Part shown: positions 1 to 64,000 of the stretch, piece by piece | How positions within the stretch are numbered: position 1 is the stretch's first letter | Layout of the letters: each line of letters opens with the position of its first letter | Source of the DNA: Pseudomonas deceptionensis | Lineage (GTDB): Bacteria; Pseudomonadota; Gammaproteobacteria; Pseudomonadales; Pseudomonadaceae | Direction: 5' to 3' | Assembly: GCF_900106095.1 (NCBI RefSeq) | Contig: NZ_FNUD01000002.1 | Location: 3,803,501 to 3,867,500 of the forward strand | Length of the DNA: 64,000 nucleotides | Position numbers and translations under genes: made by a program | Notes under the pieces: generated by a model | What the model was told of the DNA's origin: nothing | Databases searched by the model: none | What the model saw: the letters and a program-made list of their open reading frames with translations, nothing else

Positions 1-330
1 GCTTTCAATTCCGGACTTGGCGAAGGTATTGCCTTTGGCAATCTTGTCCAGGGTCTGCATGGCGGCATTGATATTGGCCGCTGGCTTGCCTATCAGCATC
101 GGGGCCAGATGCGCATCGATGTTGGCCTTGATGCTTTCCGGGCTCTCGTACCCGTAGGCCAGGCCACCGATGGTGGTGGCTTCGCCGATGCCTTCAATAC
201 CGTCGCTACAACGCAGGCGCAGGATCACCAGGGTCTGCTTGCGCATGGTGTGCATCGCCAGCGTGTGCGGACGGATGGTGGGCAGGTCGACGATCTGGGT
301 CGTCAGGCTTTCAATCAGGACTTGGTTCAT
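1..330 (-). CDS. catB: Muconate cycloisomerase, N-terminal part (runs off the left edge)
   Basis: Reading the minus strand from the ATG at 328-330 gives MNQVLIESLTTQIVDLPTIR and continues open to base 1 (110 codons). The N-terminus (two-strand start, RPHTLAMHTMRKQT, IEGIGEATTIGGLAYG) is that of CatB, the enolase-superfamily enzyme that cycloisomerises cis,cis-muconate to muconolactone in the catechol branch of the beta-ketoadipate pathway. The catalytic part lies outside the window. It follows benD by 35 bases in the same direction, so benABCD and catB may be read through together: benzoate is turned to catechol, and CatB acts two steps later (catA and catC are not in view). The identification is confident; the end is not visible. 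Confidence 0.9.
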   Translation of the reverse strand, partial: MNQVLIESLTTQIVDLPTIRPHTLAMHTMRKQTLVILRLRCSDGIEGIGEATTIGGLAYGYESPESIKANIDAHLAPMLIGKPAANINAAMQTLDKIAKGNTFAKSGIES

Positions 331-365
331 TTGAGTGTTCCCGTCAGGTACTTGATACCGGCCCT

Positions 366-1127
366 TCAGCCGAGGTCGCCGCCGCCGACCGGCAGGGTTA
401 CGCCGGTGATATAGGAGGCTTCGTCGCTGGCCAGAAACAGGATCGCGCCGACCTGTTCATCCAGGCTGGCGTAGCGTTTCATCAGGCTGCTGTCCAGGGT
501 CTGGTCGACGATTTGCTGGTACCAGACTTTCTCGTCCGGCGTCGGCTGGGCTTCATTGCGCGCAATCCGGCGCGGCGGTGCCTCGGTACCGCCCGGTGCG
601 GTGGCGTTGACCCGAATGCCGCGCTCGGCGTTCTCGAACGCCAGGCAGGCGGTCAGTGCATTCACCCCGCCCTTGGCCGCGCCGTAAGGCACACGGTTGA
701 CACTGCGGGTGGCGATTGAAGACACGTTCACGATCGCGCCATGGCCCTGTTCCAGCATGTAGGGCAGCGCCGCATGGCAGCACCACAGGGTGGGGAACAG
801 CGAACGGCGCACTTCGGCCTCGATTTCTTCGACCTGGTAGTGCTCGAACGGCTTGGCCCAAATGGTGCCGCCCACGTTATTGATCAGAATGTCGAGACGG
901 CCGAAGGTTTTTACCGCCTCAGCCATCACCCGAGCGCAGTCGGTGTATTGCTCAAGGTCGGCCGTCAGGGTCAGCACGCCCTCGCCCTGCAGCTCGAAAA
1001 CCAGCTCGGAACGGTCCACCGCAATGACGCGTGCGCCTTCAGCCAGCAAGCGTTCACACACACGGCGGCCAATGCCTTGGGCTGCGCCGGTGACCAGCGC
1101 GACCTTGTTGTCGAATCTGTTGTTCAT
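366..1127 (-). CDS. benD: Benzoate cis-diol dehydrogenase (1,6-dihydroxycyclohexa-2,4-diene-1-carboxylate dehydrogenase)
   Basis: A 253-residue classical short-chain dehydrogenase. The NAD-binding TGAAQGIG is at residues 13-20, NNVGG near 83, and the catalytic Ser136/137, Tyr148 and Lys152 (YGAAK) are present. It oxidises and decarboxylates the benzoate cis-diol to catechol with NAD+ in the cytoplasm. Its place as fourth gene of benABCD, 22 bases after benC, decides the substrate. The start ATG has GAGG about six bases upstream. Length and motifs are normal for the family. Confidence 0.92.
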   Translation of the reverse strand: MNNRFDNKVALVTGAAQGIGRRVCERLLAEGARVIAVDRSELVFELQGEGVLTLTADLEQYTDCARVMAEAVKTFGRLDILINNVGGTIWAKPFEHYQVEEIEAEVRRSLFPTLWCCHAALPYMLEQGHGAIVNVSSIATRSVNRVPYGAAKGGVNALTACLAFENAERGIRVNATAPGGTEAPPRRIARNEAQPTPDEKVWYQQIVDQTLDSSLMKRYASLDEQVGAILFLASDEASYITGVTLPVGGGDLG

Positions 1128-1149
1128 GGCAACCTCGTCTAAAAAGGAA

Positions 1150-2160
1150 TCAAGCGGCAGCGGCGAATTTTTCGTAGTAGAAATTGGCCGGTGTTATGCC
1201 TTGCTCGCGGATATAGAGGTTGACCGCCTCAACCATCGGCGGAGGGCCGCACAGGTACACGTCGACATCGCCCTGGTTCAGATGGCATGGCTCGATGTGC
1301 TGGGTGACATAGCCCTTGAGCGGGTGCTGGCTCTGCGGGTTGGCCACGCAGGCACTGAAGCTGAAATTGGCAATGCGGGCGCTCAAGGCCTGCAGGCGAT
1401 CCAGCTCAACCAGATCAAAGTCGTTGCTCACGCCATAGATCAGATGCACCGGGTGCGGGCTGCCCTGCTCGGCGATTTTTTCCAGCATCGCGGTAAACGG
1501 TGCCAGCCCCGTGCCCCCGGCCAGCAGCAACAGCGGGCGCTGGATCTGGCGCAGATAGAAGCTGCCCAGCGGCCCGGCCAGGGTCATGCTGTCGCCTGCC
1601 TTGGCAATGCCGGTCAAGAAGCTGCTCATCAACCCGCCCGGCACATTGCGAATCAGAAAGCTGACCTCGCCATCCTTTTGCAGCGTGCTGAAAGAATAGG
1701 CCCGCGACTGGTCGCTGCCCGGCACGTTCAAGTTGACGTACTGACCCGGCAAAAAGGCCAGGCTGCTCAGGGACTCGCCCTTGATCGACAGCGCGATCGT
1801 GCTCTCGGACAGCTGGCGCACATCACTGATGCTCGCTTCAAAACTGGCCTGCTGGGTCTTGCACACCGTCGAAGAAGCCGGCACACGCAATACACAGTCG
1901 CTGGCGGCGCGCATCTGGCAGGTCAGCACGTAGCCCTGCGCAACTTCATCTTCGCTCAGCGCATCTTCGATGTATTCGTCGCCCAGCTCGTAGCTTCCGG
2001 CTTCGGCAAAGCACTTGCAGGTGCCACAGGCACCGTCGCGGCAGTCCAGCGGGATATTGATGCCCTGACGGTAAGCCGCATCGGCGACGGTTTCCTGGCC
2101 GTTGGCTTCGATAAAACGGGTAACCCCGTCTTCGAAATTGAGCGCAATTTGAAAGCTCAT
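1150..2160 (-). CDS. benC: Benzoate 1,2-dioxygenase electron-transfer reductase
   Basis: A 336-residue reductase that passes electrons from NADH through FAD and a plant-type [2Fe-2S] cluster to the BenAB oxygenase. Cluster ligands are Cys40, Cys45, Cys48 and Cys81. The flavin-binding RAYSFS motif follows near residue 180, then the NAD domain (LLAGGTGLAPF) and the C-terminal YLCGPPPM motif. The start at 2160 (MSFQIAL) is preferred over an in-frame start six codons upstream because GAGG sits seven bases before it. The gene lies in benABCD between benB and benD. Confidence 0.92.
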   Translation of the reverse strand: MSFQIALNFEDGVTRFIEANGQETVADAAYRQGINIPLDCRDGACGTCKCFAEAGSYELGDEYIEDALSEDEVAQGYVLTCQMRAASDCVLRVPASSTVCKTQQASFEASISDVRQLSESTIALSIKGESLSSLAFLPGQYVNLNVPGSDQSRAYSFSTLQKDGEVSFLIRNVPGGLMSSFLTGIAKAGDSMTLAGPLGSFYLRQIQRPLLLLAGGTGLAPFTAMLEKIAEQGSPHPVHLIYGVSNDFDLVELDRLQALSARIANFSFSACVANPQSQHPLKGYVTQHIEPCHLNQGDVDVYLCGPPPMVEAVNLYIREQGITPANFYYEKFAAAA

Positions 2161-2229
2161 AATGTACCTCGCAGGCAATGCCGGACCCGGGTGCCCGCAG
2201 GCACCTTCAAGTACGCATCACAGCGTTGA

Positions 2230-2718
2230 TCAGATGTGGTAGATGTCGATGACCTGACGCACGTAGTCGTTCTTGAGCACTACTTTTTTGGCCTTGATCA
2301 GCGGCTGGGGGCCGCGCAGGTCGAGGGTGTAAAAGCTGGTGCCGAAGTAGCTGTCGGTGGTCTTGTAGCGAAAGCTCAGGGTGTGCCAGTTGAAACGCAC
2401 GCGGCACAGCCCGTCGGCCTCGTCGACGATCTCGATATTGCTCAGGTTGTGCGAGGTACGAGTGTCGGGCATGGTCGCACTGGAGCGCTCGGTCTTGATC
2501 CGGAACACCCGGTCTTCCAGGCCGCCACGGCTGCCGTACCAGATCAGCGAAATTTCGCTTTGCGGGTCTTCGGTCAGGGTGTCGTTGTCGTCCCAGCACG
2601 GCATCCAGAAGCTCGCATCGGCGGCGTACAGTTCCAGCCATTGATCCCACTGGCCGTCGTCCAGGTAACGCGCTTCGCGATACAAAAACTCGCACACCAC
2701 TCCATAGAGGCTGTTCAT
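2230..2718 (-). CDS. benB: Benzoate 1,2-dioxygenase small (beta) subunit
   Basis: A 162-residue ring-hydroxylating dioxygenase beta subunit with the cystatin-like fold (LYREARYLDDGQWDQWLELY near the start). It has no metal ligands and gives structure to the alpha3beta3 oxygenase. The ATG overlaps the benA stop by one base (TAATG), which implies translational coupling and equimolar production with BenA. Length and order match other pseudomonad ben operons. Confidence 0.93.
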   Translation of the reverse strand: MNSLYGVVCEFLYREARYLDDGQWDQWLELYAADASFWMPCWDDNDTLTEDPQSEISLIWYGSRGGLEDRVFRIKTERSSATMPDTRTSHNLSNIEIVDEADGLCRVRFNWHTLSFRYKTTDSYFGTSFYTLDLRGPQPLIKAKKVVLKNDYVRQVIDIYHI

Positions 2719-4073
2719 TACACGGCCTCCAGCGGGATCAGCTCAGGTTCGCACGCCGAGGCCTTGAGCATGGTTTGCTGCCAGTACTTGTGTTGCAGCA
2801 CAAACAGGCCTTCGTCTTCGGTACGAACACCGGACAGCAAGGGCTTGAGGTCGATTTCTTCGGCGCCGGCATCGGCACCTTCAATCCAGTGCTCGGCACC
2901 GCGTGACATATCGTTCCAGCCACGACCTGCGCCGTAACCGGTCTGGCAGGAGCGGAACTCTTCCAGGTCATCCGGGGTGGCCATGCCGCTGACATTGAAG
3001 AAGTCTTCGTACTGGCGGATACGTTTTGTGCGCGCCTCACTGCTCTCGCCCTTGGGGGCGATGCAGTAAATGGTGATCTCGGTCTTGTCGACGGAAATGG
3101 GCCGGGCGATGCGGATTTGCGAACTGAACTGATCCATCAGGTAGACGTTGGGGTACAGGCACAGGTTGCGCGAGTTTTCGATCATCCAGTCGGCGCGGGC
3201 CTTACCGAAGTCGCGGGACAGCTCGTCGCGGCGCTCGTAGGCCGGGCGATCCTCGGGGTTGGCCCAGCGGGTCCAGAGCAGCAGATGGCCGTGCTCAAAG
3301 GAATAGAAACCGCCACCGCTCTTGGCCCAGCTACCGGCGCTCATGGTTTTGATTTCTTCGCCGGCTTCACGCAGGGTGCGCTGGTTTTGCGTGGCAGCGT
3401 AGTTCCAGTGCACGGAACTGACGTGGTAGCCATCGGCACCGTTTTCGGCGGCGAGCTTCCAGTTGCCTTCGAAAATATAGGAACTGGCGCCGCGCAGTAC
3501 TTCCAGGCCATCGGCGGACTGGTCGACGATCATGTCGATGATCTTGGCCGACTCACCCAAGTGTTCTGCCAGGGATTTGACGTCGGGGTTGAGGCTGCCA
3601 AACAAAAAGCCGCGATAGGACTCGAAACGGGCAACTTTGGTCAGGTCGTGGGAGCCTTCACAATTGAAACCTTCGGGGTAGCCGGCCGCGCTCGGGTCCT
3701 TGACCTTGAGCAACTTGCCGCTGTTATTGAAGGTCCAGCCGTGGAACGGGCAGGTGTAGCTGGCCCGGTTGCCGGTCTTGTGCCGGCACAGCATGGCGCC
3801 GCGATGGCTGCAGGCGTTGAGGAAAGCATTGAGTTCACCGGCCTTGTTGCGCGCGATGAAGATCGGCTGGCGCCCTATGGTGGTGGTCAGAAAATCGTTG
3901 ACGTTGGGGATCTGGCTCTCGTGTGCGAGGTAGATCCAGTTACCCTCGAAAATATGGGTCATTTCGAGTTCGAAGAGATCAGGGTCGGTGAACATCTCGC
4001 GCTTGCAGCGATAGATGCCCTTCTCCTTGTCGTCTTCAAGCATGGCATTCAAGTAATCGATTCCCAGGGACAT
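2718..4073 (-). CDS. benA: Benzoate 1,2-dioxygenase large (alpha) subunit
   Basis: The 451-residue catalytic subunit. Rieske [2Fe-2S] ligands are Cys88, His90, Cys108 and His111 (CSHRG ... CPFHGW). The mononuclear iron ligands His217 and His222 lie in GYHVSSVHW, with the bridging Asp just before them. The enzyme dihydroxylates benzoate at C1/C2 using O2 and electrons from BenC. It is the first gene of the ben operon, and two BenR-type half-sites lie 64-99 bases upstream of its ATG, so benzoate/BenR induction is expected. Nothing is missing. Confidence 0.95.
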
Positions 4074-4136
4074 GGCCGGGGCCTCCGTTGTTATTATCCA
4101 GGCCGGGTCAGGTTAGGGAATCGATTCAAGGCGCAA

Positions 4137-4172
4137 TATCCGTTTACTGCGGATCGTTATCCGATTAGTGCG
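4137..4172 (-). promoter_or_regulatory. BenR/XylS-type operator: two direct repeats upstream of benA
   Basis: On the minus strand the sequence reads CGCA-N6-GGATA, six bases, CGCA-N6-GGATA (4158-4172 then 4137-4151). The XylS/BenR half-site is known as TGCA-N6-GGNTA, arranged as two direct repeats 21 bases apart. Here the period is exactly 21 and only the first base differs. The benA-proximal repeat ends 63 bases before the benA ATG, where a regulator would overlap the -35 region. Confidence 0.75.
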
Positions 4173-4191
4173 CCAAGGGGATGTTTCAATC

Positions 4192-4242
4192 GTGGGAGCG
4201 AGCCTGCTCGCGAAGCGCATTCGCGAGCAGGCTCGCCCCCAC
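4192..4242. repeat. REP-type palindrome between benA and benR
   Basis: Inverted arms at 4192-4214 and 4220-4242 match over 23 bases with one mismatch around a five-base loop. The arm begins GTGGGAGCGAGCC, the common repetitive extragenic palindrome of pseudomonads. It sits just downstream of the benR stop on the minus strand and may protect the benR mRNA end or insulate benR from benA. A shorter piece of the same family is visible near 6761-6786. Confidence 0.7.
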
Positions 4243-4259
4243 AGTGGGGAGGGGGTGTT

Positions 4260-5240
4260 TCAATGCCGGCGTTTGAGGGTGCTTGAGGGCAGCTCGCCGA
4301 ACTGCAAGCGATAGCTTTCGGAGAAGCGCCCCAAATGCAAAAAGCCGTAATCAAGCGCCAGTTCGGTCAGGCTGCGCACCGTGCAACTCGGGTCGTTCAG
4401 GCAGGCGTGGACACGCGCAAGCTTGCGTTGGCGGATGTACTGCAAAGGCGTAACGCCCAGCTGGCGCTCGAACAGGGTGTACAGCGAACGCTGGCTCATG
4501 CACGCCTGTACGGCCAGGTCTTCACCGCTCAGCTCCTGCTTCAGGTTGCGCTCGATGTAGTCGAGGATGCGCTCGATTCCGGCATGGGGTGATGCAAGGT
4601 TTTCACGGCTGATATTGGTCTGCATCAGGGTCAGCAGCTTGCTGCCGACAATCTGCGTGTAGTGCTCCTGCACCCGCAGCAGCGGGTCGCTGGCCTCGGA
4701 CTCCTGGCAAACCATGCCCAGCAAACCGAGAAACCCTTCCAGTTCATCGAGCCGGTAGTGATTGCGCACAAAGCGCACGCCGCCCGCAGGCCGCTGCCAG
4801 CGCTGTTCGTCGCAGATCGATTCGAGCACGTGGACCGGCAGCTTGAGGATGAACTTTTCGCAGTCCTGCGAGTAGGTCAGGTCGACCGGGTCGTCCGGGT
4901 TGATCAGCAGCAGCTCGCCCGGCACCAGATGGTGCTCCCGGCTCGGGCCACGCCACAGGCAATTGCCGCTCAACAGCACTTGCAAGTGGAAGATGGTTTC
5001 CAGCGCAGGCGAAGTCACCCGCACACTGCCGCCATAACTGATACGGCACAGATCGAGCTCGGCGAATTTTCGGTGATTGAGGCTGGCCAGCGGCCGGGTG
5101 GTTCTGGAGAGGCCGATACAGTGCTGGCCGACATGCTGGTTAACATAATCGGATACAGCATGAGGGTCTGCGTGTCGGAACACGCTACTGCGCTCGCTCA
5201 GCAGGCGGCTATCCATCGGCAAGGTACTCGGTGTTGTCAT
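4260..5240 (-). CDS. benR: BenR, AraC/XylS-family activator of the ben operon
   Basis: About 326 residues. The N-terminal half is an AraC_binding_2-type effector domain (LNHRKFAELDLCRISYGGSVRVTSP); the C-terminal half has two helix-turn-helix motifs (SGEDLAVQACMSQRSLYTLFERQLG and RSLTELALDYGFLHLGRFSESY). The sequence is very close to remembered BenR proteins, which activate benA in response to benzoate. The start is uncertain: ATG at 5240 is used; ATG at 5216 (MDSRLLSERSS) matches the usual N-terminus and neither has a clear ribosome site. The gene lies upstream of benA on the same strand. Confidence 0.88.
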   Translation of the reverse strand: MTTPSTLPMDSRLLSERSSVFRHADPHAVSDYVNQHVGQHCIGLSRTTRPLASLNHRKFAELDLCRISYGGSVRVTSPALETIFHLQVLLSGNCLWRGPSREHHLVPGELLLINPDDPVDLTYSQDCEKFILKLPVHVLESICDEQRWQRPAGGVRFVRNHYRLDELEGFLGLLGMVCQESEASDPLLRVQEHYTQIVGSKLLTLMQTNISRENLASPHAGIERILDYIERNLKQELSGEDLAVQACMSQRSLYTLFERQLGVTPLQYIRQRKLARVHACLNDPSCTVRSLTELALDYGFLHLGRFSESYRLQFGELPSSTLKRRH

Positions 5241-5404
5241 TATTATGGTTGTCACGTGCAGCAGAGTAGGCACGGTCACAGGGGCAGATCAATTGGACTC
5301 CTGGCTAATGTCCGGTAATCGAACACTTTTAGCTGGCCGGGTGCGCCACACCGGCGTGAGACGACATAACCTGTGCGGCTTAAAACAACACACCGAGAAC
5401 AACA

Positions 5405-6742
5405 ATGTTCGCTCGTCTACGCCCTGCCCCCTTGTACCTCGCGCTATTGAGCGCACTGACTGCCACCACGAGCCAGGCGGGTGACCTGAGCTGGGTCGAC
5501 CCCGCCGTTGCCTCGGTCAATGCCCAGGTGATCTCGCTGCGCAACACCATTCACCAGAACCCAGAAATGGGCAATCAGGAATTCAAGACCGCAGCCCTGG
5601 TCGCCGACCAGCTCAAGAGCCTGGGCTTGCAAGTGCGAACCCAAGTGGGCAAAACAGGCGTGGTTGCCGTGCTCAAGGGCGGCCTGCCGGGCCCGGTGAT
5701 GGCCCTGCGCGCCGACATGGACGCGCTCCCCGTCAAGGAAATGACCGGCCTGCCCTATGCCAGCCAGGCTACCGGCATCCGCCTGGGCAAGACCGTGCCG
5801 GTGATGCATGCCTGCGGCCATGACACCCATACCGCCATGCTGCTGGGCGCAGCCAAAGTCCTCGCCGAGCACCGCGATCAGGTGGCAGGTACCGTGGTGT
5901 TCCTGTTCCAGCCCGCTGAAGAAGGTGCGGCGGACGTGGACGAATTCGAAGCCGACACCCTGATTGGCGCGCAGGCGATGATCCGCGACGGCGCCCTGGA
6001 TTCGCCCAAGGTCGAGGCCATCTTCGGCGTGCACGTGATGGCGGGCTATCCAACCGGCCACTTGTATTACAAGGCCGGTACGGTGCTCAACAGCAGCGAC
6101 GGTTTTCGCATCATCGTCAAAGGCAAGCAGACCCACGGCTCGGCACCCTGGAGCGGGGTTGACCCGGTGGTGGCCAGCGCAGGCATCATCAACGGCCTGC
6201 AAACCCTGGTCAGTCGGCGCGCCGACCAGACCCAGGGCATGGGCGTGATCAGCGTTGGTACTATCAATGCAGGTTCAGCGGCCAACATCATTCCCGAAAC
6301 CGTGGAAATGACCGGCACCATCCGCAGTAACAGCGCGCAGGTACGCGACACCCTGCTGAAGAAAATGCCGCCACTGGTGCAAGGCATCGCCAGTGCCTAT
6401 GAGACCGAAGCCAACCTGCTACTGGTCAACCATGCCCCGGTTACCACCAACGACCCGCAACTGACCGCAGCCATGGTCCCGGCGCTTGAACTGGCGGCGC
6501 CGGGCAAGGTGCAACGACTGGAATCATCCCTGTCGCCAAGCGAAGACTTCTCGTATTACGCCGAGAAGGTGCCGGGCCTGTTCGTCTTTTTGGGGGCCAC
6601 GCCTGAAGGGCAGGACATGAGCAAAGCAGCGAATAACCACAGCCCCTACTTCACCGTCGACGATAAAACCCTGGCCACGGGCGTGAAGGCCCATGTGCAA
6701 TTTGTGATGAATTATCCGGGGCGGGCGGGCCACGGCCTCTGA
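5405..6742 (+). CDS. Secreted M20D-family amidohydrolase (hippuricase / N-acyl amino acid hydrolase type)
   Basis: A 445-residue protein with a signal peptide (hydrophobic stretch 8-22, cleavage likely after SQA near residue 25), so probably periplasmic. Metal-ligand motifs of the M20D family are clear: Cys137-Gly-His139-Asp140-x-His142, Glu172-Glu173, and a C-terminal NNHSPYF histidine. The family hydrolyses N-acyl amino acids such as hippurate or indole-acetyl conjugates, or amino-acid amides. The gene starts 164 bases from the divergent benR. Hippurate hydrolysis to benzoate plus glycine would suit the location, but this is inference; the substrate cannot be read from sequence. Confidence 0.75.
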   Translation: MFARLRPAPLYLALLSALTATTSQAGDLSWVDPAVASVNAQVISLRNTIHQNPEMGNQEFKTAALVADQLKSLGLQVRTQVGKTGVVAVLKGGLPGPVMALRADMDALPVKEMTGLPYASQATGIRLGKTVPVMHACGHDTHTAMLLGAAKVLAEHRDQVAGTVVFLFQPAEEGAADVDEFEADTLIGAQAMIRDGALDSPKVEAIFGVHVMAGYPTGHLYYKAGTVLNSSDGFRIIVKGKQTHGSAPWSGVDPVVASAGIINGLQTLVSRRADQTQGMGVISVGTINAGSAANIIPETVEMTGTIRSNSAQVRDTLLKKMPPLVQGIASAYETEANLLLVNHAPVTTNDPQLTAAMVPALELAAPGKVQRLESSLSPSEDFSYYAEKVPGLFVFLGATPEGQDMSKAANNHSPYFTVDDKTLATGVKAHVQFVMNYPGRAGHGL

Positions 6743-7152
6743 GGTCATTTGATTGAATCAGAGGGAGCGGGCTGCTCGCGGTGCAGACGACGTGGTACTT
6801 CAGCCGAAATCTGCGCCATCTATCCGATATCAATTTGACATCTATTTGGCACGAACTAAGGTTCAGTGACTAAGGAATCTGGACAGTTGCAAGGATGAAC
6901 ACTCGTATCCGACTGTTTTCGGCGTACCGGGGCTGACCTTCCCATGACGCCGCTCTTTCCCCCCCCTTTCGTATTCCAACAGGCAGCCTGCCCGGGCTGT
7001 TGTTATGCCTCATACATTACGCACTGACGTTCCGGCCAAATATGTCTGGTAACGCTGTATTGGCTCCTGTCGTCTTGCGGTGACCTGCAAGCAAACCCCA
7101 ACGCCTGTGTATGGGCTGCGGGACTATGGAAGGCAAGACAAGGAGAGCAGTA
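6743..7152. other. Intergenic stretch before the LodA-like gene
   Basis: There are 410 bases without a convincing gene. It holds a decayed REP-like piece (about 6761-6786) and a TTGACA at 6835-6840 with no good -10 box at the right distance. Short reading frames on either strand lack ribosome sites and family features. Confidence 0.5.
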
Positions 7153-9183
7153 ATGAAGTATGTAATCGGTCCCAGTATCGGTATTGCCCGCGTGGGCAAC
7201 AGCCTGACTGACTTTTATCTGGCCCCGGAGCAATTGGGCGGCAGACCATTGGTCTGCAGCCCACAGGGAGATCAAGTGCGGGATAAGATGCACCCCGTGT
7301 ATGTTAGCCAGTACAAGGACGGGATGGGCTGCGTCAAGCGTCAGGCCGCGCGTTTCTGCCTGTTTGCGGTGGCGGATGATGGCTACAGCCATGAGGTGAC
7401 ACTCGACGATCCCGCGATTGCCGGCATGGAGTGGACGGTTCACCTGGCCAACAAAAAAGCTGCTTGGTACACCTTCAGCGAATTGCAGGGCAACCTGCTG
7501 CTGGGGGCTCTCAACAGCTACGAGGCCTGTAAAGTGCCGTTGCGCAACAGCAGCGTTGCGCAGCCACAGCGACAAAGCGAGTTGCTGATCGATCCAGGTC
7601 CGCGAACTGTGTCCGGGGCCCGGCAGCCCAAGCTGGAGTTCGCACGCGACAACATCCCCAAGGACTATCCTCACGGCTCGTTTCCAACGTACAACAAAAG
7701 CAATAACGGTAACCCGGGCCAGGGCCTGGCCATCGATACGTTGGGGGCAATCCTTACCGACAGTCAGGGCCGGTTGCTGGTACTGGGGGGTTACGGCAAT
7801 GCCGGGGGCGATCTGCCCATCACCAGTTTTGCCGGGGCCGACAGTTGGCATGACGACATCTCTGATGGCCCGGTTACCTGCAAGGTGACTTTCAAGAACG
7901 GCAGCGCCCCGCAAATCCTCAGGGCCTGGTGTGTGGTGGCTTCACCCAAGTTTGCACCTGAGTTGCAGAACATTGTCACGCTGGATGATGTGGCCTTCGA
8001 TGTAGGCGTGCGGGAGTTGAACCTGGACCCGCAAATGTACAGCCAGGGCCAGTACAACACTGATTACATCGCCAACTATCAGCGCGATATTGAACCGATT
8101 ATCAAGCGCCCGGCGGGTTACCGTTGGGTTGCTGCGATTCCGGCACTCAACAGCTTCTCGCCTGCGCCTTTCGATGCGACTGACGCTAGCGATAAATCCC
8201 TCAGCCACCGCAAGGCCTATTTCAGCCTGTTCCGCAAGCCGGGCGAAAACGGTTTTACCGGCGGGCAAACCGCCGTGCTGTTCGACAAGGACAGCAATGC
8301 CCCGCTGATGCCACTCAATTCAGGTTCCAACTCTGTCAGCAATGAGGTGCTGGACAAGTTCCTGACATTGACCCGTACCCAGTACTTTCTGTTGAGCCAG
8401 TGGGCTGCCGGGAAATTTGACAACCGTGAATGCGAGGCCGTGTCGCCGGTCGTCACGCTGGACCGCGCCAGTATCGGCAACTGCGTGGGCGGGCCGTTCT
8501 GTCCTGGCATTGAGGTCACGTGGAGCCTTTACAGCAAGGAACTCTATGAAGCGCCTTATCGGATCAAGCACAGGCACGATGCAGACTTCTACCGCCAGCA
8601 TGGCCTGGACCCGAACGAAAACGAAACAGACCCACTGGCCACCTTCCAGGGTTGCGAACCCGGAGACTTGACCAAGCGCATGGCCACGCCCTGGCAGTCG
8701 GACTTCTACCAGTGCACCGTGCAGAACATCAACTTCACAGACCCGCAAACCAACAAGGCCGACGGCATTCCCAAAGCACCGGCGTACTACGCCTACTGGT
8801 GGCCACCACAAAGCCCGTGGAACGTTATCCCCGGCAATCTCTCGGCACAGGCTCAGGAACAGGCTGGCATACCTGCGGGCATGCAGTCGATCTACAACAG
8901 GGGCATCAACAGCTTCTCGGAGATGATCCAGGCCTGGCATTACCTGGGGTTCATTACCAATGAAGTGACAGGGCCTTATCGCGACCTGTTCCCCAACTTC
9001 GTGGAGACCGAGCGCAACAACGAGCGTTTCATCAGTGCCAGTGTGGCGGTGGCTAGTGCGGCCAACGTGGTGAGCGGTGCTGACGTCAACTTCTTCAACA
9101 CCTGGTATCTGGCGCCTGATCCGCAGCGTGAGAAAATCCAGGTCTTCGGGGCCATGTCGGCGCGAGGTCATATTGGCCGCTAG
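7153..9183 (+). CDS. LodA-like quinoprotein (CTQ-dependent amino-acid oxidase family)
   Basis: A 676-residue protein beginning MKYVIGPSIGIARVGNS, the N-terminal signature of LodA (lysine epsilon-oxidase) and GoxA (glycine oxidase). The family uses a self-derived cysteine tryptophylquinone made from one Cys and one Trp. Candidate residues are Cys521 in PWQSDFYQC and a Trp of the WWPP motif at 549-550; the exact partner needs alignment. Oxidative deamination by this family yields H2O2. There is no signal peptide, as in LodA. Start 7153 is chosen because AAGGAG lies seven bases upstream; an ATG 42 bases earlier lacks one. The next gene overlaps and encodes the flavoprotein partner. Substrate unknown. 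Confidence 0.8.
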   Translation: MKYVIGPSIGIARVGNSLTDFYLAPEQLGGRPLVCSPQGDQVRDKMHPVYVSQYKDGMGCVKRQAARFCLFAVADDGYSHEVTLDDPAIAGMEWTVHLANKKAAWYTFSELQGNLLLGALNSYEACKVPLRNSSVAQPQRQSELLIDPGPRTVSGARQPKLEFARDNIPKDYPHGSFPTYNKSNNGNPGQGLAIDTLGAILTDSQGRLLVLGGYGNAGGDLPITSFAGADSWHDDISDGPVTCKVTFKNGSAPQILRAWCVVASPKFAPELQNIVTLDDVAFDVGVRELNLDPQMYSQGQYNTDYIANYQRDIEPIIKRPAGYRWVAAIPALNSFSPAPFDATDASDKSLSHRKAYFSLFRKPGENGFTGGQTAVLFDKDSNAPLMPLNSGSNSVSNEVLDKFLTLTRTQYFLLSQWAAGKFDNRECEAVSPVVTLDRASIGNCVGGPFCPGIEVTWSLYSKELYEAPYRIKHRHDADFYRQHGLDPNENETDPLATFQGCEPGDLTKRMATPWQSDFYQCTVQNINFTDPQTNKADGIPKAPAYYAYWWPPQSPWNVIPGNLSAQAQEQAGIPAGMQSIYNRGINSFSEMIQAWHYLGFITNEVTGPYRDLFPNFVETERNNERFISASVAVASAANVVSGADVNFFNTWYLAPDPQREKIQVFGAMSARGHIGR

Positions 9184-10294
9184 CGGGCCGAAGATCGTTG
9201 ATGTGGTGATTGCAGGGGGAGGCCCCGCCGGTTGTGCGGCCGCCCTCACCCTGCTTCGTCATACCGGTCTCTCGGTGATGTTGGTGGAACAAACCTGCTA
9301 CGGACAGGACAAGGTCGGCGAAACCTTGTCCCCTGCCGTTCTGCCTTTGCTGGACTATCTGGGGGTTGGCGAGCATTTCCGCCAGGGTAATTTTGCCCCT
9401 TCCCATGCCTTCACGGCTGCCTGGGGGGATGCACAGGTCAGCACCCGAGATTTTCTATTTACCGGTCGCGGTCACGGCTGGCACCTGGACCGCGCACGTT
9501 TCGATGCTGGTCTGGCCAATGCAGCCCGCAGTTTCGGTGCACAGTTGGTGCTGGGAACACGGATCAGTCAGGTCCACAGGCAAGCATCAGGCTGGACAGT
9601 CAAACTGGACGATGAGACCGGTCAACCGATCTCGTGCCGCTACCTGATCGACGCCAGTGGCCGCAGTGCCTGGCTTGGCCGGGCAATGGGCGCAAAGACC
9701 GTGCAACATGACCGATTGGTGGGCGTGTCAGCCTACTTTGCCGCCAGCGATACACCGATCGAGGCCAGCTCATTGGTCGAGGCCATTGGCCAGGGCTGGT
9801 GGTACAGCGCACCGATACCGGACGGCAGAACGATTGCCGTGCTGATGACCGATGCCGACGTCTTGCAGGCCTCCCATGCCGACCGCACGCAGCTCTGGGC
9901 AAGCGCACTGGCACAGGCACCCCATACACGCCAACGCCTGGTAGAACGGACCATGATGGAGGAGTTGCATATCTGGCCTGCCCATTCACAGCAGTTGCAA
10001 CCCAGTTGCGGGAGTGGCTGGGTTGCAGCGGGTGATGCAGCAGCGGCGTTTGATCCCTTGTCGTCCATGGGTATCGGCTACGCCCTGAGCACTGGAATAC
10101 ATGCCGCACGACTTGCCGCCAGCTGCATTGACCGGGCCCAGGATCACGCCCTGCAACAAGCGGCTTACGCCGACGATATCCAGCGCCATGTGCAGGAATA
10201 TCAAACTCTCAAACGCAGCTATTACAACGTCGAAACCCGATTCAGCGATCAACCGTTCTGGGCTCGCCGTCAGGGCAGCGCCGGCGTGACTTGA
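9173..10294 (+). CDS. LodB-like FAD-dependent oxidoreductase (partner for CTQ maturation)
   Basis: About 373 residues of the tryptophan-halogenase/geranylgeranyl-reductase-like flavoprotein group. FAD-binding GGGPAG is at residues 15-20, and the second FAD motif GDAAAAFDPLSSMGIGYA lies near residue 290. LodB proteins are required to build the quinone cofactor of their LodA partner. The reading frame begins inside the LodA-like gene; a TTG at 9173 with GAGG six bases upstream puts the Rossmann motif at the usual distance, so an 11-base overlap and coupling are likely. The frame stays open to an earlier ATG at 9077, but that gives an odd basic extension. Confidence 0.78.
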   Translation: MAASGPKIVDVVIAGGGPAGCAAALTLLRHTGLSVMLVEQTCYGQDKVGETLSPAVLPLLDYLGVGEHFRQGNFAPSHAFTAAWGDAQVSTRDFLFTGRGHGWHLDRARFDAGLANAARSFGAQLVLGTRISQVHRQASGWTVKLDDETGQPISCRYLIDASGRSAWLGRAMGAKTVQHDRLVGVSAYFAASDTPIEASSLVEAIGQGWWYSAPIPDGRTIAVLMTDADVLQASHADRTQLWASALAQAPHTRQRLVERTMMEELHIWPAHSQQLQPSCGSGWVAAGDAAAAFDPLSSMGIGYALSTGIHAARLAASCIDRAQDHALQQAAYADDIQRHVQEYQTLKRSYYNVETRFSDQPFWARRQGSAGVT

Positions 10295-10309
10295 GCCAAC
10301 CCTGTCTGA

Positions 10310-11953
10310 CTAGATACGCTGATTCTCCCGGATCAGCTTCTTGTTGATCTTGCCAACACTGGTTTTCGGGATTTCTGCAACAAAGTCGAACTGCTTGGGT
10401 ATGGCCCATTTGTTGATCCGGCCACTGGCTACAAACTGTTGCAGATGGGCTTCAAGTATCGACTGGTCGACCGCGTGCCCGGGGATGCACACCACCAGCG
10501 CCATTGGCCGCTCGCCCCATTGCTCGTCCGCAATGCCCACCACGGCCACAGAGATCACCGAGGCGTGTTCGCTGATCAGGTTTTCCAGGTCCAGGGAGCT
10601 GATCCACTCGCCTCCCGTCTTGATCACATCCTTGATTCGATCCTTGATTTCGACCCTGCCCGCAGGGTCGATGGAGGCCAGGTCGCCGGTGTGCAGCCAG
10701 CCGTCCTGCCACAGTTCGGCGCCTTTTTCGGGCTCGTGCAAATAGCCCTGGGTCAGCCACGGCGCACGCACGACGATCTCGCCCAGGGCCTCGCCATCGT
10801 GGGCAACGGCATGGCCGTCGGCATCAACGATTTTAAGATCCACCATCGGGGTGGGCATCCCGGTCTTGATGCGCAGGGTGAGCTGCGCTTGCGTGGATTG
10901 CTCGAGTTCGACCCCGCTCAGGTAGCTGGTGCACAGCAACGGGCAGGTCTCGGACATGCCGTAGCCACTGTGTATCTGGATGCCTTTGGCGCTGGCCTGG
11001 GCGGCAATCCCCAGGGTCAGGGCACTGCCCCCCAGGAGCATTTTCCAGCCGTCCAGGCGCGTGTTCTTCGCCTCCTCGCAGCCCAGGATCATTTGCAGGA
11101 TCGTCGGCACGCAATGGGAGAACGTGACCTTTTCGTCGCGGAACAGCCGGACCAGGCTGTTGGGCTCGTAGCGCCCGGGGTACACCTGCTTGATTCCCAT
11201 CAGGGTCGCCACATACGGCACGCCCCAGGCATGCACGTGGAACATAGGGGTGATGGGCATGTAGACGTCATCGCAACGCACCAGTGGCATGCTCTGGTAG
11301 CCACTCAGTGAACCCGTGGCCGTCAGGGTATGCAGCACCAACTGGCGGTGAGTGAAATACACCCCTTTGGGGCTGCCGGTGGTGCCCGTGGTGTAGAAAA
11401 TCGTCGCCACCGAGTTTTCATCAAAGTCGGGAAAGTCATAGTCGGGCGAGGCCTCGGCCAGCAGGCTTTCGTACTCCCCCAGCATCGGCAGCAAGGTGTC
11501 GGGCGCGGGGTTATCCGAGAGCCGGACATAGCCTTTGACAGTGGTCAGCCCGTCATGGATCTGCTCGATCAAGGGCACAAAATCATCATGCACCAGCACC
11601 AGGTCATCCTCGGCGTGGTTCATGGTGTACAGCACCTGATCCGCGGACAGACGAATATTGACCGTGTGCAGCACGGCCCCAATCATCGGGACCGCAAAAA
11701 AGCATTCCAGGTAGCGGTGGCTGTCCCAGTCGAGCATGGCCACGGTGTCGCCGGCCTTGACCCCGGCCGCCGTCAGCGCATTGGCCAGCCGGCGGATGCG
11801 CTGGTTGAGGGTCGTGTAGCTGTAGCGCAGTTTGTCGGCGTAGACGATCTCGTTGGCGGCGCCGTAGCGCTCACCCGACAGCAGCAGGCTCTTGATCAGC
11901 AACGGGTACGCATAGGCGCCGGGTGCGGGTGCAATTATTTTTGTTTTCAGCAT
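10310..11953 (-). CDS. Acyl-CoA synthetase (AMP-forming, fatty-acid-CoA ligase type)
   Basis: A 547-residue ANL-superfamily enzyme. The phosphate-binding YTTGTTGSPKG is at about 187-197, with GYGMSETCP near 335, and WLHTGDLASIDPAGRVEIKDRIKDVIKTGGEWIS plus the C-terminal SVGKINKKLI catalytic Lys. It would activate a carboxylic acid to its CoA thioester with ATP in the cytoplasm. It is the last gene of a minus-strand operon after the RND exporter (20-base gap). The medium/long-chain acid specificity is a guess from overall resemblance. Confidence 0.85.
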   Translation of the reverse strand: MLKTKIIAPAPGAYAYPLLIKSLLLSGERYGAANEIVYADKLRYSYTTLNQRIRRLANALTAAGVKAGDTVAMLDWDSHRYLECFFAVPMIGAVLHTVNIRLSADQVLYTMNHAEDDLVLVHDDFVPLIEQIHDGLTTVKGYVRLSDNPAPDTLLPMLGEYESLLAEASPDYDFPDFDENSVATIFYTTGTTGSPKGVYFTHRQLVLHTLTATGSLSGYQSMPLVRCDDVYMPITPMFHVHAWGVPYVATLMGIKQVYPGRYEPNSLVRLFRDEKVTFSHCVPTILQMILGCEEAKNTRLDGWKMLLGGSALTLGIAAQASAKGIQIHSGYGMSETCPLLCTSYLSGVELEQSTQAQLTLRIKTGMPTPMVDLKIVDADGHAVAHDGEALGEIVVRAPWLTQGYLHEPEKGAELWQDGWLHTGDLASIDPAGRVEIKDRIKDVIKTGGEWISSLDLENLISEHASVISVAVVGIADEQWGERPMALVVCIPGHAVDQSILEAHLQQFVASGRINKWAIPKQFDFVAEIPKTSVGKINKKLIRENQRI

Positions 11954-11973
11954 GACTGATCTTCCTGATCCGG

Positions 11974-14511
11974 TTACTCAGACGTTGTGAGGGCATGACG
12001 CATGCCCGATGGTTTACCGTTGGCGGCCTCGCGGGCGCACACCGTTGCTGACTCATCCTCGCCAGCATGGCGGCGCAACGCAGGCTCGCGCAACAGGAAG
12101 TACGACAAAGCAGGAATCAGGATCAACGCCCCCAGCATGTTCCACAGGAACATGAAGGTCAGCAGGATACCCATGTCCGCCTGGAACTTGATCGGCGACC
12201 AGACCCAGCACACCACGCCGGCCGCCAGAGTAATGCCCACCAGCCCCACGACCCGGCCGGTAAACGACACCGCCTTGCGGTACGCCTCGCCCAGCGACAG
12301 GCCCTGACGCTGGTAATGCAGTTGCACGCTGAGCAAGTACAGCGCGTAGTCCACGCCGATCCCCACGCCCAGGGCGATCACCGGCAGGGTCGCCACTTTC
12401 ACCCCGATGCCCATAAACACCATCAACGCTTCGCACAGGATCGAGGTCAACACCAGCGGCAGCAAGGCCACCAGAGTGGCGCGCCAGCTGCGAAAGGTGA
12501 TCAGGCAGAACAGCGTCACCGCCGCGTACACGTAAAGCAACATGGTGCGGTTGGCTTCGCGCACCACGATATTGGTCGCGGCCTCGATGCCCGCCGTACC
12601 GGCAGCCAGCAGAAACTGGCGGTCCGGGGTGCTGTTGTCTTTGGCAAATCTGTCGGCAATAGCCACCACGTCGTCCAGGGTCCGGGCTTTGTGGTCCTTG
12701 AGAAAGGCAATCACCGGCATCAGCGAACAGTCGGTATTGAACAGCTCCGGGGAGTTGACCGAGGCCTGCTGGGCCGCATAGTTGAGCACGTCCTGGTTGC
12801 GCTGGATGCTGTTGAGCTTGGGGTTGCCCTCATAGGACCCCGCCGTGATCTGGCGCACGGCGTTCACCAGCGACGACGTTGCCTGTACCCCTGGCGACTG
12901 TTGCAGTTGCCACGCCAGGCGGTCGGCGAGGATCAGTGTCCGGTAGTTAAGGCAACCTTCCGGTGCGGTCTTGATCATCACCGCGAACAGGTCGCTGGAC
13001 AGCGCGTAGTGGCTGGTGATCCAGGCGTTGTCGCGGTTGTAGCGCGAGTCTGCACGAAGCTCCGGGGCGCCGCTGTCCAGATCGCCGATTTGCAGGTGCA
13101 GGCTGACCGCAAAGCCGCCGATGCCCATCAGCACTGCCACCAGTACCGCGCCCGTAGCCCATTTGCGGGTGGTGAAACGGTCGAGCAGATCCCAGAGTTT
13201 TCCAAAGCCTTTGTGCCCATCCGCGCGGGTCTCTATTTTCAGGGCGCGCTCGGCCGCCTTGCGCCCGACACCGATGTAAGACAGCGCCACGGGCATCAGC
13301 AACAGCGAGGTAAAGATCAGCACCGCCACCCCGATACTGGCGGTAATGGCCAGGTCCTGGATCACCGGGATATCGATCAGCATCAGCACCGCGAAGCCCA
13401 CCGCATCAGCCAGCAGCGCGGTGACACCGGCAATAAACAGCCGGCGGAAGGTATAACGGGCAGCGATCAACTTATGGGTGCCACGGGCGATGTCCTGCAT
13501 GATGCCGTTCATCTTTTGCGCCGCATGGGACACGCCGATGGCGAAGATCAGGAACGGCACCAGCACCGAATAGGGATCAATGGCATAGCCCAGCCAGGCC
13601 ACGATGCCCAGTTGCCAGACCACGGCGACCAGCGAACACCCCACCACCAGCAAGGTGCTGCGCACACAACGGGTGTACAGATAGATGATCACCAGCGACG
13701 TGATCACGGCCAGGGCGAAAAACATCATGACCTGAATCAGGCCATCGATCAGGTCGCCCATCAGTTTGGCGAAGCCGATCACCCGCACCTTGTACTGACC
13801 CTTGCCCTCCTCCCCGGACTTGCGTGCCGCGCTGTCGCCTGCGTACTCGATCCTGTCCCGCAGCTGTTCTTCGAGCAGCCGCGAAAATTGCTGGTAGTTG
13901 ATGCCCTGACCGGTGGCCGAGGTTTTATCCAGCAGGGGCACGATCAACATGCTGGATCTGTAGTCGCTGGCCACCAGGCTGCCGACGATGCCGGCACGAT
14001 TGATGTTCTGGCGCAGTTGCTCGATGTCCGCCGGTGAACCCTGATAGGTCCCGGGCATCACCGGCCCGCCCTGAAAGCCTTCCTCGGTGACTTCGGTCCA
14101 GCGCACGCCCGGGCTCCAGAGCGACTTCATCCAGGCCCGGTCAACGCCTTCGGTGATGAATAGCTGGTCGTTGACCTGCTTGAGCACATCCAGATAACCG
14201 GGGTCGAAGATATCGCCCCGGGTGTTTTCCACCACCACCCGCACCGAGTTGCCCAGACCGCGCAACGACTTGCGGTTATCCAGGTAGTTCTGGATGTAAG
14301 GCTGGCTCTGGGGGATCATTTTTTCGAAACTGGGGCGCAGTTCCAGACGGGACAGCGCCATATAGCCCAGCAGCACGGTGACCAGCGCCATCAACAACAT
14401 GAACAACGGGCGGTAGTTGAACACCAGCCGCTCCAGCAGGTTGCCGGATTGGCGATCGAAGTCACGCAGATCGCGGATCACCGGCATGGTGTCTTGCTTG
14501 ATATTGCCCAT
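11974..14511 (-). CDS. RND-superfamily (MMPL-type) transporter
   Basis: About 845 residues with the duplicated RND plan: one membrane helix (near residue 30-50), a large periplasmic loop, five helices, then the same again. Motif GVGIGVDYALYLL near residue 730 is typical of MMPL/HpnN-like carriers. It is shorter than multidrug AcrB proteins and has no linked membrane-fusion gene. In many proteobacteria such a gene travels with DUF1329, DUF1302 and YCF48-like genes in hydrophobic-substrate clusters. The start is chosen at MGNIKQD, 31 bases after the upstream gene; MPVIRD, eight codons later, is also possible. The direction of transport is unknown. Confidence 0.8.
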   Translation of the reverse strand: MGNIKQDTMPVIRDLRDFDRQSGNLLERLVFNYRPLFMLLMALVTVLLGYMALSRLELRPSFEKMIPQSQPYIQNYLDNRKSLRGLGNSVRVVVENTRGDIFDPGYLDVLKQVNDQLFITEGVDRAWMKSLWSPGVRWTEVTEEGFQGGPVMPGTYQGSPADIEQLRQNINRAGIVGSLVASDYRSSMLIVPLLDKTSATGQGINYQQFSRLLEEQLRDRIEYAGDSAARKSGEEGKGQYKVRVIGFAKLMGDLIDGLIQVMMFFALAVITSLVIIYLYTRCVRSTLLVVGCSLVAVVWQLGIVAWLGYAIDPYSVLVPFLIFAIGVSHAAQKMNGIMQDIARGTHKLIAARYTFRRLFIAGVTALLADAVGFAVLMLIDIPVIQDLAITASIGVAVLIFTSLLLMPVALSYIGVGRKAAERALKIETRADGHKGFGKLWDLLDRFTTRKWATGAVLVAVLMGIGGFAVSLHLQIGDLDSGAPELRADSRYNRDNAWITSHYALSSDLFAVMIKTAPEGCLNYRTLILADRLAWQLQQSPGVQATSSLVNAVRQITAGSYEGNPKLNSIQRNQDVLNYAAQQASVNSPELFNTDCSLMPVIAFLKDHKARTLDDVVAIADRFAKDNSTPDRQFLLAAGTAGIEAATNIVVREANRTMLLYVYAAVTLFCLITFRSWRATLVALLPLVLTSILCEALMVFMGIGVKVATLPVIALGVGIGVDYALYLLSVQLHYQRQGLSLGEAYRKAVSFTGRVVGLVGITLAAGVVCWVWSPIKFQADMGILLTFMFLWNMLGALILIPALSYFLLREPALRRHAGEDESATVCAREAANGKPSGMRHALTTSE

Positions 14512-14542
14512 GTCTGGGTTCTCGCTCTGATTGTTCGAGGAC

Positions 14543-15616
14543 TTATTCGCCGGCCAGTGCGTGCGCACCCCGGCTACCCACCACTACCCGCGTACCGTCG
14601 GCCGCCAACGCCGCGGCGGCCACGGGTGACGGGGCCTGCTGCGCCAATAGTTGCAACCGCGTGCCATGTGCCTGGCCCAGCAGCGCCTGACCCGTCTGGG
14701 TAAACAGCTCGTACTGCCCCTGAGGATTGACGAGGGCGGCGGTGATGCTGACTTTCAGGTCATTGCTCAGCGGGCTCCAGTGCCCGCCGCCATCGGTGCT
14801 GCGCAACACATTGCCGCGCAGGCCATAGACGATGACTTCACCGGGCTTGCCGATCACCCCGAAAAAACTGCCCTGATATGGGGTCTGCAAGGCTGCGAAC
14901 CGCTGCTGGTCAGCCTGCCATTTGAGCAGCAGGCCCTGCTCGCCGGCGATGTACAAACCGTCCCCGGTCGAGGCGATGGCGTTGAGGTGAAACCCCTGGG
15001 GGTTGTCGGTGCGATCCTGGAACGGCGTCCAGCTGAGGCCGCCGTCTTCGGTGCGCAGGATCAGGTTGAACACCCCGATCACATACCCCAGCCGGTCGTT
15101 GGCGAACCAGACGTCGAGCAGCGGCTTGTCGGCGCCCTCGGCGGCCAGGCGCTGACCCTCGGCAACCCACAAGGGCCATTGTTCGCTGGCGGGTTCGGCA
15201 GTGGCCAGCGCGCTGTAATGCCTGACCAGCAAGTCGCCAATCTGCCGACCGTCCAGCTGCTTGCTCCAGGACGCCCCGGCGTCGCTGCTGTGCAGCACCA
15301 CACCGTCGTTGCCCACCGCCCAGCCCTGGGTGGCCGTGGGGAAAAACACCCCATTGAGGTCGCTGCTCACCGGCACGCTGGCTTGTACCCAGCGCTGACC
15401 CGCGTCATCGGAATACAGAATGTGGCCACGCTGCCCCACGGTGACCAGGCGCTCACCGGCCCGGGTGATGCCTACCAAAGGGCTGCGCACGGCCAGTGCA
15501 CTCGGCTCGGCCGGCAGCTCCAGTACATCCACATAAGCTGCCGCCCCTGCGCCACCCTGCAACAGCACCAACAGCGAAAAGAGCAACGCCCGCGTGATTT
15601 TTTTCAAAGAACCCAT
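14543..15616 (-). CDS. YCF48/BNR-repeat family exported protein
   Basis: About 357 residues with a signal peptide (MGSLKKITRALLFSLL ... GAGAAA). Repeats of the form SDDAGQRWVQ, SSDAGASWSK, TEDGGLSWTP and STDGGGHWSP, each a beta-propeller blade, define the Asp-box/YCF48-like fold. The start at 15616 has GGAAGG six bases upstream; the upstream extension has none. The gene lies between DUF1329 and the RND gene, an arrangement seen repeatedly in catabolic clusters. Its role is not established: an assembly or periplasmic partner of the transporter is possible. Confidence 0.8.
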   Translation of the reverse strand: MGSLKKITRALLFSLLVLLQGGAGAAAYVDVLELPAEPSALAVRSPLVGITRAGERLVTVGQRGHILYSDDAGQRWVQASVPVSSDLNGVFFPTATQGWAVGNDGVVLHSSDAGASWSKQLDGRQIGDLLVRHYSALATAEPASEQWPLWVAEGQRLAAEGADKPLLDVWFANDRLGYVIGVFNLILRTEDGGLSWTPFQDRTDNPQGFHLNAIASTGDGLYIAGEQGLLLKWQADQQRFAALQTPYQGSFFGVIGKPGEVIVYGLRGNVLRSTDGGGHWSPLSNDLKVSITAALVNPQGQYELFTQTGQALLGQAHGTRLQLLAQQAPSPVAAAALAADGTRVVVGSRGAHALAGE

Positions 15617-15682
15617 ACAGCACCTTCCAGGAGAACGACGCCGCGCTGCACCTGCGCGCAACCCGGCGTCAGAGTCGGTCAC

Positions 15683-17041
15683 TCAGCGAATACCGGCCCC
15701 TGCCAGGGCATCCGGTGCCCACTGCACTTTGGACAGAGTCTCGATGTACTTGATGCCGCCATACGGCCCGACGATGCCGTTGATGTTGTAGTTGCCGCCC
15801 ACCAGGTCGTAAATCATGAACGGCGTGGTGTCGGGGGTCTGCTTGTCGTAGCTCTGGCTCAGGAAGGTGAAGGCACCCCGGTAGAGCTTGCCGCTGGCGT
15901 CATATTGGTCGGAGGCCAACGCGATCCAGCTGTCTTCATCCAGGTAGAAGCGGCGCTTGTGGTAGATGTGCCGCGCACCCGGCTTGAGCGTGGCTTCCAC
16001 CACCCACACTCGGTGTTTCTCCCAGCGCACGTAGTCGGGGGCAATATGGTTGGCCGTGGTCAGCGCCTTGGCCTGGTCGGCGTAAGTCAGCCGGTAGGTG
16101 TTGTAGGGCACGATCAGTTCCTGCTTGCCCACCAGCTTCCAGTCGTAACGGTCCAGCGCGCCCATGAACACGAAGGTGTCGTCGTAGGTATTGGTGCCGG
16201 CCGTGCCCGGGTTTGGCGTGTCGTAGGCCAGGTCCGGCGCCAGCTTGACCCGTCGCTGACCGGGCAGGTACTGCCAGGCCTTGCGCGGTTGGGCCAGGGG
16301 GTCAGCCGAGTCCTTGAGCATGATTGCCTCACCCGCACGGCGCGCAGGGCCGGTGTAGTACAGCTTCATCTGGTAAAAAATATCGGTGCCGGCGACCGGT
16401 TTGGTCATGTTTTCGTAGATCGGATAATTCATGAACGCCAGTGCCGTGGTGGACAGTGTCGGCACCCCCGCCGCATCGACGTTCCAGGAGTCATATTTGC
16501 TGCTGATATTGGTACCCAGGTAGCGCAGCAGATGGTTCCACATGGCCTCGCTGCCTGACTGCGGGATCGGGAACGGCACACCGGGCAGTACGTTGTCGAT
16601 GGCCAGGCCGCCATTGAGGCTCCGGGCCTCGGTGGCATTTTTACGGCTGTTATCCAGCACCGACGCAGGCAAGGCGACCGTGCGGTGAGTGGGATACACA
16701 TCAATGCGGTAAGTGGGGTAACGCCTGGCCAGTTCCGCCGTGGTGGCGGTCAACAGCCCCTTGTACTGTTCGACGTTTTTGCCATCGATGACCAGCAGCG
16801 GCTTCTCGTCGACAAAGGGGTCGGGGCGCATGCTGTCACCGGCCTTGAAACTGGCGGGAGGCGTGGTCAGACCGCCTTTGTAGGGCGGGATCGAACCGTC
16901 GGCATTACCCGCCATCTCGGCGCCCACCCCCGTCAGGCTGGTGCCCAGCTTCGCGGCCTCTTGGGCCGATACGCCCGCCTGGGCCTGGCCGGCGATCACC
17001 GCTGCCAGGGCAATTGCCAGCACACTGCTTGGAAATTTCAT
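15683..17041 (-). CDS. DUF1329 family exported protein
   Basis: A 452-residue protein with a clear signal peptide (MKFPSSVLAIALAAVIAGQAQA). The body, with GNADGSIPPYKGG and WQYLPGQRRVKLAPDLAYDTPNPGT, matches DUF1329, a family related to outer-membrane lipoprotein-sorting (LolB-like) folds. It is probably a periplasmic carrier of hydrophobic molecules working with the neighbouring DUF1302 protein. The start at MKFPSS is supported by GGAGAG upstream; the first in-frame ATG five codons earlier is less likely. Function is inferred only from fold and context. Confidence 0.82.
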   Translation of the reverse strand: MKFPSSVLAIALAAVIAGQAQAGVSAQEAAKLGTSLTGVGAEMAGNADGSIPPYKGGLTTPPASFKAGDSMRPDPFVDEKPLLVIDGKNVEQYKGLLTATTAELARRYPTYRIDVYPTHRTVALPASVLDNSRKNATEARSLNGGLAIDNVLPGVPFPIPQSGSEAMWNHLLRYLGTNISSKYDSWNVDAAGVPTLSTTALAFMNYPIYENMTKPVAGTDIFYQMKLYYTGPARRAGEAIMLKDSADPLAQPRKAWQYLPGQRRVKLAPDLAYDTPNPGTAGTNTYDDTFVFMGALDRYDWKLVGKQELIVPYNTYRLTYADQAKALTTANHIAPDYVRWEKHRVWVVEATLKPGARHIYHKRRFYLDEDSWIALASDQYDASGKLYRGAFTFLSQSYDKQTPDTTPFMIYDLVGGNYNINGIVGPYGGIKYIETLSKVQWAPDALAGAGIR

Positions 17042-17080
17042 CTGAATTCTCTCCACTTGTTTTTATAATTCGAGCGTCAA

Positions 17081-18943
17081 TCAGAAGGTGGTCTTGAACG
17101 AAGCCGTGACCATCCCGCGGTCTTTCAACAGCGGCGACAGACCGGCCTGTGAGGTGATCTGGCCGGGGATGCACTGGTACAGGCCATTGGTCCCGGGGGT
17201 GTTGTTGTCGAAGCCGGTTTCGCAGGTATCGAAAGGGCCAAAGGCATCGACGTATTTGAGGTCGAGCTTGTACTTCTGGTAGATGTCGGCAGCGACGCCG
17301 ATGGAGTAGCTGCCGGCATTCTCGTTGCCGCCCAGCTGGACCGCCGAGTTGCCCTTGAGGCCAACGTTGTAGGACAGCGGCATGAACATATCGACGCCCG
17401 GCACGACCTGGAACCAGGTCGGGGTCAGGTTGACCGCCAGGGTGTAGGCATTGGTGTCGACCTTGTCGACCCCCCGGTAGCTGGAGTCGCCCTTGAAGGT
17501 CTGCTTGCCCTTGTCGACACTCACCAGATGGGTCATGGCACCTTCAACCGCCAGCGACGATGAGTCCCACAGCGGCGTCTTGCCAAAACTCACCAGGCCG
17601 TTGAGCACCACGTGGAAGGTCTTGCCCCGGGCCAGCCCGGTATCGCCGTTGCCCGGTACGGCACCGATCAGGTTGGCGCCGTTGACCAGCCCGGCGCCCG
17701 CCTCTGCACTCAACGTCGAGTTAATGGTGCTGAAGTTGCTCACCAGCGGCATGTTCTCGCGGTAGTTCAGGTCAAGGCCGACACTGACCGGGCCAACGCT
17801 TTTGGACAGGCTGATGCCGTAGATGTCGATGTCATCGGCATAGGCGGTCAGGTACTCGACGCCTTGCAGGCCGGCCAGCCCTGGCAGGTGCAGGTTGGGC
17901 GCGTTGATCAATACCGAGGGCATGGTGTCCGAGGTATTGCGGTAGTAAAACCCCAGAGTACCGTCGAGCCAGGCCGGGCTCCACTTGGCCATCAAGCCGA
18001 AATCGCCGGAGTTGCGCGGTTTTACATCATGCCCGCGGGGAGCTCCGTAGTAGGCTCCGGCCCCGCCCAGCAATCCCGGCACGGGCAGCCAGAAAACGTC
18101 GGCGCCCTCTCCCAGCATGTCGTAGCCGCCCATGTAGGTCCCGCCTTCGGGCAGGCGCGAGTTCTGGAATTCCAGGAAGTACTGCGCGCCCAACGTCAGT
18201 TCAGGGTTGACCGTGAACGACACGGAGAGCTGGTTGCGCGGCAGGAACAGCTCTTTGGTTTCGGTACCGGGCACGTTGTACAGCTTGGCCAGGTCGAGGG
18301 CCGACTGCCCGTAGTTGATACCGTTGGCCGCGTTGAACAGGGTCTCGCCCCAGTAGACGTTGTGCTTGCCCAGTTTGGCGCTGAGCATCGACTCGTCACC
18401 GATTTCAGTGCTGTAAAACACAAAGGCATCGAGGATTTCACCGGACGGCCCGTTGTAATAACGGTCGGTGTAGTTGCTCAGTCCATGTTTGACCGGCGCA
18501 TGACCGTTGAGCGAGTCACCGGGCCGGATCGCGCCGCCACCGGCAGGACGGGCGGCTACCAGGTTGCCCGCATTGCCCGCCTGCCCGGGGAACGGGTTGG
18601 AATTGGAGCCCACATGGTCATAGGCGTGGTCGTACCAGCTCGCGCCACTGACACGAAAGCCCATTTTCCCTTGGTAGACCACATCCAATTCGGTCAGCAG
18701 ATCGACCCGCTGGGTCACTGCGCTACCGACACTGAAGTTCTTGTCGCCATCGTTGAGGTTGGCGGTGTCGGCAATTTTCCCGTTCTGGTTCTCAACCCGT
18801 TGCCCATAGCTGGCCTTGAGCGTGTTATCGAAACGTACGGCCCAGTCTTCAGTGCCGTCGGTGAGTTCAAGGGCTTGGGCAGCGGGCATTGAGGCAAGCA
18901 GCATGGCTGTGCCCAGCAGGCTGCGACCTGTCGTGTTGTGCAT
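17081..18943 (-). CDS. DUF1302 family outer-membrane protein
   Basis: A 620-residue protein with signal peptide (MHNTTGRSLLGTAMLLASMPAAQA) and a final aromatic residue (SFKTTF), typical of outer-membrane beta-barrels. DUF1302 proteins are large barrels encoded next to DUF1329. It is probably the outer-membrane channel for the hydrophobic compound handled by this operon. The start at 18943 has GGAGA seven bases upstream; the 15-codon upstream extension is highly charged and unlikely. It is the first gene of the five-gene run ending in the acyl-CoA ligase. Confidence 0.82.
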   Translation of the reverse strand: MHNTTGRSLLGTAMLLASMPAAQALELTDGTEDWAVRFDNTLKASYGQRVENQNGKIADTANLNDGDKNFSVGSAVTQRVDLLTELDVVYQGKMGFRVSGASWYDHAYDHVGSNSNPFPGQAGNAGNLVAARPAGGGAIRPGDSLNGHAPVKHGLSNYTDRYYNGPSGEILDAFVFYSTEIGDESMLSAKLGKHNVYWGETLFNAANGINYGQSALDLAKLYNVPGTETKELFLPRNQLSVSFTVNPELTLGAQYFLEFQNSRLPEGGTYMGGYDMLGEGADVFWLPVPGLLGGAGAYYGAPRGHDVKPRNSGDFGLMAKWSPAWLDGTLGFYYRNTSDTMPSVLINAPNLHLPGLAGLQGVEYLTAYADDIDIYGISLSKSVGPVSVGLDLNYRENMPLVSNFSTINSTLSAEAGAGLVNGANLIGAVPGNGDTGLARGKTFHVVLNGLVSFGKTPLWDSSSLAVEGAMTHLVSVDKGKQTFKGDSSYRGVDKVDTNAYTLAVNLTPTWFQVVPGVDMFMPLSYNVGLKGNSAVQLGGNENAGSYSIGVAADIYQKYKLDLKYVDAFGPFDTCETGFDNNTPGTNGLYQCIPGQITSQAGLSPLLKDRGMVTASFKTTF

Positions 18944-19052
18944 GACGTTGTCTCCGTTTTCTTGTTTTTGTTTTTTTGGTTTTAACAACGGCCCGCACCG
19001 GGTCCCGGCGCTGATGCGAGCATGTTTGAGGTGAGTTTTTCGGGTGTTTGAA

Positions 19053-19607
19053 CTAGCGGTCGAGGGTGCGGATAAACCCGTCGGCCTGAGGCCAGTCGCC
19101 GTAACCGGCGGCCGGATTGAGATGCCCTACAGCCCCCAGGTTGACCAGTTCACTGCCCCAGCCCCGGGCCATTTCGGTCACTGCCTGCAGGCTGGCGAGG
19201 TGGTCGTTGGTGCTGGCGGCCACGATCGAGGGGAACCCCAGTGCGCCCTTGGGCAAAGGGGCCCAGCCATTGGCCCGCAGGCTTTGCGGGCTCGGGTAAT
19301 TTTCAGGCCATGTGGCCTCAAGGTCGGGGGGTGCAGCCAGCAAGGCGCCCTTGATCGGGCGGTCATACAAGGCCGCCCAGTGCGCCACCATCAGCACGCC
19401 GGCACTGTGGGCGACCAGAATCACCGGGCCGTTGATGGCCTGCAGCTCCCGCTGGATTGCATCCACACGGGCCGCGAGGCTGAGCTTGTTTTCTTCCAGG
19501 GGCGGTACCGAGCGGACCTTGCCCAGCCGGGCCTGCAGCAGCGTTTGCCAGTGTTGCGGCACGTGATCACGCAAGCCGGGAACAATCAAAACAGTGGTTT
19601 GACTCAT
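19053..19607 (-). CDS. RBBP9/YdeN-family alpha/beta hydrolase
   Basis: A 184-residue small serine hydrolase: TVLIVPGLRDHVPQHWQ at the start (oxyanion strand), ILVAHSAGVLMVAHW (nucleophile Ser in HSAG) and a final GHLNPAAGYGDWP histidine motif. The family (RBBP9, YdeN) has weak esterase activity. Start 19607 follows AAGGTG; the 44-codon extension upstream is probably not translated. It is transcribed in the same direction as the DUF1302 gene, 109 bases upstream of it, and could release an acid or alcohol from an ester entering the pathway. Confidence 0.75.
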   Translation of the reverse strand: MSQTTVLIVPGLRDHVPQHWQTLLQARLGKVRSVPPLEENKLSLAARVDAIQRELQAINGPVILVAHSAGVLMVAHWAALYDRPIKGALLAAPPDLEATWPENYPSPQSLRANGWAPLPKGALGFPSIVAASTNDHLASLQAVTEMARGWGSELVNLGAVGHLNPAAGYGDWPQADGFIRTLDR

Positions 19608-19679
19608 CGATTCATTCACCTTTGCACACTCCATCGCAGGTTTCGTCAACGCTGCGAACCTGCTAGCTGCACAGTAGAT

Positions 19680-19713
19680 TTGGCCCGGTGCCAACGCTTC
19701 ACATTTGGCGTCA
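19680..19713. promoter_or_regulatory. Candidate operator in the hydrolase/AraC divergent region
   Basis: TTGGC-N5-GCCAA at 19680-19694 is a perfect inverted repeat, and a further TTGGC lies about ten bases on (19705-19709), forming a second inverted pair with the GCCAA. Position between the divergent hydrolase and AraC genes fits a regulator site. Support is only sequence symmetry. Confidence 0.3.
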
Positions 19714-19859
19714 ACCACTTCTCTTTTGATGACAGCCACACCGGATGAGGCCGCTGGTTTGCCCCCGGGTACTTTTCATTCCACGACCAAACCTCTATAA
19801 ATGCCCGGCAGTGCGGTCGTGAGACCTCTATTTGTCACCCAAGGGAAGACATACACGCC

Positions 19860-20879
19860 ATGACCGTTCTCGCCCGATCCGCCGCACTGACCAACTACCT
19901 GGAAGTGGCTCGCCACTTGCGGTTGAACGTGAACACGCTGTTGGCTCAAGCGGGTTTGAGCACCTCGATTCTCAGTGACCCCAAGCAACACATTCCGGCC
20001 AACGCCGCCGTCACTTTGCTGGAGCACTCAGCGCAACAGAGCGGCTGCGAAACCCTGGGCCTGCGCATGGCCGAATTGCGGCACCTGTCAGACTTCGGTG
20101 AGGTGAGCCTGCTGCTCAGCCACCAGAACAACCTGCGCGATGCCCTGCAAGTGATCGTGCAGTACCGTCACCTGCTCAACGACTCGCTGGCGATTTTCAT
20201 TGAAGAGACCGGCAAGACCGTGATCATTCGTGAAGAGCTGATCACTGAGGTCGCCACCGGCAACCGCCAGGCCATCGAACTGGCCATTGCCGTCATGCAT
20301 CGCTTTTGTGCCGCCCTGCTCGGCGCGCACTGGAGCCCGATCAATGTGTGCTTTACCCATGAGGCGCCGAGCGACCTGAGCGTGCATCGCCGCATCTTCG
20401 GCTGCAAAGTGGATTTTGGCTGCGAGTTCAACGGCATCGTTTGCCCCGCCACCAACCTCGACACGGCCAACCCGCTGGCCAATGCGGCCATGGCCCGCCA
20501 CGCCCAGCGCTACCTGGATTCGCTGCAGAGCAAAAACCACTGTTCACTGGCATTCGACGTGCGCAAATCCATCTACCTGCTGCTGCCCATGGGCCGCGCC
20601 ACCATCGAGCAGATTGCCCAGAGCCAGGGCATGAACGTGCGCACCCTGCAGCGCCGCCTTGAAGATGACGGTGCCAGTTTCAGTGAATTGATCAATCACG
20701 TGCGCCGCGACCTGGTGATTCGCTACCTGGAAAACCCCGGCTACTCCCTGGGCCGGATCACCGACATGCTCGGCTACTCCATGCCCAGCTCGTTCACCCG
20801 CTGGTTTATTTCCCAGTTCGGCATGCCGCCCGCCGTCTGGCGCAGCGAACACAAAACCGCACCGCGTAAGGACCACTGA
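19860..20879 (+). CDS. AraC-family regulator (OruR/ArgR-like, arabinose-binding-domain type)
   Basis: A 339-residue regulator. The N-terminal two-thirds is the Arabinose_bd-type domain (LTNYLEVARHLRLNVNTLLAQAGLS), and the C-terminal AraC DNA-binding domain has IEQIAQSQGMNVRTLQRRLEDDGASFSEL and LGRITDMLGYSMPSSFTRWF. It is divergent from the hydrolase/DUF1302/DUF1329/YCF48/RND/ligase set and is the natural candidate for its substrate-responsive activator. AAGGGAAG lies about ten bases before the ATG. Confidence 0.85.
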   Translation: MTVLARSAALTNYLEVARHLRLNVNTLLAQAGLSTSILSDPKQHIPANAAVTLLEHSAQQSGCETLGLRMAELRHLSDFGEVSLLLSHQNNLRDALQVIVQYRHLLNDSLAIFIEETGKTVIIREELITEVATGNRQAIELAIAVMHRFCAALLGAHWSPINVCFTHEAPSDLSVHRRIFGCKVDFGCEFNGIVCPATNLDTANPLANAAMARHAQRYLDSLQSKNHCSLAFDVRKSIYLLLPMGRATIEQIAQSQGMNVRTLQRRLEDDGASFSELINHVRRDLVIRYLENPGYSLGRITDMLGYSMPSSFTRWFISQFGMPPAVWRSEHKTAPRKDH

Positions 20880-20887
20880 GCCCGCAC

Positions 20888-20920
20888 AAAAAAACGGCCG
20901 CCTGCATGCACAGGCGACCG
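20888..20920 (-). terminator. Rho-independent terminator after the YeiH gene
   Basis: A ten-base stem (20895-20904 with 20911-20920, one mismatch) and a CATGCA loop are followed on the minus strand by seven T. It lies 18 bases past the YeiH stop. The + strand side could also end the AraC transcript but has no T-run there. Confidence 0.75.
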
Positions 20921-20937
20921 CAAACGGAGCATCGGTT

Positions 20938-21948
20938 TTACAGGCCCCAGTGCATCAGCAACAGCACCAGCACCACGAGAAATACCGTCTCCCCCAGCAT
21001 CAGCAGGATGGGTTTTATCCCCACAGCGGCCAGCTCCTTGAGCTGGGTTTTCATGCCCAGAGCGCTGATCGCCACCACCAGACACCAGCGCGACAGTTCA
21101 TTGGTAAAACCCTGCACCACCGGCGCCACCCAACCGGTACTGTTGATGCACGCCAACAGCAAAAAGCCCACAGCAAACCAGGGCAACAAAGGCGGTCGCT
21201 TGCCTGCCGGGTCAGCGCCCTGCATGCGGGTAATCATCGCGGCGCACACGATCACCGGCAGCAGCATGGCCACCCGCATCAACTTGACCACGGTGGCGGT
21301 GTCGCCGGTTTCGGTGGACATGCTGTAACCGGCCCCCACCACCTGGGCCACGTCATGGATGGTCGCCCCCAGAAACACCCCGGATTGTTGCGGTGTGAGC
21401 TCAAGCCAGTTTGCAATCATCGGATAAATGATCATGGCCGTAGTCGACAGCGCCGATACGCCAATCACGGTAAACAGCGTGGCCCGCTCCTTCTGCGGAT
21501 GGTTGGGCAAGGCCGCTGCCAGCGCCAGCGCCGCGGAGGCACCGCAGATGGCCGTGGCACCGCCGGTAAGCATGCCGAACAGGCGCTGAAAGCCCATGGC
21601 CCTGGCCGCCACTACCGACACCACGATGGTCACAACCACCAGAATCACCACCAGTGCCACGGGTTTCCAGCCCAGCGCTGCGATCTGCTCCAGGGTGATG
21701 CGCATCCCCAACAGCGCCACGCCTATGCGCAACACGGTACGGGAGGTGAATTCAATACCGGCCTTGCACGTACCCTCCCCCGCAAGAAAGTTCAGCGCCA
21801 TGCCAAGCAACAGGGCAAACAGCATCACGGGCGCACCGTAGTGCTCAGAGAGAAAACTCGCCGCTGCCGCGACCGTCAGGCTCACGATAAAACCGGGGGC
21901 CAGTTCCCGCACGCGGCTGTTGGCAGAAGCCAGGGCGATGACACTCAT
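20938..21948 (-). CDS. YeiH/UPF0324 family membrane protein (putative sulfate/anion exporter)
   Basis: A 336-residue integral membrane protein with about ten hydrophobic helices, including the conserved GVALLGMRITLEQI and CGASAALALAAALP segments and GATIHDVAQVVGAGY. The family is annotated as putative sulfate export transporter; experimental support is thin. The start overlaps the Rieske gene stop by four bases, so it is in the same operon, downstream of a TauD-type dioxygenase. If the dioxygenase acted on a sulfonate, sulfite or sulfate export would be useful; that is speculation. Confidence 0.82.
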   Translation of the reverse strand: MSVIALASANSRVRELAPGFIVSLTVAAAASFLSEHYGAPVMLFALLLGMALNFLAGEGTCKAGIEFTSRTVLRIGVALLGMRITLEQIAALGWKPVALVVILVVVTIVVSVVAARAMGFQRLFGMLTGGATAICGASAALALAAALPNHPQKERATLFTVIGVSALSTTAMIIYPMIANWLELTPQQSGVFLGATIHDVAQVVGAGYSMSTETGDTATVVKLMRVAMLLPVIVCAAMITRMQGADPAGKRPPLLPWFAVGFLLLACINSTGWVAPVVQGFTNELSRWCLVVAISALGMKTQLKELAAVGIKPILLMLGETVFLVVLVLLLMHWGL

Positions 21949-22265
21949 ACGGCAAGTACCTGTGCAGCGAGGACAATAAACACCTGGCCGTCGACCACCT
22001 CAACCGGGTAGTTGGCGACTTTCAGGCGGGTGGAATTGAGCAGGTAGCCACTGGCCAGATCAAAGCGCAGGCCGTGGGCACAGCACTGGATCACCCGGCC
22101 CTCAAGGCGGCCGCCACACAGCGATGAGCCCTGATGCGGGCAACTGTCGTCGATGGCGTAAAGTTTCCCGGCGACATTGAACAGCGCCAGGCTGTTACCC
22201 GCAGGCTCGAACAAGGTGCGCATCCCGGGTGCCGGAACCTTTTCGGCGGGCACTGCAATTCGCAT
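21945..22265 (-). CDS. Rieske-type [2Fe-2S] ferredoxin
   Basis: A 106-residue soluble protein. Rieske ligands are visible as CPHQGSSLC (Cys-x-His) and CCAHGLRFD (Cys-x2-His). This is the small ferredoxin/NirD-like type that feeds electrons to oxygenases. The start at 22265 (MRIAVPAEK) is just past the MFS stop; an in-frame codon nine residues earlier overlaps it. It is in the middle of the operon with a dioxygenase of the TauD family, which does not normally need a ferredoxin, so the electron acceptor is unclear. Confidence 0.8.
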   Translation of the reverse strand: MRIAVPAEKVPAPGMRTLFEPAGNSLALFNVAGKLYAIDDSCPHQGSSLCGGRLEGRVIQCCAHGLRFDLASGYLLNSTRLKVANYPVEVVDGQVFIVLAAQVLAV

Positions 22266-22273
22266 GAAAGCAC

Positions 22274-23605
22274 TCACGACAGCACCTCGCATGCAGGTTT
22301 GCAGGGCGCATCAACAGCGTCTTGAACCTTGGCGCGATCCACATCGTTGAGGTAATGGTGGCGGGTATAGAAGAACACTGCCGCCGCTGCGATGCTCATC
22401 AGTGGCATCCACTGAAGCGCTCCATGCAGACCAATAACGTCCGATACCCGGCCGGTAAAAAATGGCCCCGGCGCCAGGCCCAGCAGGTTATTGGCCAGGG
22501 TCAGGGTGGCAAACGCCGTGCCGTGCACCGAGTAGTGGGTCAAGTTGGCAACCATGGCGGCGCAAGTGCCGTTGGTACCCGCAACCACCAGCATGCCCAT
22601 ACCGATCAGCACCAGCTGCACAGGCCCGGCAGGCAGGATCAACGCCAGCGACAACAGCAGGCAGCTGCCCAGGCAATAGGCGATGGATATTTCGATTTTG
22701 CGCAAGGGTGACTGACGGCAAAGACGGTCACTGAGCATGCCGCACATGATTGCCCCGGCGCCGCAACACAGCACCATGATTGCCGCGACACTGCCAGCCT
22801 TGGCCTCGCCCATGGCGTAATAGCGATTCAGATAGCTGGGCATCCACACAATCAGGCTGCCAGTCACGAACATCTGTAACCCACTGCCCACATAAGCACC
22901 GATCACCGAACGGGTGCTGTACAACGTGCGCAACGGACGTTTGAGCACCGTTTTGCCCTTGTTCCTGAAGCTGGCCAGGCGTTGCGGAGCGATCCGGGCT
23001 TCCTTGACGACCAACGGGTAAAGCACAGCCAGTACCAGGCCGAACAGCGCCATGCTCGCGAACGACCAGCGCCAGCCCAACTTGGCGGCGATTGCCCCGC
23101 CTAGGGCGATGCCGAGCACAGAGCCAAACAGGCCGCCCGCCATAAAGGCACTGGCCAGGGTGGCACGCATGCTTTTGGGGAACACCGAGACCACCACGGC
23201 AATGCCGACACTGCCATAGGCCGCTTCGCCGACACCGACCATAAAGCGCGCAATCAACATGTGCTGGTAATTCTCTGCCAGGGCACAGCCCAGCGTGGCC
23301 AGGCTCCATAGCATGGCCATCAGGGCCAGGCTTTTGACGCGACCAAAGCGGTCGGCCATCAACGATAAGGGGAAGGTCAACAAGCCGACCATCAGCGCGA
23401 CGATGCCACTGAGCAGGCCGAGCTGGCTGTCACTCAGTGCCCACTCGATTTTGAGTATCGGAAATACGGCATTGAGTACCTGGCGGGACATGTAATCGGA
23501 AATCAACAAACCAAAAGTCAGTGCGAACACAATCCAGGCATATCTGCGCGGGATACCGGCCGACGTGTCTTCTTCATCGTCCACAGAGCTGTGGTGATAG
23601 GCCAT
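22274..23605 (-). CDS. MFS transporter (Spinster/ACS-like)
   Basis: 443 residues with about 12 membrane helices; the MFS motif between helices 2 and 3 is visible as MADRFGRVKSL. An N-terminal acidic segment (SSVDDEEDTSAG) precedes helix 1. It has GAGGAGG before the ATG. It lies between BKACE and Rieske genes and is probably the importer of the operon's substrate. Substrate not predictable. Confidence 0.85.
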   Translation of the reverse strand: MAYHHSSVDDEEDTSAGIPRRYAWIVFALTFGLLISDYMSRQVLNAVFPILKIEWALSDSQLGLLSGIVALMVGLLTFPLSLMADRFGRVKSLALMAMLWSLATLGCALAENYQHMLIARFMVGVGEAAYGSVGIAVVVSVFPKSMRATLASAFMAGGLFGSVLGIALGGAIAAKLGWRWSFASMALFGLVLAVLYPLVVKEARIAPQRLASFRNKGKTVLKRPLRTLYSTRSVIGAYVGSGLQMFVTGSLIVWMPSYLNRYYAMGEAKAGSVAAIMVLCCGAGAIMCGMLSDRLCRQSPLRKIEISIAYCLGSCLLLSLALILPAGPVQLVLIGMGMLVVAGTNGTCAAMVANLTHYSVHGTAFATLTLANNLLGLAPGPFFTGRVSDVIGLHGALQWMPLMSIAAAAVFFYTRHHYLNDVDRAKVQDAVDAPCKPACEVLS

Positions 23606-23658
23606 GCAGCCTCCTCGGTGTCTTGCACCTGTTTTTTATTGTTGTTTTTTGTCCTGCG

Positions 23659-23687
23659 CAGGCAGGAAGCCCCGGGCTTCCTGCCTG
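23659..23687. other. Long intercistronic hairpin between BKACE and MFS genes
   Basis: Arms CAGGCAGGAAGCCC (23659-23672) and its exact reverse complement (23674-23687) flank one base. There is no T-run on either side, so it is more likely an mRNA-stability or attenuation hairpin that lets the proximal genes be made in excess than a full terminator. Confidence 0.6.
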
Positions 23688-23695
23688 GTGTCACA

Positions 23696-24748
23696 TCAGT
23701 CGCGGCGCGGTACGCCTTTTTGACCCGGCTTGCGGTTGGGCGCCATGCCATTGGCCAACAGGGTTTGCTCGACCGTGTCGTACTGCACACCGATGCGGTA
23801 GATGTCCCGTGCCTCTTTGCCGGAAGCAATTTCACGGCCCAGTTCATGGGCAATGCGTACGGTCTGCTGGATCTGCTGCACGGACGTGAAGCGCTTGCCG
23901 TGCTGATCGATGATGGTGTCTTCAGTGCCCACACGCGGGTGCAAGCCCATGGCCAGGGCGATGGTATTGAGCGGCAGCATGTTCTTGAACAGCGACTCGG
24001 AGGTGAGCGTGCAACCATCCGGTACGCGGTTGATAAAGTTGAACATGTTGAACGGGTTCGGGCCGTCGAAACCGCCACCGATACCGATCCAGGTCAGGTT
24101 CAGCGGGCCTTTGTAGAGGCCCTTGCGCACCATGCGCTCAAGGGTTTCGTAAGCATGGATGCCGGTCAGCTGGAAATGCGGCTGAATATTGTTGGCCTGC
24201 AAACGCTTGAGGTGTTCAGTCACCCAGGCCGGGCCTGCCGGTACGGTCATTTCGCTGTAGGCAGCCTCGTAAAGCGGGTCGGCCAGCGAGGTACCTTCGC
24301 GGTACTCCGGGTACAGCAACTCCATGATGTTCATCTGAATGGTGTTGATCGCCACGGTGACCTGATCCGGCCGTGGCGAGAGCTCCGCCAGCATGTGCCG
24401 GGTGTCGTCGGACAGCCACAGGGCCGCCTCACCATCGCTTTCCGGGGCAAAGGAAATCGAACCGCCCACCTGGATAATCATGTCCGGCACGGCTTCACGC
24501 ACACCGCCAATCAGCTCGTTGAACTTGGACAGGCGCTTGGAGCCTTTACCGTCCAGTTCGCGCACATGCAGGTGCAGTACGGTGGCGCCGGCTTCATAGC
24601 AGTCAACTGCCTTCTGTACCTGCTGATCCATGGTCACCGGGATGTCTTCCGGGAAGTCTTCCGGCATCCACTCAGGGGCGTAAGGGGCAACGGTAATGAC
24701 CACTTTTTCCATGTTTTCGGGGTGCAGGGAATCGTCGAAAAATTGCAT
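23696..24748 (-). CDS. BKACE family beta-keto acid cleavage enzyme (DUF849)
   Basis: A 350-residue TIM-barrel enzyme related to 3-keto-5-aminohexanoate cleavage enzyme (Kce). Zn ligands His59 and His61 are in VLHLHVREL, and the GVREAVPDMIIQVGGS and GTEDTIID segments fit. The family condenses a beta-keto acid with acetyl-CoA to give acetoacetate plus a new acyl-CoA. At 350 residues it is longer than the roughly 275-310-residue members I recall for lysine and carnitine breakdown, so its substrate is probably different. AtoDA and AtoB encoded 3 kb away could consume the acetoacetate. AAAGGAAA precedes the ATG. Confidence 0.82.
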   Translation of the reverse strand: MQFFDDSLHPENMEKVVITVAPYAPEWMPEDFPEDIPVTMDQQVQKAVDCYEAGATVLHLHVRELDGKGSKRLSKFNELIGGVREAVPDMIIQVGGSISFAPESDGEAALWLSDDTRHMLAELSPRPDQVTVAINTIQMNIMELLYPEYREGTSLADPLYEAAYSEMTVPAGPAWVTEHLKRLQANNIQPHFQLTGIHAYETLERMVRKGLYKGPLNLTWIGIGGGFDGPNPFNMFNFINRVPDGCTLTSESLFKNMLPLNTIALAMGLHPRVGTEDTIIDQHGKRFTSVQQIQQTVRIAHELGREIASGKEARDIYRIGVQYDTVEQTLLANGMAPNRKPGQKGVPRRD

Positions 24749-24790
24749 GGGGGTTTCCTTTTTTATTGTTGTTCGCGTGGGTGCGCTTGC

Positions 24791-25639
24791 TTAGTAGGTT
24801 TTCTCGCCACTGATGCCGGCGCGTTCCATCTTGCGATGGCAAGCCGGGTAATCCATGACCGCGTAATGCTGGGTACTGCGGTTATCCCAGATGGCGATGC
24901 TGTTGGGCTTCCAGCGCCAGCGCACCTGATACTCGGGGATGCTGGCCTGGCCGATCAGATAGCGCAGCAGCTCGGACGCACCGTGGCTGAAATCCTGGCC
25001 GTAACGCACCCGCTCGGCGGTGTGGTAATTGCTGAAGTGAGTGGTAAAACCATTGACGAAAAGCACCTGCTCGCCGGTTTCCGGATGGGTGCGTACCACG
25101 GGGTGCTCGGCGTCCGGGTACTGGGCCTTGAGCGCCAGGCGCTTTTCGATCGGCATGGCCGCGCCGAACGTCGCCTCGATGCTGTGACGGGCCCGCAGGC
25201 CTTCGATCGCGGCCTTCACGTCGCGGGGCAAGCGCTCATAAGCCACCACCATATTGGCCCACATGGTGTCGCCCCCCACCGGGGGGCACTCCACGCAACG
25301 AAGCACGCAGCCCAGCGGCGGCGCCTCGCGCCAGGTGGCATCGGTGTGCCAGCTGTTTTCGTAACGGTCGACCGGGCTGTCCGGGCTTTTATAGATCTGC
25401 ACCAGTCCGGGATGGTCCGGGTGGCTGCCCACCACGGGATGGTCCTCCAGCTCGCCAAAGTGCCGGGCAAAGGCCACGTGCTCGGCACGGCTGATGTCCT
25501 GGTCCCTCAGGAACAACACGCGATGCTTGAGCAGTTGGGCACGGATCTCGGAGAACAGGCCGGCGTCATGGATGGCATCGACAAGGTTGACGCCGATCAG
25601 CTCGGCGCCGATATGGCAGGTAAGTTGTTCAACTTGCAT
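24791..25639 (-). CDS. TauD/TfdA-family Fe(II)/2-oxoglutarate dioxygenase
   Basis: A 282-residue dioxygenase. Iron ligands are His98 and Asp100 (SWHTDATW) and His258 (STQHYAV), and the 2-oxoglutarate salt-bridge Arg is at about 269-273. The family hydroxylates next to a sulfonate, ether or amine, releasing an aldehyde, with 2-oxoglutarate and O2. The start at 25639 has a perfect AGGAGG; a longer frame upstream overlaps the next gene and is not used. Only 13 bases separate it from the oxidoreductase gene. The substrate is unknown; homology alone cannot separate taurine, aryloxyacetate or other substrates. Confidence 0.85.
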   Translation of the reverse strand: MQVEQLTCHIGAELIGVNLVDAIHDAGLFSEIRAQLLKHRVLFLRDQDISRAEHVAFARHFGELEDHPVVGSHPDHPGLVQIYKSPDSPVDRYENSWHTDATWREAPPLGCVLRCVECPPVGGDTMWANMVVAYERLPRDVKAAIEGLRARHSIEATFGAAMPIEKRLALKAQYPDAEHPVVRTHPETGEQVLFVNGFTTHFSNYHTAERVRYGQDFSHGASELLRYLIGQASIPEYQVRWRWKPNSIAIWDNRSTQHYAVMDYPACHRKMERAGISGEKTY

Positions 25640-25652
25640 GACCTGCCCTCCT

Positions 25653-26633
25653 TTAGATAACGAATATCGAGGAGCCCGTGGTCTTGCGCGATTCCAGGTC
25701 ACGGTGGGCCTGTACGGCATCCTGCAAGCTGTAGTGCTGGTTGATCTCGATCTTGATCCGGCCGCTGCCGACCAGGTCGAACAGTTCACCGGCCAGATCG
25801 GCCTTTTCTGCCGGGTCGGCGATGTAGTCGGCCAGTGCCGGGCGCGTCATGAACAACGAGCCTTTCATCGCCAGCAGCGCCGGGTTGAACGCCGGGATCG
25901 GGCCGGAAGCCGTGCCCACGCAGACCATCAGGCCACGGCGCTTGAGCGAGTCCAGCGAGCCCATGAAAGTGCTCTGGCCCACACTGTCGAACACCACATT
26001 GACGCCAACGTTGTCGGTCAGTTCTCGAACGCGTTTGGCCACATCCTCGTGGCTGTAATTGATCACATGATCACAACCATGGGTGCGGGCCACTTCAGCC
26101 TTGGCATCGCTGGACACGGTACCGATCACCTTCAGGCCCAGCAGCTTGGCCCACTGCGAAACAATCAGCCCGACGCCACCGGCGGCGGCGTGCAACAGGA
26201 TGCTGTCACCGGGTTTGAAATCATGAATGCGGCGCATCAGATAAGCAGATGTCAGACCGCGCATGGTCATGGCGGCAGCGGTTTCAAAAGAGATGCTTTC
26301 CGGCAGTTTGATCAGGGGTGCAGCCGAGATCAGGCGCTCGGTGCTATAGGCACCCAGGGTGTTGAGAAAGCCGGTGTACGTGACACGATCCCCGACCGCC
26401 ACATGGCTGACACCCTCACCCACTGCCGCGACGATACCGGCCGCTTCGACCCCCATGCCGTTGGGCATCGGGATCGGGTACGTGCCATTGCGAAAGTAGG
26501 TATCGGCATAATTGAGGCCGACGGCGACATGCCGCAGCCTGACCTCACCGGGGCCTGGGTCGCCCACTTCAACTTCCTCGAACCGAAGGACTTCGGGACC
26601 ACCGGTTTCGTAAAAACGTACGACTTGGGCCAT
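25653..26633 (-). CDS. Quinone oxidoreductase-like NADPH reductase (zinc-less MDR family)
   Basis: 326 residues of the medium-chain reductase superfamily: N-terminal GroES-like domain, then the NADPH-binding motif AAAGGVGLIVSQWAKLLG. There are no structural or catalytic zinc cysteines, as in QOR. It probably reduces a quinone or alpha,beta-unsaturated carbonyl. It is the first gene of the six-gene operon leading to YeiH. Confidence 0.85.
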   Translation of the reverse strand: MAQVVRFYETGGPEVLRFEEVEVGDPGPGEVRLRHVAVGLNYADTYFRNGTYPIPMPNGMGVEAAGIVAAVGEGVSHVAVGDRVTYTGFLNTLGAYSTERLISAAPLIKLPESISFETAAAMTMRGLTSAYLMRRIHDFKPGDSILLHAAAGGVGLIVSQWAKLLGLKVIGTVSSDAKAEVARTHGCDHVINYSHEDVAKRVRELTDNVGVNVVFDSVGQSTFMGSLDSLKRRGLMVCVGTASGPIPAFNPALLAMKGSLFMTRPALADYIADPAEKADLAGELFDLVGSGRIKIEINQHYSLQDAVQAHRDLESRKTTGSSIFVI

Positions 26634-27073
26634 GCTTTTATCTCTCCAATCAGCGTTCAGATCGCACTACGGCGATACACGTGGACTGGAATGTAAACAA
26701 CGGCCGGCGCGGGCGCTTCTCATCAGACGACAGCGTCTTCTCTTTTCATGACAGGCATTGCAAACACCTGTGGCCGCCTTCGGCAGCGGCGTGCCCACGG
26801 AGCGGGGCCGGAGTGAGGGACACCTGAGCGAAGCGAGGGCCGTACGACGGGGCAAGGCCTTTTTGGGTATTTTTGTGGTGGTCCGACACTCGGCTGTTTG
26901 ACAAAAGTGCCTCGCCGTAAGGGCGAAACCAAAATTGCAGTTGGTCACGAGTGCTGGATATGTACTCGGTGGATCAGTTGTTGTGCAGTGCGCCCGTATC
27001 TACACCGAGTACATATCCATTCGATGTATCACGGCTTTCTACGGGTTCCGACCATACGGCCGCCTGGAGCAGG
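26634..27073. repeat. Non-coding pseudomonad intergenic element with a 17-bp inverted repeat
   Basis: 440 bases with no credible gene. A stretch with CGGAGCGGGG, GCGAAGCGAGGG and CTCGCCGTAAGGGCG resembles large non-coding repeats I associate with Pseudomonas intergenic regions. At its right end, TGGATATGTACTCGGTG (26955-26971) and its exact reverse complement (27003-27019) flank a 31-base loop. Short frames here look spurious. Placement between the LysR stop and the downstream operon suggests an inserted element. Confidence 0.55.
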
Positions 27074-27967
27074 TCACCCTCGATCCACCCGCCACTGCTC
27101 AAACAAACTGTCAAACATCGCCTGGGCCGCCGCCGACAGCTCATGCCCTGGCTTGGTCAGCACCCCAATGGCCCGCTCCACCACCGGCTCATGCAAAGTG
27201 ATGCAGCACGCCCCCAGTTCACGCATCTGCTCGGCACACAAGGCCGGCACCACACTCACGCCCAACCCGCTGGCCACCATGCGCCCGACCGTGGCCAGCT
27301 GATGACTTTCGAACTCCACCGGCAATTTCATCTGCCGCGCCTGCAAATGCTCCTCAAGCATCACCCGCACCGCAGAAGGTCTCTGCAGGGTAATAAAGGG
27401 CTGTTCGAGCAAGGTTTTCCAGTCAATCAACTCACGCCCGGCCAGTCCCGAATCACGGGGCACCACCGCCACAAAACGGTCGAGATACAGCGGGGTAAAC
27501 GTCAGCGACGAACCCGGCCCCGGGTCGAACGCCACACCCAGCTCCACCTGCCGGTCGCGGACCATTTCCAGCACTTGCTCGTTGATCACGTCATTTACCG
27601 TGACGTTGACCTTGGGGTAACGCACACGAAAAAGCTTGAGGATGGCCGGCAGCACGTTGCCCGAAAACGACGGGATGGCCGCCAGTGTCACGCGCCCGCG
27701 TTGCAAGGTGAAACGCTGACGCAGTTCATCCTCGGCATTGTCCCAGTCGGCAATCAGCCGCCGGGCCAAGGGCAGCAGCGACTCGCCTTCCGGCGTCAGT
27801 GCCACATTGCGCGTGGTGCGGCTGAACAGGCGCCCGCCAAGGCCCTCTTCCAGCGCCTTGATAGTCAGGCTCAGGGCTGATTGCGATAAATGAAGTCGCT
27901 CGCAGGCCACGGCAAAACTCAGGCTCTGGGCCACGGCGAGGAAGGCGCGGATCTGTTTCACGGTCAT
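27074..27967 (-). CDS. LysR-family regulator beside atoDAB
   Basis: A 297-residue LysR protein: N-terminal winged helix (FLAVAQSLSFAVACERLHLSQSALSLTIKALEE) and substrate-binding domain. It is divergent from atoD with 134 bases between start codons. In P. aeruginosa a LysR gene (dhcR, as I recall) flanks equivalent CoA-transferase genes, so this is the likely activator of atoDAB and perhaps also of the BKACE operon. GAGG precedes the ATG. Confidence 0.85.
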   Translation of the reverse strand: MTVKQIRAFLAVAQSLSFAVACERLHLSQSALSLTIKALEEGLGGRLFSRTTRNVALTPEGESLLPLARRLIADWDNAEDELRQRFTLQRGRVTLAAIPSFSGNVLPAILKLFRVRYPKVNVTVNDVINEQVLEMVRDRQVELGVAFDPGPGSSLTFTPLYLDRFVAVVPRDSGLAGRELIDWKTLLEQPFITLQRPSAVRVMLEEHLQARQMKLPVEFESHQLATVGRMVASGLGVSVVPALCAEQMRELGACCITLHEPVVERAIGVLTKPGHELSAAAQAMFDSLFEQWRVDRG

Positions 27968-27984
27968 GAACGTTGCCTCAGGCT

Positions 27985-28051
27985 TATTAATTTGTTTTAT
28001 CTATCAATCAACCGTAAAAATCAACTTAACAAATCAATCTCACGCAGTAAC
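27985..28051. promoter_or_regulatory. Candidate LysR operator in the LysR/atoD divergent region
   Basis: An AT-rich segment with ATTTGTT and its reverse complement AACAAAT about 30 bases apart lies between the divergent genes, the usual place for LysR sites. The arms are short, so support is weak. Confidence 0.3.
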
Positions 28052-28101
28052 ACTCGCTACAAACGGCTAACCACCGACCACTAAAAATAAAAGAGGTGCA
28101 T

Positions 28102-28800
28102 ATGGCAGGTTTCGACAAGCGTGTGGCGACCTACGAAGAGGCCCTGGCCGGGCTCAAGGACGGCATGACCGTCATCTCTGGCGGCTTTGGCCTGTGCGGC
28201 ATCCCGGAGAACCTGATCAATGAGATCAAGCGCCAGGGCATCCGCGACCTGACGGTGGTTTCGAACAACTGCGGGGTCGACGGTTTCGGCCTCGGCGTAC
28301 TGCTCGAAGACCGCCAGATCAGCAAAGTGATCGCCTCGTATGTGGGTGAAAACGCACTGTTCGAGAAGCAGTTGCTGAGCGGTGAAATCGAAGTCGAATT
28401 GACCCCACAAGGCACCCTCGCCGAAAAAATGCGCGCTGGCGGCGCCGGCATCCCGGCATTTTTCACGGCCACCGGGGTCGGCACACCCGTGGCCGACGGC
28501 AAGGAAACCCGTGAGTTCAAGGGCCGCGCCTACCTGATGGAAGAGTCCATCACCGGCGACTTCGCCATCGTCAAGGGCTGGAAAGCCGACCACTTCGGCA
28601 ACGTGATCTACCGCCACACCGCGCAGAACTTCAACCCGCTGGCGGCCACTGCCGGCAAGATCACCGTGGTGGAAGTCGAAGAAATCGTCGAACCCGGCGA
28701 GCTGGACCCGACGCAGATCCACACCCCCGGCATCTACGTCGACCGGATCATTTGCGGCACATTCGAAAAACGCATCGAGCAGCTCACCGAGCGCTCCTGA
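28102..28800 (+). CDS. atoD: 3-oxoacid CoA-transferase subunit A (AtoD/DhcA type)
   Basis: A 232-residue class I CoA-transferase alpha subunit, with [16 protein letters not shown] near the start and [22 protein letters not shown] in the middle. With subunit B it moves CoA onto acetoacetate (or another 3-oxoacid, such as dehydrocarnitine in P. aeruginosa DhcAB). The ATG at 28102 has GAGG five bases upstream; a GTG two codons earlier is also in frame. It is followed by the B subunit after 32 bases. Name atoD is used for the reaction; scoA or dhcA would be equally possible. Confidence 0.85.
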
Positions 28801-28832
28801 TCCCCTGCCCCCAGCTCTGACGGAGTACCACC

Positions 28833-29492
28833 ATGGCTCTTTCCCGCGAACAAATGGCCCAGCGCGTCGCCCGCGAAATGCAGGACGGCTTCTATGTGAA
28901 CCTCGGTATCGGCATTCCGACCCTGGTCGCCAACTACATCCCCGAAGGCATGGAAGTCATGCTGCAATCGGAAAACGGCCTGCTCGGCATGGGCGCGTTC
29001 CCCCGCGTCGGTGAAGCTGACGCCGACATGATCAACGCCGGCAAGCAAACCGTTACCGCCCGCACCGGTGCGTCGATTTTCTCCTCGGCGGAATCGTTCG
29101 CGATGATCCGCGGCGGCCATATCGACCTCACCGTACTCGGCGCCTTTGAGGTCGATGTGCTCGGCAACATCGCCTCCTGGATGATCCCCGGCAAGATGGT
29201 CAAGGGCATGGGCGGCGCGATGGATCTGGTGGCCGGTGCGGACAACATCATCGTCACCATGACCCATGCATCCAAGGACGGAGAGTCCAAACTGCTGTCG
29301 CGTTGCAGCCTGCCGCTGACCGGCGCCGGTTGCATCAAGCGTGTACTGACCGACCTTGCCTACCTGGAAATCGACAACGGTGCATTTATCCTCAAGGAAC
29401 GCGCGCCCGGCGTCAGCGTTGACGAGATCGTGCGCAAAACCGCTGGTAAATTGATCGTCCCGGACCACGTCCCGGAAATGCAATTCGCCTGA
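28833..29492 (+). CDS. atoA: 3-oxoacid CoA-transferase subunit B (AtoA/DhcB type)
   Basis: A 219-residue beta subunit with the catalytic glutamate in [10 protein letters not shown] (Glu47), which forms the glutamyl-CoA intermediate. GGAG precedes the ATG. It is in an operon with the A subunit and the thiolase. Together they activate acetoacetate to acetoacetyl-CoA at the expense of another acyl-CoA. Confidence 0.86.
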
Positions 29493-29518
29493 CCCGCCCC
29501 TTTTTCAGGAGAGATTTA

Positions 29519-30700
29519 ATGCAAGAAGTCGTTATTGTCGCCGCAACCCGTACGGCGATTGGCAGTTTTCAGGGCTCGCTGGCCACTGTCCCGGCAGCTG
29601 AACTCGGCGCTGCGGTGATCCGTCAATTGCTGGCAAAAACCGGCCTGACCGGTAATCAGGTAGATGAAGTGATCCTCGGGCAGGTACTGACCGCAGGCTG
29701 CGGGCAGAACCCCGCGCGACAGGCAGCTATCCTTGCGGGCCTGCCCCACACGGTCCCGGCACTGACCCTGAACAAGCTCTGCGGCTCCGGCCTCAAGGCC
29801 CTGCATCTGGCGACCCAGGCGATCCGTTGCGGCGATGCCGAGGTGGTGATTGCCGGCGGCATGGAAAACATGAGCCTGGCCCCCTATGTGCTGCCCGCTG
29901 CCCGCACCGGTTTGCGCATGGGCCACGCGAAGATGGTCGACAGCCTGCTCCACGACGGCTTGATGGACGCTTTCAACGATTACCATATGGGCATTACGGC
30001 CGAGAACCTGGCAGACAAGTACCAGCTCACACGTGAACAGCAGGACGCCTTCGCTGCTGCTTCGCAACAAAAAGCCTGCGCAGCCATCGAAGCCGGGCGT
30101 TTTGCTGACGAGATCACGCCGATCCTGATTCCACAGCGCAAAGGTGACCCGCTGGCCTTTGAGGTCGACGAACAGCCCCGCGCCGGGATTACCGCTGACG
30201 CCCTGGCCAAACTCAAACCTGCGTTCAAAAAGGACGGCAGTGTCACTGCTGGCAACGCCTCGACCATCAATGATGGCGCCGCTGCCGTGGTGCTGATGAG
30301 CGCCACCAAGGCCAAGGCCCTCGGCCTGCCGGTACTGGCACGGATCGCCGGTTACGCCAACGCCGGTGTAGACCCGGCAATCATGGGTATCGGCCCGGTT
30401 GCGGCCACCCGCAGCTGCCTGGCGAAAGCCGGCTGGAGCCTCGATCAGCTGGACCTGATCGAAGCCAACGAAGCCTTCGCCGCACAGTCGCTGGCGGTGG
30501 GCAAAGAGCTGCAATGGGATATGGACAAGGTCAACGTCAATGGCGGTGCCATTGCCCTGGGCCACCCCATCGGTGCATCGGGTTGCCGTGTACTGGTGTC
30601 ATTGCTGCACGAGATGATCAAACGCGATGCCAAAAAAGGCCTCGCCACCCTGTGCATCGGCGGCGGCATGGGCGTCGCCCTGGCCATCGAGCGCAGCTAA
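29519..30700 (+). CDS. atoB: Acetyl-CoA C-acetyltransferase (thiolase)
   Basis: A 393-residue thiolase. The acylated cysteine is Cys88 ([12 protein letters not shown]), the catalytic His is in [14 protein letters not shown] (near 349), and the second Cys is in LCIGGGMG. It splits acetoacetyl-CoA to two acetyl-CoA. Gap to the previous gene is 26 bases and AGGAGAG precedes the ATG. A strong terminator follows at 30765. Confidence 0.9.
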
Positions 30701-30764
30701 ACCGCAGAGCGTTCAAACAGCCAGCGTTCGGATCCACGATATCCACGCGCTGGCTGGCAACACA

Positions 30765-30798
30765 CCCGGCGTGACTTCGGTCACGCCGGGTTTTTTTT
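30765..30798 (+). terminator. Terminator of the atoDAB operon
   Basis: A perfect ten-base stem (CCCGGCGTGA at 30765-30774 with 30781-30790) and a CTTCGG loop are followed by eight T. The right arm also contains the last codons and stop of the convergent HxlR gene. Confidence 0.92.
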
Positions 30799-31230
30799 GA
30801 CCCGGGTTTGCTCGGGAGCGATCACCTCGCCCTGGGCCGTGACGGGCTGCATCAAGCCCAAGGGTTGCCCTGTGGCGGTGTCCACCAGTTGCGAGTGCGC
30901 CTCGTGTGGCTCGAACAAATACTGTTCTGCCCATTGCCTGAAAGCCACGACCACCGGGAACAGGCTCTTGCCCTTCTCGGTCAGGACGTACTCCTGGTAC
31001 GAGGTTCCGTCAGACGCTGGCCGCACTTCAAAAATACCGGCCTCAACCAGGTTCTTGAGCCGGTTGGTAAGCACACTGCGCGCGACCCCCAAACCACTCT
31101 GAAAGTCCCCGAAACGCCGAACGCCATCAAATGCGTCTCGCACAATCAGCAACGACCAGCGATCGCCGATCACGTCCGCAGTCCGTGCCACCGGGCAACT
31201 CTGACCCGGTTCAATGTGCTGTTTGGTCAT
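30781..31230 (-). CDS. HxlR-family transcriptional regulator
   Basis: A 149-residue winged-helix regulator: CPVARTADVIGDRWSLLIVRDAFDGVRRFGDFQSGLGVARSVLTNRLKNLVEAGIF is the typical HxlR/MarR-like DNA-binding core. An N-terminal Cys (QSCPVARTAD) could sense oxidants or aldehydes, as in HypR/YodB relatives. The start at 31230 has AGGAG; the 18-codon extension does not. The stop lies in the atoB terminator hairpin. It is divergent from an MFS gene with a shared palindrome and is probably its repressor. Confidence 0.85.
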   Translation of the reverse strand: MTKQHIEPGQSCPVARTADVIGDRWSLLIVRDAFDGVRRFGDFQSGLGVARSVLTNRLKNLVEAGIFEVRPASDGTSYQEYVLTEKGKSLFPVVVAFRQWAEQYLFEPHEAHSQLVDTATGQPLGLMQPVTAQGEVIAPEQTRVKKNPA

Positions 31231-31286
31231 ACAGGCTCCTCTGCTTGCCCTGGGAATCAGGTTGCTTGGCGCAACAAGTTTCATTT

Positions 31287-31320
31287 TAAGACTGGTTGAC
31301 CTAGAATGAAACCAGTCTTA
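31287..31320. promoter_or_regulatory. HxlR operator overlapping the MFS promoter
   Basis: TAAGACTGGTT (31287-31297) and its exact reverse complement AACCAGTCTTA (31310-31320) are separated by 12 bases. TTGACC at 31296-31301 and TTAATT at 31318-31323, 16 bases apart, form a plausible promoter for the + strand MFS gene lying inside the palindrome. Confidence 0.65.
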
Positions 31321-31351
31321 ATTCGAGACTAGACTGGCGAGAGGCATTCCC

Positions 31352-32593
31352 GTGCATGCAGATCAACTTCATACCCCCACTGCGGCGATGGCCGCGGGCA
31401 TTCCACGCGGGCTCGTCGGGCTGCTTGCCTGTGCCAGCGGGTTGAGTGTGGCGAACGTTTACTACGCCCAGCCGTTGCTTGATCAGGTGGCGGTGGACTT
31501 TGCCATCAGCCCTGCCGCCGTCGGCGGGGTGATTACCGCCACCCAGGTCGGCAGCGTGCTGGCCTTGCTGTTGCTCGTGCCCTTGGGTGACCAGGTCAAC
31601 CGCCGCACCTTGATGCTGGCCCAGGCAGGCGCATTGATCGCCGGGCTGATCTGTGTCGGCATGACCCGCTCCCCCGTGCTCATGCTGTTGGCCATGCTGA
31701 CGATCGGACTGTTGGGGACCGCCATGACCCAGGGCTTGATTGCCTTCGCCGCCACTGCGGCCCTGCCCCAAGAACGCGGCCGGGTAGTGGGTACGGTTCA
31801 GGGCGCGGTTGTCATCGGCCTGTTGCTGTCACGGCTGGCGGCGGGGCTGATCGCGGATCTGGCCGGGTGGCGCTGGGTTTATCTGGGCTCGGGGCTGGTG
31901 ATGATGGTGCTGGCCCTTATCCTCTACCACGTCTTGCCGTCACAGCGACCGTCTGGCGCGCCGATGCCTTATGGGAGGCTGGTCCTCTCAATGTTCACCC
32001 TGCTCAGGGAGGATCGCGTGCTGCAGATCCGCGGCATGCTGGCGTTGTTTATTTTTGCGGTGCTCGGCATTTTCTGGAGTGCTCTGGTCTTTCTGCTGAC
32101 CCAGGCGCCCTACAGCTTTTCGCACACCGCCATCGGCACGTTGGGCCTGGCGGGTGTGGTGGGTGCGCTTGCAGCCACACGGGCCGGAATCCGGGCAGAT
32201 AAAGGACAGGGCCAGCGGACAACCGGTGGGTCACTGGGGTTGTTGTTGCTGGCGTGGCTGGCACTCTGGCTAACGCCCCACTCACTGGCGTGGCTGATCA
32301 TCGGTGTGATCATCCTCGACCTTGGCGCGCAGGCCATTCACGTGACCAACCAAAGCATGATCTTCAACGCCCGACCCGACTCCCACAGCCGGATCGTGGG
32401 TTGCTACATGCTCTTTTATGCCATTGGCAGCGGGCTGGGTGCACTGGCATCCACAGCCCTCTACGCGGCGTACGGCTGGACGGGTGTGTGCGCCCTTGGC
32501 GCCGGGGTCAGCCTTGCGGCACTCGGGTTCTGGCTCATTACGTTGCCTCTCATGCCCGGGGCGACTGACGCAAGCCGCCAGCCCGTTACTTGA
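31352..32593 (+). CDS. MFS transporter (DHA1-type efflux)
   Basis: About 413 residues with 12 membrane helices: helix 1 GLVGLLACASGLSVANVYYAQPLL, and the motif LGDQVNRRTLML after helix 2. GTG at 31352 is the start with the best ribosome site (GAGAGG); an ATG 12 codons later is an alternative. It overlaps the convergent GlxA-like gene by eight bases. The HxlR gene and palindrome upstream suggest inducible export of a toxic compound. Confidence 0.82.
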   Translation: MHADQLHTPTAAMAAGIPRGLVGLLACASGLSVANVYYAQPLLDQVAVDFAISPAAVGGVITATQVGSVLALLLLVPLGDQVNRRTLMLAQAGALIAGLICVGMTRSPVLMLLAMLTIGLLGTAMTQGLIAFAATAALPQERGRVVGTVQGAVVIGLLLSRLAAGLIADLAGWRWVYLGSGLVMMVLALILYHVLPSQRPSGAPMPYGRLVLSMFTLLREDRVLQIRGMLALFIFAVLGIFWSALVFLLTQAPYSFSHTAIGTLGLAGVVGALAATRAGIRADKGQGQRTTGGSLGLLLLAWLALWLTPHSLAWLIIGVIILDLGAQAIHVTNQSMIFNARPDSHSRIVGCYMLFYAIGSGLGALASTALYAAYGWTGVCALGAGVSLAALGFWLITLPLMPGATDASRQPVT

Positions 32594-33611
32594 TCAGGCG
32601 CACTTCCTTGGACGGCCGGTAGCCAAAATAGGCGCTGTAGCACTTGCTGAAATGACTGGGCGAAACAAACCCGCAGGCCACCAGCACATCGACCTGGGAC
32701 AGTTCGGTGTGTTGCAGCAGACGGCGCGCTTCGGTGATGCGCAGCTCAAGGTAATAACGTTGTGGCGTAGTGCCCAACTGCTCCTTGAACAGACGTTCGA
32801 GCTGGCGGCGTGAGCGGCCGACAAAGACCGCCAGTTGCTCCAGCTCCAGCGGCTCTTCGAGGTTGGCGTCCATCAGCTTCACCACCTCACGCAGGGGCGC
32901 GCTCACGCAGATGTTCTGCGCCGGTTTGATCCGGCGATACCGGGACTCTTCAAACGCCAGAATGTCCTCGATCCCTTCCACCAGTGCCTTGTCGTGCAGC
33001 CCCTTGATCCAGCCCAGCGCCATCTGGAAGGCGCCGGCCGGGCTTGAGGCCGTCAGGCGGTCGCGATCAATCACCCAGGGTTCGCTGGTGATCTGGGCCG
33101 CCCTGGCCACTTCGACCAGCGCCGGCCGGTGTTCGGGGTGGATCGCACACCGGTAGCCATCCAGCAGCCCGGCACTGGCGAGGAACCACGCACCGTTCCA
33201 CAACCCGCCCAGGGTGATACCCGCGTTTGCAGCGGCCCTGAGCAGGCTGACCAGTTCGTCGCCGATCTTCAGCTCCGTCCTGTAGCCGCCGCAAATGACC
33301 AGCAGGTCCAGCTCGTCGATGATCGAAGGATCAATGCGCGCATCGGGCCGGATCACCAGGCCCAGATCGCTGATCACCTCGCCTTCGCTGAGGCCATAGG
33401 TACGTGATGAGAACAGATCGGCGCGCAGCAGGTTCGCGGTGATGATGGCGTCCAGCGCCTGGGTAAACGCCGGCAGCGAAAAGTGCTCAAGCAGCACAAA
33501 ACCCGTGCGGACCATCGGGGCGGGATCGGCGGGGCTGTCTTTGAGGTAGCGAAGGTTCTTGCCCTTCATGCCGGTGCTGAACTGGCGTCGTTCGATCAAG
33601 GTGCGATCCAT
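32586..33611 (-). CDS. GlxA-family regulator (DJ-1/PfpI-like domain plus AraC helix-turn-helix)
   Basis: About 341 residues. The N-terminal amidotransferase-like domain (LLVICGGYRTELKIGDELVSLLRAAANAGITLGGLWNGAWFLASAGLLDG) has Trp where catalytic PfpI proteins have Cys, so it is a sensing rather than enzymatic domain. The AraC domain is C-terminal (LEQLAVFVGRSRRQLERLFKEQLGTTPQRYYLELR). The relatives regulate choline, arginine and carnitine catabolism in pseudomonads; the target here is not visible. The start ATG at 33611 lacks a good ribosome site. Confidence 0.75.
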   Translation of the reverse strand: MDRTLIERRQFSTGMKGKNLRYLKDSPADPAPMVRTGFVLLEHFSLPAFTQALDAIITANLLRADLFSSRTYGLSEGEVISDLGLVIRPDARIDPSIIDELDLLVICGGYRTELKIGDELVSLLRAAANAGITLGGLWNGAWFLASAGLLDGYRCAIHPEHRPALVEVARAAQITSEPWVIDRDRLTASSPAGAFQMALGWIKGLHDKALVEGIEDILAFEESRYRRIKPAQNICVSAPLREVVKLMDANLEEPLELEQLAVFVGRSRRQLERLFKEQLGTTPQRYYLELRITEARRLLQHTELSQVDVLVACGFVSPSHFSKCYSAYFGYRPSKEVRLIK

Positions 33612-33645
33612 GTGCGATGCGTTAATCAAGGCACCATGCTAACCG

Positions 33646-33671
33646 CCGGCAGGCTAAAAAGCTCCTGCCGG
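33646..33671. terminator. Possible terminator downstream of the TonB receptor
   Basis: CCGGCAGG (33646-33653) and CCTGCCGG (33664-33671) form a perfect eight-base stem 26 bases past the receptor stop. The T-run is in the loop rather than after the stem, so strength is uncertain. Confidence 0.35.
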
Positions 33672-33696
33672 CAGCATAGGCAATCATTGGGTCAGG

Positions 33697-36102
33697 TCAG
33701 AACCCCACCGTTGCCGACAACAGGTAAGTTCGCGGTGTCGAGAGGGTCAGGCCCGGCTCGCTGTCGTCCGAGGCACCCGCCGAACTCCAGTAACGTTTGC
33801 CCATTACGTTTTCGACACTGGCCCGCAGGGTCACGGCCTTTTCGTCGACCTTGAACGCGTAGCGCGCACCCACGTCGAAGCGTTCCCAGGCGTCGATTTC
33901 CTTGGTGTTGGCCTGGTCCAGATACTGCGAGCTGGAATAGAGGCCGCGCCCGGTGAGGGTCAGCCCCGGTACCGCGGGCACATCCCACTCGGCCCCCAGG
34001 TTGACGTTGTACTCCGGCGTGGCCGGCGCACGGTTGCCGTCATAGGCACCGTCGAGGGTATCCGTCAGTTTGCTGTCGATGTACATCACCCCGCCCAGCA
34101 GGCGGAAGCCCTGGAGCGGTTCGCCGAACACACTGACTTCCGCCCCCAGGTTCTGCCGCTTGCCATTAGGGCCAAAGACCTGGGTCGTGGCATTGGTCTC
34201 ATAGGCCGGTTGCCTGATGCGGAACACGCTGGCGGTAATCGCGAACGGGCCCGTGTCGTACTTGGCCCCGGCTTCGATTTGACGGCTGATAAACGGCGGG
34301 AAGATTTCGTCTTCGTTGACCGAAACCGAAGGCGCAATCTTGCCCTGGCTCAGGCCTTCCATGTAGTTGGCGTACAGCGAGAGCTTGTCGGTGGCCTTGA
34401 ACAGGATGCCGCCCGACGGCGAGATTTTCTCTTCGTCATAACCGGTTTTGCCTTTGACGTCATTGTTCCAGTCATCGACCTTGACCCGCTGCCAGCGGGC
34501 CCCAACGGTCAGGAGCAGGCGGTCGTCAAAAAAACCGAGGGTGTCGGCCAACGCCACGCCGCTGTAGCGGCTTTCGGTGTAGACCTCGGGATCAAGCCGG
34601 GTGGGTGTGCCGGGCCTGGGCGTTTCAACGGGGCGGTAGAGGTTGCTGGGCGACGTCGCATACCGGGCTCCGCCATTGGTGAAGTCCATATAGAAGTAAC
34701 TGGCCGCCAGATTGACCTCATGGCTCACCGCGCCGGTATGGAACCAGTTGCGCACACCGGCCATGGCGGTGCGCACGTTTTCGTCACGGGTGAAGTCCCG
34801 CGGCTGCACGTTGAAATCGCCGGCGTCGTTGGTCACCGACACGGCATGGCGCAGGAAGTCGTGGTTGCTTTTGCGCGCCCCGGCGGCGCCGTAGACCATG
34901 ACCGAGTCGTTGACGTCATATTCGGCGTTCACGGCCCCAAAGGTGTCTTTGGTGTGGGCACGGCTCCAGGGTTCTGCGTAGTTGTGGCGAACATCGTTGG
35001 CATCCGGCACTTTGGCTTTGGGGCCAACCTGCACCCGCTCCTGCGGGGCGTCGGTGATGCGTTCGGTGTGGCCGATATCCGTCGACAGGCGCAACCGCTC
35101 GCCGCGAAAGTCCAGGCCCAGGACGGCCATTTCGCGGTCCACGCTCTGGTGATCCCATTCAGTATCGCCGGACTGTTTTACGCCATTGAAACGCACCCCG
35201 AACTGGTCTTCGTCACCGAACCGACGGCCGATATCCACGGCACCGCCGACCTGACTGTCGGAGGCGTAGCTACCGGTAAACTCGGTGATCGGCTGGTCAG
35301 TGGCGCGCTTGGGCACCACGTTGATGCCGCCGCCCACACTGCCCCGCGGCGAGATGCCGTTGATCAACTGGCTCGGCCCTTTGAGGATGTCGACGCGGTC
35401 GGCCATTTCCATGTCGATGGTGTACGTGGGCAAGATGCCATAGAGGCCGTTATAGGCAACGTCGCTGTTGAACAGGCTGAAACCGCGAATGGTGAATTGC
35501 TCATAGCGCCCGCCCGCCGGGTTGGTTGCACGTACCGAGGGGTCGCTGCCGATCAGGTCACCCAGGGTGCGGGCTTGCAGGTTCTTGACCGCCTCGCTGG
35601 TATAGGTGGTCATGCTGAACGGGGTTTCCATAAAGTCCCGCGAGCCGAGCAACCCTTGGGAGCCCCGGCGCGCAACCTGGCCGCCGGCGAACACGTCGCC
35701 CTGCCCGCCGCCTTCCGCGCCGAGAATCGAGGTGCTGGGCAGTTGCAGGCTGTCGCTGTCGTGTGCCATGGGCATCAGGGTATAGGCCTGATCCCCGACG
35801 GGTACCCATTGCAGACCGGAGCCCTGTAGCAGCCGGGTGAAGCCTTCCTGCACCGCGAACGTGCCGGACAGGCCGCTGCTGTTGTGACCGCTGACCAGCG
35901 CCGGGTCCACCGACAGGTTGACCCCCGCCAGCCCGGCGAAACGGGTCAAAGCGGCGCCCAGAGTGCCCGCGGGCACTTCATAGGTACGGCGTTCATCGCT
36001 GGCGGCCCAGCTGGAGGAGACAAACAGCGGGCTGGTACTGAGGGTCAACACAAGCCCGAATCGAAACAGCGGGCGCAAGCGCAAGGACGGTACTGCAGGC
36101 AT
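33697..36102 (-). CDS. TonB-dependent siderophore receptor with N-terminal signalling domain
   Basis: About 801 residues. Signal peptide MPAVPSLRLRPLFRFGLVLTLSTSPLFVSSSWA; STN/secretin signalling domain from about residue 35 to 115 (YEVPAGTLGAALTRFAGLAGVNLSVDPALVSG); plug domain (RDFMETPFSMTTYTSEAVKNLQARTLGDLI ... ILKGPSQLINGISPRGSVGGGINVVPK); beta-barrel ending in Phe. It is a ferric-siderophore transducer that signals to the FecR protein. The ATG at 36102 is preferred over a GTG nine codons upstream. The FecIR pair is upstream on the same strand. The siderophore cannot be named. Confidence 0.88.
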   Translation of the reverse strand: MPAVPSLRLRPLFRFGLVLTLSTSPLFVSSSWAASDERRTYEVPAGTLGAALTRFAGLAGVNLSVDPALVSGHNSSGLSGTFAVQEGFTRLLQGSGLQWVPVGDQAYTLMPMAHDSDSLQLPSTSILGAEGGGQGDVFAGGQVARRGSQGLLGSRDFMETPFSMTTYTSEAVKNLQARTLGDLIGSDPSVRATNPAGGRYEQFTIRGFSLFNSDVAYNGLYGILPTYTIDMEMADRVDILKGPSQLINGISPRGSVGGGINVVPKRATDQPITEFTGSYASDSQVGGAVDIGRRFGDEDQFGVRFNGVKQSGDTEWDHQSVDREMAVLGLDFRGERLRLSTDIGHTERITDAPQERVQVGPKAKVPDANDVRHNYAEPWSRAHTKDTFGAVNAEYDVNDSVMVYGAAGARKSNHDFLRHAVSVTNDAGDFNVQPRDFTRDENVRTAMAGVRNWFHTGAVSHEVNLAASYFYMDFTNGGARYATSPSNLYRPVETPRPGTPTRLDPEVYTESRYSGVALADTLGFFDDRLLLTVGARWQRVKVDDWNNDVKGKTGYDEEKISPSGGILFKATDKLSLYANYMEGLSQGKIAPSVSVNEDEIFPPFISRQIEAGAKYDTGPFAITASVFRIRQPAYETNATTQVFGPNGKRQNLGAEVSVFGEPLQGFRLLGGVMYIDSKLTDTLDGAYDGNRAPATPEYNVNLGAEWDVPAVPGLTLTGRGLYSSSQYLDQANTKEIDAWERFDVGARYAFKVDEKAVTLRASVENVMGKRYWSSAGASDDSEPGLTLSTPRTYLLSATVGF

Positions 36103-36190
36103 GGGACAACGCTCTCGTATTTTATTCACTTGCCTTGAATGACCGTCGAGGTAAAAAAAAGGGACAGCGAAATCTGTAAAGCCGGGAAAA

Positions 36191-36292
36191 CCTGTAGCCG
36201 CTGCCGAAGGCTGCGATCGAGACCGAAGGGCTCGTACTTTTCAAAGCGAAGGTCCTTCGGACCTTATCGCAGCCTTCGGCAGCGGCTACAGG
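36191..36292. repeat. Palindromic element with 27-bp perfect arms
   Basis: The 27 bases at 36191-36217 (starting CCTGTAGCCGCTGCCGAAGG) recur as an exact reverse complement at 36266-36292 around a 48-base loop, itself carrying GAAGGTCCTTC. The motif is a common Pseudomonas extragenic palindrome; a diverged piece (GCAGGCTGCGATAAGG) lies at about 37978-37993. Confidence 0.75.
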
Positions 36293-36295
36293 GTC

Positions 36296-36365
36296 AGCGT
36301 TCAGAGGTCAGGAATCAGGAATCAGGAATCAGGAATCAGCGTTCAGCGTTCAGCGTTCAGAGGTC
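36296..36365. repeat. Heptamer tandem array (ten units of AGNNNTC)
   Basis: Ten consecutive seven-base units read: AGCGTTC, AGAGGTC, four AGGAATC, three AGCGTTC, AGAGGTC. It begins three bases after the 27-bp palindrome and ends ten bases before the FecR stop, inside the FecR-receptor intergenic region. Confidence 0.9.
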
Positions 36366-36375
36366 AGGCTAGTGC

Positions 36376-37326
36376 TCACACCGGCGTATTTCTCGGCACC
36401 AGCGTGACCCAGTACCGCGTACGGGCATGCACTTGCACCGGCAGGGTGGCGGCCAGTAGCGACAGGATGCGGTCGGTATTGTCCAGTTGGAAACTGCCCG
36501 TGACCCGCAGCGTTTCAAGCGCCGGCTCCCAGCGCAGCAGACCTGCGCGATAGCGGCTCAGCTCACGCAAAAAATCCCCCAGGGGCTGGTTTTGCGCCAT
36601 CAGCACTCGCTCGCGCCAACCGGGTTGCAACGGATCGAACGGGCTGACGCCCCCTGCTCCCGTCGCGCCCAGGCTGACCTGCTGACCCTCGCGCAACAGC
36701 AACGCAGGCCCATGCAATGGCTGCAACTGCACCGTGCCGCTGAGCACCGAAACCTGGCAATCCCCCGGGTTGAGACGCACGCAGACTTCACTTCGGTTCA
36801 GCGTGATGCGCCCGTAGCGCGCCTCAATGGTTATCGGTGCACTGCCCGACACTTTCAGCGCCATTTCGCCACGCACCAGGGTCAGCAACCGGGCTTGCAT
36901 ATCAACATTGACGGCGCTAGCGGTATTGAGTTGCAGCATGCTGCCGTCGGCCAGCGGCACACGCGAATGCTCACCCGTGGCGGTTTGCAGGTCGGCGCGC
37001 CATACGTCCACAGGCAACTGGCGGCTCAGCAGCCAGGCCGTCGGCACCACGGCGGCCACACACAGCGCCTGTTTCAGCACTGCCCGGCGCCCCGGATCTG
37101 GCCGGTCAAGGGTGGCCATTGCCAACGCCGAAGGCAGCGTGTTGAAGCGCTGGCGCAGCAACTGAGCCTTCTGCCAGGCCGACTCGTGGGCACCGGCGCT
37201 GTCGCGCCACTGTTGCAGCTGCACGCGATCCTGCTCGGTGGCCGTGCCGGACTCCATCAGCGCCAGCCAGTGGGCAGCGGCCCGGGCAACAGTGCGGATA
37301 GCGGATGAGGGTTCAGGGTGCTTCAA
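36376..37326 (-). CDS. FecR-family anti-sigma / transmembrane sensor
   Basis: 316 residues: cytoplasmic DUF4880 domain (AHWLALMESGTATEQDRVQLQQWRDSAGAHESAWQ), one membrane helix (about 90-105: CVAAVVPTAWLLS), then the periplasmic FecR domain (TATGEHSRVPLADGSMLQLNTASAVNVD) and a C-terminal STN-like segment. It transmits siderophore binding from the receptor to the sigma factor. Its start overlaps the sigma gene stop by four bases. Confidence 0.9.
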   Translation of the reverse strand: MKHPEPSSAIRTVARAAAHWLALMESGTATEQDRVQLQQWRDSAGAHESAWQKAQLLRQRFNTLPSALAMATLDRPDPGRRAVLKQALCVAAVVPTAWLLSRQLPVDVWRADLQTATGEHSRVPLADGSMLQLNTASAVNVDMQARLLTLVRGEMALKVSGSAPITIEARYGRITLNRSEVCVRLNPGDCQVSVLSGTVQLQPLHGPALLLREGQQVSLGATGAGGVSPFDPLQPGWRERVLMAQNQPLGDFLRELSRYRAGLLRWEPALETLRVTGSFQLDNTDRILSLLAATLPVQVHARTRYWVTLVPRNTPV

Positions 37327-37832
37327 GCGTCCACCAGCAAACAGTGCTCGTAGGCCTGGGCCATGTAACGTTTGACCGTACGCTCGGAGACGTTCAGGCG
37401 CTCGGCAATCTCCCGATACCCCAGCCCTTCGAGCTGGCTCCAGAGAAACGCCCGTCGCACCACAGGCGCCAGGCCATCGAGCAATTCGTCCAGCGCCTGC
37501 AAGGTTTCGAGCAGCAGCCAGCGTTGCTCGGGGGACGGCACACTTTCCTCAGGTAACTGTGCCAGTGCCTCCAGATAGGCTTGCTCCAGACTGCGCCGCG
37601 TGTAGAAGTTGCTTAGCAGGCGCTTGCCGACCGTGAGCAAATAGGCCCGTGGTTCACGCAAATCCGCCAGTGGCTGGGCGCTGGCAAGCACACGAACAAA
37701 GGTATCCTGGCTCAAATCCGCCGCATCCCAGGCGTTGCCCATGCGCCGGCGCAGCCAGTTTTCCAGCCAGCTGCGGTGGTCGCGATACAACGCATGCAGG
37801 GTCTGCTCTTTCGGTGTCGCGAGTTCAACCAT
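37323..37832 (-). CDS. FecI-family ECF sigma factor (iron starvation)
   Basis: A 169-residue extracytoplasmic-function sigma factor: region 2 (LSQDTFVRVLAS) and region 4 (LEGLGYREIAERLNVSERTVKRYMAQAYEHC). It is expected to direct transcription of the downstream receptor when the FecR partner is activated. A Fur-like site lies about 30 bases upstream of the ATG. Confidence 0.9.
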   Translation of the reverse strand: MVELATPKEQTLHALYRDHRSWLENWLRRRMGNAWDAADLSQDTFVRVLASAQPLADLREPRAYLLTVGKRLLSNFYTRRSLEQAYLEALAQLPEESVPSPEQRWLLLETLQALDELLDGLAPVVRRAFLWSQLEGLGYREIAERLNVSERTVKRYMAQAYEHCLLVDA

Positions 37833-37860
37833 CTCAAGACCCCCTGTGCGCAGGACGAGG

Positions 37861-37882
37861 TAAATGAGAGTGATTCTAATTT
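37861..37882. promoter_or_regulatory. Fur-box-like site upstream of the sigma gene
   Basis: TAAATGAGAGTGATTCTAAT resembles the 19-base Fur consensus (GATAATGATAATCATTATC) and pseudomonad variants in front of iron-starvation sigma genes. It is located 29-50 bases before the sigma ATG on the minus strand. Confidence 0.6.
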
Positions 37883-38050
37883 GTGTTATATCTTGAAACC
37901 AAGCTATTTTTCTTTCTGAACCACTAAACTGCTACAAATCATGTAGCCGGAGTACGCAGAACTTGTAGTCCCTTGCGCAGGCTGCGATAAGGTCGGCCAT
38001 CAGTTCTATCAACAGCAATCAGGAAATTTCGCTATGTACGTGGTTTTCGC

Positions 38051-38590
38051 ATGAAGTGGCTCAAGGGCATCATTCTGGGCACCATCTTGCTCGCAGTCGG
38101 CGCGGTAGCGCTTGGGCTGTTTTACTTTCTGCCTCAGCACGATGTGGTGATGGTCACGGGGGTTGAAGTCAAACGGGTCGATCACAACGGCGTCATCAAC
38201 GCTGAAAACCCGGCCGACGGCCCTACCCGGGATGTTTACTTCATCAACACGGAAGACCCGGACACCAAGGAAGTCATGGTGTATCGCAACGAGGATACCG
38301 GCTGGTCCTTCCCCTGGTACTTCAAGTTCGACTCGGCAGACATCCAGGCCAAGGCCCAGGGCTATTCCCGCGACTCCCAGCAGTTGGCTCTCATCCGGTA
38401 CTACGGATGGCGCATCAAGATCTTCTCGGTGTTCCCGAACATCACTGCGATCGAAGCCACCAACAGCCGTTCCGAACCTTTCCCATGGTTCAACACGGTG
38501 TTCTTCAGCGTGATGGGCCTGGTGTTGATATTCATTGCCGTATTTGTAAAACGGCGCACAAAACGGCGCCCGCAAATGCCGGCAAATTGA
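38051..38590 (+). CDS. DUF1523 family membrane-anchored protein
   Basis: A 179-residue protein with an N-terminal helix (WLKGIILGTILLAVGAVALGLFYFL), a soluble middle part with HDVVMVTGVEVKRVD and YYGWRIKIFSVFPNITAI, and a second helix near the C-terminus (VFFSVMGLVLIFIAVFV) followed by a basic tail. This matches DUF1523; function unknown. The ATG overlaps the stop of a six-codon frame (MYVVFA) that starts at 38035 with AGGAAA upstream. A terminator follows immediately. Confidence 0.75.
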   Translation: MKWLKGIILGTILLAVGAVALGLFYFLPQHDVVMVTGVEVKRVDHNGVINAENPADGPTRDVYFINTEDPDTKEVMVYRNEDTGWSFPWYFKFDSADIQAKAQGYSRDSQQLALIRYYGWRIKIFSVFPNITAIEATNSRSEPFPWFNTVFFSVMGLVLIFIAVFVKRRTKRRPQMPAN

Positions 38591-38593
38591 TCG

Positions 38594-38622
38594 ATGCGCT
38601 CCTGACGGAGCGCATTTTTTTT
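38594..38622 (+). terminator. Terminator after the DUF1523 gene
   Basis: ATGCGCTCC (38594-38602) pairs exactly with GGAGCGCAT (38607-38615) around TGAC, followed by a T-run to 38622. It begins four bases after the stop codon. Confidence 0.9.
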
Positions 38623-38675
38623 GCCCGTGGGTTTTTAGCACGTCAGTAACGGCATTCCCGGGGTTGGCTGGCGAG

Positions 38676-39512
38676 TTACTGAGGCGCGAGGTCGCCGTAC
38701 CAGTAGGCAGCGGTGACACCGCCATCCATCAGGAAGTCGCTGCCGGTAATGAACGTCCCTTCAGGCCCCATCAGCAACGCTGCGACCGCACCGACTTCAT
38801 CAGGTGTCCCGCCACGGCCCGCGGCGCTCAGATTGATCATGCGCCGGTAGCCTTCGCCGCGCGGACCGTTCAATTCGTCTCTGGCCAACGGGGTGAAGAT
38901 GATACCGGGGCTGATAGTGTTGACCCGTGCTCCGCGCTTGCCCCAACGTACGGCCTCAGCCATCACACGCAGCGAGTTGGCGCGTTTGGAAATTTGATAG
39001 GCGTTCAATGGATCGGTCACTTTGTCGGCCTGAAGCATCTCCAGCGCCAACAGTTCCTCGACAGGTGTCGTGGCCAGTGCTTTGTTTTGCTCAGGTGTCA
39101 GCGCGGGCAGACGATGGCCAGACTGCGAGGCGATGACTACCCCTGCCCCGCCTTCAGCGATCACATTGCCGAACGCTTCGAGCACTAATGCCGTGCCATA
39201 CAGGTCCACACGCAAGATGGTCGCGACCGGCGCCTGGGAGGGTGAAACACCGGCAGCATGGATCACCCCGGTGACATCGCCAATGGCAGTTGCCACTTGC
39301 ACCAAGGCCTCGACCGACTCGCGGGAGCAGACGTCGACCAAGGCCGTGGTCACTTCGAAGCCCGCGTCGAGCAGCACCTTGGCGGCGGCATCGGCGTTCT
39401 CCTGACGCAAGTCGGCCAGCACGATGTGTTTACCGGCGCTGACCCGGCGGGCAATTGCTTGGCCTATCGACCCCGCACCGATGACGACGGTGACTTTACG
39501 GCGGTTATTCAT
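38676..39512 (-). CDS. Short-chain dehydrogenase/reductase
   Basis: A 278-residue SDR. Cofactor motif VIGAGSIGQAIARR at about 8-21, ADL after strand 2 (Asp suggests NAD(H)), catalytic YQISK tyrosine/lysine pair and a preceding Ser (ASQSGHRL). The ATG at 39512 follows GAGG; the 32-codon upstream extension overlaps the cupin gene in another frame and is not used. The genes overlap by eight bases, so a two-gene operon (cupin then SDR) is likely, facing a divergent LysR regulator. Confidence 0.82.
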   Translation of the reverse strand: MNNRRKVTVVIGAGSIGQAIARRVSAGKHIVLADLRQENADAAAKVLLDAGFEVTTALVDVCSRESVEALVQVATAIGDVTGVIHAAGVSPSQAPVATILRVDLYGTALVLEAFGNVIAEGGAGVVIASQSGHRLPALTPEQNKALATTPVEELLALEMLQADKVTDPLNAYQISKRANSLRVMAEAVRWGKRGARVNTISPGIIFTPLARDELNGPRGEGYRRMINLSAAGRGGTPDEVGAVAALLMGPEGTFITGSDFLMDGGVTAAYWYGDLAPQ

Positions 39513-39936
39513 AAACACCTCGTGCGGGGTTTGAGCCCAATGATTGATAGTGCTCGTCACTGACCTGCTCCATCCAGTCCACGACCTTGGTGTCCAGAAC
39601 TTCGGCAATGGCGATATGAGTCATCGCGGTGGTGGCAGTCGCGCCATGCCAGTGTTTTACATGGGGTGGAATCCACACGGTATCGCCAGGTTTGATCAAG
39701 CGAGCCGGTTGTCCCTGCGCCTGCACCAGGCCGGCACCCGCCGTGACAATCAAGGTCTGTCCAAGAGGGTGTGTGTGCCAGGCCGTGCGGGCACCGGGCT
39801 CGAAGGTCACAGTGGCGCCACTGACGCGGGCCTCTTGTGTCCCCTTGAAAGGCGCGTCGACGCGAACAGTACCGGTGAAATAATCGGCGGCACCCTTGGC
39901 CGAAGGTTGTGAGCCGTTGGGGTTAATGATGAGCAT
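39505..39936 (-). CDS. Cupin-domain protein (hydroxynitrile-lyase-like / CMD-related type)
   Basis: 143 residues of a single cupin barrel. Metal ligands are in RTAWHTHPLGQTLIVTAG (cupin motif 1) and PPHVKHWHGATATTAMTHIAI (motif 2). The opening YFTGTVRVDAPF is shared with a group often annotated as (R)-mandelonitrile-lyase-like cupins; enzymatic activity is not proven. The start is uncertain: ATG at 39936 has AGAGGAG upstream; an in-frame ATG at 40008 with AAGGGG upstream would add a possible signal peptide (MRSLTATALSLSLLALDLPA). Confidence 0.8.
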   Translation of the reverse strand: MLIINPNGSQPSAKGAADYFTGTVRVDAPFKGTQEARVSGATVTFEPGARTAWHTHPLGQTLIVTAGAGLVQAQGQPARLIKPGDTVWIPPHVKHWHGATATTAMTHIAIAEVLDTKVVDWMEQVSDEHYQSLGSNPARGVYE

Positions 39937-40207
39937 GGACTTCTCCTCTGCGGGCAGATCTAGTGCGAGCAATGACAGCGATAACGCTGTGGCTGTGAGG
40001 CTTCGCATGACGATCCCCTTGGGGCAAAAGCCGTCGATGACGACCTGGATTAATGGAGGACGGAGCGAAAAGCCCGGCGTCCTGATCCACTTGCTGCGGG
40101 ATCGGACGCCAGGTCAACGGATCGGGAGCAAGGCCCTAAATCTAGCAGCTGCGCATTACCGTGATTAGCCGCTAGAATCCGTAAATACTTATGTGAGCTG
40201 CTCATCA

Positions 40208-41101
40208 ATGCTTAGGGAAAACGCCAGCGATCTGCTTGCCTTCCTCGCTGTCGCGAAGGAGCGCAGCTTCACCAAGGCTGCGGCCAGACTCGGAGTGTCA
40301 CAGTCATCGCTCAGCCACACTATTCGAGGTCTGGAATCGCGGCTTGGGCTGCGATTGTTGACGCGTACCACGCGCAGCGTTTCGCCCACCGAGGCGGGAG
40401 AACGGTTGATCAGACGTGTGGGGCCTCACTTCGAGGAAATCGAAATCGAGTTGGCCGGCCTGAGTGATCTGCGCGATACCCCCGCTGGCAATATCCGTAT
40501 CAACGCCATGGACCATGTGCTGGACCAGATTATCCGGCCCGTTCTGAAGGACTTCCTGCCCAGGTACCCGGACATCTCGGTGGAAGTCTGCTGCGATTAC
40601 AGCTTCGTCGACATCGCAGCCCAAGGTTTCGATGCCGGGGTCAGGTTGGGTGAGGACGTGGCGCAAGGCATGATTGCCACGCGTATCGGGCCGGATTTGC
40701 GGATGTCCGTGGTTGGCTCACCGGCCTACTTCGCCAACCGCGAATTACCCGCGACGCCTCGAGCGCTCACTGATCACTTGTGCAATAACCTGCGGTTACC
40801 CACCAACGGCGGTCTGTACGCGTGGGAATTTGCCAAGGATGGCGAAAGCCTCAAAGTTCGCGTGACGGGCCAAGTGACCTACAACGGCGTCTATCAGTTG
40901 CTGGAAGCAGCGCTGGACGGTTTTGGGTTGAGCTACATCCCCCACGATCTGGTCATCCCCCATCTCAAGGCCGGGCGCTTGGTCGAGGTGCTGGAAGACT
41001 GGTCGCCCTGGTTTTCGGGTTTTCACCTCTACTACCCAAGTCGCCGCCAGGCGTCACCTGCGTTTGAATTGCTGGTACAAGCATTGCGTTACAAGGCCTG
41101 A
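40208..41101 (+). CDS. LysR-family regulator of the cupin/SDR pair
   Basis: A 297-residue LysR protein (LLAFLAVAKERSFTKAAARLGVSQSSLSHTIRGLESRLGLRLLTRTTRSV) followed by the effector domain. The sequence type matches those controlling SDR and small-molecule detoxification genes. It is divergent from the cupin gene. The ATG at 40208 has a weak ribosome site; a GTG five codons upstream is in frame. Confidence 0.85.
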   Translation: MLRENASDLLAFLAVAKERSFTKAAARLGVSQSSLSHTIRGLESRLGLRLLTRTTRSVSPTEAGERLIRRVGPHFEEIEIELAGLSDLRDTPAGNIRINAMDHVLDQIIRPVLKDFLPRYPDISVEVCCDYSFVDIAAQGFDAGVRLGEDVAQGMIATRIGPDLRMSVVGSPAYFANRELPATPRALTDHLCNNLRLPTNGGLYAWEFAKDGESLKVRVTGQVTYNGVYQLLEAALDGFGLSYIPHDLVIPHLKAGRLVEVLEDWSPWFSGFHLYYPSRRQASPAFELLVQALRYKA

Positions 41102-41193
41102 ACCGCTCCACGAGCGGGTCTGTTTAAATCACCGCAATCCGTTATCGTGGTTCGATTATTGAACCGGTTCTGCTCAACCAGGTAGGTAGCTGC

Positions 41194-42411
41194 ATGGCCA
41201 ACGCTCATGTCGATACACGCAACAGCCCATGGTCGGTGTTCCTCATTTTCATCCGCCTTGGGCTGACCTCGTTCGGGGGTCCCATTGCGCATCTGGGCTA
41301 CTTTCGCGATGAGTTTGTGACACGACGGCGCTGGCTGACTGACCGCAGCTATGGGGATTTAGTGGCGCTCTGCCAATTTTTGCCAGGGCCCGCAAGCAGT
41401 CAGGTCGGCATCGCGCTGGGGATGTCACGTGCGGGATATGGAGGTGCGTTGGCGGCCTGGGCCGGATTTACGCTACCGTCAGCCGTTCTTCTGATCCTGT
41501 TTGCTCTGGGCATTTCGCATCACGGCACGGCCCTTCCCCCTGGCGCTCTGCATGGCCTCAAAGTGGTCGCCGTGGCCGTGGTTGCTCAAGCGGTATGGGG
41601 CATGGCACGAAACCTGTGCACGGACGTGCCACGCGTCAGCCTGATGGCGATTGCCGCCTGCGTCGCCCTGCTTGAACCGTCCGCATGGGGGCAGGTCAGC
41701 GTGATCGCCGCTGCCGGTGCTGCCGGCCTCCTGCTGTTCAAACCCGGGCAGAGCAGCGGGCACGAACCGTTGCCCATCAGCATCAGCCGCCGGGCCGGGG
41801 CGATCTGGCTGTCGCTGTTTGTGGCATTGCTGGTTGGCCTGCCACTCTTGAACCAGTGGCTGCCCAATCAGACAGTGACGATGGTGGATGCCTTCTACCG
41901 GTCCGGTTCACTGGTGTTCGGCGGCGGGCACGTGGTTCTGCCATTGCTGCAAGCCGAGGTAGTGCCTTACGGCTGGGTCAGCAATGAAACCTTTTTGGCC
42001 GGGTATGGCGCCGCGCAAGCCGTACCGGGCCCCTTGTTCACCTTCGCGGCATTCCTCGGTGCATCAATGAACCCTGCCCCTTCAGGATGGGCCGGGGGCA
42101 TGATCTGCCTGCTGGCAATCTTTGCTCCGTCCTTTTTGTTAATCCTGGGCGCCTTGCCGTTCTGGGAACAATTGCGTCGTAGCGTGCGCACTCAAGCTGC
42201 GCTGGTCGGGATCAACGCGGCGGTGGTCGGTCTGCTGCTGGCTGCGCTTTACCAACCGGTATGGACGAATGCCATCCTCCAGCCGCAAGACTTCGGTCTG
42301 GCACTGCTCGCCCTGGTTGCGCTGATGTTCTGGAAGCTTCCACCGTGGCTGGTGGTCATCGCAAGCGGTGTAGCGGGATGGGTGCTGAGTATCGTCTTTA
42401 CCACGGCTTGA
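41194..42411 (+). CDS. chrA: Chromate transporter ChrA
   Basis: A 405-residue membrane protein of the CHR superfamily, two-domain form. Each half begins with the CHR signature: FIRLGLTSFGGPIAHLGYFRDEFV and FYRSGSLVFGGGHVVLPLLQAEVV, followed by PGP (QFLPGPASSQVG and AAQAVPGPLFTFA). It exports chromate by proton-linked antiport. AGGTAGG precedes the ATG. No ChrB or other metal gene is adjacent, so substrate use in this strain is unproven. Confidence 0.88.
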   Translation: MANAHVDTRNSPWSVFLIFIRLGLTSFGGPIAHLGYFRDEFVTRRRWLTDRSYGDLVALCQFLPGPASSQVGIALGMSRAGYGGALAAWAGFTLPSAVLLILFALGISHHGTALPPGALHGLKVVAVAVVAQAVWGMARNLCTDVPRVSLMAIAACVALLEPSAWGQVSVIAAAGAAGLLLFKPGQSSGHEPLPISISRRAGAIWLSLFVALLVGLPLLNQWLPNQTVTMVDAFYRSGSLVFGGGHVVLPLLQAEVVPYGWVSNETFLAGYGAAQAVPGPLFTFAAFLGASMNPAPSGWAGGMICLLAIFAPSFLLILGALPFWEQLRRSVRTQAALVGINAAVVGLLLAALYQPVWTNAILQPQDFGLALLALVALMFWKLPPWLVVIASGVAGWVLSIVFTTA

Positions 42412-42440
42412 TCCGCCGCGAGAGCAATGCCAGGGACGCG

Positions 42441-42731
42441 CTATGTGATCTGCACAATCACCGGCCCTTCCGTCACGACAGGCGGGTTGGCGTGGATATG
42501 CGAGGCATTTTTCTGGATCCATTCGCGCGCTATTTTCAAGCTCGCATCGGCGCTGGCCTTGTCCGTGCAAACAGTCACCGCCGTACCGCCATCGCCAGTG
42601 TCCAGCAGTGTGTAGCTGATGAGGCCAGGCACTGCACGCAGGGTCGCTTCGACATCGACTTTGTGCTCTTCCAGACTATCGAAAAGCTGCCTTGCCCCAG
42701 TACCCAGGTAGGTCCTGATAACCGCATACAT
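42441..42731 (-). CDS. Small antibiotic-biosynthesis-monooxygenase-like (ABM) protein
   Basis: A 96-residue ferredoxin-like-fold protein: MYAVIRTYLGTGARQLFD, LRAVPGLISYTLLDTGDGGTAVTVC, then WIQKNASHI. Such proteins (ABM/DUF family) are small cytoplasmic dimers of unknown role. AAAGGAG precedes the ATG. It is convergent to chrA and stands alone. Confidence 0.65.
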   Translation of the reverse strand: MYAVIRTYLGTGARQLFDSLEEHKVDVEATLRAVPGLISYTLLDTGDGGTAVTVCTDKASADASLKIAREWIQKNASHIHANPPVVTEGPVIVQIT

Positions 42732-43039
42732 GATCGTCTCCTTTGGGCGTGACTGTCTGGTTCCAATCCGGGATGGCCATCACCCAAAACCAATCCGTCC
42801 CGATGTATTGAGTTTAGCCAAACGCCAGTACCGGGCAGCTTGCAACGACCACCGGCTCGCTCCCACACAGCCCCTCGCCCTATCGACGCTCTTTGATGAT
42901 TTAAGCAACGGGCTTTCAGAACTTTTCCCTGAATATCGGTCTATGTGAACAAGCACATTCGCCCGGCAAGCGCGCACCTGCGTGTTTACCGCAACGAGAT
43001 GGCCACCTATCCACTTGTTCATCAGAGGTTCTCTTCGCC
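42732..43039. other. Intergenic stretch with no recognised feature
   Basis: 308 bases with several short frames that lack ribosome sites and family motifs. No terminator or strong palindrome was seen. Confidence 0.4.
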
Positions 43040-43417
43040 ATGAAATTCCTTGACCCACGGATGGTGCTCATCGGCCTGTTCGCGTTCGCGGCAGTGGGCC
43101 CGGCATCAGCAACACAAATGAGGACCTCAACCCCTGTTTTCGCCACTGAAGTCGCCACCGTTCAGGCTCCGGCTGCCGTCAGCCCCTGGCCGACCCTGAG
43201 CAGCATGACCGGCGAACAGCCAGGCAAGCTGATTGCCCGTGACGACCGATACTGGCATGACGGCCGCTGGCACTCGCGTAACGACGATTGGCGCCGTGAC
43301 AATTGGCGCAGGGAGCAAGCCCGCCGGGAAGCCGAACGCCGTCGTGACTGGGAGCGCCACCATGATCGGGACAAGCGCCACCGCTACGAGGACAACCAAC
43401 GCTACTATCGTCGCTAA
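43040..43417 (+). CDS. Small exported Arg/Asp-rich protein
   Basis: 125 residues: signal peptide (MVLIGLFAFAAVGPASA after a short N-terminus), a Pro/Ala linker, then a low-complexity C-terminal half made of Asp, Arg, Trp, His and Tyr (YWHDGRWHSRND, HHDRDKRHRYED). The pattern is shared with periplasmic stress and RcnB-like proteins, but no family can be named. AGAGG precedes the ATG. It overlaps the convergent MocR stop by four bases. Confidence 0.65.
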   Translation: MKFLDPRMVLIGLFAFAAVGPASATQMRTSTPVFATEVATVQAPAAVSPWPTLSSMTGEQPGKLIARDDRYWHDGRWHSRNDDWRRDNWRREQARREAERRRDWERHHDRDKRHRYEDNQRYYRR

Positions 43418-44925
43418 ACAGCCCCCTGCCTTGGGTGCAGCGCGTTGGCCAGGCGCACCATGGACGACTCGATTTCATAAGCGGTCAAGGACGAGTAACC
43501 CAATAGCCAGCCCTGTTTCTTCTCATCACCGGCGTACAGCCGGCTGAGGCCGGACAGCTGCACCCCTGCGCTGGCGGCCTGGCGGATGGTTTTCTCCTCC
43601 GACCAGCCATCGGCAAGCAGACAAGGGATCTGCAACCCGCCCTGGGGGCGCAGGGCTGTGACAATTCCGTCCAGGTGTTTGCCAATGGCGTCGAGCGTGA
43701 TGGCTCGACGTGCGCCATAGAGTTTGCGCATGGCCCGGACATGGGCGTTGTAGTGGCCGTCTTCCATAAAGCGGGCCAGTGTCAGCTGCAAGATTTGTGG
43801 CGTGTGACCATCCATGATGCTGCGCGCGTAGGTGAACGCCTTGACCAACTCGGGGGGCAGAATCATGTAGCCCATTCGCAACCCGGGGTAGAGCGTTTTG
43901 CTAAAGGTCCCCAGGTAGATCGTGCGCTGGTACTTGTCCAGACCCTGCACGCAGGCGGTCGGCTGCCCGTCGTAATGAAACTCGCTATCGTAGTCGTCTT
44001 CGATGATCCACTTGCCCTGCTCCGCAGCCCAATTGACCAGTTCAAGCCGGCGCTCCAGCGCCAGCGTCGCCCCCGTGGGGTATTGATGAGAGGGCGTGAC
44101 ATAGACGCAATTGGCGCCGCTGCGGTCTGCCCGAAGCAGATCCGTGCGGATGCCCTGTGCATCGACGTCAATGCCCACCACCCTGGCCTCTGCCATTTCA
44201 AAGGCTTTCCTGGCGCCGAAATAGCCTGGATTTTCCAGCAAGATCGGTTTACCGGCGTCTACCAGCAGTTGGGCACACAGGAACAGGGCCTGACGAGTAC
44301 TGCTCAACACCAGGATCTGGTCCGGTGAACACCTGGCCCCGCGTTCGAGGTTCAAGTAGGTGGCGATGGCCTTGCGTAGCGGCTCGGCACCTTGCGGGTC
44401 ACCATGCAGCAGCACGCTGGCGTGATGGTCCTTCATGACCTGACGTTGCAGGCGCCCCCACACATCGATGGGGAACGTGCGGGTTTCCGGCAGGCCGGTA
44501 GCAAAGGCCTTGATCACCTGCTGATCGCTCACCCCGCCGCTGCTTAAAATCATTCGCCCGCGCTGGCTCAGCCCCGCTCCCGGCACAACCCCGTTTTTGT
44601 TGATGTCCCGGGGCTTGATGCGCCTGCGCGCCGCGCCGTGCAATCGGGTACCAAGGGTTTCGCACACATAGCTGCCCGACCCCTCGCGCCGCACGATGAA
44701 ACCATCACGGTGCAATTGGACATAGGCATTCTCCACCGTGTCGCGGGCAACGCCCAAAGCGCTGGCCAGGGCCCGGGTGGCGGGCAGTTTCAAACCCGGG
44801 TCAAGGGCGCCGTCGAGGATCAGTGCCCGCAATGCGCGCTGTATCCGCTGATGCAGATCCAGCAGCCGGAACTCGGCATCGTTGAGTCGCATTTTCAGCG
44901 TTTCCAGCTCGAAGGTTTTTGCCAT
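43414..44925 (-). CDS. MocR-family (GntR/aminotransferase) regulator
   Basis: 503 residues: N-terminal GntR winged helix (LHQRIQRALRALILDGALDPGLKLPATRALASALGVARDTVENAYVQLHRDGFIVRREGSGSYV) fused to an inactive type I aminotransferase domain with the PLP lysine in GTFSKTLYPGLRMGY. MocR proteins sense PLP-linked amines or amino acids and bind direct repeats. It is divergent from benE with about 200 bases between starts, and is presumably its regulator. Confidence 0.88.
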   Translation of the reverse strand: MAKTFELETLKMRLNDAEFRLLDLHQRIQRALRALILDGALDPGLKLPATRALASALGVARDTVENAYVQLHRDGFIVRREGSGSYVCETLGTRLHGAARRRIKPRDINKNGVVPGAGLSQRGRMILSSGGVSDQQVIKAFATGLPETRTFPIDVWGRLQRQVMKDHHASVLLHGDPQGAEPLRKAIATYLNLERGARCSPDQILVLSSTRQALFLCAQLLVDAGKPILLENPGYFGARKAFEMAEARVVGIDVDAQGIRTDLLRADRSGANCVYVTPSHQYPTGATLALERRLELVNWAAEQGKWIIEDDYDSEFHYDGQPTACVQGLDKYQRTIYLGTFSKTLYPGLRMGYMILPPELVKAFTYARSIMDGHTPQILQLTLARFMEDGHYNAHVRAMRKLYGARRAITLDAIGKHLDGIVTALRPQGGLQIPCLLADGWSEEKTIRQAASAGVQLSGLSRLYAGDEKKQGWLLGYSSLTAYEIESSMVRLANALHPRQGAV

Positions 44926-45009
44926 GTGATCTGCCTGACTTCAAAAAATGGGCCTGAAATGGCCGGGGCAGTCTAGCCGTGGACTCTGGCCGCAGCTACG
45001 TCATTTACA

Positions 45010-45079
45010 AAAAGTGGTCTGGTGCACCACATAAAAGTGTTGGGGCAAGGCATGCCATTTTGGCGCTATAAATGGCGCC
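45010..45079. promoter_or_regulatory. Candidate MocR operator region upstream of benE
   Basis: AAAAGTG occurs as a direct repeat at 45010-45016 and 45033-45039 (period 23), with GTGGT-N7-ACCAC at 45014-45030 between them. Further on, GGCGC-TATAAAT-GGCGCC at 45062-45079 carries a TATAAA that could be a -10 box. Direct repeats 23 apart fit a MocR dimer. Confidence 0.4.
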
Positions 45080-45123
45080 TCGCCCAAGGTCAGGCACCTC
45101 GCTTTGCAAGGAGCAAAGAAAAC

Positions 45124-46344
45124 ATGTCGTCTTCTGCACCCACGTCCCCCCTTCGCATACGCGATCTGGTCCACCCGATTGTTGCCGGCCTGATTTCAGT
45201 CATCGTCAACTATGGCGGCACGTTCATTCTGATCTTCCAGGCCGCCAAAGTGGCCGGGCTGAGCCCCGAGCTGACGGCTTCTTGGGTGTGGTCGGTGTCG
45301 ATTGGCGTAGGCATTACCGGGCTGTTTCTCAGTTGGGTGACCCGCGAACCGGTCATTACCGCCTGGTCGACACCCGCGGCAGCCTTTCTGGTCGTCGCAC
45401 TGGCAACCACGCCCTATGCCGAGGCGATAGGGGCGTACATCATTAGCGCCGCCGCCTTCGTGCTGTTGGGTTTGTCCGGCCAGTTCGAAAAAGTCATCCG
45501 CCTGATCCCGTCAGGTGTGGCCGCAGGTTTGTTGGCCGGTATCCTGCTGAAATTCGGTATCGGTGCGTTTGGCGGCATGAGTATTGACCCGGGGCTGGTG
45601 GGCTTGCTGATCGTCGCTTACGTTGTGCTCAAGCGCTTTACCGCGCGCTACGCCGTGGTGGGTATTCTGGGGCTGGGGCTGGCCTTCCTGCTGACTCAGG
45701 GGCGCGTGGATTTTTCGGGGCTGGAACTGCAATTCGCCGCACCGGTATTTACCCGGCCCGAGTTTTCGCTGGATGCGTTGCTCAGCGTGGCGTTGCCGCT
45801 ATTTCTGATCACCCTGACCGGCCAGTACATGCCGGGCATGCTGGTGTTGCGCAACGACGGCTTCAAAACCAGCGCCAACCCTGTCCTGGTCATTACAGGG
45901 CTGGGGTCATTGCTCATGGCACCGTTCGGATCTCATGCGTTCAACATCGCCGCGATCACGGCAGCCATCTGCACCGGCAAGGAAGCCTCTGAAGATCCTT
46001 CCAGACGCTGGATCGCCGGCGTTGCTGCAGGCGTGTTCTATATCCTCGTCGGGATTTTCGGGGTAACGCTTGCCGCGGTGTTTATGGTCTTCCCCGCAAC
46101 CTTCATCACTACCCTGGCGGGGCTCGCGTTGCTGGGCACGATTGGCGCCAGCATGGCCAGTGCCATGGCTGACGTTAAATCCCGTGAAGCCTCGCTGATC
46201 ACTTTCCTGGCGTGCGCCGCCAACATTACGTTGTTCGGTATCGGTGGCGCGTTCTGGGGGTTGCTGATAGGTCTGTTGGCATACGCCGTACTCAACGGCC
46301 GTTTTGCGCGCCGCGAGCCGGTCGTCGCTACAGACCGGCCCTGA
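45124..46344 (+). CDS. benE: BenE-family benzoate/H+ symporter
   Basis: A 406-residue inner-membrane protein with about 12 helices and the BenE hallmarks: IVAGLISVIVNYGGTFILIFQAA, WVTREPVITAWSTPAAAFLV and APFGSHAFNIAAITAAICTG. BenE proteins take up benzoate or related aromatic acids. The ATG at 45124 follows AAGGAG; upstream residues are not credible. It is about 40 kb from benABCD and paired with a MocR regulator instead of BenR, so the substrate may be a different aromatic or nitrogenous compound. Confidence 0.85.
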   Translation: MSSSAPTSPLRIRDLVHPIVAGLISVIVNYGGTFILIFQAAKVAGLSPELTASWVWSVSIGVGITGLFLSWVTREPVITAWSTPAAAFLVVALATTPYAEAIGAYIISAAAFVLLGLSGQFEKVIRLIPSGVAAGLLAGILLKFGIGAFGGMSIDPGLVGLLIVAYVVLKRFTARYAVVGILGLGLAFLLTQGRVDFSGLELQFAAPVFTRPEFSLDALLSVALPLFLITLTGQYMPGMLVLRNDGFKTSANPVLVITGLGSLLMAPFGSHAFNIAAITAAICTGKEASEDPSRRWIAGVAAGVFYILVGIFGVTLAAVFMVFPATFITTLAGLALLGTIGASMASAMADVKSREASLITFLACAANITLFGIGGAFWGLLIGLLAYAVLNGRFARREPVVATDRP

Positions 46345-46368
46345 CCCGGACCGGTCTGTCGTGTGCGC

Positions 46369-46887
46369 TTAGAAACACCACGCCTCAGCGGGGATGACGC
46401 GACAGAAGGGTCCAGCAAGTGACGCATTGTGATGGGCCACAATGGCTTCGGCCTTCAGCTCAGGGGTGTCGGAGCACGTATGACCGTCGGCGATCAGCAC
46501 AGCATCGAACCCACTGTCTCGGGCGGCACGGCAGGTGCTGTCGACACAATATTGGGTTTTCATTCCGGCGATGACCACCCCTTGAACGCCAAGAGCATGT
46601 AGCTGATCGGCAAGGGCCGTCCTGACAAAGGCATTGGGTCGGCTTTTTTCGAAAATCACTTCGTCTCCCTGCAACACCAGCTCCGGCACCAGTTGCGTCA
46701 GCGGGCTTGCAGCGTCGAGCGGCGAACCCGGGGGACCGATATGACGGGCGAGAAAAATCGGGGCACCCGCACTCCGGGCTTTATCCAGCAGTTTGTTCAA
46801 CGTGGCCAGCAGCGCTTCGCCACCCTGTGGCTTATCCGGGCCGTGAAGCAACCCGACCTGCATATCCAGAATCAACAGTGCATACAT
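46369..46887 (-). CDS. Isochorismatase-family cysteine hydrolase
   Basis: A 172-residue single-domain hydrolase with the Asp8-Lys81-Cys114 triad (LILDMQ, FEKSRPNAF, GMKTQYCVDSTCRAA) of the nicotinamidase/isochorismatase/YcaC group. It hydrolyses an amide or enol ether in the cytoplasm; the substrate is not defined. AAGGAAA precedes the ATG. A U-tract terminator (46926-46960) and a Thr-rich leader frame (46993-47052) lie just upstream on the same strand, in the layout of an attenuator. Confidence 0.8.
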   Translation of the reverse strand: MYALLILDMQVGLLHGPDKPQGGEALLATLNKLLDKARSAGAPIFLARHIGPPGSPLDAASPLTQLVPELVLQGDEVIFEKSRPNAFVRTALADQLHALGVQGVVIAGMKTQYCVDSTCRAARDSGFDAVLIADGHTCSDTPELKAEAIVAHHNASLAGPFCRVIPAEAWCF

Positions 46888-46925
46888 GGTGCATTTCCTT
46901 GCGTTTTAGCCAGCGACACAAGGGC

Positions 46926-46960
46926 AAAAAAAAGGCCCTTTCCATCACTGGCGGGCCTTT
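46926..46960 (-). terminator. Terminator hairpin (3:4) of the candidate attenuator
   Basis: AAAGGCCC pairs with GGGCCTTT (46953-46960 with 46931-46938 on the minus strand) around a 14-base loop, followed by a run of T (46926-46933 complement) overlapping the stem end. It is only 38 bases before the hydrolase ATG, too close to be merely the end of an upstream gene. Confidence 0.85.
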
Positions 46961-47017
46961 GAAGTTCGTGTGTTACTGGCTCACGACACCTCTCACGACC
47001 CGCCTCTGGCGGTCGTG
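46950..47017 (-). promoter_or_regulatory. Alternative hairpins 1:2 and 2:3 of the candidate attenuator
   Basis: Segment 1 (47017-47008) pairs with segment 2 (47004-46994) in a stem with one bulge and an AGA loop. Segment 2 (GGCGGGTC, 47004-46997) also pairs with segment 3 (GGCCCGCC, 46957-46950) over eight bases with one G-U. Pairing 2:3 removes the left arm of the terminator. Segment 1 overlaps the last Thr codons of the leader frame. Confidence 0.6.
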
Positions 47018-47052
47018 GTGGTCGTGGTCAAGGCAATGCGTGGTTGATTCAT
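46993..47052 (-). CDS. Candidate Thr-rich attenuator leader peptide (19 codons)
   Basis: The minus strand reads MNQPRIALTTTTTTARGGS then TGA. Codons 9-14 are six consecutive Thr codons (ACC and ACG), as in leader peptides of Thr-controlled operons (E. coli ThrL is similar in style). Its stop lies inside segment 2 of the overlapping hairpins, and a terminator follows. A weakness is the lack of a clear purine-rich ribosome site before the ATG. It may not be translated, but position, composition and RNA pairing agree. Confidence 0.55.
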   Translation of the reverse strand: MNQPRIALTTTTTTARGGS

Positions 47053-47072
47053 GGAGCTGACAGTAGCTGCAG

Positions 47073-47097
47073 GGCGCCGGGCTGACAACCCGGCGCC
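47073..47097. other. GC-rich hairpin just upstream of the leader frame
   Basis: GGCGCCGGG (47073-47081) and CCCGGCGCC (47089-47097) are perfect inverted repeats around seven bases. There is no T-run. It lies 21 bases from the leader ATG and could be the end of the upstream transcript or part of the 5' RNA structure. Confidence 0.5.
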
Positions 47098-47235
47098 GCA
47101 ATGAAACCGTCAACACTAGCTGCGATACAGACCGGACATTGTGTATCCATGGTCAAAGAGACTCCTGTTTTTGGGGGTGTTCAGCATGTGCTCAAGCCCG
47201 AAGATCACCGCACCGCTTCTCCATCGCCTGAAAGA

Positions 47236-47496
47236 TCAGGCCGGTGCAACGAACAGCATCGCCACGTGGCGCCCTTTCTTGAACTCAATCAGCCCCGCAA
47301 TCGACCCCTGCGCAACACAGACCCGTATCAGGTTATCGCCCTCCATACGGTCGGCAAACGCCTGCGCAGCGGCCACCTTGGCAAAGGTTTCCACCCCCAG
47401 CGCCGACAGCGAGGGCGCAACCGTCAGCATAAACGCGTCGAGGCACAGGGCGCTGGCGCATGGCAAATCGTCATGGGTAAGTTTGCGTATCTGCAC
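47236..47496 (-). pseudogene. GNAT acetyltransferase remnant (deletion and frameshift)
   Basis: 86 codons beginning MQIRKLTHDDLPCASALC, a GNAT N-terminus with ALGVETFAKVAAAQ and GLIEFKKGRHVAMLFVAPA, end in a stop exactly where motif A (acetyl-CoA loop QxxGxG) should follow. In another frame right after it is LIFQAMEKRCGDLRA, which resembles the next GNAT helix. The usual length is about 150 residues. So roughly 30 bases seem to be deleted with loss of frame. The remaining C-terminus is absent. Confidence 0.6.
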
Positions 47497-47522
47497 AGTA
47501 GCCGCCCTTGTCTGGAATAGTG

Positions 47523-48533
47523 CTAGGCGATCTTGATCACAACCTTGCCGAACGCACCTTTCGCCAGGTGTTCATAGGCTTCACGGGCCCTTTCGAACGG
47601 ATATACCTGATCGATAACAGGTCGGATGTTGTGTTCTTCAAGGAATACATTCATGCGGTCGAACGACGAGCGCGGCGCTACCGCGATACCGCGAATGGTT
47701 GTCTGGCGGAAGATCAGTGGCATCAAATTGAGTTCAACGGTCTGCCCGGTCAAAAAGCCAATCTGCGCAATAAGCCCTGAGGCCTTGGTCGCGGCAACCG
47801 ATTGATTGATGCCGCTGCCACCGGCCACGTCGAGGAGTAAATCCACACCCTTGCCGTCGGTGAGTTTCAGCACTTCGTCCGCCCAGTTCGGCGTGGTTCT
47901 GTAATTGATGCCGGCCACCGCACCCAGACGCTTCACGGCTTGCAGATTCTCGTCGCTACTCGACGTTGCAATCACCCTGGCGCCAAGGGCCGTGGCAATC
48001 TGCACCGCGAATATGGAGACCCCGCCGGTGCCTTGAACCAACACAGTCTGACCCGGTTGAATCTTTCCAAAATCGACCAACGAGTACCACGCGGTGAGCG
48101 CGGCGATTGGCAGTGTGGCCGCTTCTTCGTCGCTCATGTTGGCAGGTGCACCCACGGCGCTGTCTTCGTGGATGATCATGTACTCGGCCAGACCGCCAGG
48201 CAGTGGTGAGCCGAAGCAGTAATCCGGTTCGTTCGGTCCCGGCTCGCCATCCAGCCAACGGGAGTACAGGTGGGAATTGACCCGATCGCCGACCTTGAAA
48301 CGCGTGACGCCGTCACCGACCGCGACCACAGTGCCGGCAGCATCGCTCACCGGGATCAGAGGTTTGGGCACCATGTGGGGTTCATAGATGCCGTCAACGA
48401 TAGCCTTGTCGCGAAAGTTCAGCGACACGGCGCCGACCTTGACCAGTAACTCGCCGGCTTTCGGTTGTGGGGTCACAGCCTCGCCCAATTGCAGGTTGTC
48501 GAGTCCGAAATCTTTCAGTAACCAGGCTTTCAT
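47523..48533 (-). CDS. NAD(P)-dependent alcohol dehydrogenase / quinone oxidoreductase (MDR family)
   Basis: 336 residues of a medium-chain reductase: MKAWLLKDFGLDNLQLGEAVTPQP, GroES-like domain, then GTGGVSIFAVQIATALGARVIATSSSDENL cofactor fold. There is no zinc-ligand pattern. The ATG at 48533 follows GGAG; the 31-codon extension is not used. A LysR gene is divergent (171 bases between starts). Confidence 0.85.
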   Translation of the reverse strand: MKAWLLKDFGLDNLQLGEAVTPQPKAGELLVKVGAVSLNFRDKAIVDGIYEPHMVPKPLIPVSDAAGTVVAVGDGVTRFKVGDRVNSHLYSRWLDGEPGPNEPDYCFGSPLPGGLAEYMIIHEDSAVGAPANMSDEEAATLPIAALTAWYSLVDFGKIQPGQTVLVQGTGGVSIFAVQIATALGARVIATSSSDENLQAVKRLGAVAGINYRTTPNWADEVLKLTDGKGVDLLLDVAGGSGINQSVAATKASGLIAQIGFLTGQTVELNLMPLIFRQTTIRGIAVAPRSSFDRMNVFLEEHNIRPVIDQVYPFERAREAYEHLAKGAFGKVVIKIA

Positions 48534-48704
48534 GGTGATTCTCCAAATGCACGTCAATGGTCGCAAACCGACAGCGGTTCGCCTTGGGCCATCTTTCGCT
48601 TTTGGCGGCGCGCAATAAATACGCAAAAAAAGACATGATTGTTCTATTCTGAGACAACAAACACTGCACGGCCTTCATTCATCCGGGGCTCACAGGGAAA
48701 CGTC

Positions 48705-49628
48705 ATGGAATTGCTGCAATCGATGCGACTGTTCGCCAGGCTGGCTGAGCTCGGTAGCTTCACGAAAGCCGCCGAGTCGCTGGAAATCGGGCGGCCCCAG
48801 GTCACCCGCTATATTCAGGAGCTGGAGAAGTCACTGGGCGTGCGGTTGTTCCAGCGCACAACGCGAAAAGTGGCGCTCACCGCCGAAGGCGAACTGTTCT
48901 ATCAACGGGTACAGGAAATTCTTGCGGCTATTTCTGCTGCGACCACGATGTTTGATCGTACCGGGGCCACGCTCGTCGGCCGGCTTCGGGTCGATATCCC
49001 GACTGCGTTCGCACAAATGGAATTCATCAAATGCCTCAAAGAATTCACCGACACCTTCCCGGGCATCAATATGGTGCTGGGTGTCACAGATCGAGCCGTT
49101 GACCTTGTTGGCGAAGGAATCGACTGTGCATTACGCATAGGCGATCTGCCGGACTCAACCCTGATCGCTCGCCCCATCGCGATGGCAACCATGGTCACGT
49201 GCGCAGCGCCCGAGTACCTGAACGCCCACGGCAGGCCTGAGACCCTTGAGGATCTGGTTGCCCATCGAGGCGTCAACTTTCTGTCCGGCCAGAGCAACAG
49301 GACGTTGCCCTGGCATTTCTTGGTCCAGGGACAGGACCGAACATTTGTCAGTAGCACCGCCATCACTGTCACCGAGTCAAATGCGTATGTTCAGTGCGGC
49401 GTGTCGGGCTTCGGCATTATTCAGGCCCCGGGCATCACCGTCGCCGAGCATCTTGATAGCGGCGCTTTGGTGGAGATTCTGGAGTCCTGTCGACCAGCCC
49501 CCCGGCCTGTATCGCTGTTGTACCCGAGCCGAACTCACCTGGCGCCGCAAGTGCAGGTTTTTATCGAATGGCTGCAGGCGCGATTTCCACAGCTACATAC
49601 CGCGTGGCTGGATCGTCAGGATGAGTAA
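48705..49628 (+). CDS. LysR-family regulator
   Basis: A 307-residue LysR protein (MELLQSMRLFARLAELGSFTKAAESLEIGRPQVTRYIQELEKSLGVRLFQRTTRKV), of the type that represses or activates a neighbouring oxidoreductase gene. The substrate domain and TLYPSRTHLAPQ-like end are intact. ATG 48705 is chosen over an upstream in-frame start because GGGAAA precedes it. Confidence 0.85.
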   Translation: MELLQSMRLFARLAELGSFTKAAESLEIGRPQVTRYIQELEKSLGVRLFQRTTRKVALTAEGELFYQRVQEILAAISAATTMFDRTGATLVGRLRVDIPTAFAQMEFIKCLKEFTDTFPGINMVLGVTDRAVDLVGEGIDCALRIGDLPDSTLIARPIAMATMVTCAAPEYLNAHGRPETLEDLVAHRGVNFLSGQSNRTLPWHFLVQGQDRTFVSSTAITVTESNAYVQCGVSGFGIIQAPGITVAEHLDSGALVEILESCRPAPRPVSLLYPSRTHLAPQVQVFIEWLQARFPQLHTAWLDRQDE

Positions 49629-49724
49629 GTGAGTGCATTGATGTAATTGGAAGAAAGCGGCTCAGCTCGAAAGCCTGCTTTGGCCGAGGCTCTGGAATTT
49701 CGGCCGACAATGCTCTAACCGGTG

Positions 49725-50939
49725 CTACCCCTTGGTCAGATCAACTAACGGCGTCTGCCGCACCTCAGTCTCCCGCCCACCCTGAATCTCGCTTACCTGC
49801 TTCAAGGCCTTATCCACAGCCGCCTTATCTGCCAATAAGCTGTAGCTGATGCGGAACTGCTTGTGTTCCTTCGGCCCAATTGTCGGTACCAGGTTCAGTG
49901 GCCGCTGAAAACGGCGATTGTAGGAAAAGCTTGTCCCCGGCTCCAGCCCCGTGACATAGCCTTGGCCTTGGGTATCGGTGTTTTTCCACAGGGAAAACAC
50001 GGGCAGTGTCTGAGTGTTGAAGCCGACCGAAACACCCAGGCTGCCGGCCTTGTTATGCAACACGGTCAACGTATCGCCCTTGGCATCGGCATACGGCACC
50101 ACGTTGTAAACCGTTTCGTCGTAGTCCTTGGTAGGTGCGCGGTAAGTTTGCCAATCGGGCAGGTCGCCCTTGGCCCTGTCGTTGAACGGCGACACCTGTT
50201 TCACCGGCGCAGCGAAACGGGCGCCCTGCTCCAGGAACGGGGTACTGAAGTTACTGTGATACAGCGCTTGGTATTCCTTCGGATAGTCGCCGTTGTTGGT
50301 CAGGGTGTCGTTGAGGGCGAACACTACGCTGCCGGGCTCGGTGACCAGTTCGGTCGCTACGGAGAAGTCGACCTTCTTGAACGCCTGCTCTTTCAGTTCG
50401 CCGCGAAGGGTGATGACGTACGGTGGTTTTTCATCGATATGCAGGGTGACTTTGTTCGCAGGAATGTTGGCGGCCCGACCGTGCAGGGTCAGCAGTTCGC
50501 CGTTGTCGACGCCGGGGTGGCCGACCCATTCGTATCCGCAGCGGGTGACCAGCTCATTGAAACCTTCCAGCCAGCCCAGACCACCGCGGCCATTAAGTTC
50601 GATGAAGGACGGGTTGACCACTTCCTTGACCGGCGAATCCCAGCCCATGCGCACATTACCAACCGAGGCCTGCAAGACATTCATTCCGCGAGTCGGCACT
50701 ACCGAGAGTTTCATCGTACCGTTATCGATGTCCACGATGCTGACACCCTCCTGCCGACCGCCGTGCAAGGTGCGCAGGGTGACGCTGAAGGGCTTGTCGG
50801 TTTTTACGCCGAGCAGCTGGCTGGTGATCTGCCAGTTCTGGGCAGCCTTGTCGGTGTCGAGCAGAACGTAATCCCAGGCCATGGCGTTGGAGGCAACGGA
50901 CAGTGCGCTGAGGGAAACAAAGAGTTTGAGCGGGGTCAT
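49725..50939 (-). CDS. DUF4432 family exported protein (aldose-epimerase-like fold)
   Basis: A 404-residue protein with signal peptide (MTPLKLFVSLSALSVASNAMA) and body of the galactose-mutarotase-like fold (VPTRGMNVLQASVGNVRMGWDSPVKEVVNPSFIELNGRGGLGWLEGFNELVTRCGYEWVGHPG). The family is DUF4432; a role in sugar handling is suggested by fold only. GAAACGTTTC lies about 45 bases upstream, the core of LacI/Cra-type operators. No sugar-catabolic genes are adjacent. Confidence 0.78.
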   Translation of the reverse strand: MTPLKLFVSLSALSVASNAMAWDYVLLDTDKAAQNWQITSQLLGVKTDKPFSVTLRTLHGGRQEGVSIVDIDNGTMKLSVVPTRGMNVLQASVGNVRMGWDSPVKEVVNPSFIELNGRGGLGWLEGFNELVTRCGYEWVGHPGVDNGELLTLHGRAANIPANKVTLHIDEKPPYVITLRGELKEQAFKKVDFSVATELVTEPGSVVFALNDTLTNNGDYPKEYQALYHSNFSTPFLEQGARFAAPVKQVSPFNDRAKGDLPDWQTYRAPTKDYDETVYNVVPYADAKGDTLTVLHNKAGSLGVSVGFNTQTLPVFSLWKNTDTQGQGYVTGLEPGTSFSYNRRFQRPLNLVPTIGPKEHKQFRISYSLLADKAAVDKALKQVSEIQGGRETEVRQTPLVDLTKG

Positions 50940-50982
50940 GGGAGCAGCCTTTCTTGGAGTTGTGCCTTTTTATAGACTTGAA

Positions 50983-50992
50983 GAAACGTTTC
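50983..50992. promoter_or_regulatory. LacI/Cra-like operator upstream of the DUF4432 gene
   Basis: GAAACGTTTC is a perfect ten-base palindrome with a central CG, the core shared by many LacI-family operators. It is 44-53 bases before the DUF4432 ATG. No LacI-family gene is in the window. Confidence 0.45.
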
Positions 50993-51131
50993 AGCAAGCT
51001 TAAAAAGCGACACAAAGCCGGGAAATACCAAGAAAGATTTGGGGCAAATCGGGCAATTTAGTCAAGGGCACCAAAGCTGACAGAAAATTTTCTGACCCTA
51101 CCCCTGCCGTAAAACTCACAAGCCGAGCGCC

Positions 51132-51263
51132 AACGCTGCCTGCTTCGCCACTCCAAGGGGGGGCGGGTTCAATATCGCAGGCCTGCCTCACGATCTCGAT
51201 CCTGCGCGCGAAACGATCTGGCGCCACAGCGCTGAATTACAGGAAAAGCTGCTGAGCATTTAA
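51132..51263 (+). pseudogene. Possible C-terminal remnant of a short-chain dehydrogenase
   Basis: An open + strand fragment of 43 codons ends with LPHDLDPARETIWRHSAELQEKLLSI and a stop. The pattern (DPA..xxIW..SAEL) is like the C-termini of retinol-dehydrogenase-type SDRs. No matching upstream part is present, and a run of seven G at about 51156-51163 could mark a frameshift. Identification is tentative. The rest of 50940-51314 shows nothing else apart from the operator above. Confidence 0.3.
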
Positions 51264-51314
51264 TCTTGGCGGGGAGGTCAATCTGTCTGCCTCCACGTCC
51301 TTTCACCCTGGCGC

Positions 51315-52337
51315 CTAAAGGCTAGAGTCCGGTGTGCAACTTTGCAGAACGCTGTCGCTCTTTTTCTCATTTTCCGGATTCTTTCCAAGGCAAAACATTT
51401 TCCGGTATTCAGACGGTGATGTGCCCAAGTGAGCGCCAAATTGTTGCCTTAAAGACAGGGGCGTTCCAAAGCCTGCTTCATCCGCGATGCATTCAATTGA
51501 TAACTCCGTCGTTTCCAGTAGCGCCTGCGCCCTGAGCACACGTTCAGCGTTTAACCATTTGGATACGGTCGTGCCGGTGGCCTCCTTGAACCGACGGGTA
51601 AAGGTACGCCTGCTCATTTTTGCCATGTCAGCCAGGACATCGAGCGACAGATTACCGGCCAGATTCATTCGAGCCCACGCCAATACATCAGACAAATGAG
51701 TCTCACTGGAGAGTTGCGGTACAGGGTGTTCTACGTATTGAGCCTGGCCTCCCTGCCTGTGCGGCGGTGTCACCAGCAGTTTGGCGGTGCGGTTGGCGAC
51801 ATCAGCACCGAGACGCTGGCGTACCAGATGCAGGCAACAATCGATTGCCGCCACGGTTCCAGCGGAGGTCATGATGTTGCCGTCACTGACATAGAGCACC
51901 TCAGGCCGAAAACTGACCTCTGGAAAACGTCGCGCAAATTCGTCGCGGGCCACCCAGTGGGTCGTCGCCTCTTTCCCGTCAAGTAGCCCGGCATCGCCGA
52001 GCACAAATGCACCCAGGCATAACCCGACGATCAACTTGTCTTGGGAGTGGGCGAGTTGCAGCGCCTTCACAAGCTGTGCAGATGCGGCGACCGACGGATC
52101 ACTCCACGCGGGAATGACAATTACGTCACTCGCCTCCATCAATTCCAGGCCGTGGGTTACAGACAGTCCAATGCCCTGGTCACTGCTCAGCATGCCTGGC
52201 ACTTCAGCGCAGAAGTTAACCTCGTATTCAGGCTCACCCGGCGTGGTTTGAGCGGTACCCAATACAACGCCTGGAACAGAAAGGTGAAAAAGGCTCACGC
52301 CGTTGAACGCTAGAACTGCAACACGTATGGCTTGCAT
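51315..52337 (-). CDS. GlxA-family regulator (DJ-1/PfpI-like plus AraC domain)
   Basis: 340 residues: sensing domain with VIVIPAWSDPSVAASAQLVKALQ and LIVGLCLGAFVLGDAGLLDG (here Cys is kept in the nucleophile-elbow position), then the AraC domain (LDVLADMAKMSRRTFTRRFKEATGTTVSKWLNAERV). GAGG precedes the ATG. It is divergent from the second cysteine hydrolase (359 bases between starts), which may be its target, as GlxA-type regulators often sit beside isochorismatase-family genes. Confidence 0.85.
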   Translation of the reverse strand: MQAIRVAVLAFNGVSLFHLSVPGVVLGTAQTTPGEPEYEVNFCAEVPGMLSSDQGIGLSVTHGLELMEASDVIVIPAWSDPSVAASAQLVKALQLAHSQDKLIVGLCLGAFVLGDAGLLDGKEATTHWVARDEFARRFPEVSFRPEVLYVSDGNIMTSAGTVAAIDCCLHLVRQRLGADVANRTAKLLVTPPHRQGGQAQYVEHPVPQLSSETHLSDVLAWARMNLAGNLSLDVLADMAKMSRRTFTRRFKEATGTTVSKWLNAERVLRAQALLETTELSIECIADEAGFGTPLSLRQQFGAHLGTSPSEYRKMFCLGKNPENEKKSDSVLQSCTPDSSL

Positions 52338-52695
52338 CAGGCAGCCTCAGAATGGGAAGACCGCTCACACGGAAGTTTTTTTCACGCCAAGAGATGCGCC
52401 AACTATCTTTGAGCCTCTCCTGCAGCGCTGATTACTTGGCCCGATTATATCGAAACATGTCATTCAGGCCACTGTTGGGCTCCAGAGCACTGGGCCAGAA
52501 TGGTCTGCGCGATGTACCAACAGGATTCATCCCAGTTCACTCAGCATGAAGAAGATGCGCAGCTGATTCGTTCCCAGGGCTTCAAGAAAGCTTTGATTTA
52601 AACCGTGTGGGCCGAGGCAGAGGGCCGTTTTCTTACCCGTCAACTATCCCAGCCTCCGGGCATCATCACTTTGATTATTTGATCGGAGATCGTTC
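52338..52695. other. Intergenic stretch between the GlxA-type regulator and the hydrolase
   Basis: 358 bases containing only a short frame (see the next entry). No terminator or clear palindrome was found; the divergent promoters should lie here. Confidence 0.4.
52512..52601 (+). pseudogene. Short frame, possibly the N-terminal remnant of an amino-acid permease
   Basis: A 29-codon frame ends in DAQLIRSQGFKKALI and a stop. The acidic start then D-A-x-L-I-x-x-x-G-F/Y-K-K is like the N-terminus of APC-type permeases just before helix 1. No helix follows. There is no ribosome site. It may be chance. Confidence 0.22.
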
Positions 52696-53241
52696 ATGAA
52701 ACAAGGTCTTGTAGTAGTTGATCTACAAAACGAATACCTGCCCACAGGCAAATTGCCTTTGAGCGGCATCGAGGCGGCTGTGGCGAATGCTCGCCGGGTC
52801 ATCGACCATGCGCGACAGACAGGTATCCCCGTTTTCCACATACGGCACGAATCCGATAATGCGCAGGCCCCCATTTTCGTCAAGGGATCCAGCGGCGTGC
52901 AAATTCAGCCAGCAGTAGCCCCTGAGGGTGATGAGCCCGTGATTGTTAAAAAACACATCAACGCCTTTAGAGACACGGACCTCAGGAAGCAGCTGGATGC
53001 TTTCGATGTTCAGGATATCGTGGTGGTTGGTGCAATGAGCCACATGTGCATCGACGCGGTAGTACGTGCTGCGGCGGACATGGGTTATCCGGTTACTGTG
53101 CTGCATGACGCCTGTGCCACCCTGGATCTCACATTCAATGGCGTCAACGTGCCAGCCGCTCAAGTGCATGCAGCGATGATGGCAGCTTTTGAATTTGGGT
53201 ACGGCACGGTTAAATCTGTGGATGACTATCTCTCGGCGTAA
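52696..53241 (+). CDS. Isochorismatase-family cysteine hydrolase (second copy in the region)
   Basis: A 181-residue hydrolase with the Asp9 / Lys85-86 / Cys118 triad (VVVDLQNEY, VIVKKHINAF, GAMSHMCIDAVVRAA), and a cis-peptide-containing GAMSHM motif. It differs clearly from the hydrolase at 46369 (172 residues) and is not a recent duplicate. GGAG precedes the ATG. It is divergent from a GlxA-type regulator gene. Confidence 0.83.
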   Translation: MKQGLVVVDLQNEYLPTGKLPLSGIEAAVANARRVIDHARQTGIPVFHIRHESDNAQAPIFVKGSSGVQIQPAVAPEGDEPVIVKKHINAFRDTDLRKQLDAFDVQDIVVVGAMSHMCIDAVVRAAADMGYPVTVLHDACATLDLTFNGVNVPAAQVHAAMMAAFEFGYGTVKSVDDYLSA

Positions 53242-53392
53242 GCCCGCCGGGGAATGAACAATCACAACCTTGCATCATTTTTTTCGTTTTACCTCGCAGT
53301 GGAGACACACCACGCCCGACGCGAAAATCTTGCTCTTCACCCGTGTGAGTGCGGTTCAGTCCTTGATGTTTTTGAACAAGGGAACACCCTCT

Positions 53393-54286
53393 CTACCCTG
53401 CTTTGCGCAGTGCATTGGCAACCAGCGTAAATGCGGGTGAGGGTTGTCGGCGGCTGGGGTAATACAAATAGTAGCCAGAAAACGGTGGGCACCAATCTTC
53501 AAGCACACGCTGCAACCTGCCCTCGCGAAGATGCGGTTCTAACTCTTCCTCGGGCAGGTATGCAATGCCCAGCCCGGCCAATGCCGCATCCACGATATGG
53601 GTCGAGGTGTTGAAAATGAGCTGACCGCCTACCCGCACGTTCACTTGCCTGTCTTGCTGCTCAAAGTCCCATACATAGAGCCCGCCTGATGTCTGCATGC
53701 GTTGGTTGATACAGCCATGGCTCATCAAGTCGCGCGGATGTTCGGGAATGCCACGGGCAGCAAAATACGCTGGCAAGGCAACGGCAGCCATCCGCAATGG
53801 CGGGCCGATCGGGACTGCGATCATGTCTTTGTCGATGGTGTCACCCAGGCGTACGCCTGCATCAAAGCGATCAGCCACGATGTCCCTGAACCCGTAATTG
53901 ACGTCGAACTCAACGTTGATGTCCGGGTATTCGTGTAGCAGTTCAGTGAGTCTGGGCAACAATGTCGTGCGTAAAACATGATCACCGCAGGTGATGCGTA
54001 CGGTGCCCGCAGGCTTGTCGCGCATTTGCGTCAGGATATCCAGCTCCGCCTCGATTTCATCGAAGCGATTACCGATCGCTTTGAGCAGCCGCTCGCCAGC
54101 GACTGTCGGCGAGACGCTGCGGGTTGTGCGCGTCAGCAACCTGATCTGCAGGCGTGCTTCCAGCCCACTGATGGCTTGACTCAACGCAGATTGGGTAACG
54201 CCCAGCACACCGGCGGCGCGGGTGAAGCTGCCTTCGCGCGCCACTGTCACGAAAGACAGCAGATCGTTGAGGTTCCTTCTGACCAT
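53393..54286 (-). CDS. LysR-family regulator of the MFS gene
   Basis: A 297-residue LysR protein (LLSFVTVAREGSFTRAAGVLGVTQSALSQAISGLEARLQIRLLTRTTRSV) close in type to the regulator at 40208. It ends with YYLYYPSRRQPSPAFTLVANALR, the C-terminus common to this subgroup. It is divergent from the MFS gene with three direct repeats between them. Confidence 0.86.
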   Translation of the reverse strand: MVRRNLNDLLSFVTVAREGSFTRAAGVLGVTQSALSQAISGLEARLQIRLLTRTTRSVSPTVAGERLLKAIGNRFDEIEAELDILTQMRDKPAGTVRITCGDHVLRTTLLPRLTELLHEYPDINVEFDVNYGFRDIVADRFDAGVRLGDTIDKDMIAVPIGPPLRMAAVALPAYFAARGIPEHPRDLMSHGCINQRMQTSGGLYVWDFEQQDRQVNVRVGGQLIFNTSTHIVDAALAGLGIAYLPEEELEPHLREGRLQRVLEDWCPPFSGYYLYYPSRRQPSPAFTLVANALRKAG

Positions 54287-54305
54287 GGTGCGAAACGCCT
54301 TTTAT

Positions 54306-54374
54306 GAGTATTGATTAGCCACACTTATAGCCTTGTTAAGTATTCATTAGCTAGTCGCGTGAGTATTCGTTCGC
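54306..54374. promoter_or_regulatory. Three direct repeats in the LysR/MFS divergent region
   Basis: GAGTATTGATTAGC (54306-54319), AAGTATTCATTAGC (54338-54351) and GAGTATTCGTTCGC (54361-54374) are copies of one 14-base motif at distances 32 and 23. This spacing along one DNA face suits a LysR tetramer covering the divergent promoters. Confidence 0.5.
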
Positions 54375-54414
54375 CACCATGACCGGCATGAAAACGAATG
54401 ACTGTGAGGCCTCG

Positions 54415-55602
54415 ATGAACACTGCTTCCACCAGCAACGAGGCTCCCGCCTGCTGGAGCGGTGTCTTTGCAATGACGCTTTGTGTATTCGCCCTGATTGC
54501 CTCTGAGTTCATGCCTGTCAGCCTGCTGACGCCGATGGCCGTTGATCTTCACGTGACCGAAGGGATGGCCGGTCAAGGCATTGCGATTTCCGGGGCGTTT
54601 GCCGTGCTGACCAGCCTCTGCATTTCGTGGGTTGCCAGAACCCTCGATCGCAAGATGCTGCTGTTGGCACTGGCCGGGCTGATGGCCGTCTCGGGACTGA
54701 TAGTCGGGCTGGCCCCCGACTATCTGACTTACATGGTCGGCCGTGCACTCATCGGCGTGGTCATCGGCGGTTTCTGGTCGATGTCCGCTGCGACGGCCAT
54801 GCGCTTGGTGCCCGCCCCACAGGTGCCGAAGGCGTTGGCCATCTTCAACGGCGGTAACGCGCTGGCTACCGTAATTGCCGCACCGCTGGGCAGCTATCTG
54901 GGCTCGATTATTGGCTGGCGCGGCGCTTTTTTATGTGTGGTGCCCGTCGCGGCTATTGCTCTCGTCTGGATGTATATCTGCCTGCCACCCATGAAGGTGG
55001 CGTCACGCGTATCCGGCTCGGCAAGCGTGTTCAAACTGTTCAGGAATCGGTCAGTGGCACTGGGCATGGTCGGCTGCGGGGCCTTCTTCATGGGGCAGTT
55101 TGCGCTGTTCACCTATCTGCGCCCCTTCCTTGAAACGGTAACGCACGTCGATGTATCCACGCTGTCGCTGATCTTGCTGGTGATCGGTGCATCGGGCTTT
55201 GTCGGCACCCTGATCATCAGCCGATTTCTACGGCGCGGTCTGTTCCGGACATTGATAACAATTCCGGTCTTGATGGCGTTGATCGCTTTGGCACTGATTC
55301 CTTTTGGCAGCTCGACCCTTGTCGTTGCTGTGCTGCTGGGCTTGTGGGGGCTGTTGGCGACTGCGGCCCCGGTGGGCTGGTGGAGCTGGATCGCACAGGC
55401 CTTGCCAAATAATGCCGAGGCTGGCGGCGGCCTGATGGTGGCCGTGATTCAACTGGCCATTGCGCTGGGCTCTACCGTTGGAGGGTTGCTGTTCGACAGT
55501 CGCGGCTATCAGAGCACTTTTGTCGCTAGCGCTGCCGTGCTGCTTCTTGGCGCAGCGGTGACCCTACTGACGTCACGTTCGACACCCTCTCGAACTGCTT
55601 GA
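54415..55602 (+). CDS. MFS transporter (DHA1/NepI-like efflux)
   Basis: About 395 residues with 12 helices; helix 1 is VFAMTLCVFALIASEFMPVSLLTPMA, and the phrase EFMPVSLL...MAxDL is typical of the NepI/AraJ efflux group. The start at 54415 has GAGG upstream; two earlier in-frame ATG (54379, 54388) do not. It is the first gene of a three-gene + strand run. Confidence 0.83.
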   Translation: MNTASTSNEAPACWSGVFAMTLCVFALIASEFMPVSLLTPMAVDLHVTEGMAGQGIAISGAFAVLTSLCISWVARTLDRKMLLLALAGLMAVSGLIVGLAPDYLTYMVGRALIGVVIGGFWSMSAATAMRLVPAPQVPKALAIFNGGNALATVIAAPLGSYLGSIIGWRGAFLCVVPVAAIALVWMYICLPPMKVASRVSGSASVFKLFRNRSVALGMVGCGAFFMGQFALFTYLRPFLETVTHVDVSTLSLILLVIGASGFVGTLIISRFLRRGLFRTLITIPVLMALIALALIPFGSSTLVVAVLLGLWGLLATAAPVGWWSWIAQALPNNAEAGGGLMVAVIQLAIALGSTVGGLLFDSRGYQSTFVASAAVLLLGAAVTLLTSRSTPSRTA

Positions 55603-55629
55603 GTCACGCGACGATCCGGGAGACAGGTG

Positions 55630-56133
55630 ATGACCAAGAGTACTAGCCCTGGGGCAAATGCCGAGCAGCGCCACTGCGGGGGCATGCGGTTATTACGTTG
55701 GCGTGGTTTGCAGTATTCAGCTCTCATGCTTGGCAGTTACATCCTTATGAATGATGCCGCGTTGGCGTCTTCGATCACGGAGAAATCTCGCATGTGGATG
55801 ACCGTCGGCGAACAACGCTTCGCAATTACCTTGGCCGACAACGCAGCAGCCCGCGCGTTTGCCACGTTACTGCCACTGACGCTGGACATGAGCGATCTCA
55901 ACAGTAATGAAAAATACGCCAGCCTTTCTGAAGCCCTGCCCGCTAATGCGAGCAAACCGGGAACGATCCACACGGGTGATCTGATGCTGTATGGCACGCA
56001 AACCTTGGTTGTTTTCTATTCGACCTTTGAATCGACATACCCATACACCCGCCTTGGACGTGTGGACGACAACGCGAACCTGGCACAAGTGCTTGGTCGA
56101 CATACCGTGAAAGTGACGTTCTCCCAAAACTGA
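55630..56133 (+). CDS. Cyclophilin-like-fold protein, exported
   Basis: About 167 residues. After a hydrophobic N-terminal segment (LQYSALMLGSYILMNDAALASS) comes a domain reading MWMTVGEQRFAITLADNAAARAFATLLPLTLDMSDLNSNEKYASL and GDLMLYGTQTLVVFYSTFESTYPYTRLGRV, which fits the Cyclophil_like2 family found with flavin/NAD oxidoreductases. Function unknown. ATG 55630 follows GGGAG. It is followed by a hydrolase gene after 25 bases. Confidence 0.72.
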   Translation: MTKSTSPGANAEQRHCGGMRLLRWRGLQYSALMLGSYILMNDAALASSITEKSRMWMTVGEQRFAITLADNAAARAFATLLPLTLDMSDLNSNEKYASLSEALPANASKPGTIHTGDLMLYGTQTLVVFYSTFESTYPYTRLGRVDDNANLAQVLGRHTVKVTFSQN

Positions 56134-56158
56134 CCACTCTGCATCGATAGGGATTCCA

Positions 56159-57187
56159 ATGAAAAAGATCATTCTCTTATTAACGCTTCTTGTCAGTTCA
56201 CTCTCAGCAACAGGAGCCGATATGTCCAACGGCGCGGATAACTTCTATACCAGCGACAAAGTGACCGTGCAGAAGGTCAACTTTAAAAACCAGTATCAAA
56301 TGAACGTGTCGGGCAATCTGTTTATCCCCAAAAACGTCGACGCCAAGACCAAAAGCCCTGCGATTGTTGTTGGCCACCCGATGGGCGCGGTCAAGGAGCA
56401 AAGCGCTAATCTGTATGCCACGAAAATGGCAGAAAAAGGCTTCGTGACGCTGTCCCTGGATCTTTCATTCTGGGGCGAAAGCGAGGGGCTGCCACGCAAT
56501 GCCGTCTCGCCGGATATTTATGCCGAGGACTTCAGCGCCGCGGTGGATTTTCTCGGCACCCGGCCTTTTGTCGATAAAGAACGGATAGGCGCACTCGGCA
56601 TCTGTGGGAGCGGCAGCTTTGTTATCAGCGCGGCCAAGATCGACCCCCGCATGAAAGCCATCGCAACGGTCAGCATGTACGACATGGGCGCAGCCAATCG
56701 CAATGGCCTGAAGCATGGGCAGACGCTTGAGCAACGCAAAGAGATCATCGCGCAAGCCGCGCAGCAACGGTATGCAGAGTTCACAGGCGGTGAAACCCTT
56801 TACACCAGTGGTACGGTGCATCAGCTGGACGATAACACCCACCCGATCCAGCGTGAATTCTATGATTTCTACCGCACACCGCGCGGCGAATACACACCAG
56901 CCAGCTCGTCCAAAGAGCTGACCACGCACCCGACGCTTACCAGCAACATCAAATTCATGAACTTCTATCCGTTCAATGACATCGAGACGATTTCACCTCG
57001 CCCGATGCTGTTCATTGCCGGAGCCGACGCGCACTCGAGAGAGTTCAGCGAAGAAGCTTACAAGCTCGCAGGTCAACCCAAGGAGCTCGTCATCATTCCT
57101 GGCGCAGGCCATGTTGACCTCTATGATCGTGTGGACCTCATTCCTTTTGACAAGCTGGCGAGCTTTTTTCAGAGCAGTCTGAAGTGA
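56159..57187 (+). CDS. Exported alpha/beta hydrolase (dienelactone-hydrolase-like, Cys nucleophile)
   Basis: 342 residues with signal peptide (MKKIILLLTLLVSSLSATGA). The alpha/beta core has GHPMGAVKEQSANLYATKMAEKGF, nucleophile elbow GICGSGSF (Cys in place of Ser, as in dienelactone hydrolase), and acid/His near FIAGADAHS and PGAGHVDLYD. It is probably periplasmic. It forms an operon with the cyclophilin-like gene and MFS gene. Confidence 0.8.
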   Translation: MKKIILLLTLLVSSLSATGADMSNGADNFYTSDKVTVQKVNFKNQYQMNVSGNLFIPKNVDAKTKSPAIVVGHPMGAVKEQSANLYATKMAEKGFVTLSLDLSFWGESEGLPRNAVSPDIYAEDFSAAVDFLGTRPFVDKERIGALGICGSGSFVISAAKIDPRMKAIATVSMYDMGAANRNGLKHGQTLEQRKEIIAQAAQQRYAEFTGGETLYTSGTVHQLDDNTHPIQREFYDFYRTPRGEYTPASSSKELTTHPTLTSNIKFMNFYPFNDIETISPRPMLFIAGADAHSREFSEEAYKLAGQPKELVIIPGAGHVDLYDRVDLIPFDKLASFFQSSLK

Positions 57188-57266
57188 CGACAGAGCTGGC
57201 ACACCCTGTAAATCAGCCTCGAACACGCAAGGCATTATCACATCTGCGAGACTTGCGCCCCTGTGG

Positions 57267-57848
57267 CTAAGTCTCTGACTGGGCAGGCAATGAAGCCGTA
57301 ATCTGAGCGTGACAAACCTCAAGTATTTCATCAGCCAGAGATGAGTCATCCGGGCAGGCGCGCGACAACATGATCGCGCCGACAGCCTGTGCCAGCATGG
57401 CGATCATCTTCACTCTTCCCTCCCCCGGCGGCGCGTCAGGCCCCGATGGATACTTGGCCCCCAGCGTTTGCAACGTGCGTTCTATCCCTTCGGCAAACGC
57501 CGCTTTCAACTCGTCGGACTGGCGCGCCGCGTCGCCACACAAAGCAGCCATGGTGCAACCACTGCCGCGGGCGTCCCGATGATCCCTCGATACATATGCA
57601 TCGATAAACCCCTGAACATCGAGTGTATCGGCGCCAGCCAGTGAGCGATCAAGGCTGTTGGCGGAGGCTTCGGCCATCAGATCAGCCTTCGAGCCGAAGT
57701 GTTTGTAAAAACCACCATGGGTGAAGCCGGCGGCCGCCATCAGGTCGGCCACACCTACACCGTCAAAACCACGCTCGCGAAACACCACAGACGCCGTCTC
57801 GACGATGTGCTCCCGATTTGCCTGGGCCTGGGCCTTGGTCACTCTCAT
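57267..57848 (-). CDS. TetR-family repressor
   Basis: A 193-residue TetR protein: HTH REHIVETASVVFRERGFDGVGVADLMAAAGFTHGGFYKHFGSKADLMAEA, then the ligand domain (GCTMAALCGDAARQSDELKAAF), of the type often controlling SDR or oxidoreductase genes. The start at 57848 has GAGGTG; the extra 15 codons upstream are unlikely. It is divergent from the SDR gene with a palindromic site between. Confidence 0.86.
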   Translation of the reverse strand: MRVTKAQAQANREHIVETASVVFRERGFDGVGVADLMAAAGFTHGGFYKHFGSKADLMAEASANSLDRSLAGADTLDVQGFIDAYVSRDHRDARGSGCTMAALCGDAARQSDELKAAFAEGIERTLQTLGAKYPSGPDAPPGEGRVKMIAMLAQAVGAIMLSRACPDDSSLADEILEVCHAQITASLPAQSET

Positions 57849-57917
57849 GTGTAACACCTCATGTGCGCCAAAAATCATGCGCCAATGGTACATAGATGTT
57901 GGACGTAATCAAAATTA

Positions 57918-57948
57918 TTGACAGCTTAGATTATGATCATCATCATAA
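57918..57948 (+). promoter_or_regulatory. TetR operator and promoter of the SDR operon
   Basis: TTATGAT-CATC-ATCATAA (57931-57948) is a perfect 7-4-7 inverted repeat. TTGACA (57918-57923) with a weaker -10 (within 57941-57949) makes a promoter for the + strand genes, so the palindrome falls between -35 and -10 or over -10, as for a repressor. Confidence 0.6.
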
Positions 57949-57994
57949 CTGAAAGCAGCATGACTGCAGACGTCCCTGAAAAAGAGGTAACACC

Positions 57995-58783
57995 ATGACC
58001 ACTCTCCCCACCGTTCTGATCACTGGCGCTTCCACCGGCATCGGCGCGATTTACGCCGAGCGTTTCGCCCAACGTGGGCACGATCTGGTCCTGGTCGCTC
58101 GCGACCATGGGCGTCTGCAAACACTGGCAAACCGGTTGCGCAGCGAACACAACGTTGCCATCGATGTTCTTCAGGCGGACTTGACCCAGCTTGGCGATTT
58201 GGCGCGCGTGGAAGCACGCCTGCGCGATGACGCCAGCATTGGCATCCTCATCAATAACGCCGGCGCCGCGCAGGCGGGCAGCTTTATCGAGCAAAGCACC
58301 GACAGCATCGCGCATCTGGTAGCGCTCAATACGACCGCGCTGGTACGCCTCGCCAGTGCCATCGCTCCACGGCTGGCCAAATCGGGGGGCGGTGCGATTA
58401 TCAATATTGGCTCGGTGGTCGGCCTGGCTCCCGAGTTCGGCATGTCGGTCTACGGGGCGACCAAGGCGTTTGTGCTTTTCCTTTCCCAGGGCCTTAGCCT
58501 GGAGCTCTCACCCCAGGGTGTTTACGTGCAAGCCGTTCTGCCGGCCGCCACCCGTACAGAGATCTGGGATCGCGCCGGTATCGACATCAATACCTTGAGC
58601 GACATCATGGAAGCAGGTGATCTGGTCGATGCCGCACTGGTGGGTTTCGACCGTCGCGAGCCAGTGACGATCCCGCCGCTGCAAGAAGGTGAACGCTGGA
58701 ATGCCTTGCAAGCAGCGCGTCAGGGCCTGCTTTCGCAGATCAAACAGTCAGTGGTTGCGCAACGATACCAAGCCCCTGTCTGA
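57995..58783 (+). CDS. Short-chain dehydrogenase/reductase
   Basis: 262 residues: TGASTGIGAIYAERFA (cofactor), NNAGAAQAGSF, IGSVVGLAPEFGMSVYGATKAF (Ser, Tyr, Lys). It follows AGAGGTAA before the ATG. It is the first gene of a TetR-controlled run with a hydrolase and an oxidoreductase. Substrate unknown. Confidence 0.85.
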   Translation: MTTLPTVLITGASTGIGAIYAERFAQRGHDLVLVARDHGRLQTLANRLRSEHNVAIDVLQADLTQLGDLARVEARLRDDASIGILINNAGAAQAGSFIEQSTDSIAHLVALNTTALVRLASAIAPRLAKSGGGAIINIGSVVGLAPEFGMSVYGATKAFVLFLSQGLSLELSPQGVYVQAVLPAATRTEIWDRAGIDINTLSDIMEAGDLVDAALVGFDRREPVTIPPLQEGERWNALQAARQGLLSQIKQSVVAQRYQAPV

Positions 58784-58825
58784 CCTTTAGAGCATGTCGA
58801 CCTCGCCACGCACTCGGACGAAAAC

Positions 58826-59695
58826 ATGAGCCCCACGCGTACACAAAACCACTCTGGATTGCAGATGCCGTTCATCAAGGCAGTTAACCAATCGATCACC
58901 GTCGAAGGGATACCCTTTGTCTACCGTGACTTAGGGCCCAGGCACACGGTACCTCTGGTTCTGTTGAATCATTGGGGGGCGGTGCTGGACAACTTCGACC
59001 CACGGATCGTAGATGGATTGGCAGCCACACGACGGGTCATCGCGGTCGACTACCGCGGCATAGGGGGTTCGGGTGGAGTTGCACCACTGACCGTTGGTGA
59101 AATGGCTGACGACGGGATAGCTCTGATTCGTGCGCTGGGTTTTGATCAGGTCGACCTGCTCGGTTTTTCACTCGGTGGATTTGTTGCTCAAGCTATCGCC
59201 TTGAAGGCTCCCGAACGGGTGCGCAAACTGATTCTCACGGGCACCGGACCTGCCGGTGGCGAAGGCATCGATAAAGTCGGCTCGGTAGCATGGCCGCTGA
59301 TTTTAAAAGGCTTGCTGACATTGCGAGACCCCAAGTTCTACCTGTTCTTTACCTCAACGACCAACGGACGCCACGCCGCGTCAGCCTTTTTGAAGAGGTT
59401 GCAGGAGCGCCAGAACAATAGGGACAAAGGCCCAACGCCCCGCGCGTTTCTACGGCAATTGAGCGCCATTACGGCATGGGGTAAACAGGCGCCGCAAGAC
59501 CTTGCCCGGCTGCGAATTCCGACCCTGATAGCCAACGGAGACAGCGACATCATGGTGCCCACCGTGAACTCGATTGCGCTGTCGAACCACATTCCCGACG
59601 CTCAGTTGATCATTTACGAGGACGCCGGGCACGGCGGGATTTTCCAGCACTATGCTGATTTCGTGGCGAAGGCGCTGGTGTTCCTTGACGCCTGA
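58826..59695 (+). CDS. Alpha/beta hydrolase
   Basis: About 289 residues. Oxyanion region LVLLNHWGAVLDNFDP, nucleophile elbow LLGFSLGGFVAQ (Ser), acid near ANGDSDIMVP and His in DAGHGGIFQHY. The type (esterase/haloperoxidase-like, acting on small esters or lactones) matches its place between an SDR and an oxidoreductase. ATG 58826 or 58865 (MPFIKAVNQ) could be the start. Confidence 0.82.
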   Translation: MSPTRTQNHSGLQMPFIKAVNQSITVEGIPFVYRDLGPRHTVPLVLLNHWGAVLDNFDPRIVDGLAATRRVIAVDYRGIGGSGGVAPLTVGEMADDGIALIRALGFDQVDLLGFSLGGFVAQAIALKAPERVRKLILTGTGPAGGEGIDKVGSVAWPLILKGLLTLRDPKFYLFFTSTTNGRHAASAFLKRLQERQNNRDKGPTPRAFLRQLSAITAWGKQAPQDLARLRIPTLIANGDSDIMVPTVNSIALSNHIPDAQLIIYEDAGHGGIFQHYADFVAKALVFLDA

Positions 59696-59773
59696 TCGCA
59701 TCGGGTCTTATTGCATCAATGTTTTAAGGGCCACTGCCACATTCTCATTCGTACCGACGAGAGCAGCATCATC

Positions 59774-60772
59774 ATGAAGGCATTTTTTATCGAAGGTTAT
59801 GGCAAGCAGAACGGGCGTATTGGCGAAGTGCCCGACCCGGAACCGGGTGCCCACGATGTGTTGGTTCAAGTGCATGCCGCCAGCGTGAACCAGTTGGATT
59901 CGAAGATCAGAACGGGCGAATTCAAGCTGATCCTGCCTTATTCATTTCCATTGATACTGGGCAATGACCTGGCCGGGACGGTGGTTCGCACCGGCTCGGC
60001 GGTAACGCTGTTCAAGCCGGGAGACGAGGTTTATGCACGCCCTCCTGAAAATCGGATCGGGACATTTGCGCAACTGATCGCCGTGAACGAGGACGCGCTC
60101 GCCCTCAAACCTTCCAATATCAACATGGCCGAAGCCGCTTCCATCCCCTTGGTCGCTCTGACGGCCTGGCAGGCACTGGTCGAAACCGCCCAATTGAAAA
60201 AGGGCCAGAAGGTACTGATTCACGCCGGTGCCGGCGGTGTTGGCACCCTCGCTATCCAGCTTGCGAAACACTTTGGCGCCTTTGTTGCGACCACCACCAG
60301 CACGCCGAATATCGAGTGGGTCAAGGCACTCGGGGCGGATGTAGTCATCGATTACAAGACTCAAAATTTTGAAAATGAATTGCACGATTATGACGTGGTG
60401 CTGAACAGCCTGGGCACCGATGTACTGGAGAAATCACTCAAGGTTCTCAAGCGTGGCGGCCAGCTTATTTCCATTTCGGGGCCGCCGACGGAGTCGTTCG
60501 CCCAACAGCAACGTTTGCCCTGGGTGTTGCGGCAAGTGATGCGCTTGTTGAGCAGCGGTATCCGGAGAAAAGCTCGCAAACACGGTGTCAGCTACACATT
60601 TTTATTTATGCGTGCGAACGGCGCTCAACTGAAAGAAATCACCACGCTCATCGAAGCCGGAGTCATCAAACCGGTCATCGACCGTTCCTTCTCCTTTCAA
60701 TCGACATCGGATGCGTTGAGCTATGTGGAAATGGGCCGATCAAAAGGAAAAGTGATCATTACGATCAAGTGA
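59774..60772 (+). CDS. NADPH-dependent quinone oxidoreductase-like enzyme (MDR family)
   Basis: 332 residues: MKAFFIEGYGKQNGRIGEVPDPEPG, GroES-like part, cofactor motif IHAGAGGVGTLAIQLAKHFGA. There is no zinc site. Start 59774 is preferred to an ATG 21 codons upstream. It belongs to the TetR-controlled run. Functions of this subfamily include reduction of quinones and enones. Confidence 0.83.
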   Translation: MKAFFIEGYGKQNGRIGEVPDPEPGAHDVLVQVHAASVNQLDSKIRTGEFKLILPYSFPLILGNDLAGTVVRTGSAVTLFKPGDEVYARPPENRIGTFAQLIAVNEDALALKPSNINMAEAASIPLVALTAWQALVETAQLKKGQKVLIHAGAGGVGTLAIQLAKHFGAFVATTTSTPNIEWVKALGADVVIDYKTQNFENELHDYDVVLNSLGTDVLEKSLKVLKRGGQLISISGPPTESFAQQQRLPWVLRQVMRLLSSGIRRKARKHGVSYTFLFMRANGAQLKEITTLIEAGVIKPVIDRSFSFQSTSDALSYVEMGRSKGKVIITIK

Positions 60773-60798
60773 GTGCCCGACTAAAAAGTCAGCGCATA

Positions 60799-60822
60799 AG
60801 CAGCCCTTCGTGACGGGCTGCT
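60799..60822 (+). terminator. Possible weak terminator before the ars operon
   Basis: AGCAGCCC (60799-60806) pairs with GGGCTGCT (60815-60822) around an eight-base loop. It is 26 bases after the oxidoreductase stop but has no T-run. Confidence 0.35.
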
Positions 60823-60924
60823 GTGGGCGGTGGATGCAGCCGCTCACCTGCAATGGCCGCACTCGCCTCAGGCTGTCACGCAAAACGTGGAATTACCCAA
60901 CCGCCATCAAATTTTTACCTTGCA

Positions 60925-60967
60925 TTAAATATATGGAAATACGTATATTCGATTAACCATATATTAA
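60925..60967 (+). promoter_or_regulatory. ArsR operator/promoter
   Basis: ATATATGG (60929-60936) and CCATATAT (60957-60964) are inverted arms 20 bases apart, with ATACGTAT in the middle. The AT-rich palindrome lies just upstream of the arsR ATG, where ArsR binds in other operons. Confidence 0.55.
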
Positions 60968-60978
60968 AAGCACATTCC

Positions 60979-61326
60979 ATGATCATGCCCCCCGAAGTCT
61001 TCAAGAGCCTGGCCGACGAGACCCGTGCCCGCGCCATCCTGCTCATATCTGATCTAGGTGAACTCTGCGTCTGCGAGCTCATGTGTGCGCTCGACGACAG
61101 CCAACCGAAAATCAGCCGCCACCTTGCGCAACTTCGCAGCAATGGCCTGCTGCTCGATCGCCGTCAGGGCCAGTGGGTGTATTACCGTCTCAACCCAGCC
61201 CTGCCGGGTTGGGTTCACGAGATCCTGAAGGTGACATTCAAGGCCAACGCCGATTGGCTCAAGGACAACGCCGCCCGCCTGCAGAACATGGATGGCCGCC
61301 CTGTGCGCGAAACCGCCTGCTGTTGA
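60979..61326 (+). CDS. arsR: ArsR, arsenite-responsive repressor
   Basis: A 115-residue winged-helix repressor. The arsenite site ELCVCELMC (Cys30, Cys32, Cys36) lies in the DNA-binding helix region, as in the E. coli ArsR ELCVCDL motif; QPKISRHLAQLRSNGLLLDRRQGQWVYYRL is the recognition part. ATG 60979 is taken; an ATG two codons later is equally possible and ribosome site evidence is weak. Confidence 0.92.
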   Translation: MIMPPEVFKSLADETRARAILLISDLGELCVCELMCALDDSQPKISRHLAQLRSNGLLLDRRQGQWVYYRLNPALPGWVHEILKVTFKANADWLKDNAARLQNMDGRPVRETACC

Positions 61327-61348
61327 CCCCTGATCGAGCGAGCCGTCC

Positions 61349-62632
61349 ATGATTGTCGCTGTTGCCGTTTTTGTATTCACCCTCGTTCTTGTCATCTGGC
61401 AACCCAAAGGCCTCGGCGTCGGTTGGAGCGCCACCCTGGGCGCTGTGATTGCGCTGGCAGTCGGTGCCGTGTCGCTGCAAGACATCCCCACCGTGTGGGC
61501 CATTGTCTGGAACGCGACCGCCACCTTTATCGCGGTCATCATCATTAGTTTGCTGCTGGATGAAGCGGGTTTCTTCGAGTGGGCCGCCCTGCACGTGGCG
61601 CGCTGGGCAAAGGGCAGTGGCCACCGGTTGTTCGCATTTTGCGTGCTGCTGGGGGCCGCGGTGTCGGCGGTATTTGCCAATGACGGCGCGGCGCTGATCC
61701 TCACGCCCATCGTCATGTCGATGCTGCTGGCTCTGCGCTTTTCACCGGGCGCGACCCTGGCGTTCGTCATGGCAGCCGGATTTATTGCCGACACCGCAAG
61801 CCTGCCGCTGGTGGTGTCCAATCTGGTCAACATAGTGTCCGCCGACTACTTCCAGCTGGGCTTTGCCGAGTACGCGTCGGTGATGGTGCCGGTGAGTCTG
61901 GTCAGTGTCGCGGCAACCTTGCTGGTTCTGTTTGTCTACTTTCGCAAAGACGTGCCGCAACGCTACGCACTGGATGCGCTACAGGAACCCAAAACCGCGA
62001 TCCGGGACCGCGCCACCTTCATCGTCGGCGGCTGGACGCTGCTGATACTGCTGGTCGGGCTTTTCGCGCTGGAGCCAATGGGCATCCCGGTCAGCGCAGT
62101 GGCCGCAGCCTGTGCGGCAATCCTCTTTGCCGTCGCCGCCAAGGGGCACAGAATCTCGACTCGCCGCGTGCTGCGCGAAGCGCCGTGGCAGATTGTGGTG
62201 TTCTCGCTGGGCATGTACCTGGTGGTGTATGGCCTGAAGAATGCCGGGCTGACAGATCTGCTGGCCCAACTGCTCAACCGCCTGGCCGAACAGGGGCTGT
62301 GGACTGCCACCCTGGGCACAGGCCTGTTGGCGGCGCTGCTGTCGTCGGTGATGAACAACATGCCCAGCGTACTGATCGGCGCACTGTCGATCCAGGCCAG
62401 CGACGCGCAGGGGCTGGTTCGCGAAGCGATGATCTACGCCAACGTCATTGGCTGCGACCTCGGCCCGAAAATCACCCCCATCGGCAGCCTCGCCACACTG
62501 CTCTGGCTGCACGTGCTGGAGCGCAAAGGCATGCGCATCACCTGGGGTTATTACTTCAAGGTCGGCATCCTGCTGACCCTTCCGGTTCTGTTGATCACCC
62601 TTTCGGCTCTGGCCCTGCGCCTGAGCCTCTAA
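61349..62632 (+). CDS. arsB: ArsB arsenite efflux pump
   Basis: A 427-residue membrane protein with about 12 helices and ArsB landmarks: [19 protein letters not shown] start, [35 protein letters not shown], and [15 protein letters not shown] near the end. It expels arsenite (and antimonite). It is 22 bases after arsR. Only ArsB is present; no ArsA ATPase is in the window. Confidence 0.93.
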
Positions 62633-62659
62633 TGCCGCCACAAGCGGCAGGAGCAACCC

Positions 62660-63130
62660 ATGCGAGTCCTGTTCATGTGCACGGCCAACAGTTGCCGCAG
62701 CATCCTTTCAGAGGCGATGTTCAATCACCTCGCCCCCTGGGGTTTCGAGGCGGTGAGCTCCGGGAGCTTCCCCAAAGGCCAGGTGTTGCCGCGCAGCCTG
62801 TCCACCTTGCAGCAGGCCGGGATGTCGATTGACGGCTTGTACAGCAAAGGCAACAACGCTTTCGAAGGCAACCCGCCGGACATCGTGATCACCGTCTGCG
62901 ACAAGGCCGCCGGCGAAAGCTGCCCGGTGTATTTCGGCCCGGCGCTGAAAGCCCATTGGGGGCTGGAAGATCCGTCCGATGTGACGGGTGACGAAGCGGC
63001 GGTTGACGCTGCCTTCCGCGCCACGTTGGCGCGTATCGAACAACGCTGCAAAGCCTTTTTCGAGCTGCCCTTTAACCGTCTCAGCCGCGATGAGCTCAAA
63101 GCCGGGCTCGATCGAATCGGCATGCTTTAA
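62660..63130 (+). CDS. arsC: ArsC arsenate reductase (low-molecular-weight phosphatase / thioredoxin-coupled type)
   Basis: A 156-residue reductase. Active-site loop CTANSCR (Cys7 ... Arg13) is the CX5R of the phosphatase-like arsenate reductases, and the further redox pair is Cys80 and Cys88 (CDKAAGESC). It reduces arsenate to arsenite for ArsB. GCAGGAG precedes the ATG. Confidence 0.93.
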   Translation: MRVLFMCTANSCRSILSEAMFNHLAPWGFEAVSSGSFPKGQVLPRSLSTLQQAGMSIDGLYSKGNNAFEGNPPDIVITVCDKAAGESCPVYFGPALKAHWGLEDPSDVTGDEAAVDAAFRATLARIEQRCKAFFELPFNRLSRDELKAGLDRIGML

Positions 63131-63139
63131 GGAGCATTT

Positions 63140-63838
63140 ATGTCTGAGCATTTACCCAACCTGGACCTGACCCTGTTCGATGGCGCGCAACCTTCGACGC
63201 CGAGCCCTCACAAGCCGCGCATCCTGTTGCTCTACGGATCGACCCGCGAACGCTCCTTCAGCCGCTTGCTGGTAGAAGAAGCCGCGCGCCTGCTTGAGCA
63301 CTTTGGCGCTGAAACTCGCCTCTTCAACCCGTCCGGTTTGCCGTTGCCTGACGACGCCCCGGTCGATCATCCCAAAGTGCAGGAGCTGCGGGATCTGGTG
63401 CTGTGGTCTGAAGGTCAGGTCTGGTGTTCGCCGGAGCGCCACGGCGCGATGTCGGCAGTGTTCAAGGCGCAGATCGACTGGGTTCCCCTGGAACTCGGCG
63501 CCGTTCGCCCCACCCAGGGCAAAACCCTGGCGGTGATGCAAGTGTGTGGCGGCTCGCAGTCGTTCAACGTGGTCAATCAACTGCGCGTACTGGGACGCTG
63601 GATGCGTATGTTCACCATCCCCAATCAGTCCTCGGTGCCGAAGGCCTACATGGAATTCGACGAGGCGGGCCGGATGAAACCCTCGCCGTTCTATGACCGC
63701 GTCGTCGATGTGATGGAAGAACTGGTGAAGTTCACCGTACTGCTGCGCGACCGACAGGAGTTTCTGGTGGATCGCTATTCAGAACGCAAGGAATCGGCTG
63801 AGCAACTGATGGCGCGTGTGAACCAGCGTTCTATCTGA
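63140..63838 (+). CDS. arsH: ArsH NADPH-dependent FMN reductase
   Basis: A 232-residue flavodoxin-like reductase. [20 protein letters not shown] (FMN phosphate loop) and [21 protein letters not shown] are typical of ArsH, which oxidises organoarsenicals and protects against redox stress. AAGGAG precedes the ATG; nine bases separate it from arsC. It ends the operon. Confidence 0.93.
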
Positions 63839-63849
63839 ACGGGTGTCAT

Positions 63850-63891
63850 CGGCATGGCTGGAGGCAATCATTCAGTTGCCTGGACATGCCG
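63850..63891. terminator. Compound hairpin after arsH
   Basis: CGGCATG (63850-63856) pairs with CATGCCG (63885-63891), and inside it AGGCAA (63862-63867) with TTGCCT (63876-63881). There is no T-run, so termination is uncertain. Confidence 0.4.
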
Positions 63892-63900
63892 AAATCAAAG

Positions 63901-63999
63901 TCAGCCTGAAAAACGTCTAGCTTTGGAGTGAAGGCGAACCACGCGCAAGGCAGTAAAAAAGCCAAGGAAGGACGCCAGCGCGAACACTCCAAACAGCCA
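63901..63999 (-). CDS. C-terminal end of a membrane protein (runs off the right edge)
   Basis: Minus-strand frame from base 63999 reads WLFGVFALASFLGFFTALRV then VRLHSKARRFSG and stops at 63901-63903. One hydrophobic helix followed by a basic tail suggests the end of an inner-membrane protein whose body is beyond the window. Only 32 codons are visible, so this may be chance. Confidence 0.4.
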   Translation of the reverse strand, partial: WLFGVFALASFLGFFTALRVVRLHSKARRFSG

Positions 64000-64000
64000 G

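Follow-up and report, generated by a model that had tools for sequence, protein, structure and literature searches.

We found that the gene for an isochorismatase-family cysteine hydrolase in Pseudomonas deceptionensis is preceded by a short leader with a run of threonine codons, alternative RNA stems and a predicted intrinsic terminator. This arrangement is very probably a ribosome-mediated transcription attenuator keyed to the charging of Thr-tRNA. The window, by which we mean the whole stretch of 64,000 nucleotides that was analysed, carries leader and gene on its minus strand (Table 1). An earlier note on the same DNA had suggested an attenuator, and this reading is supported by the anatomy of the leader, by the conservation of its threonine codons and by paired changes in stem 1:2.

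The leader frame, the stems and the T-run that the earlier note had described were all found when we read the minus strand directly. Attenuators as a class are marked by a short upstream ORF in which codons for a single amino acid are clustered, and by a terminator between leader and gene, which is predicted here by sequence and folding. None of 5000 dinucleotide shuffles of positions 46888-47120 gave a run of six threonines within an ORF (the best reached five), and among ORFs of fewer than 45 codons on both strands of the 64 kb, the leader alone has at least five consecutive threonines. Folding of the 127-nt leader region beats 196 of 200 shuffles (z -2.3). A simple consensus scan of 46000-48500 called neither the leader terminator (the scan has a loop limit of 8 bases) nor the leader promoter, whose hexamers TTGTCA and TACTGT are imperfect. 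A pattern for the terminator core matched 61 of 149 genus genomes, and the reversed pattern used as a control matched none.

Table 1. Features of the leader and the hydrolase gene, in window coordinates
Feature	Position	Strand	Basis or remark
-35-like hexamer TTGTCA	47083..47088	-	sequence; orthologues have similar hexamers at the same distance
-10-like hexamer TACTGT	47060..47065	-	predicted; 17-nt spacer, 7 nt to leader ATG
Leader ORF MNQPRIALTTTTTTARGGS and stop	46993..47052	-	ATG at 47052, TGA ends at 46993; 19 codons
Six consecutive Thr codons within leader ORF	47028-47011	-	direct reading
Segment 1 CACGACCGCC	47008..47017	-	overlaps last Thr codons
Segment 2 GGCGGGTCGTG	46994..47004	-	can pair with segment 1 or 3; overlaps leader stop
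Segment 3 GGCCCGCC	46950..46957	-	antiterminator partner of segment 2; overlaps terminator 5' arm
Predicted intrinsic terminator with T-run (segments 3:4)	46926..46960	-	sequence and folding
Terminator arm AAAGGCCC	46960-46953	-	
Terminator arm GGGCCTTT	46938-46931	-	
T-run	46933-46926	-	direct reading
Isochorismatase-family cysteine hydrolase, 172 aa	46369..46887	-	PF00857; ATG at 46887; SD AAGGA before it

Simulated stalling of a ribosome changed the predicted fold of the window leader at particular codons. With segment 4 present, a stall at Thr 11 or 12 lowered the terminator from 1.00 to 0.00-0.01, with antitermination at 0.99 and 0.98, respectively. Stalls at Thr 10 and 13 left the terminator at 0.83 and 0.80 (antitermination 0.17 and 0.20), and stalls at Thr 9 or 14 left it at 1.00 with antitermination at 0.00. 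In thermodynamic terms, two codons of the window leader give a clear switch. With segment 4 absent and the ribosome on a central threonine codon, the upstream pairing of segment 3 was about 0.7 to 1.0 in all 34 leaders. Nascent-RNA folding of 74 leaders with the ribosome on the third-last threonine codon gave a mean upstream pairing of segment 3 of 0.90; shuffling the upstream sequence reduced the mean to 0.69, with a lower value in all 74 leaders, and the mean was 0.45 with the ribosome at the stop. In four leaders, including that of the window, the truncated stop state still had segment 3 paired upstream (0.78-0.85), and their stop state with segment 4 present gave a terminator of 1.00. When segment 4 was included, antitermination exceeded 0.5 at some threonine codon in 8 of 34 leaders. 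Because the terminator was favoured at equilibrium under simulated stalling in the other 26, the switch in most relatives, if it works, would have to be kinetic.

The expectation of the earlier note that orthologues would show compensating changes was borne out for stem 1:2 and failed for stems 2:3 and 3:4, which hardly vary. In 34 leaders, both-sided changes occurred in 3 of 10 pairs of stem 1:2 (11 cells), a cell count reached by none of 500 shuffles; in 26 diverse leaders, five of them of the methionine class described below, they occurred in 5 of 10 pairs (9 cells; 0 of 500 shuffles). This shuffle test takes no account of relatedness among leaders. The number of pair types in stem 1:2 was not above shuffles, and pair columns 55:70 of alignment A1 were unpaired in 20 of 31 sequences. 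Stem 2:3 was 82.5% paired, which is below its shuffles, and showed no covariation above them; pairs involving C127 and C128 were broken in 23 and 13 sequences. The terminator stem 3:4 was 93.6% paired without covariation. In one group of leaders an extra C in segment 3 accompanies an extra G in segment 4, a shift of register that column counts are unable to score.

The leader accompanies the hydrolase throughout the genus. A hydrolase search of 149 genus genomes gave 56 best places (E 6.5e-51 or better, at least 52% identity), and we counted a leader as present when a match to covariance model R2 lay within 200 nt upstream on the same strand. By this measure a threonine-rich leader lies directly upstream of 54 of the 56 close orthologues; direct reading found it in 28 of the first 30 orthologue loci. 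Two orthologues are without a leader (L021 in genome G015 and L028 in G079), and in L024, which is among the 54, only residues 32-172 of the hydrolase are matched. Model R2 was built from 26 diverse leaders, five of the methionine class, and model R1 from 34 hydrolase leaders only. R1 matched 202 of 348 genus genomes at E 0.01, including weak, probably chance matches. R2 gave 83 matches of at least 46 bits in the 149 genomes, the next being at 37.5 bits. Of these 83, 54 precede the hydrolase, 21 a GNAT acetyltransferase, 1 (an isoleucine variant) a truncated GNAT and 2 (one genome) an MFS transporter, and 5 are decayed or orphan copies; no biosynthetic gene was recognised downstream of any of the 83. 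The match at 37.5 bits is a threonine leader before a frame-disrupted hydrolase (L360). It is one of ten weaker genus matches (37.5 bits or less) that we inspected, which also include a decayed leader (L364) and eight places without such a leader.

The conserved feature of the peptide is its threonine content. We aligned 74 distinct hydrolase leaders on the last threonine before alanine (or tyrosine). Positions -3, -2, -1 and 0 are threonine in 69, 72, 72 and 74 of them, and together with the 54 of 56 orthologues that carry a leader these counts uphold the claim that the threonine codons are conserved. The N-terminal part of the leader drifts while the threonine codons vary synonymously, which we read as selection at the level of codons. 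The 74 leaders use 355 ACC, 84 ACG, 36 ACT and 16 ACA, and position -3, which lies outside segment 1, uses 47 ACC, 14 ACT, 5 ACA and 3 ACG. The longest threonine run is four to six in 64 of the 74 leaders and reaches nine. Additionally, the distances between leaders correlate with those between hydrolases (Mantel r 0.75, 72 pairs; permuted maximum 0.13). Since the two divergences co-vary, the sequences indicate that the leader is inherited together with the hydrolase gene. If a threonine-controlled regulator was joined to a new gene, as had been suggested, this was not a recent event; leader and hydrolase appear to have descended together across gamma- and beta-proteobacteria. Three genomes (G220, G183 and G346) have two or three copies of the threonine leader at different loci, most with a hydrolase ORF; for one of these copies (L121) no intact hydrolase ORF was listed. 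A copy of the terminator region, 91% identical and without a leader, sits just before a pair of ORFs that by eye resemble an IS3-type transposase (L134, G099:C1:2433443).

The earlier note had seen no clear ribosome site for the leader. This is confirmed, and the absence is common to relatives. An SD-like 4-mer precedes 2 of 74 hydrolase-leader ATGs versus 69 of 73 hydrolase starts, and 1 of 30 GNAT-leader ATGs versus 26 of 30 GNAT starts. In a scan of 60 nt, the best sigma-70-like match ends 6 or 7 nt before the ATG in 58 of the 74 hydrolase leaders and 8-29 nt from it in the remaining 16; the distance is 6 nt in 28 of 30 GNAT leaders and 8 nt in the other 2. Mean promoter scores are 8.5 (hydrolase leaders) and 8.8 (GNAT leaders) of 12, compared with 6.3 and 6.8 in shuffles. 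Because the promoter-like match ends so close to the ATG, we infer that the leader mRNA is probably leaderless, starting at or near the leader ATG. Such an mRNA would account for the absent ribosome site. In the window, a near-perfect inverted repeat GGCGCCGGGTTGTCAGCCCGGCGCC (47073-47097) covers the -35 hexamer; it is not obvious in the other leader promoters compared.

Leaders of the same build precede other genes and carry other codons. Model R1, built from hydrolase leaders only, also matched leaders before GNAT acetyltransferases of about 150-190 aa (E near 1e-14). In promoter spacing, in the ..TA.GG tail and in the core of the terminator they agree with the hydrolase leaders, but they carry methionine codons (for example MTYTRQMNMMCSSMTASGGP and MPPTNLVSMMRPLMTAFGGP); 29 of 30 distinct GNAT leaders have three or four internal methionines. 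Simulated stalling at the methionine codons gave the same behaviour, in truncated RNA, as in the threonine leaders. The leader-linked GNATs match RimI and PRK09831 weakly, below the cut-offs. A leader of Pseudomonas bohemica, MTTQSRMHIIRSSIFAFGGA (L168 and L253, one and the same locus), has isoleucine at three of the four methionine positions. We considered this variant as a swap of sensor, a proposal weakened by the truncation of the GNAT downstream; because of this truncation, the variant may be drift in a broken module. The same genome (G085) has an ordinary methionine leader with a GNAT as well.

A nine-threonine leader precedes a 429-aa MFS transporter in G079. The best NCBIfam match of the transporter is MdtH, at 41 bits versus a cut-off of 469. 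Leader and transporter occur twice (L370 and L371; contigs C62 and C104), within a 7.5 kb stretch that is 99.7% identical on the two contigs and is either a recent duplication or an assembly artefact. A search of 57 relatives of G079 at E 1e-60 found no MFS homologue besides the genome's own two copies, so the transporter case rests on one genome.

Outside Pseudomonas we inspected 5 of 48 plasmid-collection records, four with a leader and one without, and three genome-contig loci. Homologous hydrolases with a threonine leader in front of them occur in Caballeronia (MNFLTLTTITTITTAFGGP), Paraburkholderia (MNAHLLSTTTTTTASGGS and MNFNALHTATTTTTTYGGS), Delftia tsuruhatensis (MVYCTLTTTTSTTASCGPCEVP), Burkholderia cenocepacia (MHNATITLSTTTRTTAFGGPVRRVRARS), Pantoea agglomerans (MSVQSFTTVTTTTTTTASGGGVSDSVTGT) and Duffyella gerundensis (MFIAAGRITTTTRTTAFGGGVSVDAMVS); the Aeromonas caviae homologue is without one. 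B. cenocepacia also has a methionine-class leader, MNFNALQSMMCTMTAYGESWET, before a 157-aa GNAT-like ORF. R1 gave matches in 19 of 194 order genomes (E 0.05) and R2 in 43 of 321 class genomes (E 0.01). We do not take these as broad spread: the best matches outside the genus reached 27 bits (R1) and 39 bits (R2), and those inspected were not this module. Among the terminator-pattern matches listed, most of those outside Pseudomonas were unrelated coding sequence. As the models found little in one or a few genomes per family, the spread outside the genus looks patchy. The 39-bit R2 match (L336, G809:C15:106534) precedes a gene that by eye is aspartate-semialdehyde-dehydrogenase-like. Its leader, MIRLTINKRTMKTKTLLAGSRLSVRV, has threonine, lysine, methionine and isoleucine codons and a terminator, and is perhaps a conventional aspartate-family attenuator unrelated to the hydrolase leaders. 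Other short leaders (for example MHAILSLAIAAIKNPVNAIIGGSSGERVR) were seen in Burkholderia, Paraburkholderia and Caballeronia (L349, L350 and L351), with a promoter-like sequence just before the ATG, a terminator and then a gene that by eye is DUF2917-like; they are possibly another attenuator class.

The assignment of the downstream gene to the isochorismatase family proved correct (PF00857, 117.2 bits versus a cut-off of 27). D8, K81 and C114 are invariant in alignments of 16 and 22 sequences, and we take Asp, Lys and Cys to be the catalytic residues of the family. The hydrolase is not a known biosynthetic enzyme. Among the NCBIfam equivalogs PRK11440, BiuH, RutB, PRK11609 nicotinamidase and YcaC, the best match was 49 bits versus a cut-off of 195. 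A fold search with a structure model (pLDDT 85) brought up isochorismatase-like hydrolases, with identities of 19-32% across the 50 best rows, and the closest folds among the matches listed include the amidases maleamate amidase NicF, biuret hydrolase and RutB. PA1677 (8cib) and PP1826 (4h17) share fold and family with the hydrolase, but at 31-32% identity. The neighbouring genes gave little clue to function: only one co-directional downstream neighbour is frequent, a D-2-hydroxyacid-dehydrogenase-like gene (14 loci), and no threonine-pathway gene was recognised near the hydrolase in the neighbour clustering, which was judged by eye and mostly without family scans.

Ribosome-mediated attenuation itself has long been known. 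The amino-acid attenuators of textbooks regulate operons for the synthesis of the very amino acid that they sense; thrL of enterobacteria, with its threonine-rich leader ORF, alternative stems and intrinsic terminator, precedes thrABC. The Rfam family of Thr operon leaders (RF00506) gave a weak full-length match to the window (17.5 bits, E 0.46; gathering score 55), but the window leader has no SD and its gene is a hydrolase, not thrABC. We rejected membership in Rfam families, since no match at gathering level was found in the window or near the leaders in nine loci. In Pseudomonas aeruginosa, the PA5471.1 leader of armZ (the mexXY anti-repressor) is described as linking a regulator of resistance to stalled ribosomes and to a defect in tRNA (PMC12057347, PMC13041342). 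Like the window leader, it is a Pseudomonas leader-peptide attenuator on a non-biosynthetic gene; it differs in controlling an anti-repressor, and the available text mentions no threonine or methionine run, the comparison being one of descriptions rather than sequences. The trpL leader RNA (rnTrpL) of Sinorhizobium meliloti is reported to start with the ATG of the leader ORF (PMC7298713), and is a precedent for a leaderless leader, but on a biosynthetic trp operon in an alphaproteobacterium. We recognised no description of our leader in the portions of the open-access literature available, which is weak evidence of absence. As far as our searches go, the target, the leaderless design and the use of one platform with different sensor codons before different genes are apparently new.

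We propose the following model. RNA polymerase would begin at the leader ATG, or no more than a base or two away from it, and a ribosome would bind the 5' AUG in the absence of a Shine-Dalgarno site and translate the leader. When charged Thr-tRNA is plentiful, the ribosome would reach the stop and cover segment 2, and segments 3 and 4 would form the terminator. When charged Thr-tRNA is scarce, the ribosome would stall in the threonine run and cover segment 1. During the stall segment 2 would capture segment 3 before segment 4 is made, and this pairing would let RNA polymerase read on into the hydrolase gene. The hydrolase may then destroy a small molecule that itself depresses the charging of Thr-tRNA, for example a ThrRS inhibitor or a threonine analogue, so that the inhibitor's own effect would induce its removal.

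To the proposal that the hydrolase clears away an agent that depresses Thr-tRNA charging we give slightly less than an even chance. We make it because hydrolases, acetyltransferases and transporters include many detoxification proteins and because precedents exist in addition to PA5471.1. The isochorismatase-like hydrolase SttH opens the lactam of streptothricin and thereby inactivates it, although the review doubts that streptothricin is the native substrate (PMC11702664) and this is probably a side activity; we liken it to the window hydrolase by description, not by sequence. The GNATs MccE and RimL act on microcin C, a blocker of aspartyl-tRNA synthetase (PMC4964394), and offer a precedent for the GNAT behind the methionine leader. 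Obafluorin, a ThrRS inhibitor that needs its intact beta-lactone, is made by Pseudomonas fluorescens (PMC10619133). Taken together, the threonine switch and its methionine sister suggest a defence triggered by the damage that it is to relieve. More tentatively, we hypothesize that Pseudomonas and Burkholderiales share a family of leaderless, codon-programmable attenuators. Each would respond to inhibition of one aminoacyl-tRNA synthetase (Thr, Met, perhaps Ile) by inducing an enzyme (hydrolase or GNAT) or exporter (MFS) suited to the toxin concerned; the inducer would be the uncharged tRNA that the toxin brings about, and codon changes would retune the sensor.

The main alternative to detoxification keeps the Thr-tRNA attenuator and gives the hydrolase a metabolic role, in which, under threonine shortage, it would act on an amide or carbamoyl compound to release threonine, ammonia or a precursor. 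The amidases NicF, biuret hydrolase and RutB among the closest folds listed are in keeping with this role, as is the one R2 match outside the genus that precedes an aspartate-family biosynthetic gene. However, the by-eye neighbour clustering, mostly without family scans, brought up no threonine-pathway gene, and a metabolic role leaves the methionine-leader GNAT and the threonine-leader transporter unexplained. We consider it rather unlikely. The leader might instead be a nascent-peptide or drug-stalling sensor of the kind found in erm-type leaders. Ribosome-targeting antibiotics would then stall the leader regardless of tRNA charging, and the threonine run would be merely a slow stretch. Some of the genes behind the leaders belong to groups in which detoxification or efflux proteins occur, and PA5471.1, a leader attenuator of the same genus, is described as induced by ribosome-targeting drugs (PMC12057347, PMC13041342). 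In our leaders, however, the identity of the codon (threonine, or methionine) is conserved while run length and flanking residues vary, a pattern more in line with tRNA sensing than with an arrest peptide of fixed sequence; even in PA5471.1, the Q3 and F4 codons are reported to be involved in the response to a tRNA-maturation defect (PMC13041342). We regard a drug sensor as improbable.

Least probable by far is that nothing is regulated; the threonine run would then merely follow from a stem rich in ACC, and the hairpin would close a transcript that began upstream. The last threonine codons do overlap segment 1, so the run is partly constrained by pairing; against this stand the synonymous variation at position -3, upstream of segment 1, and the joint inheritance of leader and gene. 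The earlier note had raised the tail of an upstream transcript as a weak point. We rejected this origin as unlikely because leader and hydrolase stay paired while the upstream genes differ, and because the leader has its own promoter-like sequence. In the window, the gene upstream is a frame-disrupted GNAT remnant (47200-47496, minus strand): its frame is lost after AMLFVAPA, and a GNAT-like LIFQAMEKRCGDLRA follows in another frame, with nothing recognisable beyond.

If the Thr-tRNA attenuator is correct, a widespread attenuator sits here on a non-biosynthetic hydrolase, with a sister methionine class on an acetyltransferase, and probably operates without a ribosome-binding site. An uncharacterised enzyme family would gain a testable physiological cue, shortage of Thr-tRNA, and aminoacyl-tRNA-synthetase inhibitors or amino-acid analogues would be indicated as candidate substrates of the hydrolase. 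The related leaders form a natural series with different sensor codons.

A further pairing was seen downstream of the stems. The terminator loop contains GCCAGYRA, which is able to pair with a UYRCUGGC lying just 5' of the hydrolase SD (window 46905-46955, and orthologues). Seven or eight of the 8 pairs, including wobble, are present in 59 of 73 leaders, some of them T-rich chance matches, and on average 19% of the shuffles give at least as high a value. The combinations GCGA/TCGC, GCAA/TTGC and GTGA/TCAC change together, and a fifth segment acting after read-through is possible.
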